From positions 1 through 52,393 of the IMG/VR virus record IMGVR_UViG_3300035228_000496: a stretch of DNA of 52,393 nucleotides; one strand, written 5' to 3'. This document shows positions 1 to 52,393 of the stretch, in pieces (positions within the stretch are counted from its first letter, which is position 1; every line of letters starts with the position of its first letter). The notes below the pieces were generated by a model. It searched no databases. It was not told where the DNA came from and was given only the letters and a program-made list of their open reading frames with translations. The translations under genes were made by a program, and so were the position numbers. The DNA comes from a virus.

Positions 1-213
1 TATATCCGCAACGGTGCCGACGAACGCGAATGCCTTCGTGAGTTCCGTGCCACCTCCGAACGCCATTCTGATTATGCTGTCCGCCTTGCGGTGAACTCCT
101 GTAAATTCTTGGATTCCTCCGTTAAAGACGCAAAAGGTTTGCATGATTACGCGAACGGTCTTCTGTTCTCTTTGCAGTCGCTTGGTGGCGATCGCTTCCA
201 GGGTTGCCGCTGA
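1..213 (+). CDS. 3' end of an unrecognised protein (partial)
   Basis: An open frame enters from the left edge and runs 70 codons to a TGA at 211-213. The fragment is polar, with several Arg, Cys and Ser residues (near the start NGADERECLREFRATSERH, at the end LGGDRFQGCR). I recognise no family and no start codon is visible. Codon choice is GC-rich (many GCC, CGC, TCC, TTC), unlike the AT-rich structural genes further on. That could mean a recently acquired gene or a highly expressed one. The frame is uninterrupted and ends just before a GC-rich spacer with a strong hairpin, so it is probably a real gene end. Confidence 0.5.
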   Translation, partial: YIRNGADERECLREFRATSERHSDYAVRLAVNSCKFLDSSVKDAKGLHDYANGLLFSLQSLGGDRFQGCR

Positions 214-254
214 CCCGTAGGGGTTGCCAGCAGCGTTGGTGCGTGGTAGGCAGT

Positions 255-272
255 GCCCCCGTCGGTGGGGGC
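255..272 (+). other. Perfect GC hairpin in spacer
   Basis: GCCCCC (255-260) and GGGGGC (267-272) are perfectly complementary around a 6-base GTCGGT loop. The hairpin lies 41 bases after the upstream stop. No run of T follows, so it is not a classical intrinsic terminator. It could be an RNA 3'-end stabiliser or a pause/termination site. The spacer 214-310 is strikingly GC-rich. I see no gene in 214-393. Confidence 0.6.
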
Positions 273-380
273 GTTGCGCCGTGGCGCGTGTGGCGTCCCC
301 CCGTATATAAAACGCTAAGGTACCATTAAGCTATAAAGTCTTGCTTTTGCGACCTCTCTATAGAACTCCACACTTTTCTA

Positions 381-386
381 TATAAT
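381..386 (+). promoter_or_regulatory. -10-like TATAAT next to a start codon
   Basis: TATAAT lies 7 bases before the ATG at 394. No good -35 hexamer sits 16-18 bases upstream (358-363 reads CTATAG). If used, the transcript would be nearly leaderless. Weak candidate. Confidence 0.25.
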
Positions 387-393
387 CCAAGAA

Positions 394-588
394 ATGGAAA
401 ACAGTATAACTTGTATGCAAAAAAATTCCGGTGAAAATTTTTCGACTGTAGAGGTCGATCCCGTAACAGGTGAATATGTTGCTCAGATACCAGAGTGGAT
501 CATCTCTGAATTTGGGTGGTATGAAGGTACACAGTTAAATTTGGAGGTTGATAAAGATGCTATCGTGATAACCGAACTTAAAGATTGA
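394..588 (+). CDS. Small AbrB/SpoVT-like protein, possible DNA-binding regulator
   Basis: This 64-residue protein has the size and pattern of AbrB/MazE swapped-hairpin domains: a short beta segment (VDPVTGEYVAQIPEWII), the FGWYEGTQLNLEVD turn, and a last strand AIVITEL. In that family the fold is a dimeric DNA-binding barrel, often autoregulatory. The match comes from the spacing of hydrophobic strands and the IPEWI..FGWYEGT core rather than a diagnostic motif. The stop codon (586-588) lies inside the -35 box of the next promoter. A regulatory role on that promoter is inference only. Confidence 0.6.
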   Translation: MENSITCMQKNSGENFSTVEVDPVTGEYVAQIPEWIISEFGWYEGTQLNLEVDKDAIVITELKD

Positions 589-613
589 CGTGCTCCTTGT
601 AATGGAGTATAAT
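585..613 (+). promoter_or_regulatory. Sigma70-type promoter
   Basis: TTGACG (585-590) and TATAAT (608-613) are separated by exactly 17 bases, a near-consensus bacterial vegetative promoter. It faces the glycosyltransferase-like gene at 652. T4-like cyanophages are known to use host sigma70-type promoters for early genes, so this gene is probably read early by host polymerase, unlike the late genes after 1750. The -35 box overlaps the stop codon of the preceding gene. Confidence 0.8.
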
Positions 614-630
614 TACATTTGAATGCATTC
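598..630 (+). promoter_or_regulatory. Dyad symmetries over the -10 and start site (possible operator)
   Basis: TGTAAT (598-603) and ATTACA (612-617) form an inverted repeat with an 8-base spacer that covers the -10 box. A perfect 10-base palindrome, GAATGCATTC (621-630), lies just downstream near the expected transcription start. This is where a repressor would act. The binding protein is unknown; the small AbrB-like product encoded just upstream is one candidate. Confidence 0.35.
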
Positions 631-651
631 ACATTTTAATTTGACCTAATT

Positions 652-1410
652 ATGGCAAAAGGATTTACAGTAAAAGCAAAAACGCCCGTAGCAGCTCCTA
701 GACCTGCTGAGTGGGATTATGCCAAAGCAAAGGAGATGATAAAGGGAAAGACAGTAGTATTCTGTCTACCTGGTAGAGGAGTATCATACACATACCTAAA
801 GAACTTTGTACAATTGTGTTTTGATCTAGTACAGAACGGAGCAAGTATTCAGATTAGTCAAGACTATAGTTCCATGGTGAACTTTGCACGTTGTAAGTGT
901 CTTGGTGCTAATGTATTGCGTGGACCTGATCAGAAACCATGGGATGGTAAGTTGCAGTATGATTATCAGTTATGGATTGATAGTGATATTGTATTCAATG
1001 TAGAGAAGTTCTATCAGTTAGTATTGATGGATCAGGACATTGCATCTGGATGGTATTGTACTGAAGATGGACAGACGACTAGTGTTGCACATTGGATGGA
1101 GGAAGATGATTTCCGTTCTAATGGTGGCGTTATGAATCATGAGACACTTGAGAGTATTGCTAAGCGTAAGAAACCATTCACTGTAGACTATGCAGGATTT
1201 GGATGGTTGCTGATTAAGAATGGAGTCTTTGAGCACGAAGAGATTAAGTATCCATGGTTTGCACCTAAGATGCAGGTCTTTGAATCAGGAGAAGTACAAG
1301 ATATGTGTGGAGAGGATGTATCATTCTGTCTGGATGCAATCGCAGCAGGTTTTGAGATCTGGTGTGATCCACGTATCAGAGTTGGTCACGAGAAGACAAG
1401 GGTGATCTGA
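652..1410 (+). CDS. Glycosyltransferase-like protein (GT-A type)
   Basis: The 252-residue protein carries features of GT-A nucleotide-sugar transferases. These are a first beta-alpha unit (TVVFCLPGRGVSYTYL, from about residue 35), a metal-binding DxD motif as D110-S111-D112 in QLWIDSDIVF, and a late CGEDVSFCLDAI segment (residues 219-230) followed by WCDPRIRVGHEK. The GED and terminal His pattern is common in phage glycosyltransferases. The first ~25 residues are Lys/Ala/Pro rich. The acceptor is unknown: virion protein, DNA base and host surface glycan are all possible. It has its own sigma70-like promoter, so it is likely expressed earlier than the structural genes that follow. Confidence 0.72.
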   Translation: MAKGFTVKAKTPVAAPRPAEWDYAKAKEMIKGKTVVFCLPGRGVSYTYLKNFVQLCFDLVQNGASIQISQDYSSMVNFARCKCLGANVLRGPDQKPWDGKLQYDYQLWIDSDIVFNVEKFYQLVLMDQDIASGWYCTEDGQTTSVAHWMEEDDFRSNGGVMNHETLESIAKRKKPFTVDYAGFGWLLIKNGVFEHEEIKYPWFAPKMQVFESGEVQDMCGEDVSFCLDAIAAGFEIWCDPRIRVGHEKTRVI

Positions 1411-1411
1411 G

Positions 1412-1576
1412 ATGTCTCAGGAGTTATATACACTCACTCATGACGGAAAAGTACTTGCAGAGAACTTGACGCAAGAGGAATACTTTGATAAACTAGCAGA
1501 CCTAGCAGAGGACTTCTACTCTTCTGGGTCTCCGAACCCCTCGGAAATTGAAACTACTATCACTACAACTGAGTAA
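1412..1576 (+). CDS. Small acidic protein of unknown function
   Basis: A 54-codon frame starts at ATG 1412, two bases after the previous stop. The product begins MSQELYTLTHDGKVLAENL, is acidic (many Glu/Asp) and ends in a Thr-rich tail. The pattern resembles the many tiny conserved proteins of cyanophage late regions, but I do not recognise a family. Position suggests co-transcription with the glycosyltransferase-like gene, two bases upstream, and the basic gene two bases downstream. Confidence 0.55.
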   Translation: MSQELYTLTHDGKVLAENLTQEEYFDKLADLAEDFYSSGSPNPSEIETTITTTE

Positions 1577-1578
1577 TT

Positions 1579-1725
1579 ATGGCACGCGCTAAAACTGGTC
1601 TTTCTGGTGGAACATTCGTTGAATCTAAGCCGAAGACGACTCGTCAAGGATACGGAAAAAACACGAAGTACGCCGCGACTTCTCGCAATAATGCTAAAAA
1701 GAAATATCGTGGGCAGGGTCGCTAA
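1579..1725 (+). CDS. Small basic protein, conserved cyanophage type
   Basis: This 48-residue, strongly basic protein begins MARAKTGLSGGTFVESKPK and ends NAKKKYRGQGR. I recall similar short proteins with a TRQGxGKxTKY..SRN.A.KKYRGQGR pattern in T4-like cyanophages, usually unannotated. The charge suggests nucleic-acid or acidic-protein binding, which is inference. The stop codon (1723-1725) lies in the loop of the terminator hairpin that closes this transcript. Confidence 0.7.
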   Translation: MARAKTGLSGGTFVESKPKTTRQGYGKNTKYAATSRNNAKKKYRGQGR

Positions 1726-1745
1726 GGGGGCGACCCCTTTTTTTT
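1716..1745 (+). terminator. Intrinsic terminator
   Basis: GGGTCGC (1716-1722) pairs with GCGACCC (1730-1736) around a 7-base loop. One C and eight T (1738-1745) follow. The stem begins inside the basic small gene, whose TAA stop is in the loop. It separates the sigma70-driven cluster from the late block. Confidence 0.9.
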
Positions 1746-1752
1746 ACTCGTA

Positions 1753-1760
1753 AATAAATA
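1753..1760 (+). promoter_or_regulatory. Late promoter element AATAAATA
   Basis: AATAAATA fits the NATAAATA late -10 element of T4-like cyanophages, related to T4 TATAAATA recognised by the gp55 sigma factor. It lies just after the terminator and 66 bases before the ATG at 1827. Confidence 0.65.
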
Positions 1761-1826
1761 TTAGTGAGGGATAGGAACCCCTTAAAAAGTTCTGTTTAAT
1801 ATAACCAGGAGTACAACAGGAGTCCA

Positions 1827-1970
1827 ATGGGTAATTCACCTGTCGATAGAGATAAAGATTACATGTATCAAGAATTTGGTACTAAAAGTCTTATTACAGA
1901 TTACTGGTCAATGCCACAAAAAGAAGAAGATTCTAAGGAGATGAAGGAAGAAGAACAAAATCAAGAGTAA
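1827..1970 (+). CDS. Small charged protein of unknown function
   Basis: A 47-codon frame with a good ribosome binding context (AGGAG at 1807-1811 and again at 1818-1822). The product starts MGNSPVDRDKDYMYQEFGTK, then has a LITDYWSMP segment and a Glu/Lys-rich tail. I do not recognise the family. It sits between two late promoter elements immediately upstream of gp25. Confidence 0.55.
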   Translation: MGNSPVDRDKDYMYQEFGTKSLITDYWSMPQKEEDSKEMKEEEQNQE

Positions 1971-1973
1971 GGG

Positions 1974-1981
1974 TATAAATA
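1974..1981 (+). promoter_or_regulatory. Late promoter element TATAAATA
   Basis: Exact match to the T4 late promoter core TATAAATA, 25 bases before the gp25 start. It presumably drives the baseplate wedge genes. Confidence 0.8.
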
Positions 1982-2006
1982 TATTCAGGAAAATATACCC
2001 ATTTAA

Positions 2007-2408
2007 ATGGCAGTTCAGCGGGTTTCTAGAGCATTTAAGGATATTAGTTTTGCCTTCGATCCACATCCAGTGACGAAGGACGTTCCTGTGCTTACTAATG
2101 AACGTGCGATCATTAGATCAGTACGTAATTTAGTAGAAACGATACCCACTGAACGCTTTTTTAATTCGACATTAGGTACAGACATCCGTGGAAGTCTATT
2201 TGAGTTTATTGATCACGGTAGTGCTAGGATTATTGAGGATCAAATACGCAATACAATACGCTTTTATGAGCGTAGGATTGATGATTTAAGGATTGAAGTT
2301 GATCCTCAACCTGATCTGAACTCCTTTGATGTAAAAGTACACTTCACCGTCGTTGGGTTAGACCTGCCAATACAAGCCTTCTCCTTCATATTGGAGGCAA
2401 CGCGATAA
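2007..2408 (+). CDS. 25: gp25-like baseplate wedge protein
   Basis: The 133-residue length matches T4 gp25 (132 residues). The protein shows the GPW/gp25 family layout: an N-terminal segment ending VLTNERAIIRSVRNLVET, then IPTERFFNSTLGTDIRGSLFE, and beta strands DLRIEVDPQP and VKVHFTVVGLD. In T4, gp25 sits in the baseplate wedge next to gp6 and gp53, helps start sheath assembly, and is the family conserved across contractile machines. The next gene, gp6, starts three bases after the stop. First gene of the wedge operon. Confidence 0.93.
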   Translation: MAVQRVSRAFKDISFAFDPHPVTKDVPVLTNERAIIRSVRNLVETIPTERFFNSTLGTDIRGSLFEFIDHGSARIIEDQIRNTIRFYERRIDDLRIEVDPQPDLNSFDVKVHFTVVGLDLPIQAFSFILEATR

Positions 2409-2411
2409 AAA

Positions 2412-4316
2412 ATGCCTTATACACAGTTTACTAACTTAGATTTTGACCAAATTAAGGTTCAGATTAGAGAATATCTCCGAGGTAACTCTAATTTTACCGA
2501 CTTTGACTTTGAAGGATCCAACTTTTCGGTCTTAATTGACACTCTTGCTTATAATACTTACATTAATGCCTTTAATGCGAACCTTGTAGTCAATGAATCC
2601 TTCCTGGATAGTGCTACAGTCCGTGAAAATGTGGTATCACTTGCAAGAAACATTGGTTATATACCCCGTTCTAGGACCTCTGCAAGGGCACAGATCAAAT
2701 TTGAGGTACCAACTGACACATCAAGCTCTATATTGACCTTAGAACCTGGTCTAGTGTGTGTTGGTGCGGCAGATAATACGTCATATCGCTTCTCAGTACC
2801 CGAAAGAATCACTGCTGCGGTCAAAAACAAGAAAGCAGTGTTCGGAGATGATGTAAATCCCATTACAGTCTTCCAGGGATCATACCTGACACGTCAATTT
2901 AGTGTTGATACTTCAATAGATCAACGTTATATTCTAGATAATCCCAATATTGACACCTCTACAGTCAGAGTTTACGTCTCTGGTGCCAATGATACTGGTC
3001 TTGGCAGAGAATTTAAGCATATTGATAATATTTTAAACATTGATAAGTATTCTGAAATCTTCTTGATGCAAGAAGTTCAGGAAAATCGTTATGAAATCAT
3101 GTTTGGTGACGGTTATTTTGGAAAAGAGTTAGAAACAGGCAATATTGTTACTGTTAGGTATATTGTTACTGATGGTTCGGCAGGTAATGGACCTGCATTA
3201 TTTGATTTTCAAGGCAATTTCACTGATGACAAGAACATCAGAGTTATTCCTACTGCATCAGTCGCTGTTAACACCGTCCAGAAGGCGTCTAACGGTGGTG
3301 AAGTGGAGGATGTTAAGTCAGTTAAGTACTTTGCTCCTAGACTCTATTCAGCACAGTATAGAGCAGTTACATCAAGAGACTATGAAGCAATCATTCAGTC
3401 CATTTATCCTAGTACTGAATCAGTTGCAGTTGTTGGTGGAGAAGAGTTATCACCTCCTAGATTTGGTACTGTTCAGATTAGTATTAAACCTAAGAATGGT
3501 ACATACGTTTCAGACTTTGATAAGCAGCAGATCCTGAATAAACTTAAATCTTATTCAATTGCAGGTATTAGACAATCGATTATTGACTTGAAAGTTCTTT
3601 ATGTTGAACTTGATAGCAACATTTACTACAACCTATCACAGACTGCTAGTGTTGATAATCTGAAAACTAATGTTACATCAGCACTTACCAATTATTCTAA
3701 GGATGTTGATATGAATCGCTTTGGTGGGCGATTTAAGTATAGTAAAGTTCTTCAATTAATTGATCGTGTTGATAATTCAATCACTTCTAATATTACTAGA
3801 ATTAGAATTAGAAGAGATATAAAGGTCCTGAAGAACCAGTTTGCACAATATGAATTATGTTTTGGTAATAAGTTTCATGTAAGTCCCAATGGTCTGAATA
3901 TTAAATCAACAGGATTCAGAATTGCTGGAGAAGCATCTGTAGTATATCTTACAGATGCACCAACATCTGATGCTAGATATGGTATTCTTTCCGTTGTTAA
4001 ATTAGGTGAAAACAGTCAAAGAACTGTTGTTGTAAAGGATGCTGGAACTGTTGACTACAATAAAGGTGAAATTATTCTGAATACAATTAATATTGTTTCT
4101 ACAGTTGAACCTAATGATCTTATTGAGGTTCAAGCGTTCCCAGAATCCAATGATGTTATTGGTCTTAAAGATCTGTATCTGACATTAGACATCTCTAATA
4201 GTCAGATAAATATGGTTAAAGATGTCATCGCATCTGGCGAAGATATTTCTGGCGTCTCATTTACTAGAGATTATTATACTTCAAGTTATTCAAACGGATC
4301 CTTAGAGAGGAAATAA
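2412..4316 (+). CDS. 6: gp6-like baseplate wedge protein
   Basis: 634 residues, close to T4 gp6 (660). It follows gp25 as in T4-like phages. The opening TQFTNLDFDQIKVQIREYLR and the NFSVLIDTLAYNTYINAFNA segment are typical of the gp6/baseplate J family. A central region with RLYSAQYRAVTSRDYEAIIQ (about residue 312 on) is the conserved baseplate-J motif around an RAVT-DYE core. gp6 dimers link neighbouring wedges into the inner baseplate ring. The C-terminal ~100 residues, with sequences such as GEIILNTINIVST, are beta-rich. Three bases separate it from the giant gene downstream, implying one transcript. Confidence 0.92.
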   Translation: MPYTQFTNLDFDQIKVQIREYLRGNSNFTDFDFEGSNFSVLIDTLAYNTYINAFNANLVVNESFLDSATVRENVVSLARNIGYIPRSRTSARAQIKFEVPTDTSSSILTLEPGLVCVGAADNTSYRFSVPERITAAVKNKKAVFGDDVNPITVFQGSYLTRQFSVDTSIDQRYILDNPNIDTSTVRVYVSGANDTGLGREFKHIDNILNIDKYSEIFLMQEVQENRYEIMFGDGYFGKELETGNIVTVRYIVTDGSAGNGPALFDFQGNFTDDKNIRVIPTASVAVNTVQKASNGGEVEDVKSVKYFAPRLYSAQYRAVTSRDYEAIIQSIYPSTESVAVVGGEELSPPRFGTVQISIKPKNGTYVSDFDKQQILNKLKSYSIAGIRQSIIDLKVLYVELDSNIYYNLSQTASVDNLKTNVTSALTNYSKDVDMNRFGGRFKYSKVLQLIDRVDNSITSNITRIRIRRDIKVLKNQFAQYELCFGNKFHVSPNGLNIKSTGFRIAGEASVVYLTDAPTSDARYGILSVVKLGENSQRTVVVKDAGTVDYNKGEIILNTINIVSTVEPNDLIEVQAFPESNDVIGLKDLYLTLDISNSQINMVKDVIASGEDISGVSFTRDYYTSSYSNGSLERK

Positions 4317-4319
4317 AAT

Positions 4320-7300
4320 ATGTCGCAATTTGAGAAGAGAGTTCAACTCAATAAAATTATTGAGAGTCAACTCCCTGAGTTTTTGGTTGTTGATTTCCCA
4401 AAAGCTGTTGAGTTTTTTAAACAATATTACATTTCTCAAGAATTTCAGGGTGGTAATATAGATCTGATTGATAACCTTGACAGGTATATCAAGTTAGATA
4501 ATCTTGTTCCTGAAGTTGTTATTGGTAAAACAACTCTAAGTTCTGCAATTGATACCGATGATGACATTATAACTGTCACATCAACTAAAGGTTTTCCTGA
4601 TGAGTATGGTCTGCTGAAGATCAACGATGAAATCATTACATACACTGGAAAAACTCAAACCACTTTTACAGGATGTATTAGAGGTTTTAATGGTATCACT
4701 GGATATGATGATACAACTATAAGTAATTTTAGTAATGTTAATCGCCAGAGTGTAATATTTGAAGACACTGAAGCAGAGTCTCATGAGACTGGTGAGACAA
4801 TTCAAAATCTTAGTGCCTTATTTTTACAAGAATTTTATAAGAAATTAAAGAGAACTTTTACTCCAGGTCTTGAAGAAGAAACCTTTGTAGAAGGATTGAA
4901 TGTTGGTAACTTCATCAAGCACGCTAGAAGTTTCTATCAATCAAAAGGCATTGAAGAATCTGTTATTATTCTTTTCAAAGTTCTTTATGGTGTTAAAGCA
5001 AAGGTTATTGATCTTGAAAATAGACTAATCAAACCATCCTCTGCAGAATATATTAGAAGAGAGCAGGTAGCAGCAGAAGTTTTATCTGGGAATCCATTTA
5101 AGTTAGAAGGTCAGACTGTATATCGTTCTAATGATTTAGAAACCAATGCTGCAGTTTCTGAGGTAGAGATCTTCACTAGAGATAATGAAACTTTCTACAA
5201 CATTGGTTTGTTTGTTGGATATAATGATAGAGATTTAATTGAAGGTAAATTTGATATTACCCCATTTACTAGGTCTTTAGAAGACAGATCTCCTACAGAT
5301 ACTATTATAACTGTAGATTCTACTATTGGATTTGCACAGACTGGTTATATTGTAGCAAATAATAATGTAATTTATTATTCATCGAAGAGTGTCAATCAAT
5401 TCTTTGGATGTACAGGAATCTCAACTACTGTTGGTATTGGTACATTAATTGATAAGACTTCTGGTATAAGATCTAATGAGACAATTTTTGGATATGAAGA
5501 TGGTGATATTACTAAGCCAGTTCATTTTCGCATCACTGGCGTATTAAAGAACTTTGAAGCAATTGATGATATTCCTTTGATGGAAGAAGATGAAGTCATC
5601 GCTGTAAAAAATGTAGGAGAAATAATTAACAATCCTACTCAAGATAAAACGTATAAAGAAATATTTGCAAACTCTTGGATCTATAATACCTCTACAAGAT
5701 TTTCTATTGATGAAATCAATGGAGCAACCTTTACACTAAAGACTAATATCGATAAGTCTCAACTTAAGAAAGGTGATACAGTCGAAGTATTGATAGGTGA
5801 TAGTAATAATCGTGCAACTCAAAATCTTGGTATTGTTGATTCTGTCAATAATACTACTCAAGAGGTTGTCCTTTCAGGTTTAACTAACTTTACTTCTAAT
5901 CCAAATTTAACATATAGTATTAGAAGATTATTAGTTAAGGCAGATACATTTGGCGTTGAATTGAAAGATGGTAGAAACAAGTATCTTTCCAACGTTCTAA
6001 ACGTATATACGGATGATAAGAGTCCATTTGGATATATTGCTTCAAACTCTTTACCTGGATATAGTATTCAAGATCAAATTGTTGAATCTTCAATTCCAGA
6101 TGGAACAGTAAATAATCTTGGTGGATTTAGTAGTTTCTTTAAAAACTATTCTACCATTAAGTTTCCACAAGATGTTAAATTTATTGATGGCGATCAAATC
6201 AGATATACTGCTGATAATCAATTAAGTGGTTTAGTATCTGGCGATTACTACTATATCAAGAAAATTACTAACAGTGAAATAAAATTATACATCTCATTAT
6301 CATTACTCCAGGATGATATGACTGGAAATGATTATGTAAGATTTGGACCTAATACAAATACAACTGGAACACATAATTTTACTCTTACTCGTCATGAAGA
6401 CAGAGTACTTTCTCCCAATAGTATTTTAAGGAAGTTCTCACTTTTTCCACCACAATCTCTTCCTGTAGATGATAATAGAGGATTGGGTAACATTGGTACA
6501 CTTATTGATGGGACTGAGATTAGTAGTCCAGAATCTACAGACTCTGTTCATTATGGTCCTTTAGAATCATTTGATGTATTGAATGGTGGTAAAGATTATG
6601 ATGTATTAAATCCACCAGGTATTACACTTACTACTGTTAATGCAACTGGATCTGGTGCAAAAGTAGAACCCACTATTATTGGTTCCGTTAAACAAGTATT
6701 TGTAAATCCTCAACCATTTGATATTGATAGTGTAGAGTCGATATCAATTAAAGGTGGAAATGGTAGTGGTGCTGTTTTACAACCTGTTGTTGGAGCTCGA
6801 TTCCGTGAAGTGGAATTTGATAGTAGACCATTGTCTCTTGGTGGTGGTGTTGATGTAATTAATGAGATCATCAGATTTAGAGAACCTCATTTCTTGACTA
6901 ATGGTGAGGTAATTATATACAATCAGAATGGAAATACTCCTATTGCACTTGGACCTGCATACGATGGCAATCAGACAGTCGAAGGAGCACTTGTAAGCGG
7001 CGATGAGTATGTTATAAGGGTTATCAACACATCTTCAATAAAACTCTTTAAAACGGCAGGAGAGGCGCTCTCAGGAGTTGCTGGTATTAATACTTTAGGT
7101 CTTGCAGTTCCTGCAGGCACTGCTGGCATCCATAAGTTTAGAACCGTTTCAAAGAAAAATCTGAGACAAATTAAGGTTCTTGAATCAGGATCTGGATATA
7201 CGCATAGAAAACTTAGAGTTAAAAATGTAGGATTCTCTACAGAATATAATACTGTTAGTTTTGAAAATCATGGATTTAAGACTGGCGATATTATCAACTA

Positions 7301-10300
7301 CACATACTCAACATTCTCAGGGGTAAGCACAACCACAGATCTTAGTGTTGTTGGTCTTTCTAGTGATACTCAATATCATTTACATAAACTTGATGATGAT
7401 AAATTTAAACTTATTGATGTTGGAATTGGTGCAACTATAACTGAAAATATTGATAGGAAGAAATTTGTTGATATAGTTGGATTTACAACGGACGCTCTTA
7501 ACTTACAAGGTGGATATCAAATTTTCCAATATCCACCTGTTGAAGTTGAAGTAAATGTCTCATATGCAAATACCACGGGCGGAACATTTACAATTACACC
7601 TCTAATTACTGGTGAGATTGTAGATGCATACTTATATGAGACTGGATCTGGATATGGTTCTGAAACACTGAATCTTCACACAAAACCATTAGTTGATGTA
7701 AGTGAAGGAAAGGGTTCTCAATTAAGTCCAATTATTACTAATGGTAGAATTCAAGCGATACAGATTCTTAATAAAGGAAGTGGGTACCTTTCATTACCAG
7801 AATTGATTGTTGAAGATACATCTGCTATCCCCGGTACTGGTGCGATTTTAAAACCAATTATCAATAATGGACAACTTACTGATGTGGTTGTTCTTAATGG
7901 TGGAATTGGATATAGTTCTAATTCAACTCGGATATTAGTAAAATCTAGAGGTTATGGTGCTAAGTTTGACACTAGAGTTAGAAAACTGCACGTAAACGAT
8001 GCATTTAGATTTGCAGAATCTTCTAGAAGTAATCCAAACGTAAAGATATTTTCTAATCTTTATAAGAATCGTAAGACTGATAATCTTGTTTATGGTATCT
8101 TTGGATATTCTCAAGATTTAGGATCAAATTTTGAAGAGTTTAATGGAGCACACTCACCAATCATTGGATGGGCATATGATGGTAATCCAATCTATGGTCC
8201 ATTTGGATATATTGATCCTGTTGATATTCAATCTGGTGTTAGGATTATTAATCCAAGTTATGAACTACAGTCTAATCGTGTGATAGACAGACCTGTAGGT
8301 CTTAGTGCAGGATTCTTTATTGATGACTATCAATATACTGGTTCAGGAGACTTAGATAGACACAATGGTAGATATTGTAGAACTCCAGAGTTTCCTAATG
8401 GTGTTTATGCATACTTTGTTGGAGTAACAACTAGTAATGTAACTGGTGAATTAGAACCTCTCTATCCGTATGTTATTGGTGATACATATAATTCTCAGGT
8501 TCTTACTGAGAATTTTAGTTTAGATCAATCATTTGACTTCAATAATTCCAACCTTGTTAGAAATACTCTTCCATATAATGTTTCTAAAGTTGGTGCAAAT
8601 TATGATTTCTTGAATGAGAGTTATGAAAAGTATCAACAATTAGGTATTGTTAATGCAGTATCTCAAGGCGTTATTGATGAAATCGGAGTCATTGATGGTG
8701 GAGAAGGTTATCAGATTGATGATACAGTTAATTTTAACTTAACTGAATCTGGTGGATCTGGTCTGCGTGGTTCTGTATCAGAGTTGATTGGTATTGGCGT
8801 AACTTTAATTACTACAACTAAAGAATCCTTTGAAGGATCAATTCTTGAATGGGATAATGATAGACAGGTTTCTGCATATAATCTTGACAAGGGATTGGGT
8901 TTCCCATTCAACGATAAAGATACCGTTCTTGTAAGTGGACTTTCTACTTCTCTTGCAGCACTCAATAGTACATTCCAAGTAGGAATTAAATCAGAAACTG
9001 TTGGACTTGCTGGTACTATGGTTCCATATACCAGCACTCCTGGTGGAAGATATGAAGATATCTTCACGTCTAAAAAGTTCAGTACTGTTTCTGTTGGTAG
9101 TACACTAGTAGTAAGTTCTGAATTTGGAAATGAAATTCTTACAGTTCTAAACAACTATAATAATGGTGTATTGAGAGTTCATAGATTTGGAACTGCTGGT
9201 TTTGGTCATACTATTGGATCAGAACTCCGCCTTCAACCAAACAGAATTACTTTACCTGTAAAAACTAAAGAATTCAAATCTGATAGAATTAATAAAGTAT
9301 TTTTTAATGCTCTTCATTCTGTTGGTATTGGAACAACTACTGGTGGTTCAACACAGAAAACATTTACTATTGGAAATGTTTCAGAAACTGTATCAATTCC
9401 ATTCAATCAAATCTATATTCCTGGTCATCCATTTAAAACTGGGGAAAGGGTTATATTGAGAAGATCAAATAAACCTGGTGTAAATTCCATTCTTGCTGGT
9501 GAAGATAATACACCCAATAATAATTTCTTTATACCCAATACTACTACTCTTGAAAGTGAACTTTATATAATCAATAAAGGACCAAATTATATTGGTTTGG
9601 TAACCACCGTAGGTTTAACAACCTCTGGTTATGGTTTATATTTCCATACATCTGGATCTGATGATGCTCAGTATAGTCTTGAAAATAGTAAGACACAAGT
9701 TACAGCAGATATTGATAGATTAGTAACTCAAGTGAGTTGTGCTGCAACTCATGGACTTATCAATAATGATAAGATTAAGGTGAATGTTGTTCCTAAAGGT
9801 ACTGTTGGTATCGGAACATCTACTCATGTCACAGTTAAATTTAATGAAAATAGTAAAAAACTTTTAATTAATCCAATTGGAATAACTTCTTCTGACATTA
9901 GCACTGTAACTAATCAGATTACGATTAATAATCATGGTTATAAAACCGGAGATAAAGTTTACTATGAAAGTTCTGAAGTTGCTATAGGTCTTCATACTGG
10001 ATCATACTATGTGATTGAGGATACTAGAAGTAAGTTTAGACTTGCAGAAACTCTTTATGATAGTAATCCTGATAATGAAACATCTGTCAATATTGTTGGT
10101 ACGGGAGATACGCATCATACTTTCTCACTAGTCAATCCAAGAATTGAAGTTATAAAAAATAATTCTCTCAAATTTGATTTAAGTGATGAATCTCTAGATG
10201 GTTATAAGTTTAACATCTATACTGATAGTGACTTTATCAATGAATACATTTCATCATATGATAGTAGACAATTTAACGTTGTTGGATTTGGGACAGTTGG

Positions 10301-13300
10301 CATTGGTACATCTGGTGAAGCATCATCAACATTAAACTATTCTAAAAATATTCCAACAAAACTATTCTATAATATAGAAAAGAGTGGATATATAAGCACT
10401 GCTGATAATAGTGTTAATAACTTTAGTGAAATTGAGTTTATTAATAGTCCATATAATGGCACTTATAATGTGTTTGGTATTGGATCAACTACATTCAAAT
10501 TCTCACCAATTAGACTACCTGATAATTTAACATATCTTAGTGAGGACTGTGAAAAACTAGAATACTCTACAAAGTCTTCTTCGGCAATTAATGGTGCAAT
10601 TGGAAAAATTAGTCTTGTTTCTGAAGGATTTAATTTTGATAGACTTCCTAAATTTAACGATGTTACCTCTACAGATGGTGTAAACGCTAACCTTGTCGCT
10701 ATTTCAACTTCTATAGGTAGAATCAAGAAAGTTAGATTTAGATCCATTGGTTATGATTATAGTGGAGATAATACATTAAGACCTGAAGCATCAGTTGCAC
10801 CAATCGTTGCAATTGATAATTTAGATATTATTCAAAATATTGAAATTGAATTTGGTGGTAAAAATTATCTTAGTGATCCTAAAGTAGTACTGTGGAATGA
10901 TACGGATAAGAAAATTGTTAATGATGATATGTTTGAAGCAACCGCACCATTTGGTGCAGTTGCAGAAATAAAGCAACTTGGTCCAATTTTTGGTCTCAAG
11001 TCCGAACCTCATAAGTTAATTGCAGTAAACAATTCTAATGGTGTTGGTATCAGTTCTATGATTACCAGTCAAGTTGGTGTTGCAACATGTACTCTTACTA
11101 CACCAATTCTTGGATTTACCACTTCACTATTTGCACCAGGTGATAATATCTTCGTTGAAGGTGTTCAGATGGAAACATCGGGTGATGGATATAACTCTGA
11201 AGATTATGAATATAAGTTCTTTAAAGTTATTGATTATATTGATAGTAGTCCTGCAATTCTAACTTTTAGTTTAGAAGGTAATGATGGAATTGGTTTTACA
11301 ACAAGTCCAGGTTTTGCTAAGATATTCCAGTCTGGATATGCAACTATTGTAAACAAGAAAAATTATCCAGTCATTAATATTGTCCAGGATAGATCGCCAT
11401 TTGTGATAAATGAGGGACTATCTATTGATGTTGGAACAGGATATTTCCCATCAGATCTAAAGGTCACTATGGTCAGAGATGACTATATTAAAGTTAATGG
11501 CAATTATGTCCTTAGAGCAGGATCAAAGATTAGAGGTGTTGTTAGTGGGACAATTGCAGATGTAACTGATGTTACTCGTAAGAGAGCTAAACTTAATATT
11601 GACTATGCATCTAGAGTTAATACTGGATGGCGTGATGATATTGGAAAAGTTAGTGAAGATTTTCAGGTAACATCGGATAATGATTATCATCAAAATCTAT
11701 CATACTCTGTTCAAAGTCCTATTACATGGGATGAATTCTCAAGTCCTGTCAATAGCGTAATTCATCCAGCAGGTATGAAGAACTTTGCTGATGTTGGTAT
11801 AACATCTTCTGCACCTGCTGTAGGTATTAAAACCACTTTACAATCGGTTGCTATTGTTGTTCTTGATATTATTAATGAACGTAGGGTTGATATTATCAAT
11901 AACTTTGATAATGCTGTTGACCTAGATCCTCTCAATAGTCAATTTGGTTCATTCTTACAGTCTAATCAATTGCAGATTGAAAATACTAAACTTGCAAGTT
12001 TCACTGAATGTAGAACAAATAGAGTCCTGATTCATGATGATATTAGTACTAAATTCTCCAGTAGAGGATTCCAAGATTTATTCTCTGAAATTGAAGTTAT
12101 TGGAGAATCTGAAAATCATTTAAGATATTTAATTCAGATTGTCGATCCAGATACTGACGCAGTTCAGTTGTCAGAATTGATCTATCAGTCTAATGGAGAT
12201 GGAACTAATACATTCCTCTTTGAAAAAAATACATCATTCTCTGATAGAAAATTAGGAAACTTCTCCACCAACATTGATTCTAAGGGAAGGAAGACCTTAA
12301 TCTTCACCCCAGTAGACCCATACAATACTGATCATGATATCAAGATTCTAAAGAGAAAATTCCAATTTGAATCATTGCCATCAGGAAATACTGGTTTTGG
12401 AACCGAATCTTTTGGTTCAATTAATCTGACGGGTTCATTTGTTTCTGGTATTACTAGTGTTGGTACTGCATCAAGCACTAAGACTATTGCCACATTTGAT
12501 GCTAACGATTTCAATGCTGCATTTGCATCTATTGAAATTATTGATGCATTGCATAGAGAAGATGCAAATTACGTTGAGGCAGTTATAGATTTTGATGGAT
12601 CGGATACTTACCTCAGCGAATACTACTTCGATACAACAACTCAATCTTATAGCGCGGTTCAAACTGGTGTATTGAATGCTGAGTATGATTCTTCTGCTAA
12701 TGTAATCTCACTGACAGCAAGTAATACTGGCATCTCTACAACAATATCATATGATGTACGCTCCAACATTGTTGGATTTGGAACCACCGCTTCAGGTATT
12801 GGAACTTATAGATTCTTAGTCAATAGACAACCTGCTGGAACTGAAATTAGTGCTCGTTTAGAATCTACCAACAACGTAGGAACATCTACGATTAGAGTAG
12901 CACAATTTGACATTGAATCTATATCATCTTCTGCATCAATAGTTCGTGTTGCTGCAGGTCAATCATCTGCAGTTCATCAGGTTGCAATTCTTGCTAATGA
13001 TGAAGAAAACTTCACAACAGTTGTTCCTGGACCATTTGCACCTGTCAATAACACAACTGGTCTTGGTACATTTAGTGGTGAAGTAAGTGGAACTAATTTC
13101 TATCTTAACTTCCACCCAGATGCTGGATATCAAGATGTAGAGACTCAAGCACTTAATGAAGTCTTCTATAGAGATATGGACTTTGATAATCAAACAAGAC
13201 CTCTTGAGTATGGTCCGATTGATCAGAATCTTTTATTGACAGCATATGATGGTCTAAATGGTCTCAGAGCAAACAGAACAAGTTTTGATATAACTCACGA

Positions 13301-16300
13301 AGGTAAACCCATTTATGTCAAGAAATTTGATCCTAACATTACTAGTGGGAATCCTGCATCAGAAACAATCGTAAATTACACCACTGGTGTAATTCAAATG
13401 AAGGATCACTTTTTTAATACTGGTGAAGAATTGATTTATACTCCAGTATCTACTTTCACTGGTATTGGTGCATCTGCTATGGGTATCGGTCAGACTGCCA
13501 ATTACCTTGGCATTGTTACTGACAGACTTCCTGAGAGAGTCTATTCAATTCCTCTTACTCCAAATACATTTAAATTGGCGACTAGAGAGGAATATGCAAG
13601 AGCAGGAATCTTTGTAACATTTACTGATGCTGGTCTTGGAAATTCTCATGAACTTGAATTTACTAAGAAACTTACTAAAACTGTTATTGGTCTTGATGGT
13701 ATTGTTCAGCAACCAATCAACTTCACACCTATTGCTCACACACTTCTTCATAATAGTGGATCAATTAGTGTTGGAATTAATACCTTCAATCTTTCTGGTA
13801 TTGCTTCAGTTCAATCAAGAGATCTAATCAGAATTGATGATGAGTACATGAAGGTTATTGAAGTTGGATTTAGTACTAATGCTGGAGGACAACTTTTAGG
13901 ACCCATCAATGGAGTTATTGCAGCAGGTGCTGGAGCAACATTCTCAACTGTATCGGTTGAAAGAGGAGTAGTTGGATCTAGTGTAACATCACACACTGAT
14001 GGCACTGAAGCAAGAATCTATAGAGGATCTATTAATATTGTTAAAAATAAGGTTCACTTTATTGATCCACCTAAGGGAAATTCTAGAGCAAGAAGAAATG
14101 AGTCCAATCTTCCATATGTAACTGCAGAGTTTTCGGGAAGAACATTCTTAAGGCAAGATTATTCCAGCAATATGATCTTTGATGATATCTCTGATTCTTT
14201 CACAGGTATTGCTAAAACATATACTAATAAGATTAGTGGTATTAATACTGTTGGTATTGAACCAGGTAATGGCATTCTCTTTATTAACGGAGTATTCCAA
14301 ACTCCAACAACTGAAAACAATGTTGGTCAAAATTATATTTTCCAAAATGATAGTACCAATGGAATTTCAAGTGTTGTCTTTACTGGCATTACTTCAACTG
14401 ATGGTAGTCAGATTGAGTCTGAGTTTGATATAAACCAGAATCAGATTCCAAGAGGTGGTTTAGTAGTATCTCTTGGTTCTACTCCAGGTCTTGGGTATGC
14501 ACCACTTGTCGGAGCACAGGTTATTGCTAAAAAGAATAGTTCTGGTGAATTAACAGAGATTGTTGGTATCAATACTTATCTCAATCCAGTTGCAATCAGC
14601 ACTGCAGATTATGATAGAAATTCAGGAATTATGGAGATTGAAACCTCCAGTTCACATTATCTGAAAGGAGGTGATAGTGTAAGACTCATCGGTCTTGGAT
14701 TTACTTGTACTCTTGGATCGAGTACTTATACATATCCAGATCATAATCGCCCATTAGAAATCTTTAATATAATTGATAGGACTAAACTCAATGTTGTAGT
14801 TGGTCCAAGTACAGTTGATCATTTCTATGTTGGTGGTGGAACTATAAATGAGCACTTCAAGTGTAATACTGGATCTGGATACAGAAATCCAATTGCTATT
14901 GGAGTTACTGATATTGAATATGAGCATAGATTCTCAAGAGCACTGATAAACGGAGTAACCGATAATACTAGTGCAACACATACAGTAACAGATGCATCAT
15001 ATATTCCACATACTGGTGTCTTACAACTCACAATTGATGATCATGGATTAACTACATCTAATACAGTTTCAATTGGCAATAGTAGTATTTTCTTCAGATG
15101 TGAAGATGATAGTTTCTTCACTGAACAACCATATCCAAGACCATCTGATCCTGCTTCAGGCGTAAGCATCCCAATTACAGCGGTTACAAGCGATACTATT
15201 ACCGTAAACGTTGGTAAAGGTGGTGGAGGAGGAAATGGTGCAGTTATCTCGGCACAGGTTGGTGCTGGTGGCACGCTTGCATTCTCAATTGATAATGCTG
15301 GAACGGGATATATCAATCCACAAATTATTGTACCAGAACCAAATTATGAAAATATGTCCATTGTGGGTGTTTCTAGACTTGGAATTGGTGCAACTACTGA
15401 TTGTGGCAAAAATCTTTTAGTTAATCTTGAAATTGCACAAACAACCGAAAACAAAACTGGTGATAGGTTCTTTGACGCATCAAATCTAATTGAAGCAAAT
15501 GTTGACTTCATCTCTGAAATTGCTTATGGAAGAATGTTGGCACAATTCCCATCGTATACTCCTCCATCAGGAACAACATCTCGCGATTGTAAGGATGATA
15601 TTGTTGATGTCCTTGAGGCAATGGCATATAACCTTAAGTTTGGTGGAAATGACCTTACAGTAGATGCTGCTAATCTTTATATTACTGGGGCACATGTTCA
15701 GGGTGAGGAAGATCAAACAATCTACGCATTTGGTCAAGCAAAAGAGATGGCAGTTCAAGCCATGAGAAATGAAACCATCACAACTGGTGGTCATACAGCA
15801 CTTACACAATTTAAAGATGTTACTATCACTATTGATTCTAACAATCCAACTTGTGCAAATGTTGCTTCAGCAATCCACACTCTTGTTGGTATTGTTACAC
15901 AAGCAGTTGATCCTAATATTGGAACTGTTCCAACCAGAACAATTGCACCTGGAGCATTGTATAATGTTTCCAACTTCAAAGTTGTTAGAAATGGTTATGC
16001 ATTTGCACCTGGTGATGTTGTTAAAGTTGTTGGTCTTGTAACTGCTAAAGGATTTACTGAACCAATAGAAGACTTCAAGATTGAAATTACTCAAACTTTC
16101 AATGATTTCTTCTCAGCATGGTCATTCGGTGAAATGGATTATATTGATAGCATCGCTGCATATCAAGATGGAACTAGAACCAGATTCCCAATTTACTATG
16201 AAAATAATCTGCTAAGTTTTGAACTTGATCCTGCAAGTGATCTTTCTAGTGCAATCAATCTTGATGCAGTCTTGATTATTTTCATCAATGGTGTTATTCA

Positions 16301-17762
16301 GACTCCTGGATATTCATATTCATTTGATGGTGGCACATCATTCATCTTCTCAAGACCACCTAGAATCAACGATAGAGTTGATATTTTCTTCTATGTTGGT
16401 ACACAAGGAGTTGATGTTGGTATAACAACCGTTAAAGAATCACTTAAAGTTGGTGATGATCTATTTGTTAGAAAGCATCCTGACTTTGCATCTACTGTTG
16501 ATCATCTCTCTAATAGAACTATCAGAGAGATTGTTGGATCTGATACTCTAGAAACTCCAACATATATTGGTCCAGGTATTGATTCAAATACCTTCAGACC
16601 ATTTGATTGGATTAAACAAAAGAATGATAAGTTTATTAATGGAGATATTGTTCCAAAGACAAGACCCATTCTGGAACCACTAATCTTCCCAACTGCTAAG
16701 GTTATTGGAAATATTGAAACTGATTCTACTGAGATCTTTGTAGATAATGCACAGTTCTTTGACTTTGATGAAATTGCATATGGTTATAAGCAGAATACAT
16801 TTACATTTGATGCATTTATTGTTGAGGGCGAAGCAGATCCACAAGCTGCTGAATTCTCAGTATCAGTTTCTGCTGGTGGAACAGTAAATGGAATCACAGT
16901 TACAAATCCTGGTCTTGGATATACTGGATCATCTCTACCAGTTGCAATCGCCGCACCTAAGCATATTGGCGTTGGTATTGGTACAACCGCAACGGCAACT
17001 GCAACAATTTCTGCTGGTGGAACAATTGCTTCTGTAACAATTACTGATCCTGGATTTGGATACACATCAACAAATCTACCCAATAGCATTATTGAAGTTC
17101 CATCTGCTACAACACAATCAGTATTCAACTCACTGAATGTACAAGGATTCGCTGGAATTATTACTGGTATTGCACCAGCAACAGGTTCTAACGGTGAAAC
17201 TGCTATTAAATTCATGTATAACGGATTTAGAGATTATCTCCGTGAGGGTGAAACAGATAATGCTTCAAATGTACAAGCATTGGTTGCAGGTTATCCAGTT
17301 TATATCTTTGACACTGTTCTTGGTGATGGTGTGACATCAATCTATAGTTCTGATAATGATGTTGTTGGAATTGGAACAACACACCTTGATAATATTTACA
17401 TTGTTGACTCTGCTACTAGTACAGGAACAGCACCTGGTGAGATTATCTGTAATGTTCATAGTGGTTCCAATCTTGCAGGTATCGCTGCAACTGGAAATTG
17501 GGATGATAATAATGCAGGTCTTACTACAGCACTTGGTTATATTTCTTGGGGTAGAATATATAACTTCAATGCAAGAGTAAATCCACTTGCTATAGGTGTT
17601 ACTGGATATACAACCAACTCTGGATTAACCACATTCCCAACTATCCAGAGAAGGGGTGACTTTGGTGAATTTAATACCGGAGCAGTTCTTGCTAACAAGC
17701 CACGCGCTTCAAATTCATCCAATGATCTTTACGTTGATAACAACTTAATCTTCTACCCCTGA
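4320..17762 (+). CDS. 7: Giant gp7-like baseplate wedge/virion structural protein with YHYH domain
   Basis: A single 4480-codon frame, about four times T4 gp7 (1032). Residues 1-260 match the wedge-anchoring part of gp7, notably SFYQSKGIEESVIILFKVLYG (about 203-222) against the STKGIE..KFLFKVLY motif I recall in T4 gp7. A second gp7-like segment, VNSVIHPAGMKNFADVGI, lies near residue 2473, so the core seems split by about 2200 residues. Inside are a YHYH domain (about 1270-1390: GWAYDGNPIYGPFGY, later DLDRHNGRYCRTPEFPNG), at least ten GxGY beta repeats, nine HGxxTGD-type repeats, and GF..G.l.i..E.i.Y modules. Near 3723-3830 is a helical segment with CKDDIVDVLEAMAYNLKFGG. A tandem GxGY pair (4180-4250) lies near the end. 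It fills the gp7 slot between gp6 and gp8. The N-terminal assignment is fairly firm; roles of the extensions (fibre docking, surface binding) are inference. Confidence 0.8.
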   Translation: MSQFEKRVQLNKIIESQLPEFLVVDFPKAVEFFKQYYISQEFQGGNIDLIDNLDRYIKLDNLVPEVVIGKTTLSSAIDTDDDIITVTSTKGFPDEYGLLKINDEIITYTGKTQTTFTGCIRGFNGITGYDDTTISNFSNVNRQSVIFEDTEAESHETGETIQNLSALFLQEFYKKLKRTFTPGLEEETFVEGLNVGNFIKHARSFYQSKGIEESVIILFKVLYGVKAKVIDLENRLIKPSSAEYIRREQVAAEVLSGNPFKLEGQTVYRSNDLETNAAVSEVEIFTRDNETFYNIGLFVGYNDRDLIEGKFDITPFTRSLEDRSPTDTIITVDSTIGFAQTGYIVANNNVIYYSSKSVNQFFGCTGISTTVGIGTLIDKTSGIRSNETIFGYEDGDITKPVHFRITGVLKNFEAIDDIPLMEEDEVIAVKNVGEIINNPTQDKTYKEIFANSWIYNTSTRFSIDEINGATFTLKTNIDKSQLKKGDTVEVLIGDSNNRATQNLGIVDSVNNTTQEVVLSGLTNFTSNPNLTYSIRRLLVKADTFGVELKDGRNKYLSNVLNVYTDDKSPFGYIASNSLPGYSIQDQIVESSIPDGTVNNLGGFSSFFKNYSTIKFPQDVKFIDGDQIRYTADNQLSGLVSGDYYYIKKITNSEIKLYISLSLLQDDMTGNDYVRFGPNTNTTGTHNFTLTRHEDRVLSPNSILRKFSLFPPQSLPVDDNRGLGNIGTLIDGTEISSPESTDSVHYGPLESFDVLNGGKDYDVLNPPGITLTTVNATGSGAKVEPTIIGSVKQVFVNPQPFDIDSVESISIKGGNGSGAVLQPVVGARFREVEFDSRPLSLGGGVDVINEIIRFREPHFLTNGEVIIYNQNGNTPIALGPAYDGNQTVEGALVSGDEYVIRVINTSSIKLFKTAGEALSGVAGINTLGLAVPAGTAGIHKFRTVSKKNLRQIKVLESGSGYTHRKLRVKNVGFSTEYNTVSFENHGFKTGDIINYTYSTFSGVSTTTDLSVVGLSSDTQYHLHKLDDDKFKLIDVGIGATITENIDRKKFVDIVGFTTDALNLQGGYQIFQYPPVEVEVNVSYANTTGGTFTITPLITGEIVDAYLYETGSGYGSETLNLHTKPLVDVSEGKGSQLSPIITNGRIQAIQILNKGSGYLSLPELIVEDTSAIPGTGAILKPIINNGQLTDVVVLNGGIGYSSNSTRILVKSRGYGAKFDTRVRKLHVNDAFRFAESSRSNPNVKIFSNLYKNRKTDNLVYGIFGYSQDLGSNFEEFNGAHSPIIGWAYDGNPIYGPFGYIDPVDIQSGVRIINPSYELQSNRVIDRPVGLSAGFFIDDYQYTGSGDLDRHNGRYCRTPEFPNGVYAYFVGVTTSNVTGELEPLYPYVIGDTYNSQVLTENFSLDQSFDFNNSNLVRNTLPYNVSKVGANYDFLNESYEKYQQLGIVNAVSQGVIDEIGVIDGGEGYQIDDTVNFNLTESGGSGLRGSVSELIGIGVTLITTTKESFEGSILEWDNDRQVSAYNLDKGLGFPFNDKDTVLVSGLSTSLAALNSTFQVGIKSETVGLAGTMVPYTSTPGGRYEDIFTSKKFSTVSVGSTLVVSSEFGNEILTVLNNYNNGVLRVHRFGTAGFGHTIGSELRLQPNRITLPVKTKEFKSDRINKVFFNALHSVGIGTTTGGSTQKTFTIGNVSETVSIPFNQIYIPGHPFKTGERVILRRSNKPGVNSILAGEDNTPNNNFFIPNTTTLESELYIINKGPNYIGLVTTVGLTTSGYGLYFHTSGSDDAQYSLENSKTQVTADIDRLVTQVSCAATHGLINNDKIKVNVVPKGTVGIGTSTHVTVKFNENSKKLLINPIGITSSDISTVTNQITINNHGYKTGDKVYYESSEVAIGLHTGSYYVIEDTRSKFRLAETLYDSNPDNETSVNIVGTGDTHHTFSLVNPRIEVIKNNSLKFDLSDESLDGYKFNIYTDSDFINEYISSYDSRQFNVVGFGTVGIGTSGEASSTLNYSKNIPTKLFYNIEKSGYISTADNSVNNFSEIEFINSPYNGTYNVFGIGSTTFKFSPIRLPDNLTYLSEDCEKLEYSTKSSSAINGAIGKISLVSEGFNFDRLPKFNDVTSTDGVNANLVAISTSIGRIKKVRFRSIGYDYSGDNTLRPEASVAPIVAIDNLDIIQNIEIEFGGKNYLSDPKVVLWNDTDKKIVNDDMFEATAPFGAVAEIKQLGPIFGLKSEPHKLIAVNNSNGVGISSMITSQVGVATCTLTTPILGFTTSLFAPGDNIFVEGVQMETSGDGYNSEDYEYKFFKVIDYIDSSPAILTFSLEGNDGIGFTTSPGFAKIFQSGYATIVNKKNYPVINIVQDRSPFVINEGLSIDVGTGYFPSDLKVTMVRDDYIKVNGNYVLRAGSKIRGVVSGTIADVTDVTRKRAKLNIDYASRVNTGWRDDIGKVSEDFQVTSDNDYHQNLSYSVQSPITWDEFSSPVNSVIHPAGMKNFADVGITSSAPAVGIKTTLQSVAIVVLDIINERRVDIINNFDNAVDLDPLNSQFGSFLQSNQLQIENTKLASFTECRTNRVLIHDDISTKFSSRGFQDLFSEIEVIGESENHLRYLIQIVDPDTDAVQLSELIYQSNGDGTNTFLFEKNTSFSDRKLGNFSTNIDSKGRKTLIFTPVDPYNTDHDIKILKRKFQFESLPSGNTGFGTESFGSINLTGSFVSGITSVGTASSTKTIATFDANDFNAAFASIEIIDALHREDANYVEAVIDFDGSDTYLSEYYFDTTTQSYSAVQTGVLNAEYDSSANVISLTASNTGISTTISYDVRSNIVGFGTTASGIGTYRFLVNRQPAGTEISARLESTNNVGTSTIRVAQFDIESISSSASIVRVAAGQSSAVHQVAILANDEENFTTVVPGPFAPVNNTTGLGTFSGEVSGTNFYLNFHPDAGYQDVETQALNEVFYRDMDFDNQTRPLEYGPIDQNLLLTAYDGLNGLRANRTSFDITHEGKPIYVKKFDPNITSGNPASETIVNYTTGVIQMKDHFFNTGEELIYTPVSTFTGIGASAMGIGQTANYLGIVTDRLPERVYSIPLTPNTFKLATREEYARAGIFVTFTDAGLGNSHELEFTKKLTKTVIGLDGIVQQPINFTPIAHTLLHNSGSISVGINTFNLSGIASVQSRDLIRIDDEYMKVIEVGFSTNAGGQLLGPINGVIAAGAGATFSTVSVERGVVGSSVTSHTDGTEARIYRGSINIVKNKVHFIDPPKGNSRARRNESNLPYVTAEFSGRTFLRQDYSSNMIFDDISDSFTGIAKTYTNKISGINTVGIEPGNGILFINGVFQTPTTENNVGQNYIFQNDSTNGISSVVFTGITSTDGSQIESEFDINQNQIPRGGLVVSLGSTPGLGYAPLVGAQVIAKKNSSGELTEIVGINTYLNPVAISTADYDRNSGIMEIETSSSHYLKGGDSVRLIGLGFTCTLGSSTYTYPDHNRPLEIFNIIDRTKLNVVVGPSTVDHFYVGGGTINEHFKCNTGSGYRNPIAIGVTDIEYEHRFSRALINGVTDNTSATHTVTDASYIPHTGVLQLTIDDHGLTTSNTVSIGNSSIFFRCEDDSFFTEQPYPRPSDPASGVSIPITAVTSDTITVNVGKGGGGGNGAVISAQVGAGGTLAFSIDNAGTGYINPQIIVPEPNYENMSIVGVSRLGIGATTDCGKNLLVNLEIAQTTENKTGDRFFDASNLIEANVDFISEIAYGRMLAQFPSYTPPSGTTSRDCKDDIVDVLEAMAYNLKFGGNDLTVDAANLYITGAHVQGEEDQTIYAFGQAKEMAVQAMRNETITTGGHTALTQFKDVTITIDSNNPTCANVASAIHTLVGIVTQAVDPNIGTVPTRTIAPGALYNVSNFKVVRNGYAFAPGDVVKVVGLVTAKGFTEPIEDFKIEITQTFNDFFSAWSFGEMDYIDSIAAYQDGTRTRFPIYYENNLLSFELDPASDLSSAINLDAVLIIFINGVIQTPGYSYSFDGGTSFIFSRPPRINDRVDIFFYVGTQGVDVGITTVKESLKVGDDLFVRKHPDFASTVDHLSNRTIREIVGSDTLETPTYIGPGIDSNTFRPFDWIKQKNDKFINGDIVPKTRPILEPLIFPTAKVIGNIETDSTEIFVDNAQFFDFDEIAYGYKQNTFTFDAFIVEGEADPQAAEFSVSVSAGGTVNGITVTNPGLGYTGSSLPVAIAAPKHIGVGIGTTATATATISAGGTIASVTITDPGFGYTSTNLPNSIIEVPSATTQSVFNSLNVQGFAGIITGIAPATGSNGETAIKFMYNGFRDYLREGETDNASNVQALVAGYPVYIFDTVLGDGVTSIYSSDNDVVGIGTTHLDNIYIVDSATSTGTAPGEIICNVHSGSNLAGIAATGNWDDNNAGLTTALGYISWGRIYNFNARVNPLAIGVTGYTTNSGLTTFPTIQRRGDFGEFNTGAVLANKPRASNSSNDLYVDNNLIFYP

Positions 17763-17770
17763 TAACCCAA

Positions 17771-17778
17771 TATAAATA
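17771..17778 (+). promoter_or_regulatory. Late promoter element TATAAATA
   Basis: Exact TATAAATA, 8 bases after the giant gene's stop and 17 bases before the gp8 start. It gives gp8 and the downstream giant their own late transcript. Confidence 0.75.
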
Positions 17779-17795
17779 TATAAAAAAAGATAACA

Positions 17796-19373
17796 ATGTC
17801 GGCACTTGTTACTGATCAATTTAGAATCCTGAATGCTAATAATTTCGTAGACTCTATTGAGGCTGATGGAAATTCTTACTATGTTCAGGTAGGTTTGCCC
17901 AATCCCGTTGGAACAACCTTTGGTAGGGATCAAACATGGAATACTTACCCACCAGCTCCTACTGATAACTTAGCGTATCAGAAGCATGTTGGTGATGTTT
18001 CTATGTTTGGTAAAAGAATTACAAAGACGAATGTTAGGAGACTAATCAAAAGAATTGATTGGGTTGCTGGAACACGATATGAAATTTATCGTCATGACTA
18101 CAGTGTTTCAAATCCATCCCCAATCTCAAATTCTTCCAGATTATTTGATTCTAACTTTTATGTAATGAACTCTGACTTCAGAGTTTATATCTGTATTGAC
18201 AATGGTGGTAGTGGTGCTAGAGGCACTGCAAACTTCAAGGGTAATGTATCACAAGATCAACCAACCTTCACGGATTTAGAACCATCTAGAGCAGGTGATA
18301 GTGGTGATGGATATATCTGGAAATATTTGTTCACAGTAAGTCCAAGTGATATCATTAAATTTGACTCTACCGATTACGTCACAGTTCCTAATGATTGGTT
18401 GACAACTAATGATGCACAAATTAGGGCAGTTAGAGAGGCAGGCGACTCTAGTATCAATGAAAATCAAATCAAAAAGATTTATATTGAAAATGGTGGTGGT
18501 AACTATGCCAATGGTCTTAATCAAGAGTTACCAATAATTGGTGATGGAACTGGTGGAATGGTACGAGTCAATGTTGTTAATGGTGTAATTACCGATTGTG
18601 TCGTTACATCTGGTGGAAAAGGATATTCTTATGCAATGGTAGATCTTGGTAGTATTAATTCAAGTGCTACAGGAAGTCTTGCAAAATTAATTCCAATCAT
18701 CCCACCAGCAAGAGGGCATGGATATAACATCTATTCTGAAATGGGAACCGATAAAGTCCTAGTTTACGCAAGATTTGATGGGGCAGATGATTTCCCAACA
18801 AATACCGTATTTTCACAGGTTTCTATTGTAAAGAATCCAACTTCTGTTGGAACTGCTAATACATATACTGAACCCACATACAGTTCTTTAGATTCATTCA
18901 AGTTTAATATTTTGCAAGGTGGTGTAACTGGTCAACCTAAAGTTGGTGAAAAAATTATACAAAATCTTGCTAATGGTAGTAAAGCAGTTGGATATGTTGC
19001 TTCTTGGGAAGATGAGACTAAGGTCTTAAAGTATTTCCAAGATAGATCACTATACTTTAATCGTACTACCAAGGATACCACAGACTATCCAGGAATTTCA
19101 ACTGAAGGTAGAAATTACTCTTTTGAATCATCATCAAATCAAATTACAGGTGAAACATCTGGATTTGCTGGATCCATTGATCAAAACTTTGCGGGTATCA
19201 CTACTAACCCAGTTGGAAACAAATTATATAATCTGGGAGTTAATTACGTTCAGGGGTTGTCAGTACCTGAAATAAATAAAGGTTCGGGGGAGATTATTTA
19301 CCTCGACAATAGGGCATCTATTGCTAGGAACCCACGCCAAAAAGAAGACATCAAAATTATACTGGAATTCTAA
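17796..19373 (+). CDS. 8: gp8-like baseplate wedge protein with internal insertion
   Basis: 525 residues against 334 in T4 gp8. Both ends match gp8. Near the start are TFGRDQTWNTYPPAPTDN and, about residue 165 on, GDGYIWKYLFTVSPSDI followed by DYVTVPNDW. At the end, GEIIYLDNRASIARNPRQKE parallels T4's GEMIYMENRPPI. Between them is extra sequence with two repeats of the GGxGY type (YIENGGGNYANGLN, CVVTSGGKGYSYAMVD) also seen in the neighbouring giant protein. In T4, gp8 dimers sit on the outer wedge and contact gp7 and gp10. Shared repeats in gp7 and gp8 may reflect contact or a common decoration, which is inference. Confidence 0.9.
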   Translation: MSALVTDQFRILNANNFVDSIEADGNSYYVQVGLPNPVGTTFGRDQTWNTYPPAPTDNLAYQKHVGDVSMFGKRITKTNVRRLIKRIDWVAGTRYEIYRHDYSVSNPSPISNSSRLFDSNFYVMNSDFRVYICIDNGGSGARGTANFKGNVSQDQPTFTDLEPSRAGDSGDGYIWKYLFTVSPSDIIKFDSTDYVTVPNDWLTTNDAQIRAVREAGDSSINENQIKKIYIENGGGNYANGLNQELPIIGDGTGGMVRVNVVNGVITDCVVTSGGKGYSYAMVDLGSINSSATGSLAKLIPIIPPARGHGYNIYSEMGTDKVLVYARFDGADDFPTNTVFSQVSIVKNPTSVGTANTYTEPTYSSLDSFKFNILQGGVTGQPKVGEKIIQNLANGSKAVGYVASWEDETKVLKYFQDRSLYFNRTTKDTTDYPGISTEGRNYSFESSSNQITGETSGFAGSIDQNFAGITTNPVGNKLYNLGVNYVQGLSVPEINKGSGEIIYLDNRASIARNPRQKEDIKIILEF

Positions 19374-19376
19374 AAA

Positions 19377-22300
19377 ATGCCACAAAAGACGAACCTCAAC
19401 GTAAATCCATATTATGATGATTTTGATAAGTTAGATAATTTCTATAAGGTACTGTTCAAACCTGGATATCCTGTTCAGGCAAGAGAACTTACTGGTCTTC
19501 AAACTATCTTGCAGAATCAGGTAGAATCCTTCGGAACACATGTGTTCAAAGAAGGTTCTATGGTAATTCCTGGTGGAATTACATGTGATAATGAATTCAC
19601 AACAATAAAAGTAAATCCGACACATCTTGGCATTGATGTATCGATTTATCTTGATGCGCTTGTTGCAGCGGATGGTGGGAAGGGAGCACAAGTAATTGGT
19701 GAAACTTCTGAGGTTGTAGGTAAAGTAAAAGGATATCTTCTTCCACCCGAACTTGATGTAGAAGAAGTTACTTTATTTGTAAAGTATAAAGATGCTGCTA
19801 ATGATTCATCAACAGTAGAATTCTTTGATGGTGAGGTTTTACGTTTAGAGGAAAATGTAACTTATGGTAATACTACACTTGTAATTGGTGATACCATTCT
19901 TACATTAACATCAACTAATGCAGCATCAACAGGATATGCTGTAGGTGTAGCAGAGGGTGTATATTTTATTAGAGGACACTTCGTAGATGTTCCTAATGCA
20001 CAAATTGTTCTTGATCCTTACGATAAGGAACCATCATTTAGAGTTGGATTTGATGTTGTTGAAGAAATTGTAAATGCAGATCAAGATGAAGATCTGAATG
20101 ATAATGCAAAAGGATTTACAAACTATGCTGCTCCTGGAGCAGATCGTTTAAAAATTAGCACTAAGTTAGCTAAGAAGCAACTTACTGATAATGATGATAC
20201 TAACTTTATTGAATTAGTTAGAATTGATGAAGGCAAGATTAGAAAAATTCAAAATGCTTCCCAGTACAATTTAATTAAAGATTACTTTGCAAAGAGAACC
20301 TTTGATGAGTCTGGAAATTATGCTGTAGAAAACTTCATTGTTGAAACTGAAGACTCTCTCAATGATGAAGTCGGTAATGGTGGTATCTTCAGAGAAGATG
20401 AAGTAACTGATGAAGGTAATACACCTGTTGAGACTAATCTAGCAGTAAAAGTTTCTGCAGGAACTGCATATGTCAGAGGATATGATGTAGATCTAGTTAG
20501 TGCAACTGTCCTCGATGTTAAAAAACCAAGAACAACAAAAAGAATTGAAAATTCAGTTGTCAACTTCAGTATGGGTGGACAACTGAGAGTTAATAACGTT
20601 GCAGGAACTCCATATTTAAATATTGGCGATACTGATGCAGGTGGTGCTGGATCTACCAATAATAATGTTGTTCAACTTTACTTTAATAGAAGAAACGAAG
20701 AAAGTACTAATAATATTACTGATGCCGCTACTGCAGGACTGGGAGTTCAGATTGGTGAAGCTAGGGTATATTGGTTTGGATTGACTGATGATAGTTATAA
20801 AGGTTCAGCAACTGAATTTGATTTATACCTGTATGACATTCAAACATTTACTAAATTAACTTTAGGAAATACATACAATCAAACTGATGTCCCACTTACC
20901 TCGTTTGTAAGAGGTTTATCTAGTGGTGCTACAGGATATCTTCATTCTTCAAGTAGTAATGAATATTTCCTCTCACAAACTGCAGGAAATTTCCTCGTTG
21001 GTGAGCAAGTAATTATTAATGACGAAGTTAAATTCCAAACTGGTATTCAGAATATTGAAGTTTATAGTGTAGAAGATATCCATTCAGTATTCCAAGATGT
21101 TTCATCTTTGAATGGTCGTGCAGGAACTCCAAACTTTGTTGCGGATGCAGTCCTGTATCCTAAGGATATGCCTCAGTTCTCTAAGACTGATCAATTAATC
21201 TTATCTGGATCGGGAGCTACTAAAACGGCAACGATTGCTGGAAGATTCTTTGCTGGTGTAACTGGCATCAAGATAGGAAGATATTTTAAATATCAGACTG
21301 GCAATAGTGCTCAACCAGTTTATGCATACGTATCTTCTATTGCAGCAGATGGTCTTTCTGTTAATCTTACAGTAGCACCACATGATATCACTGGTGTAAA
21401 TCATTCAACCCATGGTGCCAATACAGGACAGTTCACATTCAATGTAATGTGTGCAAGAATTAAGTCCAATGTATCTCCTGGTCTTTATTCACCATTACCT
21501 GTAAATAATATTGCATCAGTAGATCTTGGAACTTCTGACTTAACTATTACTAAGCAAGTACCTGTTTCGAGTTTTAGTGGAAATAAAATTGAATTAGATA
21601 TTGATGCTGCACTTGATGTCAATTCTGGCATTACAAGTGCATATTATGAAGCATTTGATGCAGAAAGATACAGTCTCACATATGCTGATGGTAGTATCGA
21701 ACCACTCACCTCCGATCAGTTCACATTGGGAAGTAATGGTGGAAGCATTATATTAAATGGATTGGGAACTCCTTCTGGTAGCAATGCAACTGTAAATGTA
21801 ACTCTTACTAAGAGATCACTTACAAGTAAGGGTAAAAGTTATATTAGAAGTGAACAGATTGCAATTACAAGAACTCAGAAAAAATCTGCACTAAATGGTC
21901 TTACTGCAAGTAAGTATTATGGATTAAGAATTGAAGATGCAGAGATATCATTAAATGTGCCTGATGTTGCAAATGTACGTGCAATCTTAGAATCTACAGA
22001 TGAAAATGCACCTGTTTTAGACAAGTTAGTCTTTGCTACAGGTCTCGCATTAGATCAAAATGCAATTGTCGGTGAAAAAATTGTAGGTCAAGAAGGTAGA
22101 GCAGTAGGACAAGTTGTTAGTAGAACTGCAACTGAGATTTTCTATATTTCTAGAAATACTAATAATTTCCGTATTGGTGAAACTGTCAAATTTAAAGACT
22201 CTGCTATTGAAGCAGTTGTCCAGAAAACTGTTAAAGGTAGTTATGTTGATCTTACTGCTAATTATAGATTAGATAGTGGAGATAGAAATGACTTTGTAGA

Positions 22301-25300
22301 CTATTCTAGAATCATTAGAAGACCTGCAAGTCCAACTCCAGATAAGCAATTGCTTGTAGTTTATGATTGTTATAAAATTAGTCCTGGAGACAATGGAGAT
22401 TTCTTCACAGTAAATTCATACTCTGCCGAAAGATATAAGAGTGATCTCCCTAATCTTCCAAGTGGATTGGGTGCATCAGATATAATTGATTTTAGACCAA
22501 GAGTATCTGCATTTGATTCTACAACTACATCCTCACCATTTGCGTTTTCATCTAGACAATATGAATCCACATACAGATATATCATCTCTCCAGATGAAGT
22601 AACACATGTAGGTTATAGTTATTACTTACCAAGAATTGACTTAGTTACCATCAATCGTCTTGGTGAAGTTGAAGTTGTTTCTGGAGAAGCGGCAGACGTA
22701 CCACAGGCACCAGTTCTTGCAGATGATGCAATGGAAATTGCTCAGATTTCCTACCCTGCATATCTTTACAATGCGGCAACAGAACCTAAGATCTTCCATA
22801 GAGATAATAGAAGATTCACGATGCGTGACATCGGAAAACTTGAGAATAGAATTGAGACATTAGAGGAATTAACAAGTCTCACTATGCTTGAGTTGAGTGC
22901 TAAAACAACTGAAATTACTGATGCTGAAGGATTCTCAAGATTTAAGAGTGGATTTGTAGTTTCAGATTTTAGAGATGATAGTATTTTAGATTCTGCACGC
23001 TCAACAGTTGATATTGATGCAGAAAATGCAACTGTTGTTCCACCAACAGATAACTGGTCTATTCATGCAGAATTAGCATTTGATCCAGGTATTGATGTAG
23101 AACAAGCAGATCTTACTCAAAACTTAAAACTTCAAGATCCCAACTGCCAAAAATCTGGTGATGTTATCACACTTAAGTATGATAATGTTGAGTTCTTAAA
23201 TCAACCCCATGCAACTAATGTAGAGAATGTAAATCCATTCAACGTTGTTGCATTTGTTGGTGGTGTCATATTAGATCCTCCTTCCGATAACTGGGTAAGA
23301 ACAATTTATATTGATGATCATAGAACAGAATCTACTGGCGCTAAATGGAAACATCAAGCAAAAGTTACTAAAAATACTGATAAAAAAGTAACTACTGAAA
23401 CTTATAAAAAAGGCGGTGGTAGAGGTGAGAAGAAAAAGAGATCTTATGTAACCACTACAATTACAACCAAGACTAAATTTAAGAGAAAACTCACTGGTCC
23501 TGCAAGAGAATTCAACTATGTTGAAAATGTAAAAGTCAGTGGTGAGGCAGATCCATGGATGCGTTCTAGAAACGTATATTTTGCTGCTAATGGTTTAAGA
23601 CCATATACTAAACACTATAAGTATCTTGATAGTCAACAAGTAGATATCTGTCCAAAGGTATGTGAAATTCAGATGCAATCAGGTACTTTTAAAGTATATG
23701 AACGTGCAATTATTTTAGATACTGACAATCGCAGAGTTGGTCATATTAGAATTCAAAGACCAAATCATAAGTTTGGTGATTTGAAAAGACCGGATATTGC
23801 TGCTGGATTAGGTTCACCTGCAGTTTATGTTGAAAAATATACTGTCGATCCTTATGATAGAAACAGACCAGCTCCTGGCGATAGTTACTCCCCAACATCA
23901 AAACTTATTAATTTTGGTGTAAGAGTTCTTGCTCTTAGGGAAAAAGATTATGGTTATGTTGAAAAAGGATTTAAAGTTGTAGGAAAAGAGTCTGGTGCTG
24001 TTGCTACAATCACTAGAGCAGAGTTAATTTCTGATAATTGGGGTGATATTATTGGAACATTCTACTTTAGAAATCCCAATAGTAAACCACAACCTGCTGT
24101 TAGGGTTAAATCGGGAACTAAAACTGTAAAAGTTACTGCACTGCCACCAAATACAATTGAACTTCCTGGTTCAACAGTATTTGCTTCTGAAGCGGTTGGA
24201 ACGTTTAGTGGTTCTGGAACAATTCTGACACAAGAAACAAGTAGGGTTTCTGTTAGAAATCCACCCAAACCTAAAAGGAAAAAAAGTACAATTCAAGTTG
24301 AGAAAAAAGTTACTCATAGAGACCCACTTGCACAATCGTTTACAGTTCCTGGTGCTGGCATTTTCTTAACTGCAGTTGACCTTTTCTTTGCAAGAAAAGA
24401 TCCTGGCGCTAAGATTTTTATTGAACTTAGAACCATGGAACTTGGCACTCCAACCGATAAATTGGTTGCAGATTGGTGTGAAGTAGCATTGAATCCTGCA
24501 GATATCAATGTTAATGAAGCAAATCCATTTGAACCTGTTGCGACTCGCGTTACTTTCCCTTCACCAGTATTCCTAGAAGGTGGTGATAGAGAATATGCTA
24601 TCGTTATCCTCTCTCCAGCATCTGATGGTTATGAGATGTGGACAGCAACTATGGGTAAGAAGACTGTCAGAACAACTACTCTTCCTGATGTTCAGAATGT
24701 CGTTGTTTCTAAACAATACATTGGTGGATCTCTCTTTAAGTCGCAGAATGGTACAATCTGGACACCAAGTCAATATCAAGACTTAACGTTTAAGATCTAC
24801 AAGGCAAAGTTTGTCAACTCAGGAACTGTTCTCTGGTATAACTCTGATGTTAGTGCTGATAAAAATACTGACAATGCACACGACTTAAATACCAATCCAA
24901 TTCAAGGACTTCCAAGAAAACTGAAGCTTCCTATTAGTAATGGTGGCAACTTGACAACTGCAGCATCAACTCTTGGTGCTAAGGTTGGTGAGAGTGCTAA
25001 TGAACCAAGTATTACTGGATTTGTTGAAAATATTGGTGGACCTGCTGCTACTATCAGTATTACAACTGGTGGTTCTGAATATCTTGCAAGTCAAACTAGC
25101 GCACTTACTACATGTGATCTTACCTCTCTTACAGGAAAGGGTACTGGTGGTCAGGTGACAATTGCAACTGACGCTAATGGTATTGTTACTGGTGTAACTC
25201 TTACTAACAATGGTTCTGGATATGTTGCTGGTGAATTGGTTGAGGTTGATACATCAACTATCGGAACCACTGATGCACATAAGAAAGGGCAAGGTGCTAA

Positions 25301-26831
25301 GTTTACAATCGATACAATTGGAACACCAGATTCTTACTATCTGAATGATGTTCAAGGTGAAAACTTTGCTGATACAACCTTACTTTATACAATCGCTGCA
25401 AATGGAACAAGAACCGCTGCTGGTACTAACGTAGCAGTAAACGGTAACTCAAGTCTAATTGATGACAGATTCAGTGGAAATGTGTTCAGTATTAAGCAAC
25501 AAGATCATGCACATCATGGTGGAAATAATAAAATTGAAATCCAAGATGTTGAACCTGATACTAAGAAAACAGAACTCACTGCAACATTTGGTACTACAGA
25601 TACTGTAGTTTCTGTTGCTAATACATTTGCATTCCAAACATTTGAAGGAATTTATACTACTGAAGGATATGCTCTTGTTAATAATGAGATTATTAAATAT
25701 ACAGATGTTACTGCTGGAGTATCTCCTGCTGGTACATTAACTATTAGTAATAGATCTATTGATGGAACAATCAAGATTACTCACAATGCTGCAGATTCAA
25801 TTCAAGCATATGAAGTTAATGGTGTATCTCTAACCAGAATCAATACATCTCACGATCTTCCAGGAACAAGTTATCGTAAAGATAACTCTGATATTGACAA
25901 CTACTTCTTAGAATTTGATAGAAGTTTACAGTCCCCAACAATCAGAAGTAGTGGATCTTCTATGTTGAACTTCACATCTGAGAAGGGATTTGGTGGAGAT
26001 ACTGTTGGAGTCTCCCAGAATTCTCAGTATAGTGTCCTTACACCAGAGTTTAATATTATTACACCAGGTAAGGGTACTATTGCAACTTTCAATGTTAGAA
26101 CAGTTTCTGGTACAAGTGCTGGTGGATCTGAAGTTTCATTCCAAGATATGGGTTACACACCTGCAGTCTTGCATAAACCAATTCATTTCGATTCTCCAAG
26201 AATGGTTGCATCTAGAGTTAATGAACTTGCTAGACTTAGCACACTTCCACGTAGTAAGTCTCTTACATTAAGAGTTGACATGGCGACTCAAAATGAGGAT
26301 CTTTCACCAATGATGGACACTGCTAATGCAGAATTTGTATGTAGTAGATTTAAGTCCAATGCCCCAATTGACGATTATGTGTCCGACGCTAGATCCAATA
26401 ATCTGACAGGTGATCCCCATGGTTCAGTTCTTGTAACCAGATTTGTTTCTCTTGCACAACCTGCAACAAGTCTCAAATTATTCATTGCAGCACATCGTTC
26501 TGATGATGCAGACTTTAGGGTCTTCTATCAATTAAAGAGAGTTGATTCTGGAGAAATTGATCAGAAGTTCATTCCGTTCCCAGGATATGATAATTTGATT
26601 GATAGTGATGGTGATGGATATGGAGATCGTGTTATTGATCCCAATAAGAATACTGGAAGAGCAGATGCATTTGTTCCTGCAAATGGACTAGGGGATGACT
26701 TCGCAGAATATCAATTCAGCGTTGATAATCTAGAAGAATTCCAAGCATTTGCAATTAAGGTTGTTATGTCTTCCAAGAATGAATCCATGCCAGTTAAACT
26801 GAAGGACTTTAGAGCAATTGCATTAGCATGA
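19377..26831 (+). CDS. DUF4815-like giant virion structural protein
   Basis: 2484 residues. The opening KTNLNVNPYYDDFDKLDNFY, then FKPGYPVQARELTGLQTILQ, is the signature of the cyanophage structural family I know as DUF4815. Later parts: a Lys/Gly-rich patch (about residue 1345, KKGGGRGEKKKRS), a conserved RDPLAQSFTVPGAG segment (about 1649) starting a beta-sandwich-like stretch, GxGY-type repeats (about 1894-1950), and a GF..EG.......NEIIKYT module (about 2085). A DSDGDGYGD loop at 2409-2417 resembles calcium-binding DxDxDG repeats. It probably forms a peripheral baseplate or fibre-base structure; no T4 counterpart is evident. Three bases separate it from gp8, and the next gene overlaps its stop (ATGATGA). 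Confidence 0.8.
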   Translation: MPQKTNLNVNPYYDDFDKLDNFYKVLFKPGYPVQARELTGLQTILQNQVESFGTHVFKEGSMVIPGGITCDNEFTTIKVNPTHLGIDVSIYLDALVAADGGKGAQVIGETSEVVGKVKGYLLPPELDVEEVTLFVKYKDAANDSSTVEFFDGEVLRLEENVTYGNTTLVIGDTILTLTSTNAASTGYAVGVAEGVYFIRGHFVDVPNAQIVLDPYDKEPSFRVGFDVVEEIVNADQDEDLNDNAKGFTNYAAPGADRLKISTKLAKKQLTDNDDTNFIELVRIDEGKIRKIQNASQYNLIKDYFAKRTFDESGNYAVENFIVETEDSLNDEVGNGGIFREDEVTDEGNTPVETNLAVKVSAGTAYVRGYDVDLVSATVLDVKKPRTTKRIENSVVNFSMGGQLRVNNVAGTPYLNIGDTDAGGAGSTNNNVVQLYFNRRNEESTNNITDAATAGLGVQIGEARVYWFGLTDDSYKGSATEFDLYLYDIQTFTKLTLGNTYNQTDVPLTSFVRGLSSGATGYLHSSSSNEYFLSQTAGNFLVGEQVIINDEVKFQTGIQNIEVYSVEDIHSVFQDVSSLNGRAGTPNFVADAVLYPKDMPQFSKTDQLILSGSGATKTATIAGRFFAGVTGIKIGRYFKYQTGNSAQPVYAYVSSIAADGLSVNLTVAPHDITGVNHSTHGANTGQFTFNVMCARIKSNVSPGLYSPLPVNNIASVDLGTSDLTITKQVPVSSFSGNKIELDIDAALDVNSGITSAYYEAFDAERYSLTYADGSIEPLTSDQFTLGSNGGSIILNGLGTPSGSNATVNVTLTKRSLTSKGKSYIRSEQIAITRTQKKSALNGLTASKYYGLRIEDAEISLNVPDVANVRAILESTDENAPVLDKLVFATGLALDQNAIVGEKIVGQEGRAVGQVVSRTATEIFYISRNTNNFRIGETVKFKDSAIEAVVQKTVKGSYVDLTANYRLDSGDRNDFVDYSRIIRRPASPTPDKQLLVVYDCYKISPGDNGDFFTVNSYSAERYKSDLPNLPSGLGASDIIDFRPRVSAFDSTTTSSPFAFSSRQYESTYRYIISPDEVTHVGYSYYLPRIDLVTINRLGEVEVVSGEAADVPQAPVLADDAMEIAQISYPAYLYNAATEPKIFHRDNRRFTMRDIGKLENRIETLEELTSLTMLELSAKTTEITDAEGFSRFKSGFVVSDFRDDSILDSARSTVDIDAENATVVPPTDNWSIHAELAFDPGIDVEQADLTQNLKLQDPNCQKSGDVITLKYDNVEFLNQPHATNVENVNPFNVVAFVGGVILDPPSDNWVRTIYIDDHRTESTGAKWKHQAKVTKNTDKKVTTETYKKGGGRGEKKKRSYVTTTITTKTKFKRKLTGPAREFNYVENVKVSGEADPWMRSRNVYFAANGLRPYTKHYKYLDSQQVDICPKVCEIQMQSGTFKVYERAIILDTDNRRVGHIRIQRPNHKFGDLKRPDIAAGLGSPAVYVEKYTVDPYDRNRPAPGDSYSPTSKLINFGVRVLALREKDYGYVEKGFKVVGKESGAVATITRAELISDNWGDIIGTFYFRNPNSKPQPAVRVKSGTKTVKVTALPPNTIELPGSTVFASEAVGTFSGSGTILTQETSRVSVRNPPKPKRKKSTIQVEKKVTHRDPLAQSFTVPGAGIFLTAVDLFFARKDPGAKIFIELRTMELGTPTDKLVADWCEVALNPADINVNEANPFEPVATRVTFPSPVFLEGGDREYAIVILSPASDGYEMWTATMGKKTVRTTTLPDVQNVVVSKQYIGGSLFKSQNGTIWTPSQYQDLTFKIYKAKFVNSGTVLWYNSDVSADKNTDNAHDLNTNPIQGLPRKLKLPISNGGNLTTAASTLGAKVGESANEPSITGFVENIGGPAATISITTGGSEYLASQTSALTTCDLTSLTGKGTGGQVTIATDANGIVTGVTLTNNGSGYVAGELVEVDTSTIGTTDAHKKGQGAKFTIDTIGTPDSYYLNDVQGENFADTTLLYTIAANGTRTAAGTNVAVNGNSSLIDDRFSGNVFSIKQQDHAHHGGNNKIEIQDVEPDTKKTELTATFGTTDTVVSVANTFAFQTFEGIYTTEGYALVNNEIIKYTDVTAGVSPAGTLTISNRSIDGTIKITHNAADSIQAYEVNGVSLTRINTSHDLPGTSYRKDNSDIDNYFLEFDRSLQSPTIRSSGSSMLNFTSEKGFGGDTVGVSQNSQYSVLTPEFNIITPGKGTIATFNVRTVSGTSAGGSEVSFQDMGYTPAVLHKPIHFDSPRMVASRVNELARLSTLPRSKSLTLRVDMATQNEDLSPMMDTANAEFVCSRFKSNAPIDDYVSDARSNNLTGDPHGSVLVTRFVSLAQPATSLKLFIAAHRSDDADFRVFYQLKRVDSGEIDQKFIPFPGYDNLIDSDGDGYGDRVIDPNKNTGRADAFVPANGLGDDFAEYQFSVDNLEEFQAFAIKVVMSSKNESMPVKLKDFRAIALA

Positions 26832-27055
26832 TGAAAGAAGATTTGGATGATGATTTAATTAGGGTTGAAGGTGAACAACATCTTTACAGAGATCGTGAAA
26901 CCGGTGCTATCCTTAATACGGATAATTCCGGTTATAATCAATATGTTAAAATGAGAAAAGGAAGACAGACACAGAAGGACGAATTAGATACACTCAAAAA
27001 GGATATTGAAGAGATTAAGTCTTTACTCAAGGAGATTACTAATGGACCCAGATGA
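26828..27055 (+). CDS. Small conserved coiled-coil protein
   Basis: 75 residues with ATG overlapping the upstream stop by four bases (a second ATG follows directly). The N-terminal half has HLYRDRETGAILNTDNSGYN, a pattern I recall in short cyanophage proteins next to the DUF4815-like gene. The C-terminal half (about 45-72) is a heptad-like helix, KDELDTLKKDIEEIKSLLKE. Function unknown; a chaperone or small virion adaptor for the giant protein is possible from translational coupling. Confidence 0.7.
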   Translation: MMKEDLDDDLIRVEGEQHLYRDRETGAILNTDNSGYNQYVKMRKGRQTQKDELDTLKKDIEEIKSLLKEITNGPR

Positions 27056-27212
27056 AATTACTTTAGAAAAACTTTCTAAAAGTTTTGAATATACAAAACT
27101 AGCAAGAGAAATTGATTCTTGCGATGATAGAGATATGCTAAAAAATATTGCAAAGTCATATGTCAAGCTTTATTTGAAGCAGCAGGAGGTAGTGGGGCGA
27201 TTAGGAATATAA
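27042..27212 (+). CDS. Small conserved helical protein
   Basis: 56 residues starting MDPDEITLEKLSKSFEYTKL, with CDDRDMLKNIAKSYVKLYL later. I chose ATG 27042 over an upstream in-frame alternative at 27006. An AAGGAG ribosome site (27029-27034) sits 7 bases before it, and the remembered cyanophage homologs start MDPDEIT. It overlaps the previous gene by 14 bases. The product is mainly helical, of unknown function. Its TAA stop is part of the next late promoter element. Confidence 0.75.
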   Translation: MDPDEITLEKLSKSFEYTKLAREIDSCDDRDMLKNIAKSYVKLYLKQQEVVGRLGI

Positions 27213-27215
27213 ATA
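27208..27215 (+). promoter_or_regulatory. Late promoter element TATAAATA
   Basis: Exact TATAAATA, formed in part by the last codon and stop of the preceding gene (ATA TAA), 28 bases before the ATG at 27244. Confidence 0.75.
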
Positions 27216-27243
27216 ATTCCTAGATCCTGAAACTCTATAGTAA

Positions 27244-27471
27244 ATGGCTGATATTAAGGTCAGGGTAGGGCAAACACCTGCAGTAAAAGTAATATCTTCT
27301 CTTGCTGGTGCCCAGGGTTTATCCTTGGCTGAACTTAGCGATGTTAGTGCTCAAAACTTATCAAATGGCATGGTGCTGGTTTATAACAGTGCTATCCAAA
27401 AGTGGGAAGCAACGTTGACTCTTACACCAGGCGCAACACAGAATTTAGACATCAACGGAGGAAATTTCTGA
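27244..27471 (+). CDS. Small probable virion protein
   Basis: 75 residues starting MADIKVRVGQTPAVKVISSL, with a central SLAELSDVSAQNLSNGMVLV. The LsDVs...l.nG.vLvYns...kW pattern occurs in phage fibre and structural proteins as a short trimerising beta element. It lies one base before a fibre-like gene, so an accessory role in the same structure is plausible. No firm family assignment. Confidence 0.6.
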   Translation: MADIKVRVGQTPAVKVISSLAGAQGLSLAELSDVSAQNLSNGMVLVYNSAIQKWEATLTLTPGATQNLDINGGNF

Positions 27472-27472
27472 C

Positions 27473-29185
27473 ATGGCAAGTATTATCAGGATCAAAAGAT
27501 CCTCAGGTACTAGTAAACCATCTGCTTTACAATGGGGAGAATATGGTTATGTAACCGGTATTGGTAGTTACGGAGGACCCAATCAATATAAAGATAGGAT
27601 CTTCCTAGGAGATGATGGCACAAATGCCAATCCTATTGGTGGATTCTTCTATACCTCCATGATGGAGCACGCTGCAGGTGCTATTGCAGGACAAGTAAAT
27701 GCCAACACTAGAAACCAAGATAGGGGTGTTGTTGCTGTTCTTGCTCCACAAACTAACAGCGGTCTTTCTGGTGCCGAATCACTAAAGGTTGACCAATGGA
27801 ACGTCGATAATATTAGAATCGATGGAAATGTAATTTCATCAACCGACACTGATGGCGACATCATGTTGGATCCTAATGGTTCTGGTGAGATACACATTCC
27901 AGATGATACCTTCCTGTCATTCGGTAATGACAAGGATGCTAAGTTTGAATATGATGAAGATGGCACAAACCAGTTAAACTATACTGGTGCTGATCTTCGT
28001 ATTAATGTCACTACACAATCACTCACTAAAGATGAAGGTGCCCTGATTGTTGAAGGTGGTGTTGGTATTGAGAAGAATCTCAATGTTGGTGGAGATTATA
28101 TTGTTGATGGTGCTTCTCAACTTGGCGATATCAAGATTGAGAATAATGTCATCTCAACTCTTCCAGGTACATCAGATATTATGTATCTGGATCCATATCC
28201 AGATGGTCTGAGCAACGAAGGTACTGTAATTATTAAGGGTGATCTTCAAGTTGATGGTACAACTACTACCATTAACTCAACTTCTAAGACTTTAAACGAT
28301 CCAATCTTTCATATTGGTGATGTAACCAGCACTAGAACAGTGATGGCAGAGCACACCAGTGGAACTAATGTAATTACTTTAGATTCTATTGTTGGCATCA
28401 ACACGGGTGATGTTATTGCTCATGCAAACATCCCTAACAGCACAACAGTCAGTTCTTATAACACTGGTACTAAGGTTGTTACTCTGTCAGCAAGTAGTAC
28501 TGCTGGTATTTCAACAACATCACAAGTAACAGTTACCCACGGATACGACAGCAATACTGATAGAGGTATTTCGTTCGCATTCAATAGTGGTACTGGTGTT
28601 GCCGATAATAAGACTGGTTTCTTCGGCATGGATGATAGTTCCATCGCTAATAGTGCAGCTGACGCTGACAATCATGGAACTCACGCAGATGATAGCAGAA
28701 GATGGACTTATGTTCCAGATGCTGGTATTGCCAATAGTGTTGTTGCAGGAACGAAAGGATTCCTTGATATTAAAGGTATCTACTACCAATCTGGCGATTA
28801 TGCTACTGGTGGTGTTGTTTACTTTGATGATACTGGTCTCCAGAGATCTACAAATGCTGTTGCATCTCCTGTAGTTACATCTAAGCAGGTCTTAACTGCA
28901 ATCACTAAAAATACTCTTGCATTAACTGTAGCAATTACTGCTTCTGTAGGTGATATTATTAGACAGGACACAACTGGTGCATATGGTGTTGTTGAAACTG
29001 GTGTTTCTGGTGCAACAACAGTTAATTTAATTGGTGTTGAAGGAACATTCAATACCAGTGCTAACTTAAGGAAAGAAGGTTCCTCAGGTTCTATTGCAAA
29101 TCTTGCTTCAGTTCCCAATACGGTTAGCGTAATATATACTAACAAACCCCAATGGACTTCAACACTTGATGGGGGCACATTCTAA
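27473..29185 (+). CDS. Fibre-like virion structural protein
   Basis: 570 residues. The start MASIIRIKRSSGTSKPSALQ with WGEYGYV matches a head domain of many phage fibres (IkRSs.tg..Ps.L..GE..y). Residues ~100-160 contain VDNIRIDGNVISSTDTDG then DIMLDPNGSGEI, a beta-helix-like repeat common in cyanophage fibres. A repeat like GGVGIEKNLNVGGDYIVDGA follows at about 200. The C-terminal half is Thr/Gly/Ser rich, ending PQWTSTLDGGTF. Trimeric fibre or spike on the baseplate is the likely role. Receptor specificity cannot be read from sequence. Confidence 0.7.
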   Translation: MASIIRIKRSSGTSKPSALQWGEYGYVTGIGSYGGPNQYKDRIFLGDDGTNANPIGGFFYTSMMEHAAGAIAGQVNANTRNQDRGVVAVLAPQTNSGLSGAESLKVDQWNVDNIRIDGNVISSTDTDGDIMLDPNGSGEIHIPDDTFLSFGNDKDAKFEYDEDGTNQLNYTGADLRINVTTQSLTKDEGALIVEGGVGIEKNLNVGGDYIVDGASQLGDIKIENNVISTLPGTSDIMYLDPYPDGLSNEGTVIIKGDLQVDGTTTTINSTSKTLNDPIFHIGDVTSTRTVMAEHTSGTNVITLDSIVGINTGDVIAHANIPNSTTVSSYNTGTKVVTLSASSTAGISTTSQVTVTHGYDSNTDRGISFAFNSGTGVADNKTGFFGMDDSSIANSAADADNHGTHADDSRRWTYVPDAGIANSVVAGTKGFLDIKGIYYQSGDYATGGVVYFDDTGLQRSTNAVASPVVTSKQVLTAITKNTLALTVAITASVGDIIRQDTTGAYGVVETGVSGATTVNLIGVEGTFNTSANLRKEGSSGSIANLASVPNTVSVIYTNKPQWTSTLDGGTF

Positions 29186-29193
29186 GGTAACTA

Positions 29194-29379
29194 ATGGAAA
29201 ATCAAAGTGAAGTGGATGTTAATCTTCTGATTAAAATATACAATTCCAAATTAGCAGCAATATCAAATCAAAATGTTCTTCTTGAGGCAAAGTTAGCAAC
29301 TATGTCTCAAGATTTTAAAGAACAAATGGATGCACTACTTGAAGAAAACGCGGATCTTAAGGCACAATTAGAAGGTTAA
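29194..29379 (+). CDS. Short coiled-coil protein
   Basis: 61 residues, almost entirely a predicted helix with Leu/Ile heptads (LLEAKLATMSQDFKEQMDAL, then LEENADLKAQLEG). It ends one base before gp13. Short coiled-coil genes at this spot recur in cyanophages in my memory, but the function is unknown. An assembly aid for the fibre or neck is inference from position. Confidence 0.65.
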   Translation: MENQSEVDVNLLIKIYNSKLAAISNQNVLLEAKLATMSQDFKEQMDALLEENADLKAQLEG

Positions 29380-29380
29380 T

Positions 29381-30211
29381 ATGGCAAAACCATCATCTAG
29401 ACAAGGACTCATAGACTATTGTTTACGTCAACTTGGTGCTCCAATCCTTGAGATTAATGTAGACGACGATCAAATTGATGATCTAGTTGATGATGCCATT
29501 CAATATTTTAATGAGCGTCATTTTGATGGTGTTGAAAAGATGTATCTTAAGTACAAAATCACTGAAGATGATGTAACTAGAGGTACAGCAAAAGGAACTA
29601 CTGGTACAGGAATTGTACAAACAACTGCTACCGATACTTCCAGTAGAACATATAATTTCTATGAAACTGAGAACTATATTCAAGTTCCAGAATCTGTAGT
29701 TGGAATTGAAAAGATTTTTAAATTTGATTCTAGTTCCATTTCTGGTGGAATGTTCAGTATTAAGTATCAACTATTCTTGAATGATCTTTACCATTTCAAT
29801 TCAGTTGAACTTCTTCAATATGCAATGACTAAGAGTTATCTTGAAGATATTGACTTCCTATTGACTCCAGATAAGCAAATAAGATTTAATAAAAGACAAG
29901 ATAGATTATATCTAGATATTGATTGGGGTTCTCAACCTGCGGGAGAATTTATTATACTTGAATGTTATAGAGCATTAGATCCTGCGGCATTCACCCAAAT
30001 CTTTAATGATAGTTGGGTAAAGATGTATCTTACTGCACTTATAAAGAGACAGTGGGGTAGAAATCTCAGTAAGTTCAGAGGTGTTAAACTTCCTGGCGGA
30101 ATTGAACTAAATGGAGGTGAAATTCTACAACAAGCAGAATCAGAAATTGCAGACATTAAAGGAAGAATGATCTCTGAATATGAATTACCACCCCTCGACT
30201 TTATTGGATAA
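29381..30211 (+). CDS. 13: gp13-like neck protein
   Basis: 276 residues, near T4 gp13 (309), directly followed by gp14 as in T4. The start RQGLIDYCLRQLGAPILEIN and the DDDQIDDLVDDAIQYFNERH helix are family hallmarks. The later ILECYRALDP...YNDSWVK-type stretch (here FNDSWVKMYLTALIKRQWG, about residue 208 on) is also conserved. gp13 and gp14 form the neck that closes the portal after packaging and accepts the tail. The stop overlaps the gp14 start by one base. Confidence 0.92.
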   Translation: MAKPSSRQGLIDYCLRQLGAPILEINVDDDQIDDLVDDAIQYFNERHFDGVEKMYLKYKITEDDVTRGTAKGTTGTGIVQTTATDTSSRTYNFYETENYIQVPESVVGIEKIFKFDSSSISGGMFSIKYQLFLNDLYHFNSVELLQYAMTKSYLEDIDFLLTPDKQIRFNKRQDRLYLDIDWGSQPAGEFIILECYRALDPAAFTQIFNDSWVKMYLTALIKRQWGRNLSKFRGVKLPGGIELNGGEILQQAESEIADIKGRMISEYELPPLDFIG

Positions 30212-31329
30212 TGGCACTTAATCCTTTCTTCCAGCAAGGCACTGCTGGAGAGCAGAGACTAATACAAGATTTAGTGAATGAACACCTACAATTTCATGGT
30301 GTAGATGTAACATATATTCCAAGAAAATTTGTTAACAGAAAAACTATAATAGAAGAAGTACAGACTTCAAAGTTTGACGATAATTATAGTATTGAAGCAT
30401 ATGTTAATAATTATGATGGATATTCTGGTGCTGGAGATATTCTAACTAAATTTGGTGTAAGCATTCGTGATGAACTGATGCTCACAATATCAAGAGAAAG
30501 ATTTGAGGAATTTATTGCACCATTTATGGCAGGTCTTGATGATGGAACAGATACTAGTGAAATTCCAACATCTAGTAGACCAAGAGAAGGTGATTTAATA
30601 TACTTCCCGCTCGGACAAAGATTATTTGAAGTTAAGTTTGTTGAGCATGAAGATCCTTTCTATCAGTTAGGGAAAAATTATGTTTATCAACTTAAATGTG
30701 AACTCTTTGAATATGAGGATGAAGTCATCGATACTTCAATCGACTTTATTGATACTCAAGTTCAAGATGAAGGATATATTACTACACTTAATCTAATTGG
30801 TGTTGGTAGAACAGCGACTGCTGTTGCAATTATTCAAGGAACTCAATCAAGTGGATATATTAAAAATATATTCCTAAACAATGATGGTAGCGGGTATACT
30901 TCAATACCAACAATTGGAATAACTACTTCTCCAACTGGTGAAGTTGGTGATAATGCATCTGCTGTCGGTGTTTTAACAACTAAAGGCAATGTAACTTCTC
31001 TAAAAGAAATTTTAATCACTAATGCTGGTGCAGGGTATACTGTTGCCCCAACGATTAGTATAACTGGTGGTGGAGGTGTTGGTGCTGCAGCAACTGCACA
31101 ACTTATAACCAGTGGTTTAGGTGTAATCAGATTCAGCATCACGGATCCTGGTGTTGGATTTGGAACTTCTCCAATAGTTACAATTGATGGACCACCAATT
31201 AATGCACAACCTGTTGATGTTAATGTAACAACAACAGTTCCAGATAATTTCTCATATTCAATTTCTGAGAGATTTGATTCTGAACTTACAAGATTCGATC
31301 AAGAATTGACGTTTGATAAGAATTCATAA
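30211..31329 (+). CDS. 14: gp14-like neck protein with C-terminal beta-repeat extension
   Basis: 372 residues against 256 in T4 gp14. The first ~185 residues match the neck protein. They include NPFFQQGTAGEQRLIQDLVN, VDVTYIPRKFVNRKTIIEE, then FGVSIRDELMLTISRERFEE and PREGDLIYFPLGQRLFEVKF. The extra C-terminal part holds three GxGY/GxGF repeats (NNDGSGYTSIPTIGI, NAGAGYTVAPTISI, DPGVGFGTSPIVTI) linked by Ala/Gly-rich strands. It ends with a short FDSELTRFDQELTF stretch that I recall in cyanophage gp14. The extension probably projects from the neck as a beta module like those in gp7, gp8 and the protein at 37104. Confidence 0.9.
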   Translation: MALNPFFQQGTAGEQRLIQDLVNEHLQFHGVDVTYIPRKFVNRKTIIEEVQTSKFDDNYSIEAYVNNYDGYSGAGDILTKFGVSIRDELMLTISRERFEEFIAPFMAGLDDGTDTSEIPTSSRPREGDLIYFPLGQRLFEVKFVEHEDPFYQLGKNYVYQLKCELFEYEDEVIDTSIDFIDTQVQDEGYITTLNLIGVGRTATAVAIIQGTQSSGYIKNIFLNNDGSGYTSIPTIGITTSPTGEVGDNASAVGVLTTKGNVTSLKEILITNAGAGYTVAPTISITGGGGVGAAATAQLITSGLGVIRFSITDPGVGFGTSPIVTIDGPPINAQPVDVNVTTTVPDNFSYSISERFDSELTRFDQELTFDKNS

Positions 31330-31332
31330 ATA
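31325..31332 (+). promoter_or_regulatory. Late promoter element CATAAATA
   Basis: CATAAATA fits NATAAATA. It includes the TAA stop of gp14 and lies 20 bases before the next ATG (31353). Confidence 0.7.
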
Positions 31333-31352
31333 GAAGAAAGTACGTTTAAATA

Positions 31353-32102
31353 ATGGCACTACTAGGTATATCAACGGGAACAACACCAAATGATGGTACT
31401 GGCGATTCGCTGATTGTTGGTGCCGATAAGGTTAATAAGAATTTTCAAGAAATTTATAATGCTATTGGAAATGGATCTACCATCTTTGCAGGTAGTCCAA
31501 ATATGCAGGTTGGTATCATTACTGCAGGTATTGTTACTGCAACATCACTTTATGGTGATGGATCTAACCTAACAGGTGTTGGTGCCGATGTAACTCTTCA
31601 AGATAATGGAACTGGAATTGGTACAGCGAGAATTATCAATTTTGGAGATTATCTCGACGTATCTTCAATTACTCCAACAGGAATCTGTACAGTAACTTCT
31701 ACATTTGTTGGTAGTAATCAACTTGGAGTAAGAACTGATATTTCACAGACAACAGGTTCAATTGCAGATGATGCAGCAGCAAATATTCAGTTTGCTGGAT
31801 TTAAATCATATACACTTTATAAAGTTCAAACTTCTGCCGCTGCTTGGGTTACATTATATACAAATTCAACAACAAGAACTGCAGATGCAAGTAGAAATAT
31901 AAACACAGACCCAGCAAACGGTTCTGGTGTAATTGCTGAAGTTATTACAACTGGAGCACAAACTCAATTAATTACTCCGGCAACTATTGGATTTAATGAT
32001 GATAATCCTGTTGCAACTACAATTTACGCTAAAGTAGTTAATAAGAGCGGAAGTACACAAAATATTACAGCAACTTTAACTATCCTTCAATTAGAAACCT
32101 GA
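31353..32102 (+). CDS. Fibre-like protein with gp10-type N-terminal domain
   Basis: 249 residues. The start GISTGTTPNDGTGDSL and VNKNFQEIYNAIGNG match the N-terminal attachment motif of T4 gp10 (DDGTGDYL...INENFDELY), also found at the base of other phage fibres. Next is a repeat-like ITAGIVTATSLYGDGSNLTG that recurs in trimeric cyanophage fibres. The last ~120 residues (VQTSAAAWVTLYTNSTTRTA onward, to TATLTILQLET) form a beta-rich head domain. It probably adds a small fibre at neck or baseplate. The stop overlaps the next start by one base, coupling it to the protease gene. Confidence 0.65.
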   Translation: MALLGISTGTTPNDGTGDSLIVGADKVNKNFQEIYNAIGNGSTIFAGSPNMQVGIITAGIVTATSLYGDGSNLTGVGADVTLQDNGTGIGTARIINFGDYLDVSSITPTGICTVTSTFVGSNQLGVRTDISQTTGSIADDAAANIQFAGFKSYTLYKVQTSAAAWVTLYTNSTTRTADASRNINTDPANGSGVIAEVITTGAQTQLITPATIGFNDDNPVATTIYAKVVNKSGSTQNITATLTILQLET

Positions 32103-33826
32103 TGGAAGAATATATTGTAGTCACTAAAGATCAACATTGTCTCCAGTCATTATATGATGACTTAGAGACTTCTGGTGGAACATCCACCGTTCCAGAAAGA
32201 TCTGTAGAATGTTGTAAAAGAAAACCTGCAAGCAGAAGTACACATTACATGCTCAATCAAGAAGAGGTGGAAGTACTTCTAAATGATGATAGAGTGGAAG
32301 GAATAGATTGTAAACAAATTTTAGATGAACAGATAAAGACTCCATTTTATGAGCAGCAATCAGATTTCTTTAATAAAGGAGCAGGAAACGATTCATCCCA
32401 TATAAATTGGGGTCTCTTGAGATGTACTGAGGGAGAAAATAGATATGCTTGGGGTGCTGACGGTATTCCAACACAAGCAGGTATTGCAACTGTAACTCAG
32501 ACTGGAAGAAATGTTGATGTTGTAATCGTAGATACTATTATAGATCCAAACGATCCAGAATTTGCAGTTAATTCAGATGGAACTGGTGGTTCTAGAGTAA
32601 TTCAATATAATTGGTTTCAACATAATCCACAAGTCACTGGCGGATCTGCGGGCACTTACGATTATAATCTAATTCCGTCAGACAATCATGGTAATCATGT
32701 TGCAGGAACTGTTGCAGGAAATACTCAGGGTTGGGCAAGAGGTGCTAATATTTACAACTTCAGTCCATTTGGAGGAGATGGTGTAAATAATACCAATCCA
32801 GACCCAAGTGGAGCGGATACGTATGAATATATTTTACAATTCCACTTAAACAAACCAGTTAATCCAAAAACTGGTAAACAAAATCCTACAATTATCAATA
32901 ATAGTTGGGGAGCGATAATTACTAGATCGCGATCTCCACAATCAGAAACTGATCCAAATAAAGTTGATTTTATAGATCATGAAGGAACCAGAATTGAAGG
33001 ACCACTGACAGATGCTCAGTTAGAACAGTATGGTGTAATGGACTTTACCACGTCTGGTGGAGCCTTTGGTGCAGGAATTGTAAAAATGGGTGCCTCTAGT
33101 AACAGTGGACGAGCAGCAATAGTAGATTGTTTAACTGCAGGAGTACTTGTGTTTAGTTCTGCAGGAAATTCAAAATATAAAATAGTCAAACAGGGTGATC
33201 CAGATTATAATAATCAATATGGTGGGTATACAACCTCTTTTGGTGGTGCATATAGATTTAGTAGTACATATCATACGGGAAATTATGTAGCAACTAGTGG
33301 AACTACAATTATTGTTGGTGCAACAAACTCTGCAGTTGTAGATGCTAAAAGATCGTTCAGTGATTGTGGACCTGCTGTTGGTGTATATGGACCAGGAACA
33401 AATATTCAATCATCTGGATTGAGTAGTGGTGTACCAGATCCAAGAAATTCAGCGTATAAAAGACTTAAACTCAATGGAACGAGTATGTCTTGTCCACAGG
33501 TTACTGGAGTAGTTGCTTGTCTTTTAGAAAGATATCCAGAAATAACTCAGGCACTAGGACAATCTGGATATGGTGGTCCAAAAGTTTCAGGTTCAAATGA
33601 TGTTCAAGATTATATTGATGAATATTGGAGTAAGAATCAACTCTTAGATACTGGTGGAAATTATACTGATGAAAACTCTTTACAGGGTGGACCTAATGTA
33701 TATTTAAAATTCCAAAGAGAACGAGAGTATAGTGGTCAAATGACACCAACTCATAAAATGTGGTTTATTAGACCATCAAGTGGAAGTGTTTGGCCAAGGA
33801 AACCTCCAACTAGATATGAGAGATAG
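32102..33826 (+). CDS. Subtilisin-family (S8) serine protease
   Basis: 574 residues with a complete subtilase active site: Asp144 (VDVVIVDT), His196 (DNHGNHVAGTVAG), oxyanion Asn356 (VFSSAGNS) and Ser461 (NGTSMSCPQVTGV). IINNSWG before Asn356 is also typical. The first ~100 residues contain LNQEEVEVLLNDDRVEGID, a prodomain-like motif that in other subtilases precedes the mature enzyme. No signal peptide is seen, so it would act in the infected cell or be carried in the virion. The 45-residue tail is rich in Pro and Arg. It sits between a fibre-like gene (one-base overlap) and a large unknown gene with a late promoter between them. Substrate unknown: a virion protein, host surface protein or its own neighbour. 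Confidence 0.92.
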   Translation: MEEYIVVTKDQHCLQSLYDDLETSGGTSTVPERSVECCKRKPASRSTHYMLNQEEVEVLLNDDRVEGIDCKQILDEQIKTPFYEQQSDFFNKGAGNDSSHINWGLLRCTEGENRYAWGADGIPTQAGIATVTQTGRNVDVVIVDTIIDPNDPEFAVNSDGTGGSRVIQYNWFQHNPQVTGGSAGTYDYNLIPSDNHGNHVAGTVAGNTQGWARGANIYNFSPFGGDGVNNTNPDPSGADTYEYILQFHLNKPVNPKTGKQNPTIINNSWGAIITRSRSPQSETDPNKVDFIDHEGTRIEGPLTDAQLEQYGVMDFTTSGGAFGAGIVKMGASSNSGRAAIVDCLTAGVLVFSSAGNSKYKIVKQGDPDYNNQYGGYTTSFGGAYRFSSTYHTGNYVATSGTTIIVGATNSAVVDAKRSFSDCGPAVGVYGPGTNIQSSGLSSGVPDPRNSAYKRLKLNGTSMSCPQVTGVVACLLERYPEITQALGQSGYGGPKVSGSNDVQDYIDEYWSKNQLLDTGGNYTDENSLQGGPNVYLKFQREREYSGQMTPTHKMWFIRPSSGSVWPRKPPTRYER

Positions 33827-33834
33827 GATAAATA
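33827..33834 (+). promoter_or_regulatory. Late promoter element GATAAATA
   Basis: GATAAATA starts directly after the protease stop (TAG) and lies 21 bases before the ATG at 33856. Confidence 0.65.
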
Positions 33835-33855
33835 GTAAAAAAACTATTCGTCATA

Positions 33856-36800
33856 ATGCCAGCAGAAAGAGAAAATAAATTTGCTAGAGCTAGGCATCAT
33901 TTGAGGTCCACTCATTTGTTAGAAGGTCCTACAAATAATACTTCTGGATATTTTACAATTGAACCAGAAGTCTTTGAAACTATTCCAGCAGTTCGTGCTG
34001 CCCTAAATTTAGGGGCAGATGATTCCTCTCTAGTAGGAAAAGACACTTCTGGTTTATTTGATAATTTAGGTAATTCATTGGCAGAAGGTCCACCAGGAGA
34101 TAGTAGTTATATTCTAGGACCAATGGTTAGTGTTTACTTTCCAGATGGTGATTATAGTGCTATTGGATATATTCAAAAAGATACAAGAAAAGTAATTAAT
34201 CTTGCTAGAATCCCAGGCACAGTTAGTGGTTGGGGTATTGGTGGTAATGTTGAAGGATTTACAAGTTATAGTCAACTTACGTTAGAACAGGCTCTATGGT
34301 ATAGGGATAAATTAATTAATGGAAATACATCTTCATATAGAGTATTTTATATTGGTGTTTTTGAGCAATTAAATTCCGAAAATCCAAATGTTACCGATGA
34401 CAGTGCAGGAGTTGATGTTGATGAATATGGTAGATGGATAGGAGATATTATTGATGCTGGATATGTTATAGATCCAGAAACAAAGAAATTAGTTAAAAAA
34501 GGTAAAAAGGGTCCAGATCCTGATATGCCTCCTGGTATTGCAAACCCAATCGTTCAGAAATTAAAGGATAAACTTAAGAAAGGTGAAAATTTAACTATAG
34601 ATGACTTCCCATCGGCGGCAGATTTTTCTGCGTTTAAAAATGGTGGAGGAAATGCTGCACTGAGAGATGGAAAAACTATTGGTGACGTAATTAGACAAGG
34701 TATCATAAACATTAATGGTGCTGATAGTGGTGCTAGACTTGCAGATTTTGATGATTATATGGGTCCAGCATTTGGAAATGATTCTGTAGCAAATAGTGAA
34801 AGACAAAAAGCAGTAGATGCTAGAAATGATGCGATTTATGATTATTGGAAAAATAATTATAAACCAGACAAGTCTGTTAATCCAGATGGTCTTACTCAAA
34901 AACAAATAGATGATATGCCGGACTGGTATAAGGACGTATCCACTCATCCAGATCCAAAAAATTATACTGGAGGATTTAAAGACACTCCTGTTGGTCAGGC
35001 AGTTAATGACTTTATGTATGACCCAACTCACGGGTGGTGGAGACAGGCAGTTTTAGATTTTGGTGTAGGAGCTATTTCGCAAGCTGTTGGTAGACCAGGT
35101 GGTAGTATGCCAACACCAAGAAGACCAACAATTGGTGCTACTGGTATGAATCAACCAGGATACAGAGCAATTACTGGTGGTGAAAGATTCCAAGTTCCAC
35201 AAGGAGGTGGATTAATAGGAAAAGGTTCTAGACCAATATTGGGTAGAGGTGCATATTCTGCTGACCAAGTTGGTCAAGTTGGACCTGGTGGACTAAGACC
35301 TGGTTCTGGTGCTTCTAGATATGCACAACCTGGTGGTGGTGTTGTTGGTAGTATTGTTCCACCTGGCGCAAGAGGAACAAGAATTATTGAACCACAGAAA
35401 GTTGTTTCAGGACCAACTTTTGATAAGGGTCGAGATCTTGCATCAAGAGTTGCTAAAGGACAATATCCTAACAGTTCTTCGGCAAGTCGGACAAGACAAG
35501 ATATGATTGATGCAGGATTTCCTAAAGGACAATCCTCAATTTCTTATGATCAGTTGCCACAAAAACCATCTATGAAACCAAATGGCAAGTCTTTTGATGC
35601 TTTTTCTAGAGCAGCATTAGGGGCTGGTGCAGCATTTGGAGCGTCAGAACTTCTTGCACCAAGTCCCGCTGAGGGAGCAAGAAACTTATCTTCAAATGAA
35701 GGACAATCTAGATTGCAAGGTAAACTGGGATCTGAATTTTCTCTTGGAGATAAAATTCAAGCTGGTGGAGATCACGTAAGATATCCAATTTTACAAAATG
35801 GAAAACCTGTTATCGATCCAAGAACTAATAAACCAAGAGAAGTTGGTGGTGGTGTTAGAGGTGGTAGAGTATCTGGTTCATTTGAATCGGGTATTGATGA
35901 TTTTGTACGTGATTATGAGAGTGGATTTAAAGGAGATGTTCAGAAGGGAAAACCATCTGGTACCACACGATTTGATAATACAACTAAAAAACCTATAACT
36001 AGAACTGCCTCTAAAGTACAACCCAAACCAACTAAAAGAACGACAATTAGGTCGATGCCTGCTAGTATGATGGGCAAACCTCCAGTATCCAAACCTCAAG
36101 TTCAACGACCTGAAGTAAATCCACTGAATACAGATCCATATAAGTTATATAATCCGTCTAAAGGATCAAGTCAAAATCTTCAAAAGTCTCTTGGTAGATT
36201 TAATAGAGGATATATGCCGAAGGGTCCTATAAGATTCTCTCATGAACTTGAGGGTCAAATGCTTGCAGAAAATCGCAGCAGAATTTTGCGTGAAGTTAAA
36301 AAACCCTATCAGTTACCAGAAGTAAAGACTGAAAAAGTAAAGTATCGTCCTAAAGTTAATAAAACGGAAACAAGATCTGTTGGCGATGGTCTTATGAAGA
36401 AAGCAGAAGTTCCAACGTCTTTCAAGAGACTTGAGGATAGTATGTGGAAAAAGCAAGATCGTCATTGGAATGAGAGACACTCTCAAGAAAGAAAGAATAT
36501 GATTCTAGATACAGTTGGAACTTCAGATCATGCTTGGGAGTATATTACAGATCGTAGTGCATCTGGCAATGATGCAAAGATGTATGAGCACTTTGGTAAT
36601 GGTATAAAAAATCAAATTATTGAAAAGAAAAAGATTGGTAATGACTATATTATCAAAATGTATAATGAACAGGGAAAGGTTGAAACTGTGACCCAATCAA
36701 TTCTTAATGAAAGACTTCAAAGACAATATGAATTAAAAGAGCAAGAAACTATCTACGCTCCTAAAGATCCTTTAGTTGCAAGAATTAGGAACAAGTTGTA

Positions 36801-37083
36801 TTCACAAATAGATTATCCAAATAAACCAGCAAAACTTGGATATCCAGATGAACCACCTAAACAAATGATAGGTGGATATCATCCAGATTTTGGAGATAGA
36901 CATTCTTATTACAATAGATTAGATAGACATAGTGCGGATACTATGCAGAATGCTCCTACTAAAGATTTAAAAATTGATGGGAAAGTTCAAAAACAAACAA
37001 CAAGGCAAAAAGCATTGAATATTGTTAATAATATAAGATCCGCAAAAGCAGAGTATGCAAAGGCAACAAAGAAAAATAAATAG
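33856..37083 (+). CDS. Large unrecognised late protein, possible virion component
   Basis: 1075 residues that I do not recognise. Visible parts: a charged start (RENKFARARHHLRSTHLLEG); a compact segment at 85-175 with VSVYFPDGDYSAIGYIQKDT and LTLEQALWYRDKLI; a Lys/Pro hinge near 210-235; a helical stretch with DARNDAIYDYWKNNY and MPDWYKDVSTHPDP. A Gly/Pro/Arg-rich low-complexity zone follows (about 415-520), then a hydrophobic Ala/Gly helix at about 583-604 (AALGAGAAFGASELLAP), then a basic Pro-rich region. The last ~220 residues are charged, with WKKQDRHWNERHSQERK and a GYPDEPPK segment. The late promoter and block position between gp14 and gp15 suggest a virion or assembly protein. Link to the upstream protease (substrate, partner) is inference. 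Confidence 0.6.
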   Translation: MPAERENKFARARHHLRSTHLLEGPTNNTSGYFTIEPEVFETIPAVRAALNLGADDSSLVGKDTSGLFDNLGNSLAEGPPGDSSYILGPMVSVYFPDGDYSAIGYIQKDTRKVINLARIPGTVSGWGIGGNVEGFTSYSQLTLEQALWYRDKLINGNTSSYRVFYIGVFEQLNSENPNVTDDSAGVDVDEYGRWIGDIIDAGYVIDPETKKLVKKGKKGPDPDMPPGIANPIVQKLKDKLKKGENLTIDDFPSAADFSAFKNGGGNAALRDGKTIGDVIRQGIININGADSGARLADFDDYMGPAFGNDSVANSERQKAVDARNDAIYDYWKNNYKPDKSVNPDGLTQKQIDDMPDWYKDVSTHPDPKNYTGGFKDTPVGQAVNDFMYDPTHGWWRQAVLDFGVGAISQAVGRPGGSMPTPRRPTIGATGMNQPGYRAITGGERFQVPQGGGLIGKGSRPILGRGAYSADQVGQVGPGGLRPGSGASRYAQPGGGVVGSIVPPGARGTRIIEPQKVVSGPTFDKGRDLASRVAKGQYPNSSSASRTRQDMIDAGFPKGQSSISYDQLPQKPSMKPNGKSFDAFSRAALGAGAAFGASELLAPSPAEGARNLSSNEGQSRLQGKLGSEFSLGDKIQAGGDHVRYPILQNGKPVIDPRTNKPREVGGGVRGGRVSGSFESGIDDFVRDYESGFKGDVQKGKPSGTTRFDNTTKKPITRTASKVQPKPTKRTTIRSMPASMMGKPPVSKPQVQRPEVNPLNTDPYKLYNPSKGSSQNLQKSLGRFNRGYMPKGPIRFSHELEGQMLAENRSRILREVKKPYQLPEVKTEKVKYRPKVNKTETRSVGDGLMKKAEVPTSFKRLEDSMWKKQDRHWNERHSQERKNMILDTVGTSDHAWEYITDRSASGNDAKMYEHFGNGIKNQIIEKKKIGNDYIIKMYNEQGKVETVTQSILNERLQRQYELKEQETIYAPKDPLVARIRNKLYSQIDYPNKPAKLGYPDEPPKQMIGGYHPDFGDRHSYYNRLDRHSADTMQNAPTKDLKIDGKVQKQTTRQKALNIVNNIRSAKAEYAKATKKNK
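37075..37082 (+). promoter_or_regulatory. Late promoter element AATAAATA
   Basis: AATAAATA, overlapping the last codons and TAG stop of the upstream gene, 21 bases before the ATG at 37104. Confidence 0.7.
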
Positions 37084-37103
37084 TTCGTTGGTATATCAAT
37101 AAG

Positions 37104-37799
37104 ATGGCAAGAACAATACCAGGATCAGGGGCAGTAGTATCAGCAAACTTCAATACCAACTTTGGGGTATCAGGTTTCACAATATCTAATGGTGGTACTG
37201 GTTATGCATCAACAGATCCTCCAAGAATTGATATAACAGGAACTACAGCACCATCTGCATCTGGTTCTTTTTATCCAATCATAGTTAATGGTGTAATACA
37301 ATCTATTAAGGTATTGACCGCTGGTTCTGGGTATTTCCCATTAGTATCTACAGCATCAACTGCTGTTGGTATTTCTTCCATAGGATATGATGGAAACTCT
37401 AAAGTTCTCAAATCGATTTTACTTAGAGATGCAGGTAAAGGATATAGTCAATCACCAACAGTAACAATTTCAGATCCAGAATCAATATCTGGTATTGGAA
37501 CGTATCAATTTAATGAAATTGTTATTGGATCTAGATCTGGTATCAGAGCAAGAGTAAAGGAGTGGGATGCTGATACGTTGATTCTTAAAGTTGCTAATGT
37601 TGGCACATCTAAGACTGCACCAGATGGTAAGTTCTTTAATGGTGAATCTATCGTAGGTGAAACATCTGGAGCAAGTTATGCTACCAGAAATTATGTACAG
37701 GACGATACTTATGATAAATATACCGAGAACGATGAATTTGAGACTCTCGGAGATAGTCTTATAGACTTCACGGAAACTAATCCCTTTGGAACTTTCTAA
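37104..37799 (+). CDS. Beta-repeat virion protein (GxGY family)
   Basis: 231 residues with three GxGY repeats: ISNGGTGYASTDPPRIDI, VLTAGSGYFPLVS and LRDAGKGYSQSPTVTI. They are followed by a segment (IVIGSRSGIRARVKEWDADT) with a VGETSGASYATRNYV turn and an acidic tail ending NPFGTF. The repeats match those in the gp14 extension, gp7 and gp8. It is probably a small structural protein at the neck/tail junction. The stop overlaps the gp15 start by one base, so it is translationally coupled to the tail terminator. No T4 equivalent known to me. Confidence 0.65.
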   Translation: MARTIPGSGAVVSANFNTNFGVSGFTISNGGTGYASTDPPRIDITGTTAPSASGSFYPIIVNGVIQSIKVLTAGSGYFPLVSTASTAVGISSIGYDGNSKVLKSILLRDAGKGYSQSPTVTISDPESISGIGTYQFNEIVIGSRSGIRARVKEWDADTLILKVANVGTSKTAPDGKFFNGESIVGETSGASYATRNYVQDDTYDKYTENDEFETLGDSLIDFTETNPFGTF

Positions 37800-38644
37800 T
37801 GTTAGGTCAGTATTATTACCACGAAATAGTTAGAAAAACTATTATAGCGTTTGGAACGTTATTTAATGATATTCATATTCGTCATCAAGATGGTGATGAT
37901 AATGATATTAGTGATATGAAAGTTCCTTTGGCATATGGTCCCAGTCAGAAATTTTTAGCAAGACTTACTCAACAGTCAGATTTAAATAAGGCAGTTCAAA
38001 TAAGTATGCCAAGGATGTCATTTGAGATGACATCAATTCAATATGACTCTACTAGAAAATCTAGTCTTATTCAGACATTTAAAACTTGTGATGACGGCAG
38101 TAAAGTAAAGAAAGTCTTTATGCCTGTTCCATATAACATTGGATTTGAACTCAATATTCTGTCTAAATTAAATGACGATTCACTTCAAATTCTTGAGCAA
38201 GTTTTACCATATTTTCAACCACATTTCAATTTGACTGTAGATTTAGTTCAGTCTATTGGAGAAAAAAGAGATATTCCTATTGTCCTCGAATCAGTAAATT
38301 TTCAAGATGATTATGAAGGAAACTTTGATACACGCAGAGCACTGATACATACTTTACAGTTTACTGCTAAAACATATCTGTTTGGTCCTATCGCAGATAG
38401 CAGTGATGGTCTTATCCGTAAGGTTCAAGTTGATGTCTACGGTAGCACTGATCGTGCAACTGCTAAACGTGAAATGCGCTACACAGTCACACCAACTGCT
38501 AAGGAAGATAAGAATGCTGATGGTGTAATCGATCAAGCAGATCATGATCTTCTTATGCCAGGTGACAACTTTGGATTTGATGAAGACTGGCAGTTCTTGG
38601 GTGATGGTAAGAAGTATAGTCCAACTAGAAAAACGGATATCTAA
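37799..38644 (+). CDS. 15: gp15-like tail terminator (sheath stabiliser)
   Basis: 281 residues, near T4 gp15 (272). Characteristic sequence includes YYYHEIVRKTIIAFGTLFND at the start, then DMKVPLAYGPSQKFLARL and ISMPRMSFEMTSIQYDSTRK, and later VPYNIGFELNILSKLNDDSL. gp15 forms a hexameric ring on the top of the tail and joins the neck (gp13/gp14). Upstream overlap is one base; gp16 follows five bases later. Confidence 0.93.
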   Translation: MLGQYYYHEIVRKTIIAFGTLFNDIHIRHQDGDDNDISDMKVPLAYGPSQKFLARLTQQSDLNKAVQISMPRMSFEMTSIQYDSTRKSSLIQTFKTCDDGSKVKKVFMPVPYNIGFELNILSKLNDDSLQILEQVLPYFQPHFNLTVDLVQSIGEKRDIPIVLESVNFQDDYEGNFDTRRALIHTLQFTAKTYLFGPIADSSDGLIRKVQVDVYGSTDRATAKREMRYTVTPTAKEDKNADGVIDQADHDLLMPGDNFGFDEDWQFLGDGKKYSPTRKTDI

Positions 38645-38649
38645 TAATC

Positions 38650-39081
38650 ATGAATAATAGTTATGAGTCCATTGATAATGCGCTTGATATTGAAAGTAGC
38701 ATTGTTGAATCAAAACCAGTAAAACCTGTTCCCCAAAAACAGGAAAGAAATGATATAACGAAGGATTATGAATATACTCGTGCTAATTTATATTCTCTCA
38801 TAGAAAAAGGTCAAGAAGCAATAAATGGAATTATGGAACTTGCAGGAGAAAGTGCAAGTCCTAGAGCATATGAAGTTGCTGGTCAATTAATTAAGAGTGT
38901 TGCAGATACAACTGATAAGTTGGCAGATCTTCAGAAAAAATTGAAAGACTTGGAAGAAGATAATAGTAAAAAGAGTCCAAGTAATGTTACTAACAATGCA
39001 TTGTTTGTTGGATCCACATCAGAATTATCAAAACTACTCAAGCAAGGTTTTCTAAATAATAATGATGAGAATTCTGAGTAA
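38650..39081 (+). CDS. 16: gp16-like small terminase subunit
   Basis: 143 residues (T4 gp16: 164). A central helical hairpin, KDYEYTRANLYSLIEKGQEA, then SASPRAYEVAGQLIKSVADT and a coiled-coil TDKLADLQKKLKDLEED, is the family pattern. Small terminase forms rings that regulate the gp17 motor and select concatemeric DNA for packaging. In T4, gene 17 follows directly. Here a 2-kb mosaic gene is placed between, its start overlapping this stop by one base. Confidence 0.9.
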   Translation: MNNSYESIDNALDIESSIVESKPVKPVPQKQERNDITKDYEYTRANLYSLIEKGQEAINGIMELAGESASPRAYEVAGQLIKSVADTTDKLADLQKKLKDLEEDNSKKSPSNVTNNALFVGSTSELSKLLKQGFLNNNDENSE

Positions 39082-41102
39082 TGGCAAAGAAATCTTGCAA
39101 GAAAGGATATTACTATTGTAATACTGCTAAAAAATGTAAGAAGATTCCTAAGGGTTGGCATATAATGTCATCTACTGGATATTTGATGCGTGATAATGAT
39201 CATAAGGACGACCACAAGGACGACACTGAGGGTAAGAAGAGTAATGGCAATGGCAATGGTTCAAGTGGCAATGGAAATGGGAATGGGGGGTCTGATGGGG
39301 GTTCTGATGGCGGAGGAGTATCAGAATCGAAAGACCATGAAGTTGCGATGGCACAAAGCCAACTTGAAAAGTCAGCAAGAAACATCGCAAAGTTGAGAAA
39401 GGCATTAGGTAAGAAAGAAAAAAATATTCCTGCCTGGATGCAAGCAAAGATTACTGATACCGCACACGACACTGATGCCGCTGCTGGTTACGCAGATAAA
39501 ATGGATGAAGAAGTCATTGCAGAAAAACGCGACGGTAAGTCTGCTAAGTCCAAAGGTTACTCTCTCCGCGACTGGTTTAAGGGTGGTGGTTGGGTTCAAG
39601 CAGGTGGTAAGTACGATGGAAAACCATGTGCCAAACAACCAGGGCAAAAAACTAAACCATTTTGCCGTGATGCTGATGATCGAGCCAACATGAGCAAGAA
39701 AGAGAGAAGCAGAAGAGCGGCAAAGAAACGTAAAGAAGATCCAAACGCAAATAGGAAAGGTAAAGCAAACATGGTATCAGCATCTTATTCAAATTGGAAA
39801 CAAGACTTAAATCAACTAGATGAAATTGCTCCCGCTATTGCTGCTGGTGCTGCACTTGGTATTGGTGCCGGTGGAATGTATATGATCAATAAATTAAGAC
39901 AGCAAAAGAAAAAGTCTGATGAGGGACGAGGTGATGGTGGTCTAGTTGATAGACTCAATAAGCGTAAACAGATGCTACAGCAACTTGGAAACTCATTCGC
40001 ACCAGAAGGTGAAGTTGTTACCGAACGCGATGCTTGGGGTACAGGTCCTAGGGATTTTATTAAGATGGGTGGTAAGGGAGGTTTGAAGAATCCGCAGGAT
40101 CTTGAAAGAGAAAGACTGCAGAGATTAAAGAATTTGAAACCAGGAGTTAAATTAGATAAAGCACATTATGAACCAGAAGGTGAAATAGTTGATGAAGGTA
40201 AGAAAGATGCCTGCTACCATAAAGTCAAGTCCCGTTATTCTGTCTGGCCAAGTGCATATGCATCAGGTGCTCTAGTTAAGTGCCGTAAAAAAGGTGCTGC
40301 TAATTGGGGCAACAAGACCAAAAAAGAAAGTTATGAGATCTCCAACTGGAGAGATGATTTTCAGGCACTTGAATATGAGTCTATAGATATTATTAAAGCA
40401 GAACCACTGAAACCAACTAATGGTATCGACAGTAGAATGGTGGATGAATCAAGTTTAAGAAAACCTGTACCAATGCCTGAGTACAAACCAAAAGGTACTA
40501 AAAAACCTGTACCAATGCCTAAGTACAAACTAAAAGGTACTGAAAAACCTGTACCAATGCCCAACTATCCTTTACCTTTAAATCAATCTTTTGAGCAAGA
40601 TGGTGAAGTACTTGATGAAGTAAAATCTAAACAAGATAAATTGAAAGAGATCTCAAAGCAGTTAGTAGGTGCTTCTAAGATGCACGCAAAGCAATCTAAA
40701 CAAGTTGCTAAAGTTGCTGCTAATCTTGATGAAAAGTGTTGGAAAGGATATAAGAAAAAGGGTATGAAGACAATGTTTGGAAAGAGATATCCAAATTGCG
40801 TGAAAGCACACTTCTCCGATTGGAGAGCGGATATGGAACTTCAGGAAGACTGGCAGAAGTCAAACCGTAAAGACGGTGTTGATGGTATGAGTCAGAAATC
40901 CGTAAATGCTTATAAGCGTGAAAATCCAGGTTCCAAGTTAAAGACTGCCGTAACTGGTAAAGTTAAAAAAGGAAGCAAGGATGCAAAGCGTCGTTCTTCT
41001 TATTGTAGTCGTTCTAAAGGTCAGATGAAGATGCATAATATTGATTGTTCAAAGACCCCAGAAAAGAAAATCTGTAAGGCACGTAAACGTTGGAGATGTT
41101 GA
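39081..41102 (+). CDS. Basic cysteine-module mosaic protein
   Basis: 673 residues built of at least five short Cys-bearing basic modules. A (3-45): SCKKGYYYCNTAKKCKKIP, followed by an Asn/Gly/Ser linker (about 50-85). B (about 155-230): GYSLRDWFKGGGWV, GKPCAKQPGQKTKPFC, then MSKKERSRRAAKKRK. C (376-411): DACYHKVKSRYSVWPSAYAS, LVKCRKKG. D (551-576): EKCWKGYKKKG, RYPNCVKA. E (637-673): SYCSRSKGQ and KICKARKRWRC. Between them are three S-(N/D)-W-x-x-D motifs, three GE(V/I)(V/L)(D/T)E motifs, a 20-residue hydrophobic Ala/Gly helix (about 249-269) and a 14-residue tandem repeat (461-497). I recall modules like B and C in other phages and large DNA viruses as domains of unknown function (B may be DUF5872). 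It sits between gp16 and gp17. The role is unknown; DNA or core binding is suggested by charge. Confidence 0.75.
   Translation: MAKKSCKKGYYYCNTAKKCKKIPKGWHIMSSTGYLMRDNDHKDDHKDDTEGKKSNGNGNGSSGNGNGNGGSDGGSDGGGVSESKDHEVAMAQSQLEKSARNIAKLRKALGKKEKNIPAWMQAKITDTAHDTDAAAGYADKMDEEVIAEKRDGKSAKSKGYSLRDWFKGGGWVQAGGKYDGKPCAKQPGQKTKPFCRDADDRANMSKKERSRRAAKKRKEDPNANRKGKANMVSASYSNWKQDLNQLDEIAPAIAAGAALGIGAGGMYMINKLRQQKKKSDEGRGDGGLVDRLNKRKQMLQQLGNSFAPEGEVVTERDAWGTGPRDFIKMGGKGGLKNPQDLERERLQRLKNLKPGVKLDKAHYEPEGEIVDEGKKDACYHKVKSRYSVWPSAYASGALVKCRKKGAANWGNKTKKESYEISNWRDDFQALEYESIDIIKAEPLKPTNGIDSRMVDESSLRKPVPMPEYKPKGTKKPVPMPKYKLKGTEKPVPMPNYPLPLNQSFEQDGEVLDEVKSKQDKLKEISKQLVGASKMHAKQSKQVAKVAANLDEKCWKGYKKKGMKTMFGKRYPNCVKAHFSDWRADMELQEDWQKSNRKDGVDGMSQKSVNAYKRENPGSKLKTAVTGKVKKGSKDAKRRSSYCSRSKGQMKMHNIDCSKTPEKKICKARKRWRC
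40461..40572 (+). repeat. Tandem 42-bp repeat inside coding sequence
   Basis: Two full 42-base units (40461-40502 and 40503-40544) and a third partial copy (from 40545) encode KPVPMPxYKxKGTx three times in the mosaic protein. Differences are a few bases per unit, so the duplication is fairly recent or under conversion. The Pro pattern suggests an extended linker. Confidence 0.85.
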
Positions 41103-41116
41103 ATTAGGTTTTTATT

Positions 41117-42766
41117 ATGAATGAACAGTATCTTGGTAATCCAAATCTAAAAAAAGCAAATACGGCGGTCGAATTTAGCGAAGAGCAAATCATTGAATTT
41201 GTCAAGTGTAAAGAAGACCCCGTTTATTTTGCTAATAATTATATTAAAATCGTTTCTCTGGATGAGGGTCTAACACAATTCCATCCCTATGATTTTCAAG
41301 AGAAACTAATTCACAATTTTCATAATGAAAGATTTAACATCTGTAAGATGCCACGACAGACTGGTAAGTCTACGACTGTGGTATCTTATCTTCTTCACTA
41401 CGCAGTCTTTAACGATAGTGTTAATATTGGTATCCTTGCTAACAAGGCAGCAACCGCAAGAGAACTTCTCAGTAGGTTACAGACTGCATACGAGAACTTG
41501 CCTAAATGGATGCAACAGGGTATTATATCCTGGAACAAAGGATCCATGGAGTTAGAGAATGGCAGTAAGATATTGGCAGCTTCTACGTCTGCAAGTGCTG
41601 TCCGAGGCATGTCGTTCAACATTCTCTTCCTCGACGAATTCGCCTTCGTTCCAAACCATGTTGCAGACTCGTTCTTTGCATCTGTTTATCCTACTATTAC
41701 TTCTGGTAAAAACACCAAAGTAATTATTGTATCCACTCCACACGGTATGAATCATTTCTACCGTATGTGGCACGACTCCGAGAAAGGTAAAAATGAATAC
41801 ATTCCAACTGATGTTCATTGGTCCGAGGTTCCTGGAAGAGATGAAGTATGGAAAGAACAGACGATTGCTAACACATCTGAACAGCAATTCAAAGTCGAGT
41901 TCGAGTGTGAGTTTCTTGGTTCTGTCAATACCCTTATAAATCCATCAATTTTAAAGAATCTCATTTATGAAGATCCTATCCAAAGAAGTGCAGGTTTAGA
42001 TGTCTACGAGAAAGCGCAACCTGAACACAACTACCTTACTACTGTCGATGTTGCTCGTGGGTTGGGCAACGATTATTCTGCATTTATCGTTGTTGATATT
42101 ACAGAGTTTCCCTACAAGATAGTAGCGAAGTATAGAAATAATGAAATAAAACCGATGTTGTTTCCCAACATCATTCAACAAACAGCGAAGGCATATAATG
42201 ATGCTTGGGTACTAATAGAAGTCAATGATATTGGAGAGCAGGTAGCAAACATTCTCCATTATGACTTAGAGTATGAAAATATGTTGATGGCAGCGATGAG
42301 AGGTCGTGCAGGACAAGTTGTTGGGCACGGATTCTCCGGTAAAAAATCACAGATGGGTGTTAGAACAACGGCACAAGTTAAAAAACTTGGTTGTTCAAAC
42401 TTAAAAATGTTAATTGAAGATTTTAAGTTACTAACATTAGATTATGAGATAATTTCCGAACTGACTACTTTTGCTCAGAGACATAATTCTTTTGAAGCAG
42501 AAGAAGGTTGTAATGATGACCTTGCAATGTGTCTTGTCATCTTTGCTTGGTTGGTAGCACAAGACTACTTTAAGGAAATGACTGATAATGATATTCGTAA
42601 GAGAATATATGAAGAACAGAAAAATCAGATCGATCAAGATATGGCACCATTTGGATTCTTAGATGATGGCATCAATGATATGACAGGATCATTTACAGAT
42701 AAAGATGGTGACCGTTGGCATACTGATGAATATGGTGATCGAGCATATATGTGGGAATATAATTGA
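41117..42766 (+). CDS. 17: gp17-like large terminase subunit
   Basis: 549 residues (T4 gp17: 610). ATPase motifs: Walker A PRQTGKST (K84), Walker B ILFLDEF with D173/E174, and the coupling motif STPHG (206-210). Nuclease domain: catalytic Asp311 in TTVDVARGLGNDYSAF, with later acidic residues in LIEVNDIGEQ and GCNDDLAM. It pumps DNA into the prohead through gp20 and cuts the concatemer. All key residues seem present and no intein interrupts it. The ATG at 41117 follows a T-rich leader 14 bases after the mosaic gene. The next gene's ATG overlaps the stop (TGATG). Confidence 0.96.
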   Translation: MNEQYLGNPNLKKANTAVEFSEEQIIEFVKCKEDPVYFANNYIKIVSLDEGLTQFHPYDFQEKLIHNFHNERFNICKMPRQTGKSTTVVSYLLHYAVFNDSVNIGILANKAATARELLSRLQTAYENLPKWMQQGIISWNKGSMELENGSKILAASTSASAVRGMSFNILFLDEFAFVPNHVADSFFASVYPTITSGKNTKVIIVSTPHGMNHFYRMWHDSEKGKNEYIPTDVHWSEVPGRDEVWKEQTIANTSEQQFKVEFECEFLGSVNTLINPSILKNLIYEDPIQRSAGLDVYEKAQPEHNYLTTVDVARGLGNDYSAFIVVDITEFPYKIVAKYRNNEIKPMLFPNIIQQTAKAYNDAWVLIEVNDIGEQVANILHYDLEYENMLMAAMRGRAGQVVGHGFSGKKSQMGVRTTAQVKKLGCSNLKMLIEDFKLLTLDYEIISELTTFAQRHNSFEAEEGCNDDLAMCLVIFAWLVAQDYFKEMTDNDIRKRIYEEQKNQIDQDMAPFGFLDDGINDMTGSFTDKDGDRWHTDEYGDRAYMWEYN

Positions 42767-42978
42767 TGGACTTAGATGATCAGTTAAAACTGGGACATCT
42801 TCTACTTTATGAGAGAAAATGTAGAATCTGTGGCAATACTAAAAATATGGTTGATGGATTTTATAGAACTAGAAAGGATAGAGGTCCAGTTGCATCATCA
42901 TACTCTTATGAATGTAAAGAGTGTACTAAGAAAAGAGTAAAAAAGAGTAATGATATGTGGGAATACCCAGATTGGTAG
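42766..42978 (+). CDS. Small zinc-ribbon-like protein
   Basis: 70 residues from the ATG at 42766, which overlaps the gp17 stop by one base; an in-frame TTG one codon earlier is less likely. Two Cys pairs, CRIC and CKEC, about 32 residues apart could bind one zinc, as in zinc ribbons and HNH-type knuckles. The segment between contains GFYRTRKDRGP, and a basic TKKRVKKS tail follows. No HNH catalytic His is seen, so I would not call it a nuclease. Coupling to gp17 suggests a packaging accessory, which is inference. Confidence 0.65.
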   Translation: MDLDDQLKLGHLLLYERKCRICGNTKNMVDGFYRTRKDRGPVASSYSYECKECTKKRVKKSNDMWEYPDW

Positions 42979-43016
42979 GTTTCACGTCTGGATTCCCCAA
43001 TGAAAAGCACCTTTTT

Positions 43017-43024
43017 AATAAATA
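43017..43024 (+). promoter_or_regulatory. Late promoter element AATAAATA
   Basis: AATAAATA in the 80-base gap before gp18, 34 bases upstream of the ATG. The gp18 leader has an AAGGAGA ribosome site (43044-43050). A T-run and a weak hairpin (AAAAG...CTTTT) precede it. Confidence 0.75.
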
Positions 43025-43058
43025 ATTCCAGGTAATTTGGACCAAGGAGAACAAAAAG

Positions 43059-45227
43059 ATGCCTCTAAACTTAGCATCTCCTGGAATTGTAGTAAGAGAA
43101 GTTGACTTAACTATTGGAAGAGTCGATCCAGTTTCTGGTTCGATTGGAGCGCAGTGTGCTCCTTTCGCTAAGGGACCTGTCGATCTTCCACAGTTTATTG
43201 AAAACGAGGATGACCTCTTAAACACTTTCGGCAGACCCTATTCAACAGATAAGCACTATGAGCATTGGATGGTGGCATCATCATTCTTGGCATATGGCGG
43301 CGTAATGCGTGTTTCAAGAGCAGACGATCAGATGCTGAAAAATGCATTTGTCGGCGCTGCCTCAAGCATTAAAATCAAGAGCACCGATCATTATGAGCAA
43401 CTCGGTTACGATGAAAATCCAATCACCAACGTAACTATTGCTGCAAGAAATCCAGGCACTTGGGCAAACGACATTAAAGTTGCCATCATCGATAGTAGAG
43501 CGGACCAGATTCTTACTGGTGTCTCTACAAGCGGCGTTACTGTTGGTTGTGGATTTACTGCTGCAGTTCCTGCTAATACGATTCTTGCTGGTGCAGGAAC
43601 AACTTCAGTTCTTGATGGATATATTCAAGGTGTTGTCACTGAAGTTGGATCTACTCAAGTATCAATTAAGGTTACTGAGCATGTAGCAATTTCAGGAACT
43701 AGAAGCAACGTTGATTATACCCAGAATGGCGTATATGCACTTCCACAAACTGGAAACGTTGCAATTCACACCGCTGGTACCGCAACAGCATTTGCTACAA
43801 GAGCATATACAGGTGAACTTGATTGGTTTGAAAATCAGGAAATCACACTTAGCGTTGGTAAACTTGAGTGGGATCAACTTTCCAACAGACCTGGAACATC
43901 AGACTTTGCTGCCTCTAGAGGAAGTAGATTTGATGAAGTTCATGTTGTTATCATCGATGACAAAGGAACAGTCACCGGAAATGCTGGTACGATTCTTGAG
44001 AAGCACCTTTCACTCTCTAAGGCAAAAGATGCTGAGTTCTCTGTAGGTTCTCCTTCTTATTGGAGAAAGTATCTCTACACTAATTCTGCATATATCTTTG
44101 GTGGATCTGCTCCTGTTGGAACAACCGCAATCGCACATAGCGATAATGGAAAATTACAATTAGAACTTGATGCTGACACTGGTTGGGATCAGAACGCAGA
44201 CAAAGTAAACTTTGGCGGTATTGGATCTCTCACACTAACTTTAGGCGGTGGTCTTAACTATCAAGGTAAGTCAGACCTCACCACATCTGGTGCTCTGTAT
44301 TCAGGTCTTGATGATATCATTAGTGGAATTGGCAAGTATGATAACACAGAAGAGTATGAAGTAGACTTCATCTTGATGGGTTCCGCTAACTATCCTAAGT
44401 CTCAAGCACAAGCACTTGCTAATAAGTGTATTGCAGTTGCTGAAGCAAGAAAGGATGCAGTTGCATTCATCTCCCCATACAGAGGAGCATTTATTAGTGA
44501 TAACTCTGTTGGTAGCGTAACTGTTGAGGACATTGATACTATTACCGATAATGTAATTAGTTTCTATTCCTCAGCAACTTCTACAACTTATGGAATCTTT
44601 GATAGTGGTTACAAATACATGTATGACCGCTTCAATGACACCTTCCGTTATGTTCCTCTGAATGGAGATATCGCTGGTACTTGTGCCAGAACTGATATTG
44701 AACAGTTCCCATGGTTCTCACCTGCTGGAACTTCTAGAGGTGCAATTCTTAATGCAGTTAAACTTGCATACAATCCTGGTAAGAAGCAGAGAGATCTTCT
44801 CTATTCCAGCAGAATCAACCCAGTTATCTTCTCCCCTGGAGCAGGAATTATCCTCTTCGGTGATAAGACTGGATTTGGTAAGTCCTCAGCGTTCGATAGA
44901 ATCAACGTCCGCCGCCTGTTCATCTTCCTGGAAGATGCAATCTCCGCTGCTGCTAAGGACTTCCTCTTCGAGTTCAACGATGAGATTACAAGAACTAACT
45001 TTGTAAACATCGTAGAACCATTCCTGCGCGACGTTCAATCTAAGCGTGGAATCTTCGATTATGTTGTCGTCTGTGATGAGACTAACAACACCGCTGCTGT
45101 CATTGATAGCAATGAGTTTGTTGCAGATATCTTCATCAAGCCAGCAAGATCAATCAACTTCATTGGACTGACCTTCATTGCCACCAGAACTGGTGTTGCC
45201 TTTGAAGAAGTAATCGGCTCCGTTTAA
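43059..45227 (+). CDS. 18: gp18-like tail sheath protein
   Basis: 722 residues (T4 gp18: 659). The start LASPGIVVREVDLTIGRVDP is typical, as is the sheath core around FGRPYSTDKHYEHWMVASSF. The conserved C-terminal domain includes RGAILNAVKLAYNPGKKQRD, then GIILFGDKTGFGKSSAFDRI and NVRRLFIFLEDAI. Hexameric rings of gp18 surround the gp19 tube and contract during infection. Strong ribosome site and late promoter fit its high copy number. gp19 follows after 21 bases. Confidence 0.96.
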   Translation: MPLNLASPGIVVREVDLTIGRVDPVSGSIGAQCAPFAKGPVDLPQFIENEDDLLNTFGRPYSTDKHYEHWMVASSFLAYGGVMRVSRADDQMLKNAFVGAASSIKIKSTDHYEQLGYDENPITNVTIAARNPGTWANDIKVAIIDSRADQILTGVSTSGVTVGCGFTAAVPANTILAGAGTTSVLDGYIQGVVTEVGSTQVSIKVTEHVAISGTRSNVDYTQNGVYALPQTGNVAIHTAGTATAFATRAYTGELDWFENQEITLSVGKLEWDQLSNRPGTSDFAASRGSRFDEVHVVIIDDKGTVTGNAGTILEKHLSLSKAKDAEFSVGSPSYWRKYLYTNSAYIFGGSAPVGTTAIAHSDNGKLQLELDADTGWDQNADKVNFGGIGSLTLTLGGGLNYQGKSDLTTSGALYSGLDDIISGIGKYDNTEEYEVDFILMGSANYPKSQAQALANKCIAVAEARKDAVAFISPYRGAFISDNSVGSVTVEDIDTITDNVISFYSSATSTTYGIFDSGYKYMYDRFNDTFRYVPLNGDIAGTCARTDIEQFPWFSPAGTSRGAILNAVKLAYNPGKKQRDLLYSSRINPVIFSPGAGIILFGDKTGFGKSSAFDRINVRRLFIFLEDAISAAAKDFLFEFNDEITRTNFVNIVEPFLRDVQSKRGIFDYVVVCDETNNTAAVIDSNEFVADIFIKPARSINFIGLTFIATRTGVAFEEVIGSV

Positions 45228-45248
45228 TTCAATTAGAGGTTAACTCAA

Positions 45249-45839
45249 ATGCCATCTAGAAAACAGATTAATCCACCCCCATTAAGGAAGATTACCGACT
45301 TCAAGAGTAAGTTAACGGGTGGTGGCGCTCGCGCCAACCTCTTTGAAGTCGTTCTTCAGTTCCCAGATCTGGCACAACCAGACTCTGCGACTCTTGAGAA
45401 ATCAAGATTCCTGGTCAAGGGTGCTAATATGCCAGCATCTAATATTGCACAGATCGAAGTACCTTTCAGAGGTCGTGTTCTAAAAATCGCAGGGGATAGA
45501 ACCTTCGATTCTTGGACTGTTACCGTTCTGAACGATACCGACTTTGCCATTCGTTCCGCTATGGAACGTTGGATGAACACCATCAACAGAGTATCTGATA
45601 ATACTGGTCTGGTCAATCCAGCAGATTATCAAGCAGATGCTTATGTTTATCAATTAGATCGTGACGGTTCTGTTCTCAGATCCTATCGTTTCTATGATGT
45701 ATTCCCAACTCAGGTAGCACCAATCGAACTCTCATATGATGCCCAAGGCATTCAAGAGTTCACTGTTGAACTTCAAGTTCAGTGGTGGGAAGCTTCTAAG
45801 GGCACTGGTTCAAATGCTGGTGGTGAAGACATCAACTAA
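45249..45839 (+). CDS. 19: gp19-like tail tube protein
   Basis: 196 residues (T4: 163). Typical tube-fold segments are GGGARANLFEVVLQFP, FLVKGANMPASNIAQIEVPF, then FDSWTVTVLNDTDFAIRSAM and the strand YDVFPTQVAPIELSYDA, ending with the QWWEAS motif. It stacks as hexamers to form the DNA conduit inside the sheath. The leader ATTAGAGGTTAACTCAA resembles that of gp23. The protein at 51572 appears to be a distant relative with the same fold. Confidence 0.94.
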   Translation: MPSRKQINPPPLRKITDFKSKLTGGGARANLFEVVLQFPDLAQPDSATLEKSRFLVKGANMPASNIAQIEVPFRGRVLKIAGDRTFDSWTVTVLNDTDFAIRSAMERWMNTINRVSDNTGLVNPADYQADAYVYQLDRDGSVLRSYRFYDVFPTQVAPIELSYDAQGIQEFTVELQVQWWEASKGTGSNAGGEDIN

Positions 45840-45842
45840 ATA
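45835..45842 (+). promoter_or_regulatory. Degenerate late promoter-like element ACTAAATA
   Basis: ACTAAATA differs from NATAAATA at one position (C for A). It overlaps the gp19 stop and lies 29 bases before the gp20 ATG, matching the layout of the better elements. Confidence 0.4.
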
Positions 45843-45871
45843 GAAGAAGGAAAAGACTCATTTAACTTATT

Positions 45872-47593
45872 ATGGCCAAACTTTTTGGTTTTTCAATTGA
45901 CGGCGATCAGAATAAGTCATCTTCAATTGTCTCCCCCGTTCCTGAAACTAATCAGGACGGGGTTGATAATTATATCAGCAGTGGATTTTATGGTCAATAT
46001 GTTGATATTGAAGGTGTTTATAAAACAGAGCATGATTTAATAAAAAGATATAGAGAAATGTCTCTCCATCCAGAAGCGGATGGGGCGATTGAAGATGTCG
46101 TTAACGAAGCAATCGTTAGCGATCTTTATGATTCTCCTGTAGAGATTGAACTTTCTAATCTCAATGCAAGCGATAGTCTTAAGAAAAAGATTAGATCAGA
46201 ATTCAAGTATCTCAAAGAAATTTTAGACTTTGATAGAAAGTCTCATGAAATTTTCCGCAATTGGTATGTTGACGGAAGACTTTACTATCTGAAAGTTATC
46301 GACTTAAAAGCACCTCAAGAAGGTATTAAAGAATTAAGATATATTGATCCATTAAAAATTAAATATATCCGTCAGGAGAAAAAGGATCCTAACGGAAAAT
46401 ATGACAATGGTGTTATAAGGATTAATAAGGCGCAGGATATTCAGAAAGGAATGGAGTTTGATGAGTATTTCCAATATACTCCATCTCCAAATGCAACTTA
46501 TGGTTTGAATGCCATGAGTCGCGGAAGTTCTAAGTCAATTAAATTGGCAAAAGATGCAGTTACATATTGCACTTCTGGTTTAGTAGATAGAAACAAGAAT
46601 ACAGTTCTTTCATATCTTCATAAGGCAATCAAAGGTCTCAATCAGTTACGTATGATTGAAGACTCTCTTGTCATCTATAGAATATCAAGAGCACCAGAAC
46701 GTAGAATTTTCTACATTGATGTTGGCAATCTTCCTAAGGTAAAGGCAGAGCAATACCTCAAAGAGGTTATGTCTCGCTACAGAAATAAACTTGCATATAA
46801 TGCACAGACTGGTGAAGTCCGTGATGATCGTAAGTTTATGTCCATGATGGAGGACTTCTGGTTACCTCGCCGTGAAGGTGGTAGAGGAACTGAGATTACA
46901 ACCCTACCTGGTGGTCAGAATCTGGGAGAACTCTCGGATATTGAATATTTCCAGAAGAAACTCTACAGAGCACTTGGTGTTCCTGAATCCAGAATCGCTT
47001 CTGATGGTGGTTTTAACCTCGGTCGTTCTTCTGAGATTCTAAGAGATGAATTAAAGTTTGCTAAGTTTGTTGGTCGTCTAAGAAAGCGTTTTGCTCAATT
47101 GTTTAATGACATGCTTAAGACGCAATTGATTCTTAAGAATATCATTACTCCTGAAGATTGGGAGGTAATGAGAGATCATATTCAATATGATTTCTTATAC
47201 GATAACCAGTTTGCCGAACTCAAAGAGAAAGAACTTACTGAAGGTAGACTTACACTTCTTTCCCAAGTAGAACCATTCATTGGTAAGTACTACTCTACGG
47301 AATATGTAAGAAAGAGAATCCTTCGTCAAACTGATCAGGAAATTATTGAGATTGATAATCAAATTGAAGATGAGATCCAAAAAGGTATTATTCCAGATCC
47401 ATCAACTATTGATCCAATAACTGGACAACCATTACCTCAAGAGGGTGGTGAAGGTTCAGGAATGGAAGGTATGGGTGAAGATGCGATGGGAATGGGAGAA
47501 GTTCCTGCAGAACCTGATATGGAAGCAGCATCTGCTGCTGCCATGGCACTCGATACCAAGTATGAAAAGGATACCAGAAAGTCTGAGTTATAA
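45872..47593 (+). CDS. 20: gp20-like portal protein
   Basis: 573 residues (T4: 524). Family features: IKRYREMSLHPEADGAIEDV near the start, then NEAIVSDLYDSPVEI, the wing/stem region with YIDPLKIKYIRQEKKDP and IYRISRAPERRIFYIDVGNL, and the conserved MEDFWLPRREGGRGTEITTL. Twelve copies form the unique vertex for packaging and neck attachment. This gene is the usual marker for cyanomyovirus diversity. The C-terminus is low complexity (Gly, Glu, Met, Ala), ending in a charged tail. Confidence 0.96.
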   Translation: MAKLFGFSIDGDQNKSSSIVSPVPETNQDGVDNYISSGFYGQYVDIEGVYKTEHDLIKRYREMSLHPEADGAIEDVVNEAIVSDLYDSPVEIELSNLNASDSLKKKIRSEFKYLKEILDFDRKSHEIFRNWYVDGRLYYLKVIDLKAPQEGIKELRYIDPLKIKYIRQEKKDPNGKYDNGVIRINKAQDIQKGMEFDEYFQYTPSPNATYGLNAMSRGSSKSIKLAKDAVTYCTSGLVDRNKNTVLSYLHKAIKGLNQLRMIEDSLVIYRISRAPERRIFYIDVGNLPKVKAEQYLKEVMSRYRNKLAYNAQTGEVRDDRKFMSMMEDFWLPRREGGRGTEITTLPGGQNLGELSDIEYFQKKLYRALGVPESRIASDGGFNLGRSSEILRDELKFAKFVGRLRKRFAQLFNDMLKTQLILKNIITPEDWEVMRDHIQYDFLYDNQFAELKEKELTEGRLTLLSQVEPFIGKYYSTEYVRKRILRQTDQEIIEIDNQIEDEIQKGIIPDPSTIDPITGQPLPQEGGEGSGMEGMGEDAMGMGEVPAEPDMEAASAAAMALDTKYEKDTRKSEL

Positions 47594-47596
47594 ATA
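47589..47596 (+). promoter_or_regulatory. Late promoter element TATAAATA
   Basis: Exact TATAAATA including the gp20 TAA stop, 24 bases before the ATG at 47621. Confidence 0.75.
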
Positions 47597-47620
47597 TATT
47601 ATATTACATATTGATTTTTC

Positions 47621-47866
47621 ATGGAAGATGTTGTCGATTTGATCGCTACTGATGCTTCGGCGTCTAATATTAGCGATAAAATGAAAGAACTTCTGTATGC
47701 AAAAGCAGCAGAAAGAGTTGACGTTGCAAGACCATATGTTGCCAATGCAATGTTTGGTCAAGAATTTGAATACCCTGAAGTTGAAGATGAAAATGATGAA
47801 ACTACTGATGAGGTAGTTGATGAACTTGAAACAGAAACTGATACAGAAGAGGAATCAGAAGAATGA
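47621..47866 (+). CDS. 67: gp67-like prohead core protein
   Basis: 81 residues, nearly the length of T4 gp67 (80). A short helical N-terminus (ISDKMKELLYAKAAERVDVA) is followed by a strongly acidic tail (Asp/Glu/Thr from about residue 50). That is the same layout as gp67, and it sits in the same place between gp20 and gp21. gp67 is part of the prohead core and is degraded by gp21 at maturation. Its stop overlaps the next start (ATGA). Confidence 0.75.
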   Translation: MEDVVDLIATDASASNISDKMKELLYAKAAERVDVARPYVANAMFGQEFEYPEVEDENDETTDEVVDELETETDTEEESEE

Positions 47867-48105
47867 TTGTCAAACCACTAGGAACTGAATCTGCTGTTAC
47901 CGATGCTGCTATCACTGCAGCTAGAGTAGTGCGTTTGGTGAATAGTCATGCTAGTAATAAGTCAACTATTGCTATTGCTAATAGTGTAGCAGTATCTCTC
48001 ACTCTGCTTCCTAATAGTAGTGAGATTGTAGAAAAGGATATTGGTGCCGCAGTAACTGCAACTGGTGGTACTGTAACCGGAGTCCCCGTCGCATTTAACA
48101 TCTAA
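47863..48105 (+). CDS. Small unrecognised protein in the head cluster
   Basis: 80 residues starting MIVKPLGTESAVTDAAITAA, with a VVRLVNSH strand and a beta-rich Ala/Thr/Val body (TIAIANSVAVSLTLLPNSSE) ending VPVAFNI. It is translationally coupled (4-base overlap) to the gp67-like gene and ends one base before gp21. I recall similar short beta proteins here in other cyanophages, without function. T4 has gp68 in this slot, but this protein does not look like a helical core protein. A capsid decoration or tail/head accessory protein is possible. Confidence 0.6.
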   Translation: MIVKPLGTESAVTDAAITAARVVRLVNSHASNKSTIAIANSVAVSLTLLPNSSEIVEKDIGAAVTATGGTVTGVPVAFNI

Positions 48106-48106
48106 G

Positions 48107-48757
48107 ATGAAACTTATCACAGAAGAAGTAACAAACGTACAGGTTATTACCGAAGGTACCGGTACTAACAAGAAACTGTATATTGAAGGAACTTTCCTCC
48201 AAGGTGAGATCAAGAACCGTAATGGGAGAATGTATCCTATTACAACTCTTACCAAAGAAGTAAATCGCTATTGCGAAGCTTTCGTTAATAAGGGTCGTGC
48301 TCTTGGTGAACTCGGTCACCCCGAAGGTCCTACTGTGAATCTTGACCGCGTATCTCATAAGATTACTTCTCTGGTACAGGAAGGTAATAATTTTAAAGGA
48401 AAAGCACAAATCCTTTCCACCCCTATGGGTAAAATTACTTCTTCCCTTCTTGATGAAGGTGTAATGCTTGGCGTTTCTTCCCGTGGTGTTGGTTCACTCC
48501 AAACCACAAGTGAAGGATGTAAGATTGTTGGTGAAGATTTTCAGTTAGCAACTGCTGCTGATATCGTTGCTGATCCTTCTGCACCTGATGCTTTCGTTAA
48601 TGGAATTATGGAAGGAAAAGAGTGGGTATGGGACGGAGGAATCCTCCGTGAACAACTCGCTGAACAAACCAAGAAGAGAATTAATACTCTCGTTGGTCAA
48701 AGACAACTTGAGGAGAAAAAACTCCAGTTATGGACTAATTTCTTATCAAATCTTTGA
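48107..48757 (+). CDS. 21: gp21-like prohead protease
   Basis: 216 residues (T4: 212). Motifs of the herpes/HK97-type assemblin fold: GELGHPEGPTVNLDRVSH with His71 as the probable catalytic His, and LGVSSRGVGSL with Ser124/Ser125 as the nucleophile. The start region ITEGTGTNKKLYIEGTF precedes KNRNGRMYPITTL, a family motif. The enzyme is built into the prohead core, then cleaves gp22, gp23 and core proteins, typically after a Glu in an (L/I)xE context, before DNA packaging. Confidence 0.94.
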   Translation: MKLITEEVTNVQVITEGTGTNKKLYIEGTFLQGEIKNRNGRMYPITTLTKEVNRYCEAFVNKGRALGELGHPEGPTVNLDRVSHKITSLVQEGNNFKGKAQILSTPMGKITSSLLDEGVMLGVSSRGVGSLQTTSEGCKIVGEDFQLATAADIVADPSAPDAFVNGIMEGKEWVWDGGILREQLAEQTKKRINTLVGQRQLEEKKLQLWTNFLSNL

Positions 48758-48759
48758 AT

Positions 48760-48767
48760 TATAAATA
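48760..48767 (+). promoter_or_regulatory. Late promoter element TATAAATA
   Basis: TATAAATA two bases after the gp21 stop, followed by further AT-rich repeats, 36 bases before the gp22 start. Confidence 0.75.
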
Positions 48768-48803
48768 AATATATGTAATTAAGTAATTAATCACATATTT
48801 CAA

Positions 48804-49877
48804 ATGTCCGTTGGTAACAATTTACAAGAAATGGAAAACGTAGTAACGAAAGGAGCTGCTGCTGCTGAGCCAATGTCCACAGCTGGTATCCCAGTTGAGG
48901 ATCTCGGCGGTCCTACTCCCGAAAATTCAAGACCCGATGATGATTCTAACAAGTTAAAAGAGCCTGGTGCTACTTTGAAGCAAGTTAAGGATGTCGTCAA
49001 CGCTAAGGCTGCTCCTGCTGAAGAAGTAGAAGTAGACGAGGATCAGGAAGTAGTTTCCGAAGCAGAAGACGCAGTATCCGAGGATTCCGAGGAAATTGTT
49101 GCCGAGGCGGAAGAGACTGAAGAAGAACTCGTAGAAGAAGAAGGATTCGACATTGAAGCAGATGTTCAGGCACTGCTTGAAGGCGAAGAACTCTCTGAAG
49201 AGTTTGAAGAGAAGGCACGTACAATCTTTGAAGCAGCAATTGTTTCTAAGGTTGAAACAATCAAGGAGCAACTGATCGCGAGTTATCAAGAAGCACTCGT
49301 CGAAGAAGTTGTTGCAATTAAAGAAGAACTCAACGAGCGTGTTGATTCTTACCTTGAGTACGTTGCTGATGAGTGGTTCTCTGAGAACGCACTCGCAGTC
49401 GAAAATGGACTTAAGTCTGAAGTTACAGAATCATTCCTTGATGGAATCAAGAGTCTTTTTGAAGAACATTATGTATCAATCCCTGAAGAAAAATATGATG
49501 TACTTGAGAGCATGGTAGATAAACTTGATGAAATGGAAGGTAAACTCAATGAGCAGATCGAAAGAAATGTTGCTCTGAACCGTAGATTAGCAGAATCCTC
49601 TGCAGATGGCATCTTTGCCACTGTTGCTGAAGGTCTCGCAGACACTCAGAAGGAAAAACTTGCTACTCTTGCAGAAAATGTTGAGTTTGAAAGTGAAGCA
49701 GACTATCGTGAGAAGTTGACAACTCTGAGAGGTTCATACTTCCCAGAATCAGCGTCCACTCCAAGCACCTCCGAGAATCTTTCAGAAGAGGTTTCTACCG
49801 ATGAGGTTATTTCCGAGGAAGTATCCCCAATGATGCAAGCCTATCTGCAGACTCTCTCCAGAGCTGCTAAAAAGTGA
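48804..49877 (+). CDS. 22: gp22-like prohead scaffold protein
   Basis: 357 residues (T4 gp22: 269). The N-terminal third is a Glu/Val/Ala-rich acidic stretch (about 70-115). A long helical region follows with FEAAIVSKVETIKEQL, ELNERVDSYLEYVADEWF, then FLDGIKSLFEEHYVSIPEEK and the coiled coil MEGKLNEQIERNVALNRRL. These are typical of gp22, the main internal scaffold around which gp23 assembles. LxE and related sites for gp21 cleavage occur throughout. Gene order gp21-gp22-gp23 is as in T4. Confidence 0.92.
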   Translation: MSVGNNLQEMENVVTKGAAAAEPMSTAGIPVEDLGGPTPENSRPDDDSNKLKEPGATLKQVKDVVNAKAAPAEEVEVDEDQEVVSEAEDAVSEDSEEIVAEAEETEEELVEEEGFDIEADVQALLEGEELSEEFEEKARTIFEAAIVSKVETIKEQLIASYQEALVEEVVAIKEELNERVDSYLEYVADEWFSENALAVENGLKSEVTESFLDGIKSLFEEHYVSIPEEKYDVLESMVDKLDEMEGKLNEQIERNVALNRRLAESSADGIFATVAEGLADTQKEKLATLAENVEFESEADYREKLTTLRGSYFPESASTPSTSENLSEEVSTDEVISEEVSPMMQAYLQTLSRAAKK

Positions 49878-49928
49878 TTTTTAAATCATAAACGTTCAAA
49901 CTAACTTTTAATAGAGGTTTAATTTCAA

Positions 49929-51323
49929 ATGCAGATGCATAATACTGAAGCTCTGCAGGAGAAGTGGGCACCCGTTCTCGATTACGAAGGAATGAATCCT
50001 ATCCAGGATTCCCATCGTAGAGCGGTTACCGCAGTCCTGCTTGAGAATCAAGAAGCAACTCTCCGTGAAGAGAGAGAATTCCTTTCCGAAGGACCAACCG
50101 TTTCCACCAACACTGGATCAAATGCAGGTTTCTCTGCTGGCGCTTCCTCACCTGTTGCTGGTTTCGACCCCGTTCTGATCTCCTTGATCAGACGTGCAAT
50201 GCCTAACCTGGTCGCATATGACCTCGCAGGTGTGCAACCAATGTCCGGACCTACTGGACTTATCTTCGCAATGCGCTCCCGTTATACTGGTCAATCCGGT
50301 ACCGAAGCGTTGTTCAACGAAGCAGACACAGCATTCGCAGGTCAGTCCGCTAACCTCAACAACTCCGATGGATTCTCCAACGGTACTGTTGGTATGGGTA
50401 CCACCACACAGCGTGGTTCTAACCCTGGCGCACTTGATCCTACTGCACCCGCAACTGGCGATGCTCAGACCTACAACGTAGGTCAGGGTATGCGTACCGA
50501 TAACGCTGAGAACCTTGGCGACGGTACTGAAGGTGCATTCAACGAGATGGCATTCTCGATCGAGAAAGTCACCGTAACCGCTAAGTCCAGAGCTCTGAAA
50601 GCAGAGTACTCCTTGGAACTGGCACAAGACCTCAAGGCAATCCACGGATTGAACGCTGAGGCTGAACTCGCAAACATTCTCTCCACAGAGATTCTTGCTG
50701 AGATCAACCGTGAAGTCATCCGTACAATCTACAACGTTGCAGAACCTGGCGCACAGGCTAACGTTGCTACTGGCGGAACCTTCGACCTCGACGTTGACTC
50801 CAACGGTCGCTGGTCTGTTGAGAAGTTCAAAGGTCTGATCTTCCAGATCGAAAGAGATGCTAACGCGATTGCACAGCGCACTCGTAGAGGCAAGGGAAAC
50901 ATGATTCTGTGTTCCGCAGACGTTGCTTCCGCTCTGACCATGGCAGGCGTACTCGATTACACCCCTGCTCTGAACTCCAACCTCAACGTTGATGACACTG
51001 GCAACACCTTTGCTGGAGTCCTCGCAGGTAAGTATCGCGTATACATCGATCCTTATTCGGCAAACGTTGCAGCATCCCAGTACTACGTTGCTGGTTATAA
51101 GGGTTCTTCACCTTATGATGCAGGACTGTTCTACTGCCCATACGTTCCTCTCCAGATGGTTCGTGCCGTTGGTCAGGACACCTTCCAGCCCAAGATTGGC
51201 TTCAAGACCCGTTATGGTATTGTTGCTAACCCCTTCGCAGAAGGAACCGACGTTGGTGCAGGCGCACTTTCCCGTAACAAGAACCGTTACTACAGACGTG
51301 TCAAGGTCAACAACCTTATGTGA
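49929..51323 (+). CDS. 23: gp23-like major capsid protein
   Basis: 464 residues (T4 precursor: 521). Conserved sequence includes WAPVLDYEGMNPIQDSHRRA at the start, then PVLISLIRRAMPNLVAYDLA and GVQPMSGPTGLIFAMRSRY, and the end IVANPF..GT and YYRRVKVNNLM. A probable gp21 site is FLSE54|GPT, which fits (L/I)xE and would remove a 54-residue propeptide. Codon choice is richer in C-ending codons than in the giant genes, as expected for the most abundant protein. The upstream gap has no clear NATAAATA; only CATAAACG (49887-49894) is close. A terminator follows. Confidence 0.97.
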   Translation: MQMHNTEALQEKWAPVLDYEGMNPIQDSHRRAVTAVLLENQEATLREEREFLSEGPTVSTNTGSNAGFSAGASSPVAGFDPVLISLIRRAMPNLVAYDLAGVQPMSGPTGLIFAMRSRYTGQSGTEALFNEADTAFAGQSANLNNSDGFSNGTVGMGTTTQRGSNPGALDPTAPATGDAQTYNVGQGMRTDNAENLGDGTEGAFNEMAFSIEKVTVTAKSRALKAEYSLELAQDLKAIHGLNAEAELANILSTEILAEINREVIRTIYNVAEPGAQANVATGGTFDLDVDSNGRWSVEKFKGLIFQIERDANAIAQRTRRGKGNMILCSADVASALTMAGVLDYTPALNSNLNVDDTGNTFAGVLAGKYRVYIDPYSANVAASQYYVAGYKGSSPYDAGLFYCPYVPLQMVRAVGQDTFQPKIGFKTRYGIVANPFAEGTDVGAGALSRNKNRYYRRVKVNNLM

Positions 51324-51347
51324 TCCATCGGATCCACATTTTCTCAA

Positions 51348-51372
51348 GGGGGTCTTCGGACCCTCTTTTTTT
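51348..51372 (+). terminator. Intrinsic terminator with UUCG tetraloop
   Basis: GGGGGTC (51348-51354) pairs with GACCCTC (51359-51365, one G-T pair) around a TTCG loop closed by C-G, the very stable UUCG tetraloop. A run of seven T follows. It ends the capsid transcript just after gp23. Confidence 0.93.
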
Positions 51373-51373
51373 G

Positions 51374-51381
51374 TCTAAATA
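51374..51381 (+). promoter_or_regulatory. Degenerate late promoter-like element TCTAAATA
   Basis: TCTAAATA lies directly after the terminator and 14 bases before the next ATG. It has the same C-for-A change as the element before gp20. The following genes need some promoter here, which supports it modestly. Confidence 0.4.
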
Positions 51382-51395
51382 CCTAAAAACCTCTG

Positions 51396-51572
51396 ATGAA
51401 AACTTTTCAACAATTTAGTGAGAGGGCACTCACTAAATCAGAAGAAGAAAAGAAAGAAGAAATTGTCAAGTCCATGAAGGACAAGAAATCTGAATTCAAG
51501 AAACGCTATGGTGATGATTGGGAAAGTGTAATGTATGCCACTGCAACAAAGAACGCTAAGAGGGTAGCATAA
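51396..51572 (+). CDS. Small charged protein with VMYATATK motif
   Basis: 58 residues, too short for many callers but well formed. It starts MKTFQQFSERALTKSEEEKK, is Lys/Glu rich, and ends YGDDWESVMYATATKNAKRV. I recall the closing YG....VMYATATK element as a recurrent tag in short and mosaic cyanophage proteins. It lies after the gp23 terminator and overlaps the next gene by one base (TAATG). The function is unknown; the motif may be an interaction tag. Confidence 0.7.
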   Translation: MKTFQQFSERALTKSEEEKKEEIVKSMKDKKSEFKKRYGDDWESVMYATATKNAKRVA

Positions 51573-52135
51573 TGACTTATAGTTCATCATCACAATCTAC
51601 CTGCACTTGGGCAAGTCAAATCAATAACAGAAATTTCTTATCTGGTATTGGATTCAAGTTTAATATTGGTAGATTTCCTAAGGTTGATTTTTTCTGCAAT
51701 ACTGCTAGAATACCAGAAATAAGTTTAGCAACTGCAACACAATCATCATATCTCAAAGACATTGATATTCCAGAGACCAAATTATCTTTTGGTGATCTGA
51801 CGATTCAATTCTTAGTTGATGAGAATCTAGAGAACTATAGAATCGTCCATGATTGGATGTATGGTCTTGGTTTTCCAGAAACTGCTCAGCAATTCAAAGA
51901 TATAACAACTGATGAAGATGGTTATTCAAGAAATATGCCACTTCAATTTGCAGATGGTACTCTTCGCATTCTCAACAGTAACTTCAATGAGGTTGCTAAA
52001 GTAAAATTCCTTGATATGTTCCCTGTGTCACTCAGTTCTCTAGACTTTGATGCAACATCAACTGACGTGAACTACTTTACAGCACAGGCAACATTCAAGT
52101 ATACTGTATATCAATTGACCTCTTCTATTAAATAA
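51572..52135 (+). CDS. 3: Tail-tube-fold protein, probable gp3-like tail completion protein
   Basis: 187 residues. The spacing of motifs parallels gp19: NTARIPEISLATATQSSYLK matches the gp19 region NMPASNIAQIEVPF. LSFGDLTIQFLVDENLENYR with a WMYGLG helix matches WTVTVLNDTDF...WMN. KVKFLDMFPVSLSSLDFDA matches the YDVFPTQVAPIELSYDA strand. So it has the tail tube (Hcp-like) fold. In T4-like cyanophages the gene between 23 and uvsY is usually named gp3, the tail tube completion protein; I rely on that order. An alternative is a gp54/gp48-type tube initiator. It overlaps both neighbours by one base. Confidence 0.6.
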   Translation: MTYSSSSQSTCTWASQINNRNFLSGIGFKFNIGRFPKVDFFCNTARIPEISLATATQSSYLKDIDIPETKLSFGDLTIQFLVDENLENYRIVHDWMYGLGFPETAQQFKDITTDEDGYSRNMPLQFADGTLRILNSNFNEVAKVKFLDMFPVSLSSLDFDATSTDVNYFTAQATFKYTVYQLTSSIK

Positions 52136-52393
52136 TGGATCTTGAAAAAATTCAGGAAATGTGGCAGAGAGACTCTGTTATAGATCCTGATAACCTACAT
52201 GATGAATCTTTAAAGATTCCACAACTTCATTCAAAGTATTATACAGTATACAATACTATAACATTACTGAGAGAGAAAGCAAGAGGGCAATATAACAAAG
52301 TAAAACTTGAACGTCATAACTTTTACACAGGTAAAGCAGACCCTGTTGTGTATGAAGAAGAACCTTTTCCATATAAAGTCCGTGAGAAAGATG
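52135..52393 (+). CDS. uvsY: UvsY-like recombination mediator (partial, 5' end)
   Basis: The first 86 codons are present and the frame runs off the window. The layout matches T4 UvsY (137 residues): an opening LEKIQEMWQRDSVIDPDNL (T4: LEDLQEELKKDVFIDSTKL), then LHSKYYTVYNTITLLREKAR and a LERHNFYTGKADP segment corresponding to T4 RLDYYSGRGD. UvsY loads the UvsX recombinase onto single-stranded DNA coated with gp32. Its ATG overlaps the previous stop (TAATG), placing a recombination gene at the end of the structural operon, as in cyanophages. Confidence 0.9.
   Translation, partial: MDLEKIQEMWQRDSVIDPDNLHDESLKIPQLHSKYYTVYNTITLLREKARGQYNKVKLERHNFYTGKADPVVYEEEPFPYKVREKD

Follow-up and report, generated by a model that had tools for sequence, protein, structure and literature searches.

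The window analysed here is the whole of IMG/VR record IMGVR_UViG_3300035228_000496 (52,393 bases), which derives from a T4-like cyanophage. Its genes run in the order head closure, gp15, gp16, a cysteine-module open reading frame (ORF), gp17, an endonuclease VII-like ORF and then gp18 to gp23. The cysteine-module ORF (39081–41102, plus strand) is open throughout and encodes 673 amino acids, a polyprotein-like chain of Cys modules belonging to the PHROG 727 / T4-GC119 family. Its start ATG overlaps the gp16 stop codon (TAATG), and gp17 starts 14 nt after its end. PHROG matches confirm the flanking plus-strand genes as the small terminase subunit gp16 (38650–39081, PHROG 445) and the large subunit gp17 (41117–42766, PHROG 2), the position that a first-pass annotation of this DNA had given to a Cys-module protein. 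The prohead protease gp21, the presumed cutter in the interpretation below, is encoded on the same strand (48107–48757, PHROG 207, E 1e-78). Two further ORFs were recorded. A 1075-aa ORF 5′ of the neck genes (33856–37083) drew no PHROG match with a threshold of E 0.01, and a small plus-strand ORF 3′ of gp23 (51396–51572) starts MKTFQQFSERA, like the T4 capsid-targeting sequence (CTS) without E at position 10.

The protein is built from five basic Cys modules and one helical domain. All five Cys modules proposed in the first-pass annotation were recovered by profiles, and the protein holds exactly 13 cysteines (3+2+2+2+4 per module). M1 (aa 5–39, 39093–39197; profile match E 1e-20) carries three of them (CKKGYYYC...KKC). 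A sixth unit, the KDHE domain (aa 84–140, 39330–39500; profile match E 1e-34), is without Cys and helical in the AlphaFold model. M2 (aa 160–229, 39558–39767; Cys pair C183/C195) is homologous to free-standing M2 genes and to the C-terminal half of DUF5872. It is followed by M4 (aa 374–412, 40200–40316; C378/C401; profile match E 3e-24), M5 (aa 550–576, 40728–40808; C553/C573, with NLDE before it) and M6, which is DUF6321 (aa 591–673, 40851–41099; four Cys; Pfam match E 2e-9); all units lie on the plus strand.

Between these units, and on the same strand, lie joints of two kinds. Three carry a W-R type motif: YSNWKQDLNQLDE (aa 236–248, 39786–39824), which ends in LDE and was assigned from the sequence and motif statistics, ISNWRDDFQALEYE (aa 420–433, 40338–40379) and FSDWRADMELQE (aa 578–589, 40812–40847), directly before M6. 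The others are PEGEVVTE (aa 308–315, 40002–40025), PEGEIVDE (aa 365–372, 40173–40196), directly 5′ of M4, and DGEVLDE (aa 507–513, 40599–40619). A KPVPMP repeat of three copies with a period of 14 aa can be read off at 40461–40568 (plus strand). The chain, which would have a mass of 75 kDa, contains 145 K+R against 86 D+E (pI 9.7). Net charge per 100 aa is +16 to +24 in the Cys modules and −3 in the linkers. In the AlphaFold model of the chain (mean pLDDT 59), the modules form islands joined by low-confidence linkers.

PHROG 727 matches the protein at E 3e-76, with aa 96–427 aligned to positions 54–314 of 450. Pfam DUF6321 matches aa 600–671 with 38.3 bits against a curated cut-off of 28.5. 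M6 is the only window module matched by Pfam, and DUF5872 is absent from the Pfam scan of the protein even at E 1. The family appears as T4-GC119, a hypothetical protein within a variable gene cassette (Sullivan et al. 2010, PMC3037559), and is known by sequence only.

The modules are widespread among phages and are freely recombined. In a separate search of a phage collection, M2, M4 and M6 queries matched 275, 366 and 454 phage records, respectively, and the modules are thus not a product of chance; M1 matched 25 records. The short M5 query gave no tblastn match in this collection, and M5 was traced by profile instead. Most matched phages are cyanophages; M6 also occurs in Pelagibacter, Microcystis and Methylophilales phages, and M4 in Roseobacter phages. 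An M4 scan of bacterial and archaeal genomes gave 14 matches, every one in marine metagenome bins. These are most simply mis-binned phage contigs, and a cellular origin of M4 was rejected.

Profiles run over the fetched loci recovered 40 domain combinations, single modules included, in varying order (e.g., M1-M2-M4-M5-M6; M1-M5-M2-KDHE-M4; M2-M4-M1-M5-KDHE-M6). In 67 of the marine phage loci fetched, M2, M4 and M6 stand as individual small ORFs. In 18 loci these ORFs are found no more than 1.5 kb upstream of a terL akin to the one in locus L164 (33% identical in two of the 18), and in 54 T4-like loci fused or single modules take this place upstream of terL; all these are counts among loci chosen by module content and hence not frequencies in nature. 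In roseophage CRP-7, gp65 (DUF6321-like), gp64 (M4) and gp63 (M2-like) stand consecutively just upstream of terL (gp62). Profile comparison shows homology between fused and free M2 (probability 96.9, E 2e-10) and between M4 and a Cys-less relative (probability 96.7). Pfam DUF5872 itself covers two modules, one M4-like and one M2-like, and free-standing M2 and M4-like genes match its two halves. DUF5872 is listed in the algal giant virus CpV-BQ1 (PMC12085832), which lends some support to the first-pass statement that such modules occur in large DNA viruses. With this listing, the 40 combinations and the separate neighbouring genes, the idea of a collection of mobile modules has held up.

The cysteines are kept and lost in pairs. 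M2, M4 and M5 each have one invariant or nearly invariant pair, its members far apart. In DUF6321, C52 and C83 are invariant (60/60), while C66 and C75 are both present in 28 modules, both absent in 32 and never found singly. The M4 relative is likewise without both of its cysteines. Such paired loss with the module kept points to disulfide pairs more than to zinc sites, and disulfides would suit an extracellular particle. The basic, Cys-bearing character of the modules could also be read as that of a zinc-finger-like DNA-binding protein. We consider this highly improbable given the two widely spaced invariant cysteines in each of M2, M4 and M5 and the joint retention or loss of C66/C75, and the Cys-less M4 relative again fits disulfides better. 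Neither fold nor sequence searches found a PDB relative of DUF6321, whose model has three helices (pLDDT 77). Zinc binding, put forward for testing in the first-pass annotation, is therefore not supported, although His-assisted or intermolecular zinc sites may occur. Its description of a highly charged, DNA-associated protein stands as to charge, the modules being net positive; that charge is the one feature pointing to DNA binding. A BFVD fold search returned DUF6321 proteins and noise only, a whole-chain PDB sequence search gave only kinesin-chain matches to the low-complexity linker, and another fold search against the PDB gave no useful match.

Relatives of the window protein have been detected in virions. 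In the S-CREM2 virion proteome (Table 3 of PMC10665884), ORF160, which reads as M2-M5-M4, is represented by seven unique peptides, and ORF137, which occupies the gp16–gp17 slot and has a C-terminal DUF6321, by four peptides; the authors state that CsCl-purified particles may carry contaminants (PMC10665884). In the genome record of S-SCSM1, the ortholog (ORF29) bears the label “virion protein”. We counted 48 virion labels in that record against 45 proteins found by mass spectrometry (PMC9602691), so the label is near, and not identical to, the mass spectrometry list. Published mass spectrometry of relatives, as distinct from the window phage itself, thus comes close to establishing the family as a virion component. 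The first-pass annotation had named modules found nowhere else, or an unexpressed frame, as grounds against its reading; the modules occur elsewhere, and the frame is open, with relatives detected as proteins.

Phages of several groups (T4-like loci, L164-type loci and CRP-7) have modules beside terL, and this location, together with the strong positive charge, is what a packaging accessory factor would show. The modules would then aid terminase or attach to DNA where packaging takes place, and their presence in virions would be secondary. However, homologs lie far from terminase genes in S-B68 and S-CREM2 (gp160), versions bearing a CTS exist, and the S-CREM2 virion list is without gp16 and gp17 and includes both ORF137 and ORF160 (PMC10665884). 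We therefore regard a packaging role as improbable.

T4-type targeting sequences occur on homologous and neighbouring cyanophage genes. T4 internal proteins enter the head via a sequence of 10 residues, of which 4 and 7 serve targeting and 8 and 10 guide processing (PMC9026906); in the T4 record, IPII and IPIII start MKTYQEFIAEA and IPI starts MKTFKEF. The window protein starts MAKKSCKKGYYYC, without an N-terminal CTS. We find CTS directly on Cys-module proteins elsewhere: S-SZBM1_192 reads MKTFKQYITEA...DUF6321, locus L034 reads MKPFSQFISEA...M2...IIE/KKDACY (M4)...YSNWRDEF, and L132–L134 read MKTFxQFISEA...M2 (slashes here and below mark presumed cuts). S-SZBM1_192 is missing from the 30 detected S-SZBM1 proteins (PMC9146016), and the CTS-bearing S-SCSM1 ORF30 and S-SZBM1_191/192 are absent from the mass spectrometry lists. 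We counted 27 strict CTS starts across 0.50 Mb of T4-like loci, compared with one in an equal length (0.50 Mb) of loci from other marine phages and none in reversed sequence; the 27 comprise 13 distinct peptides, many from one small gene family, and are thus not independent.

Similar N-termini are found on virion proteins of other kinds. In S-CREM2 they occur on non-structural proteins of the virion, namely a SAM hydrolase (MKDFDSFLEE), a kinase (VKRFDAFLTE), an NMNAT-like cytidylyltransferase (MKNFSSFLTEA), a Cas9-like nuclease (PLRFASFMAEA, from residue 16), gp13 (MKDLHSFLTE) and gp136 (MQTFSMFFSE). The T4-modelled pattern [FY]xx[FYW][LIVMF]xE within the first 25 aa picks out seven S-CREM2 proteins, five of them in the virion set (Fisher p 7.5e-4 among genes without structural annotation, a descriptive value because these N-termini were seen before the pattern was written). 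Two proteins examined afterwards agree: the S-SCSM1 NMNAT (MKSFLQFLKEA) and the S-SZBM1 cytidylyltransferase (MRFRQFIIEA), each a virion protein (PMC9602691 and PMC9146016, respectively). A T4-like CTS could thus be the reason that NMNAT, SAM hydrolase, kinase and Cas9-like nuclease occur in particles. Virion-reported proteins with CTS-like starts are S-CREM2 gp6, gp12, gp13, gp14, gp136 and gp154 (L254, L256), S-SCSM1 ORF91 (L259) and S-SZBM1_140 (L280).

Several further observations concern these termini. A small conserved gene (~100 aa) starting MK(S/T/N)F(K/Q)xF(L/M)SES lies after or beside the module gene in many cyanophage gp16–gp17 slots (e.g., L001:4940-5248, L171:7548-7868 and L278:37311-37628). 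The product of L134:1085-1591 starts MKTFSEFITEA and continues with YHGTTQSRADSIKKDGF, which by eye recalls ADP-ribosyltransferase motifs; it has no Pfam match. T4 Alt is a virion-carried ADP-ribosylase. Two virion proteins have comparable ends, namely the DUF3008 protein S-SCSM1 ORF93 (L259:41626-41835; RTFKEFLEYIE*) and S-SZBM1_139 (L280:8988-10361; YSWRREMGVDE*), so targeting might also operate from the C-terminus. Stretches like GFTG(A/S)(A/S)APEGP(T/V)AGYDP in S-B68 (L004:5800-6423), S-CREM2 gp160 (L256:31342-32235) and S-SCSM1 ORF97 (L259:43121-43306) resemble the mature gp23 start (S-CREM2 gp23 GFTGAAAPGG; S-SZBM1 gp23 GPVAGFDPV).

The linkers are rich in two motifs, [L/I/V/M]-x-E and [FY]-S-[ND]-W-R, a feature that looks new. 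The first corresponds to the prohead-protease motif: T4 gp21 cuts after L/I-x-E (PMC9026906). T4 gp23 reads FLTE/AEIGG (T4 record, cut placed by the published motif), and the window gp23 has a presumed gp21 site, FLSE/GPTVS, at the matching position (LSE, 50082–50090, plus strand). In 84 non-redundant module proteins with 243 distinct module starts, 219 of these starts are preceded within 22 aa by [LIVM]xE, against 94.7±6.3 for shuffled stretches that leave shared ancestry uncorrected. Each of the six module types shows this enrichment. At the second position ahead of Glu there is a two- to three-fold excess of M, V, L and I (and H). In-silico cutting of the window protein at the [LIVM]xE joint sites leaves every module intact. 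Internal copies of the motif are avoided in M1, M2 and the helical domain and absent from M4. The clearest counter-observation is that DUF6321 does not avoid internal LxE (33 in 61 modules). The enriched joint motifs are thus putative T4-type prohead-protease sites.

Linkers contain the second motif, as S[ND]W[RK], 111 times, whereas shuffles, which likewise leave shared ancestry uncorrected, give 0.4. Among all ORFs of at least 50 aa in S-SCSM1 and S-CREM2, the W-R motif is found only in S-SCSM1 ORFs 29 and 92 and S-CREM2 gp155, all of them virion proteins (3/3, a small number). Within linkers, the strict T4 CTS pattern shows no enrichment (11 vs 27 shuffled), and the joints therefore lack the T4 form as such.

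These linkers could also belong to an uncut structural protein, that is, a flexible chain of small domains located at the head, neck or tail, with L-x-E a matter of linker style. Such a protein would be found in virions and encoded within a neck–terminase–tail operon, as this family is, and the linkers are Glu-rich, so that some L-x-E must arise by chance. Nevertheless, L-x-E is over-represented relative to composition-matched shuffles at every module type, and the same modules bear a T4-type CTS in other phages. The modules also act as small proteins in their own right, and the very variable length and module order would be odd for a symmetric part. An uncut structural protein is thus unlikely in our judgement.

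We consider it probable that the window protein is instead a polyprotein of internal head proteins, taken up by the prohead, cut by gp21, packaged and injected as basic, Cys-bearing pieces. The [FY]-S-[ND]-W-R motifs (aromatic-x-x-aromatic) would serve as the internal equivalent of the T4 CTS and bring the chain into the prohead core. Cleavage by gp21 at [L/I/V/M]-x-E in the flexible, mildly acidic linkers would then release small, basic, Cys-paired modules; these would remain beside the DNA in the head and be delivered into the cell along with it. The virion mass spectrometry of relatives and the T4-type targeting and cleavage motifs support the first-pass suggestion of an internal head protein. 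Candidate roles in the host are to coat or protect the entering DNA, or counter-defence of the kind known for T4 IPI. More tentatively, cyanophages may carry polyprotein head cargo with cassette-swapped mobile Cys modules, the same targeting code may load NMNAT, SAM hydrolase, kinase and Cas9-like nuclease, and the modules may be an injected kit common to many marine phages and to at least one algal giant virus; we see this wider picture as possible.

If true, this explains a widespread and so far unexplained marine phage gene family and accounts for enzymes such as NMNAT recurring in cyanophage virions. It also supplies a sequence rule (an MKxFxxF[LI]xE start, or [FY]S[ND]WR with L-x-E) that predicts which cyanophage proteins lie inside the head, and what cyanophages inject besides DNA becomes testable with existing mass spectra. 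A literature search found neither a T4-type CTS in cyanophages nor a Cys-module protein described as an internal-protein polyprotein; most subscription journals lay outside its scope, so the novelty is provisional.

The window protein belongs to the same family as syn9 gp114, S-SM2 SSM2_109 and S-SCSM1 ORF29 (PHROG 727 / T4-GC119), and it shares the gp16–gp17 slot with the S-SM2, syn9 and S-SKS1 members. We found these described only as hypothetical, structural or virion proteins, with no mechanism proposed. DUF6321 and DUF5872 are both Pfam domains of unknown function, and the window M2 and M4 fall below DUF5872 detection. In giant Salmonella phage SPN3US, head and ejection proteins are processed by the prohead protease in maturation (PMC10052503). 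SPN3US thus resembles what we propose, head cargo cut by a prohead protease, although it represents another phage lineage and the likeness is one of description. T4 IPI, IPII and IPIII differ from the window protein in being small proteins with an N-terminal CTS, whereas the latter is a long multi-module chain with internal motifs, Cys-paired modules, putative gp21 cleavage and no noticed sequence relation to IPI–III. Like them, however, it is a basic protein of a T4-like phage with putative L/I-x-E sites, present in virions in the case of its relatives. Homologous and neighbouring cyanophage genes, some with the same modules, carry MKxFxxFLxE, comparable to the T4 MKTYQEFIAE.
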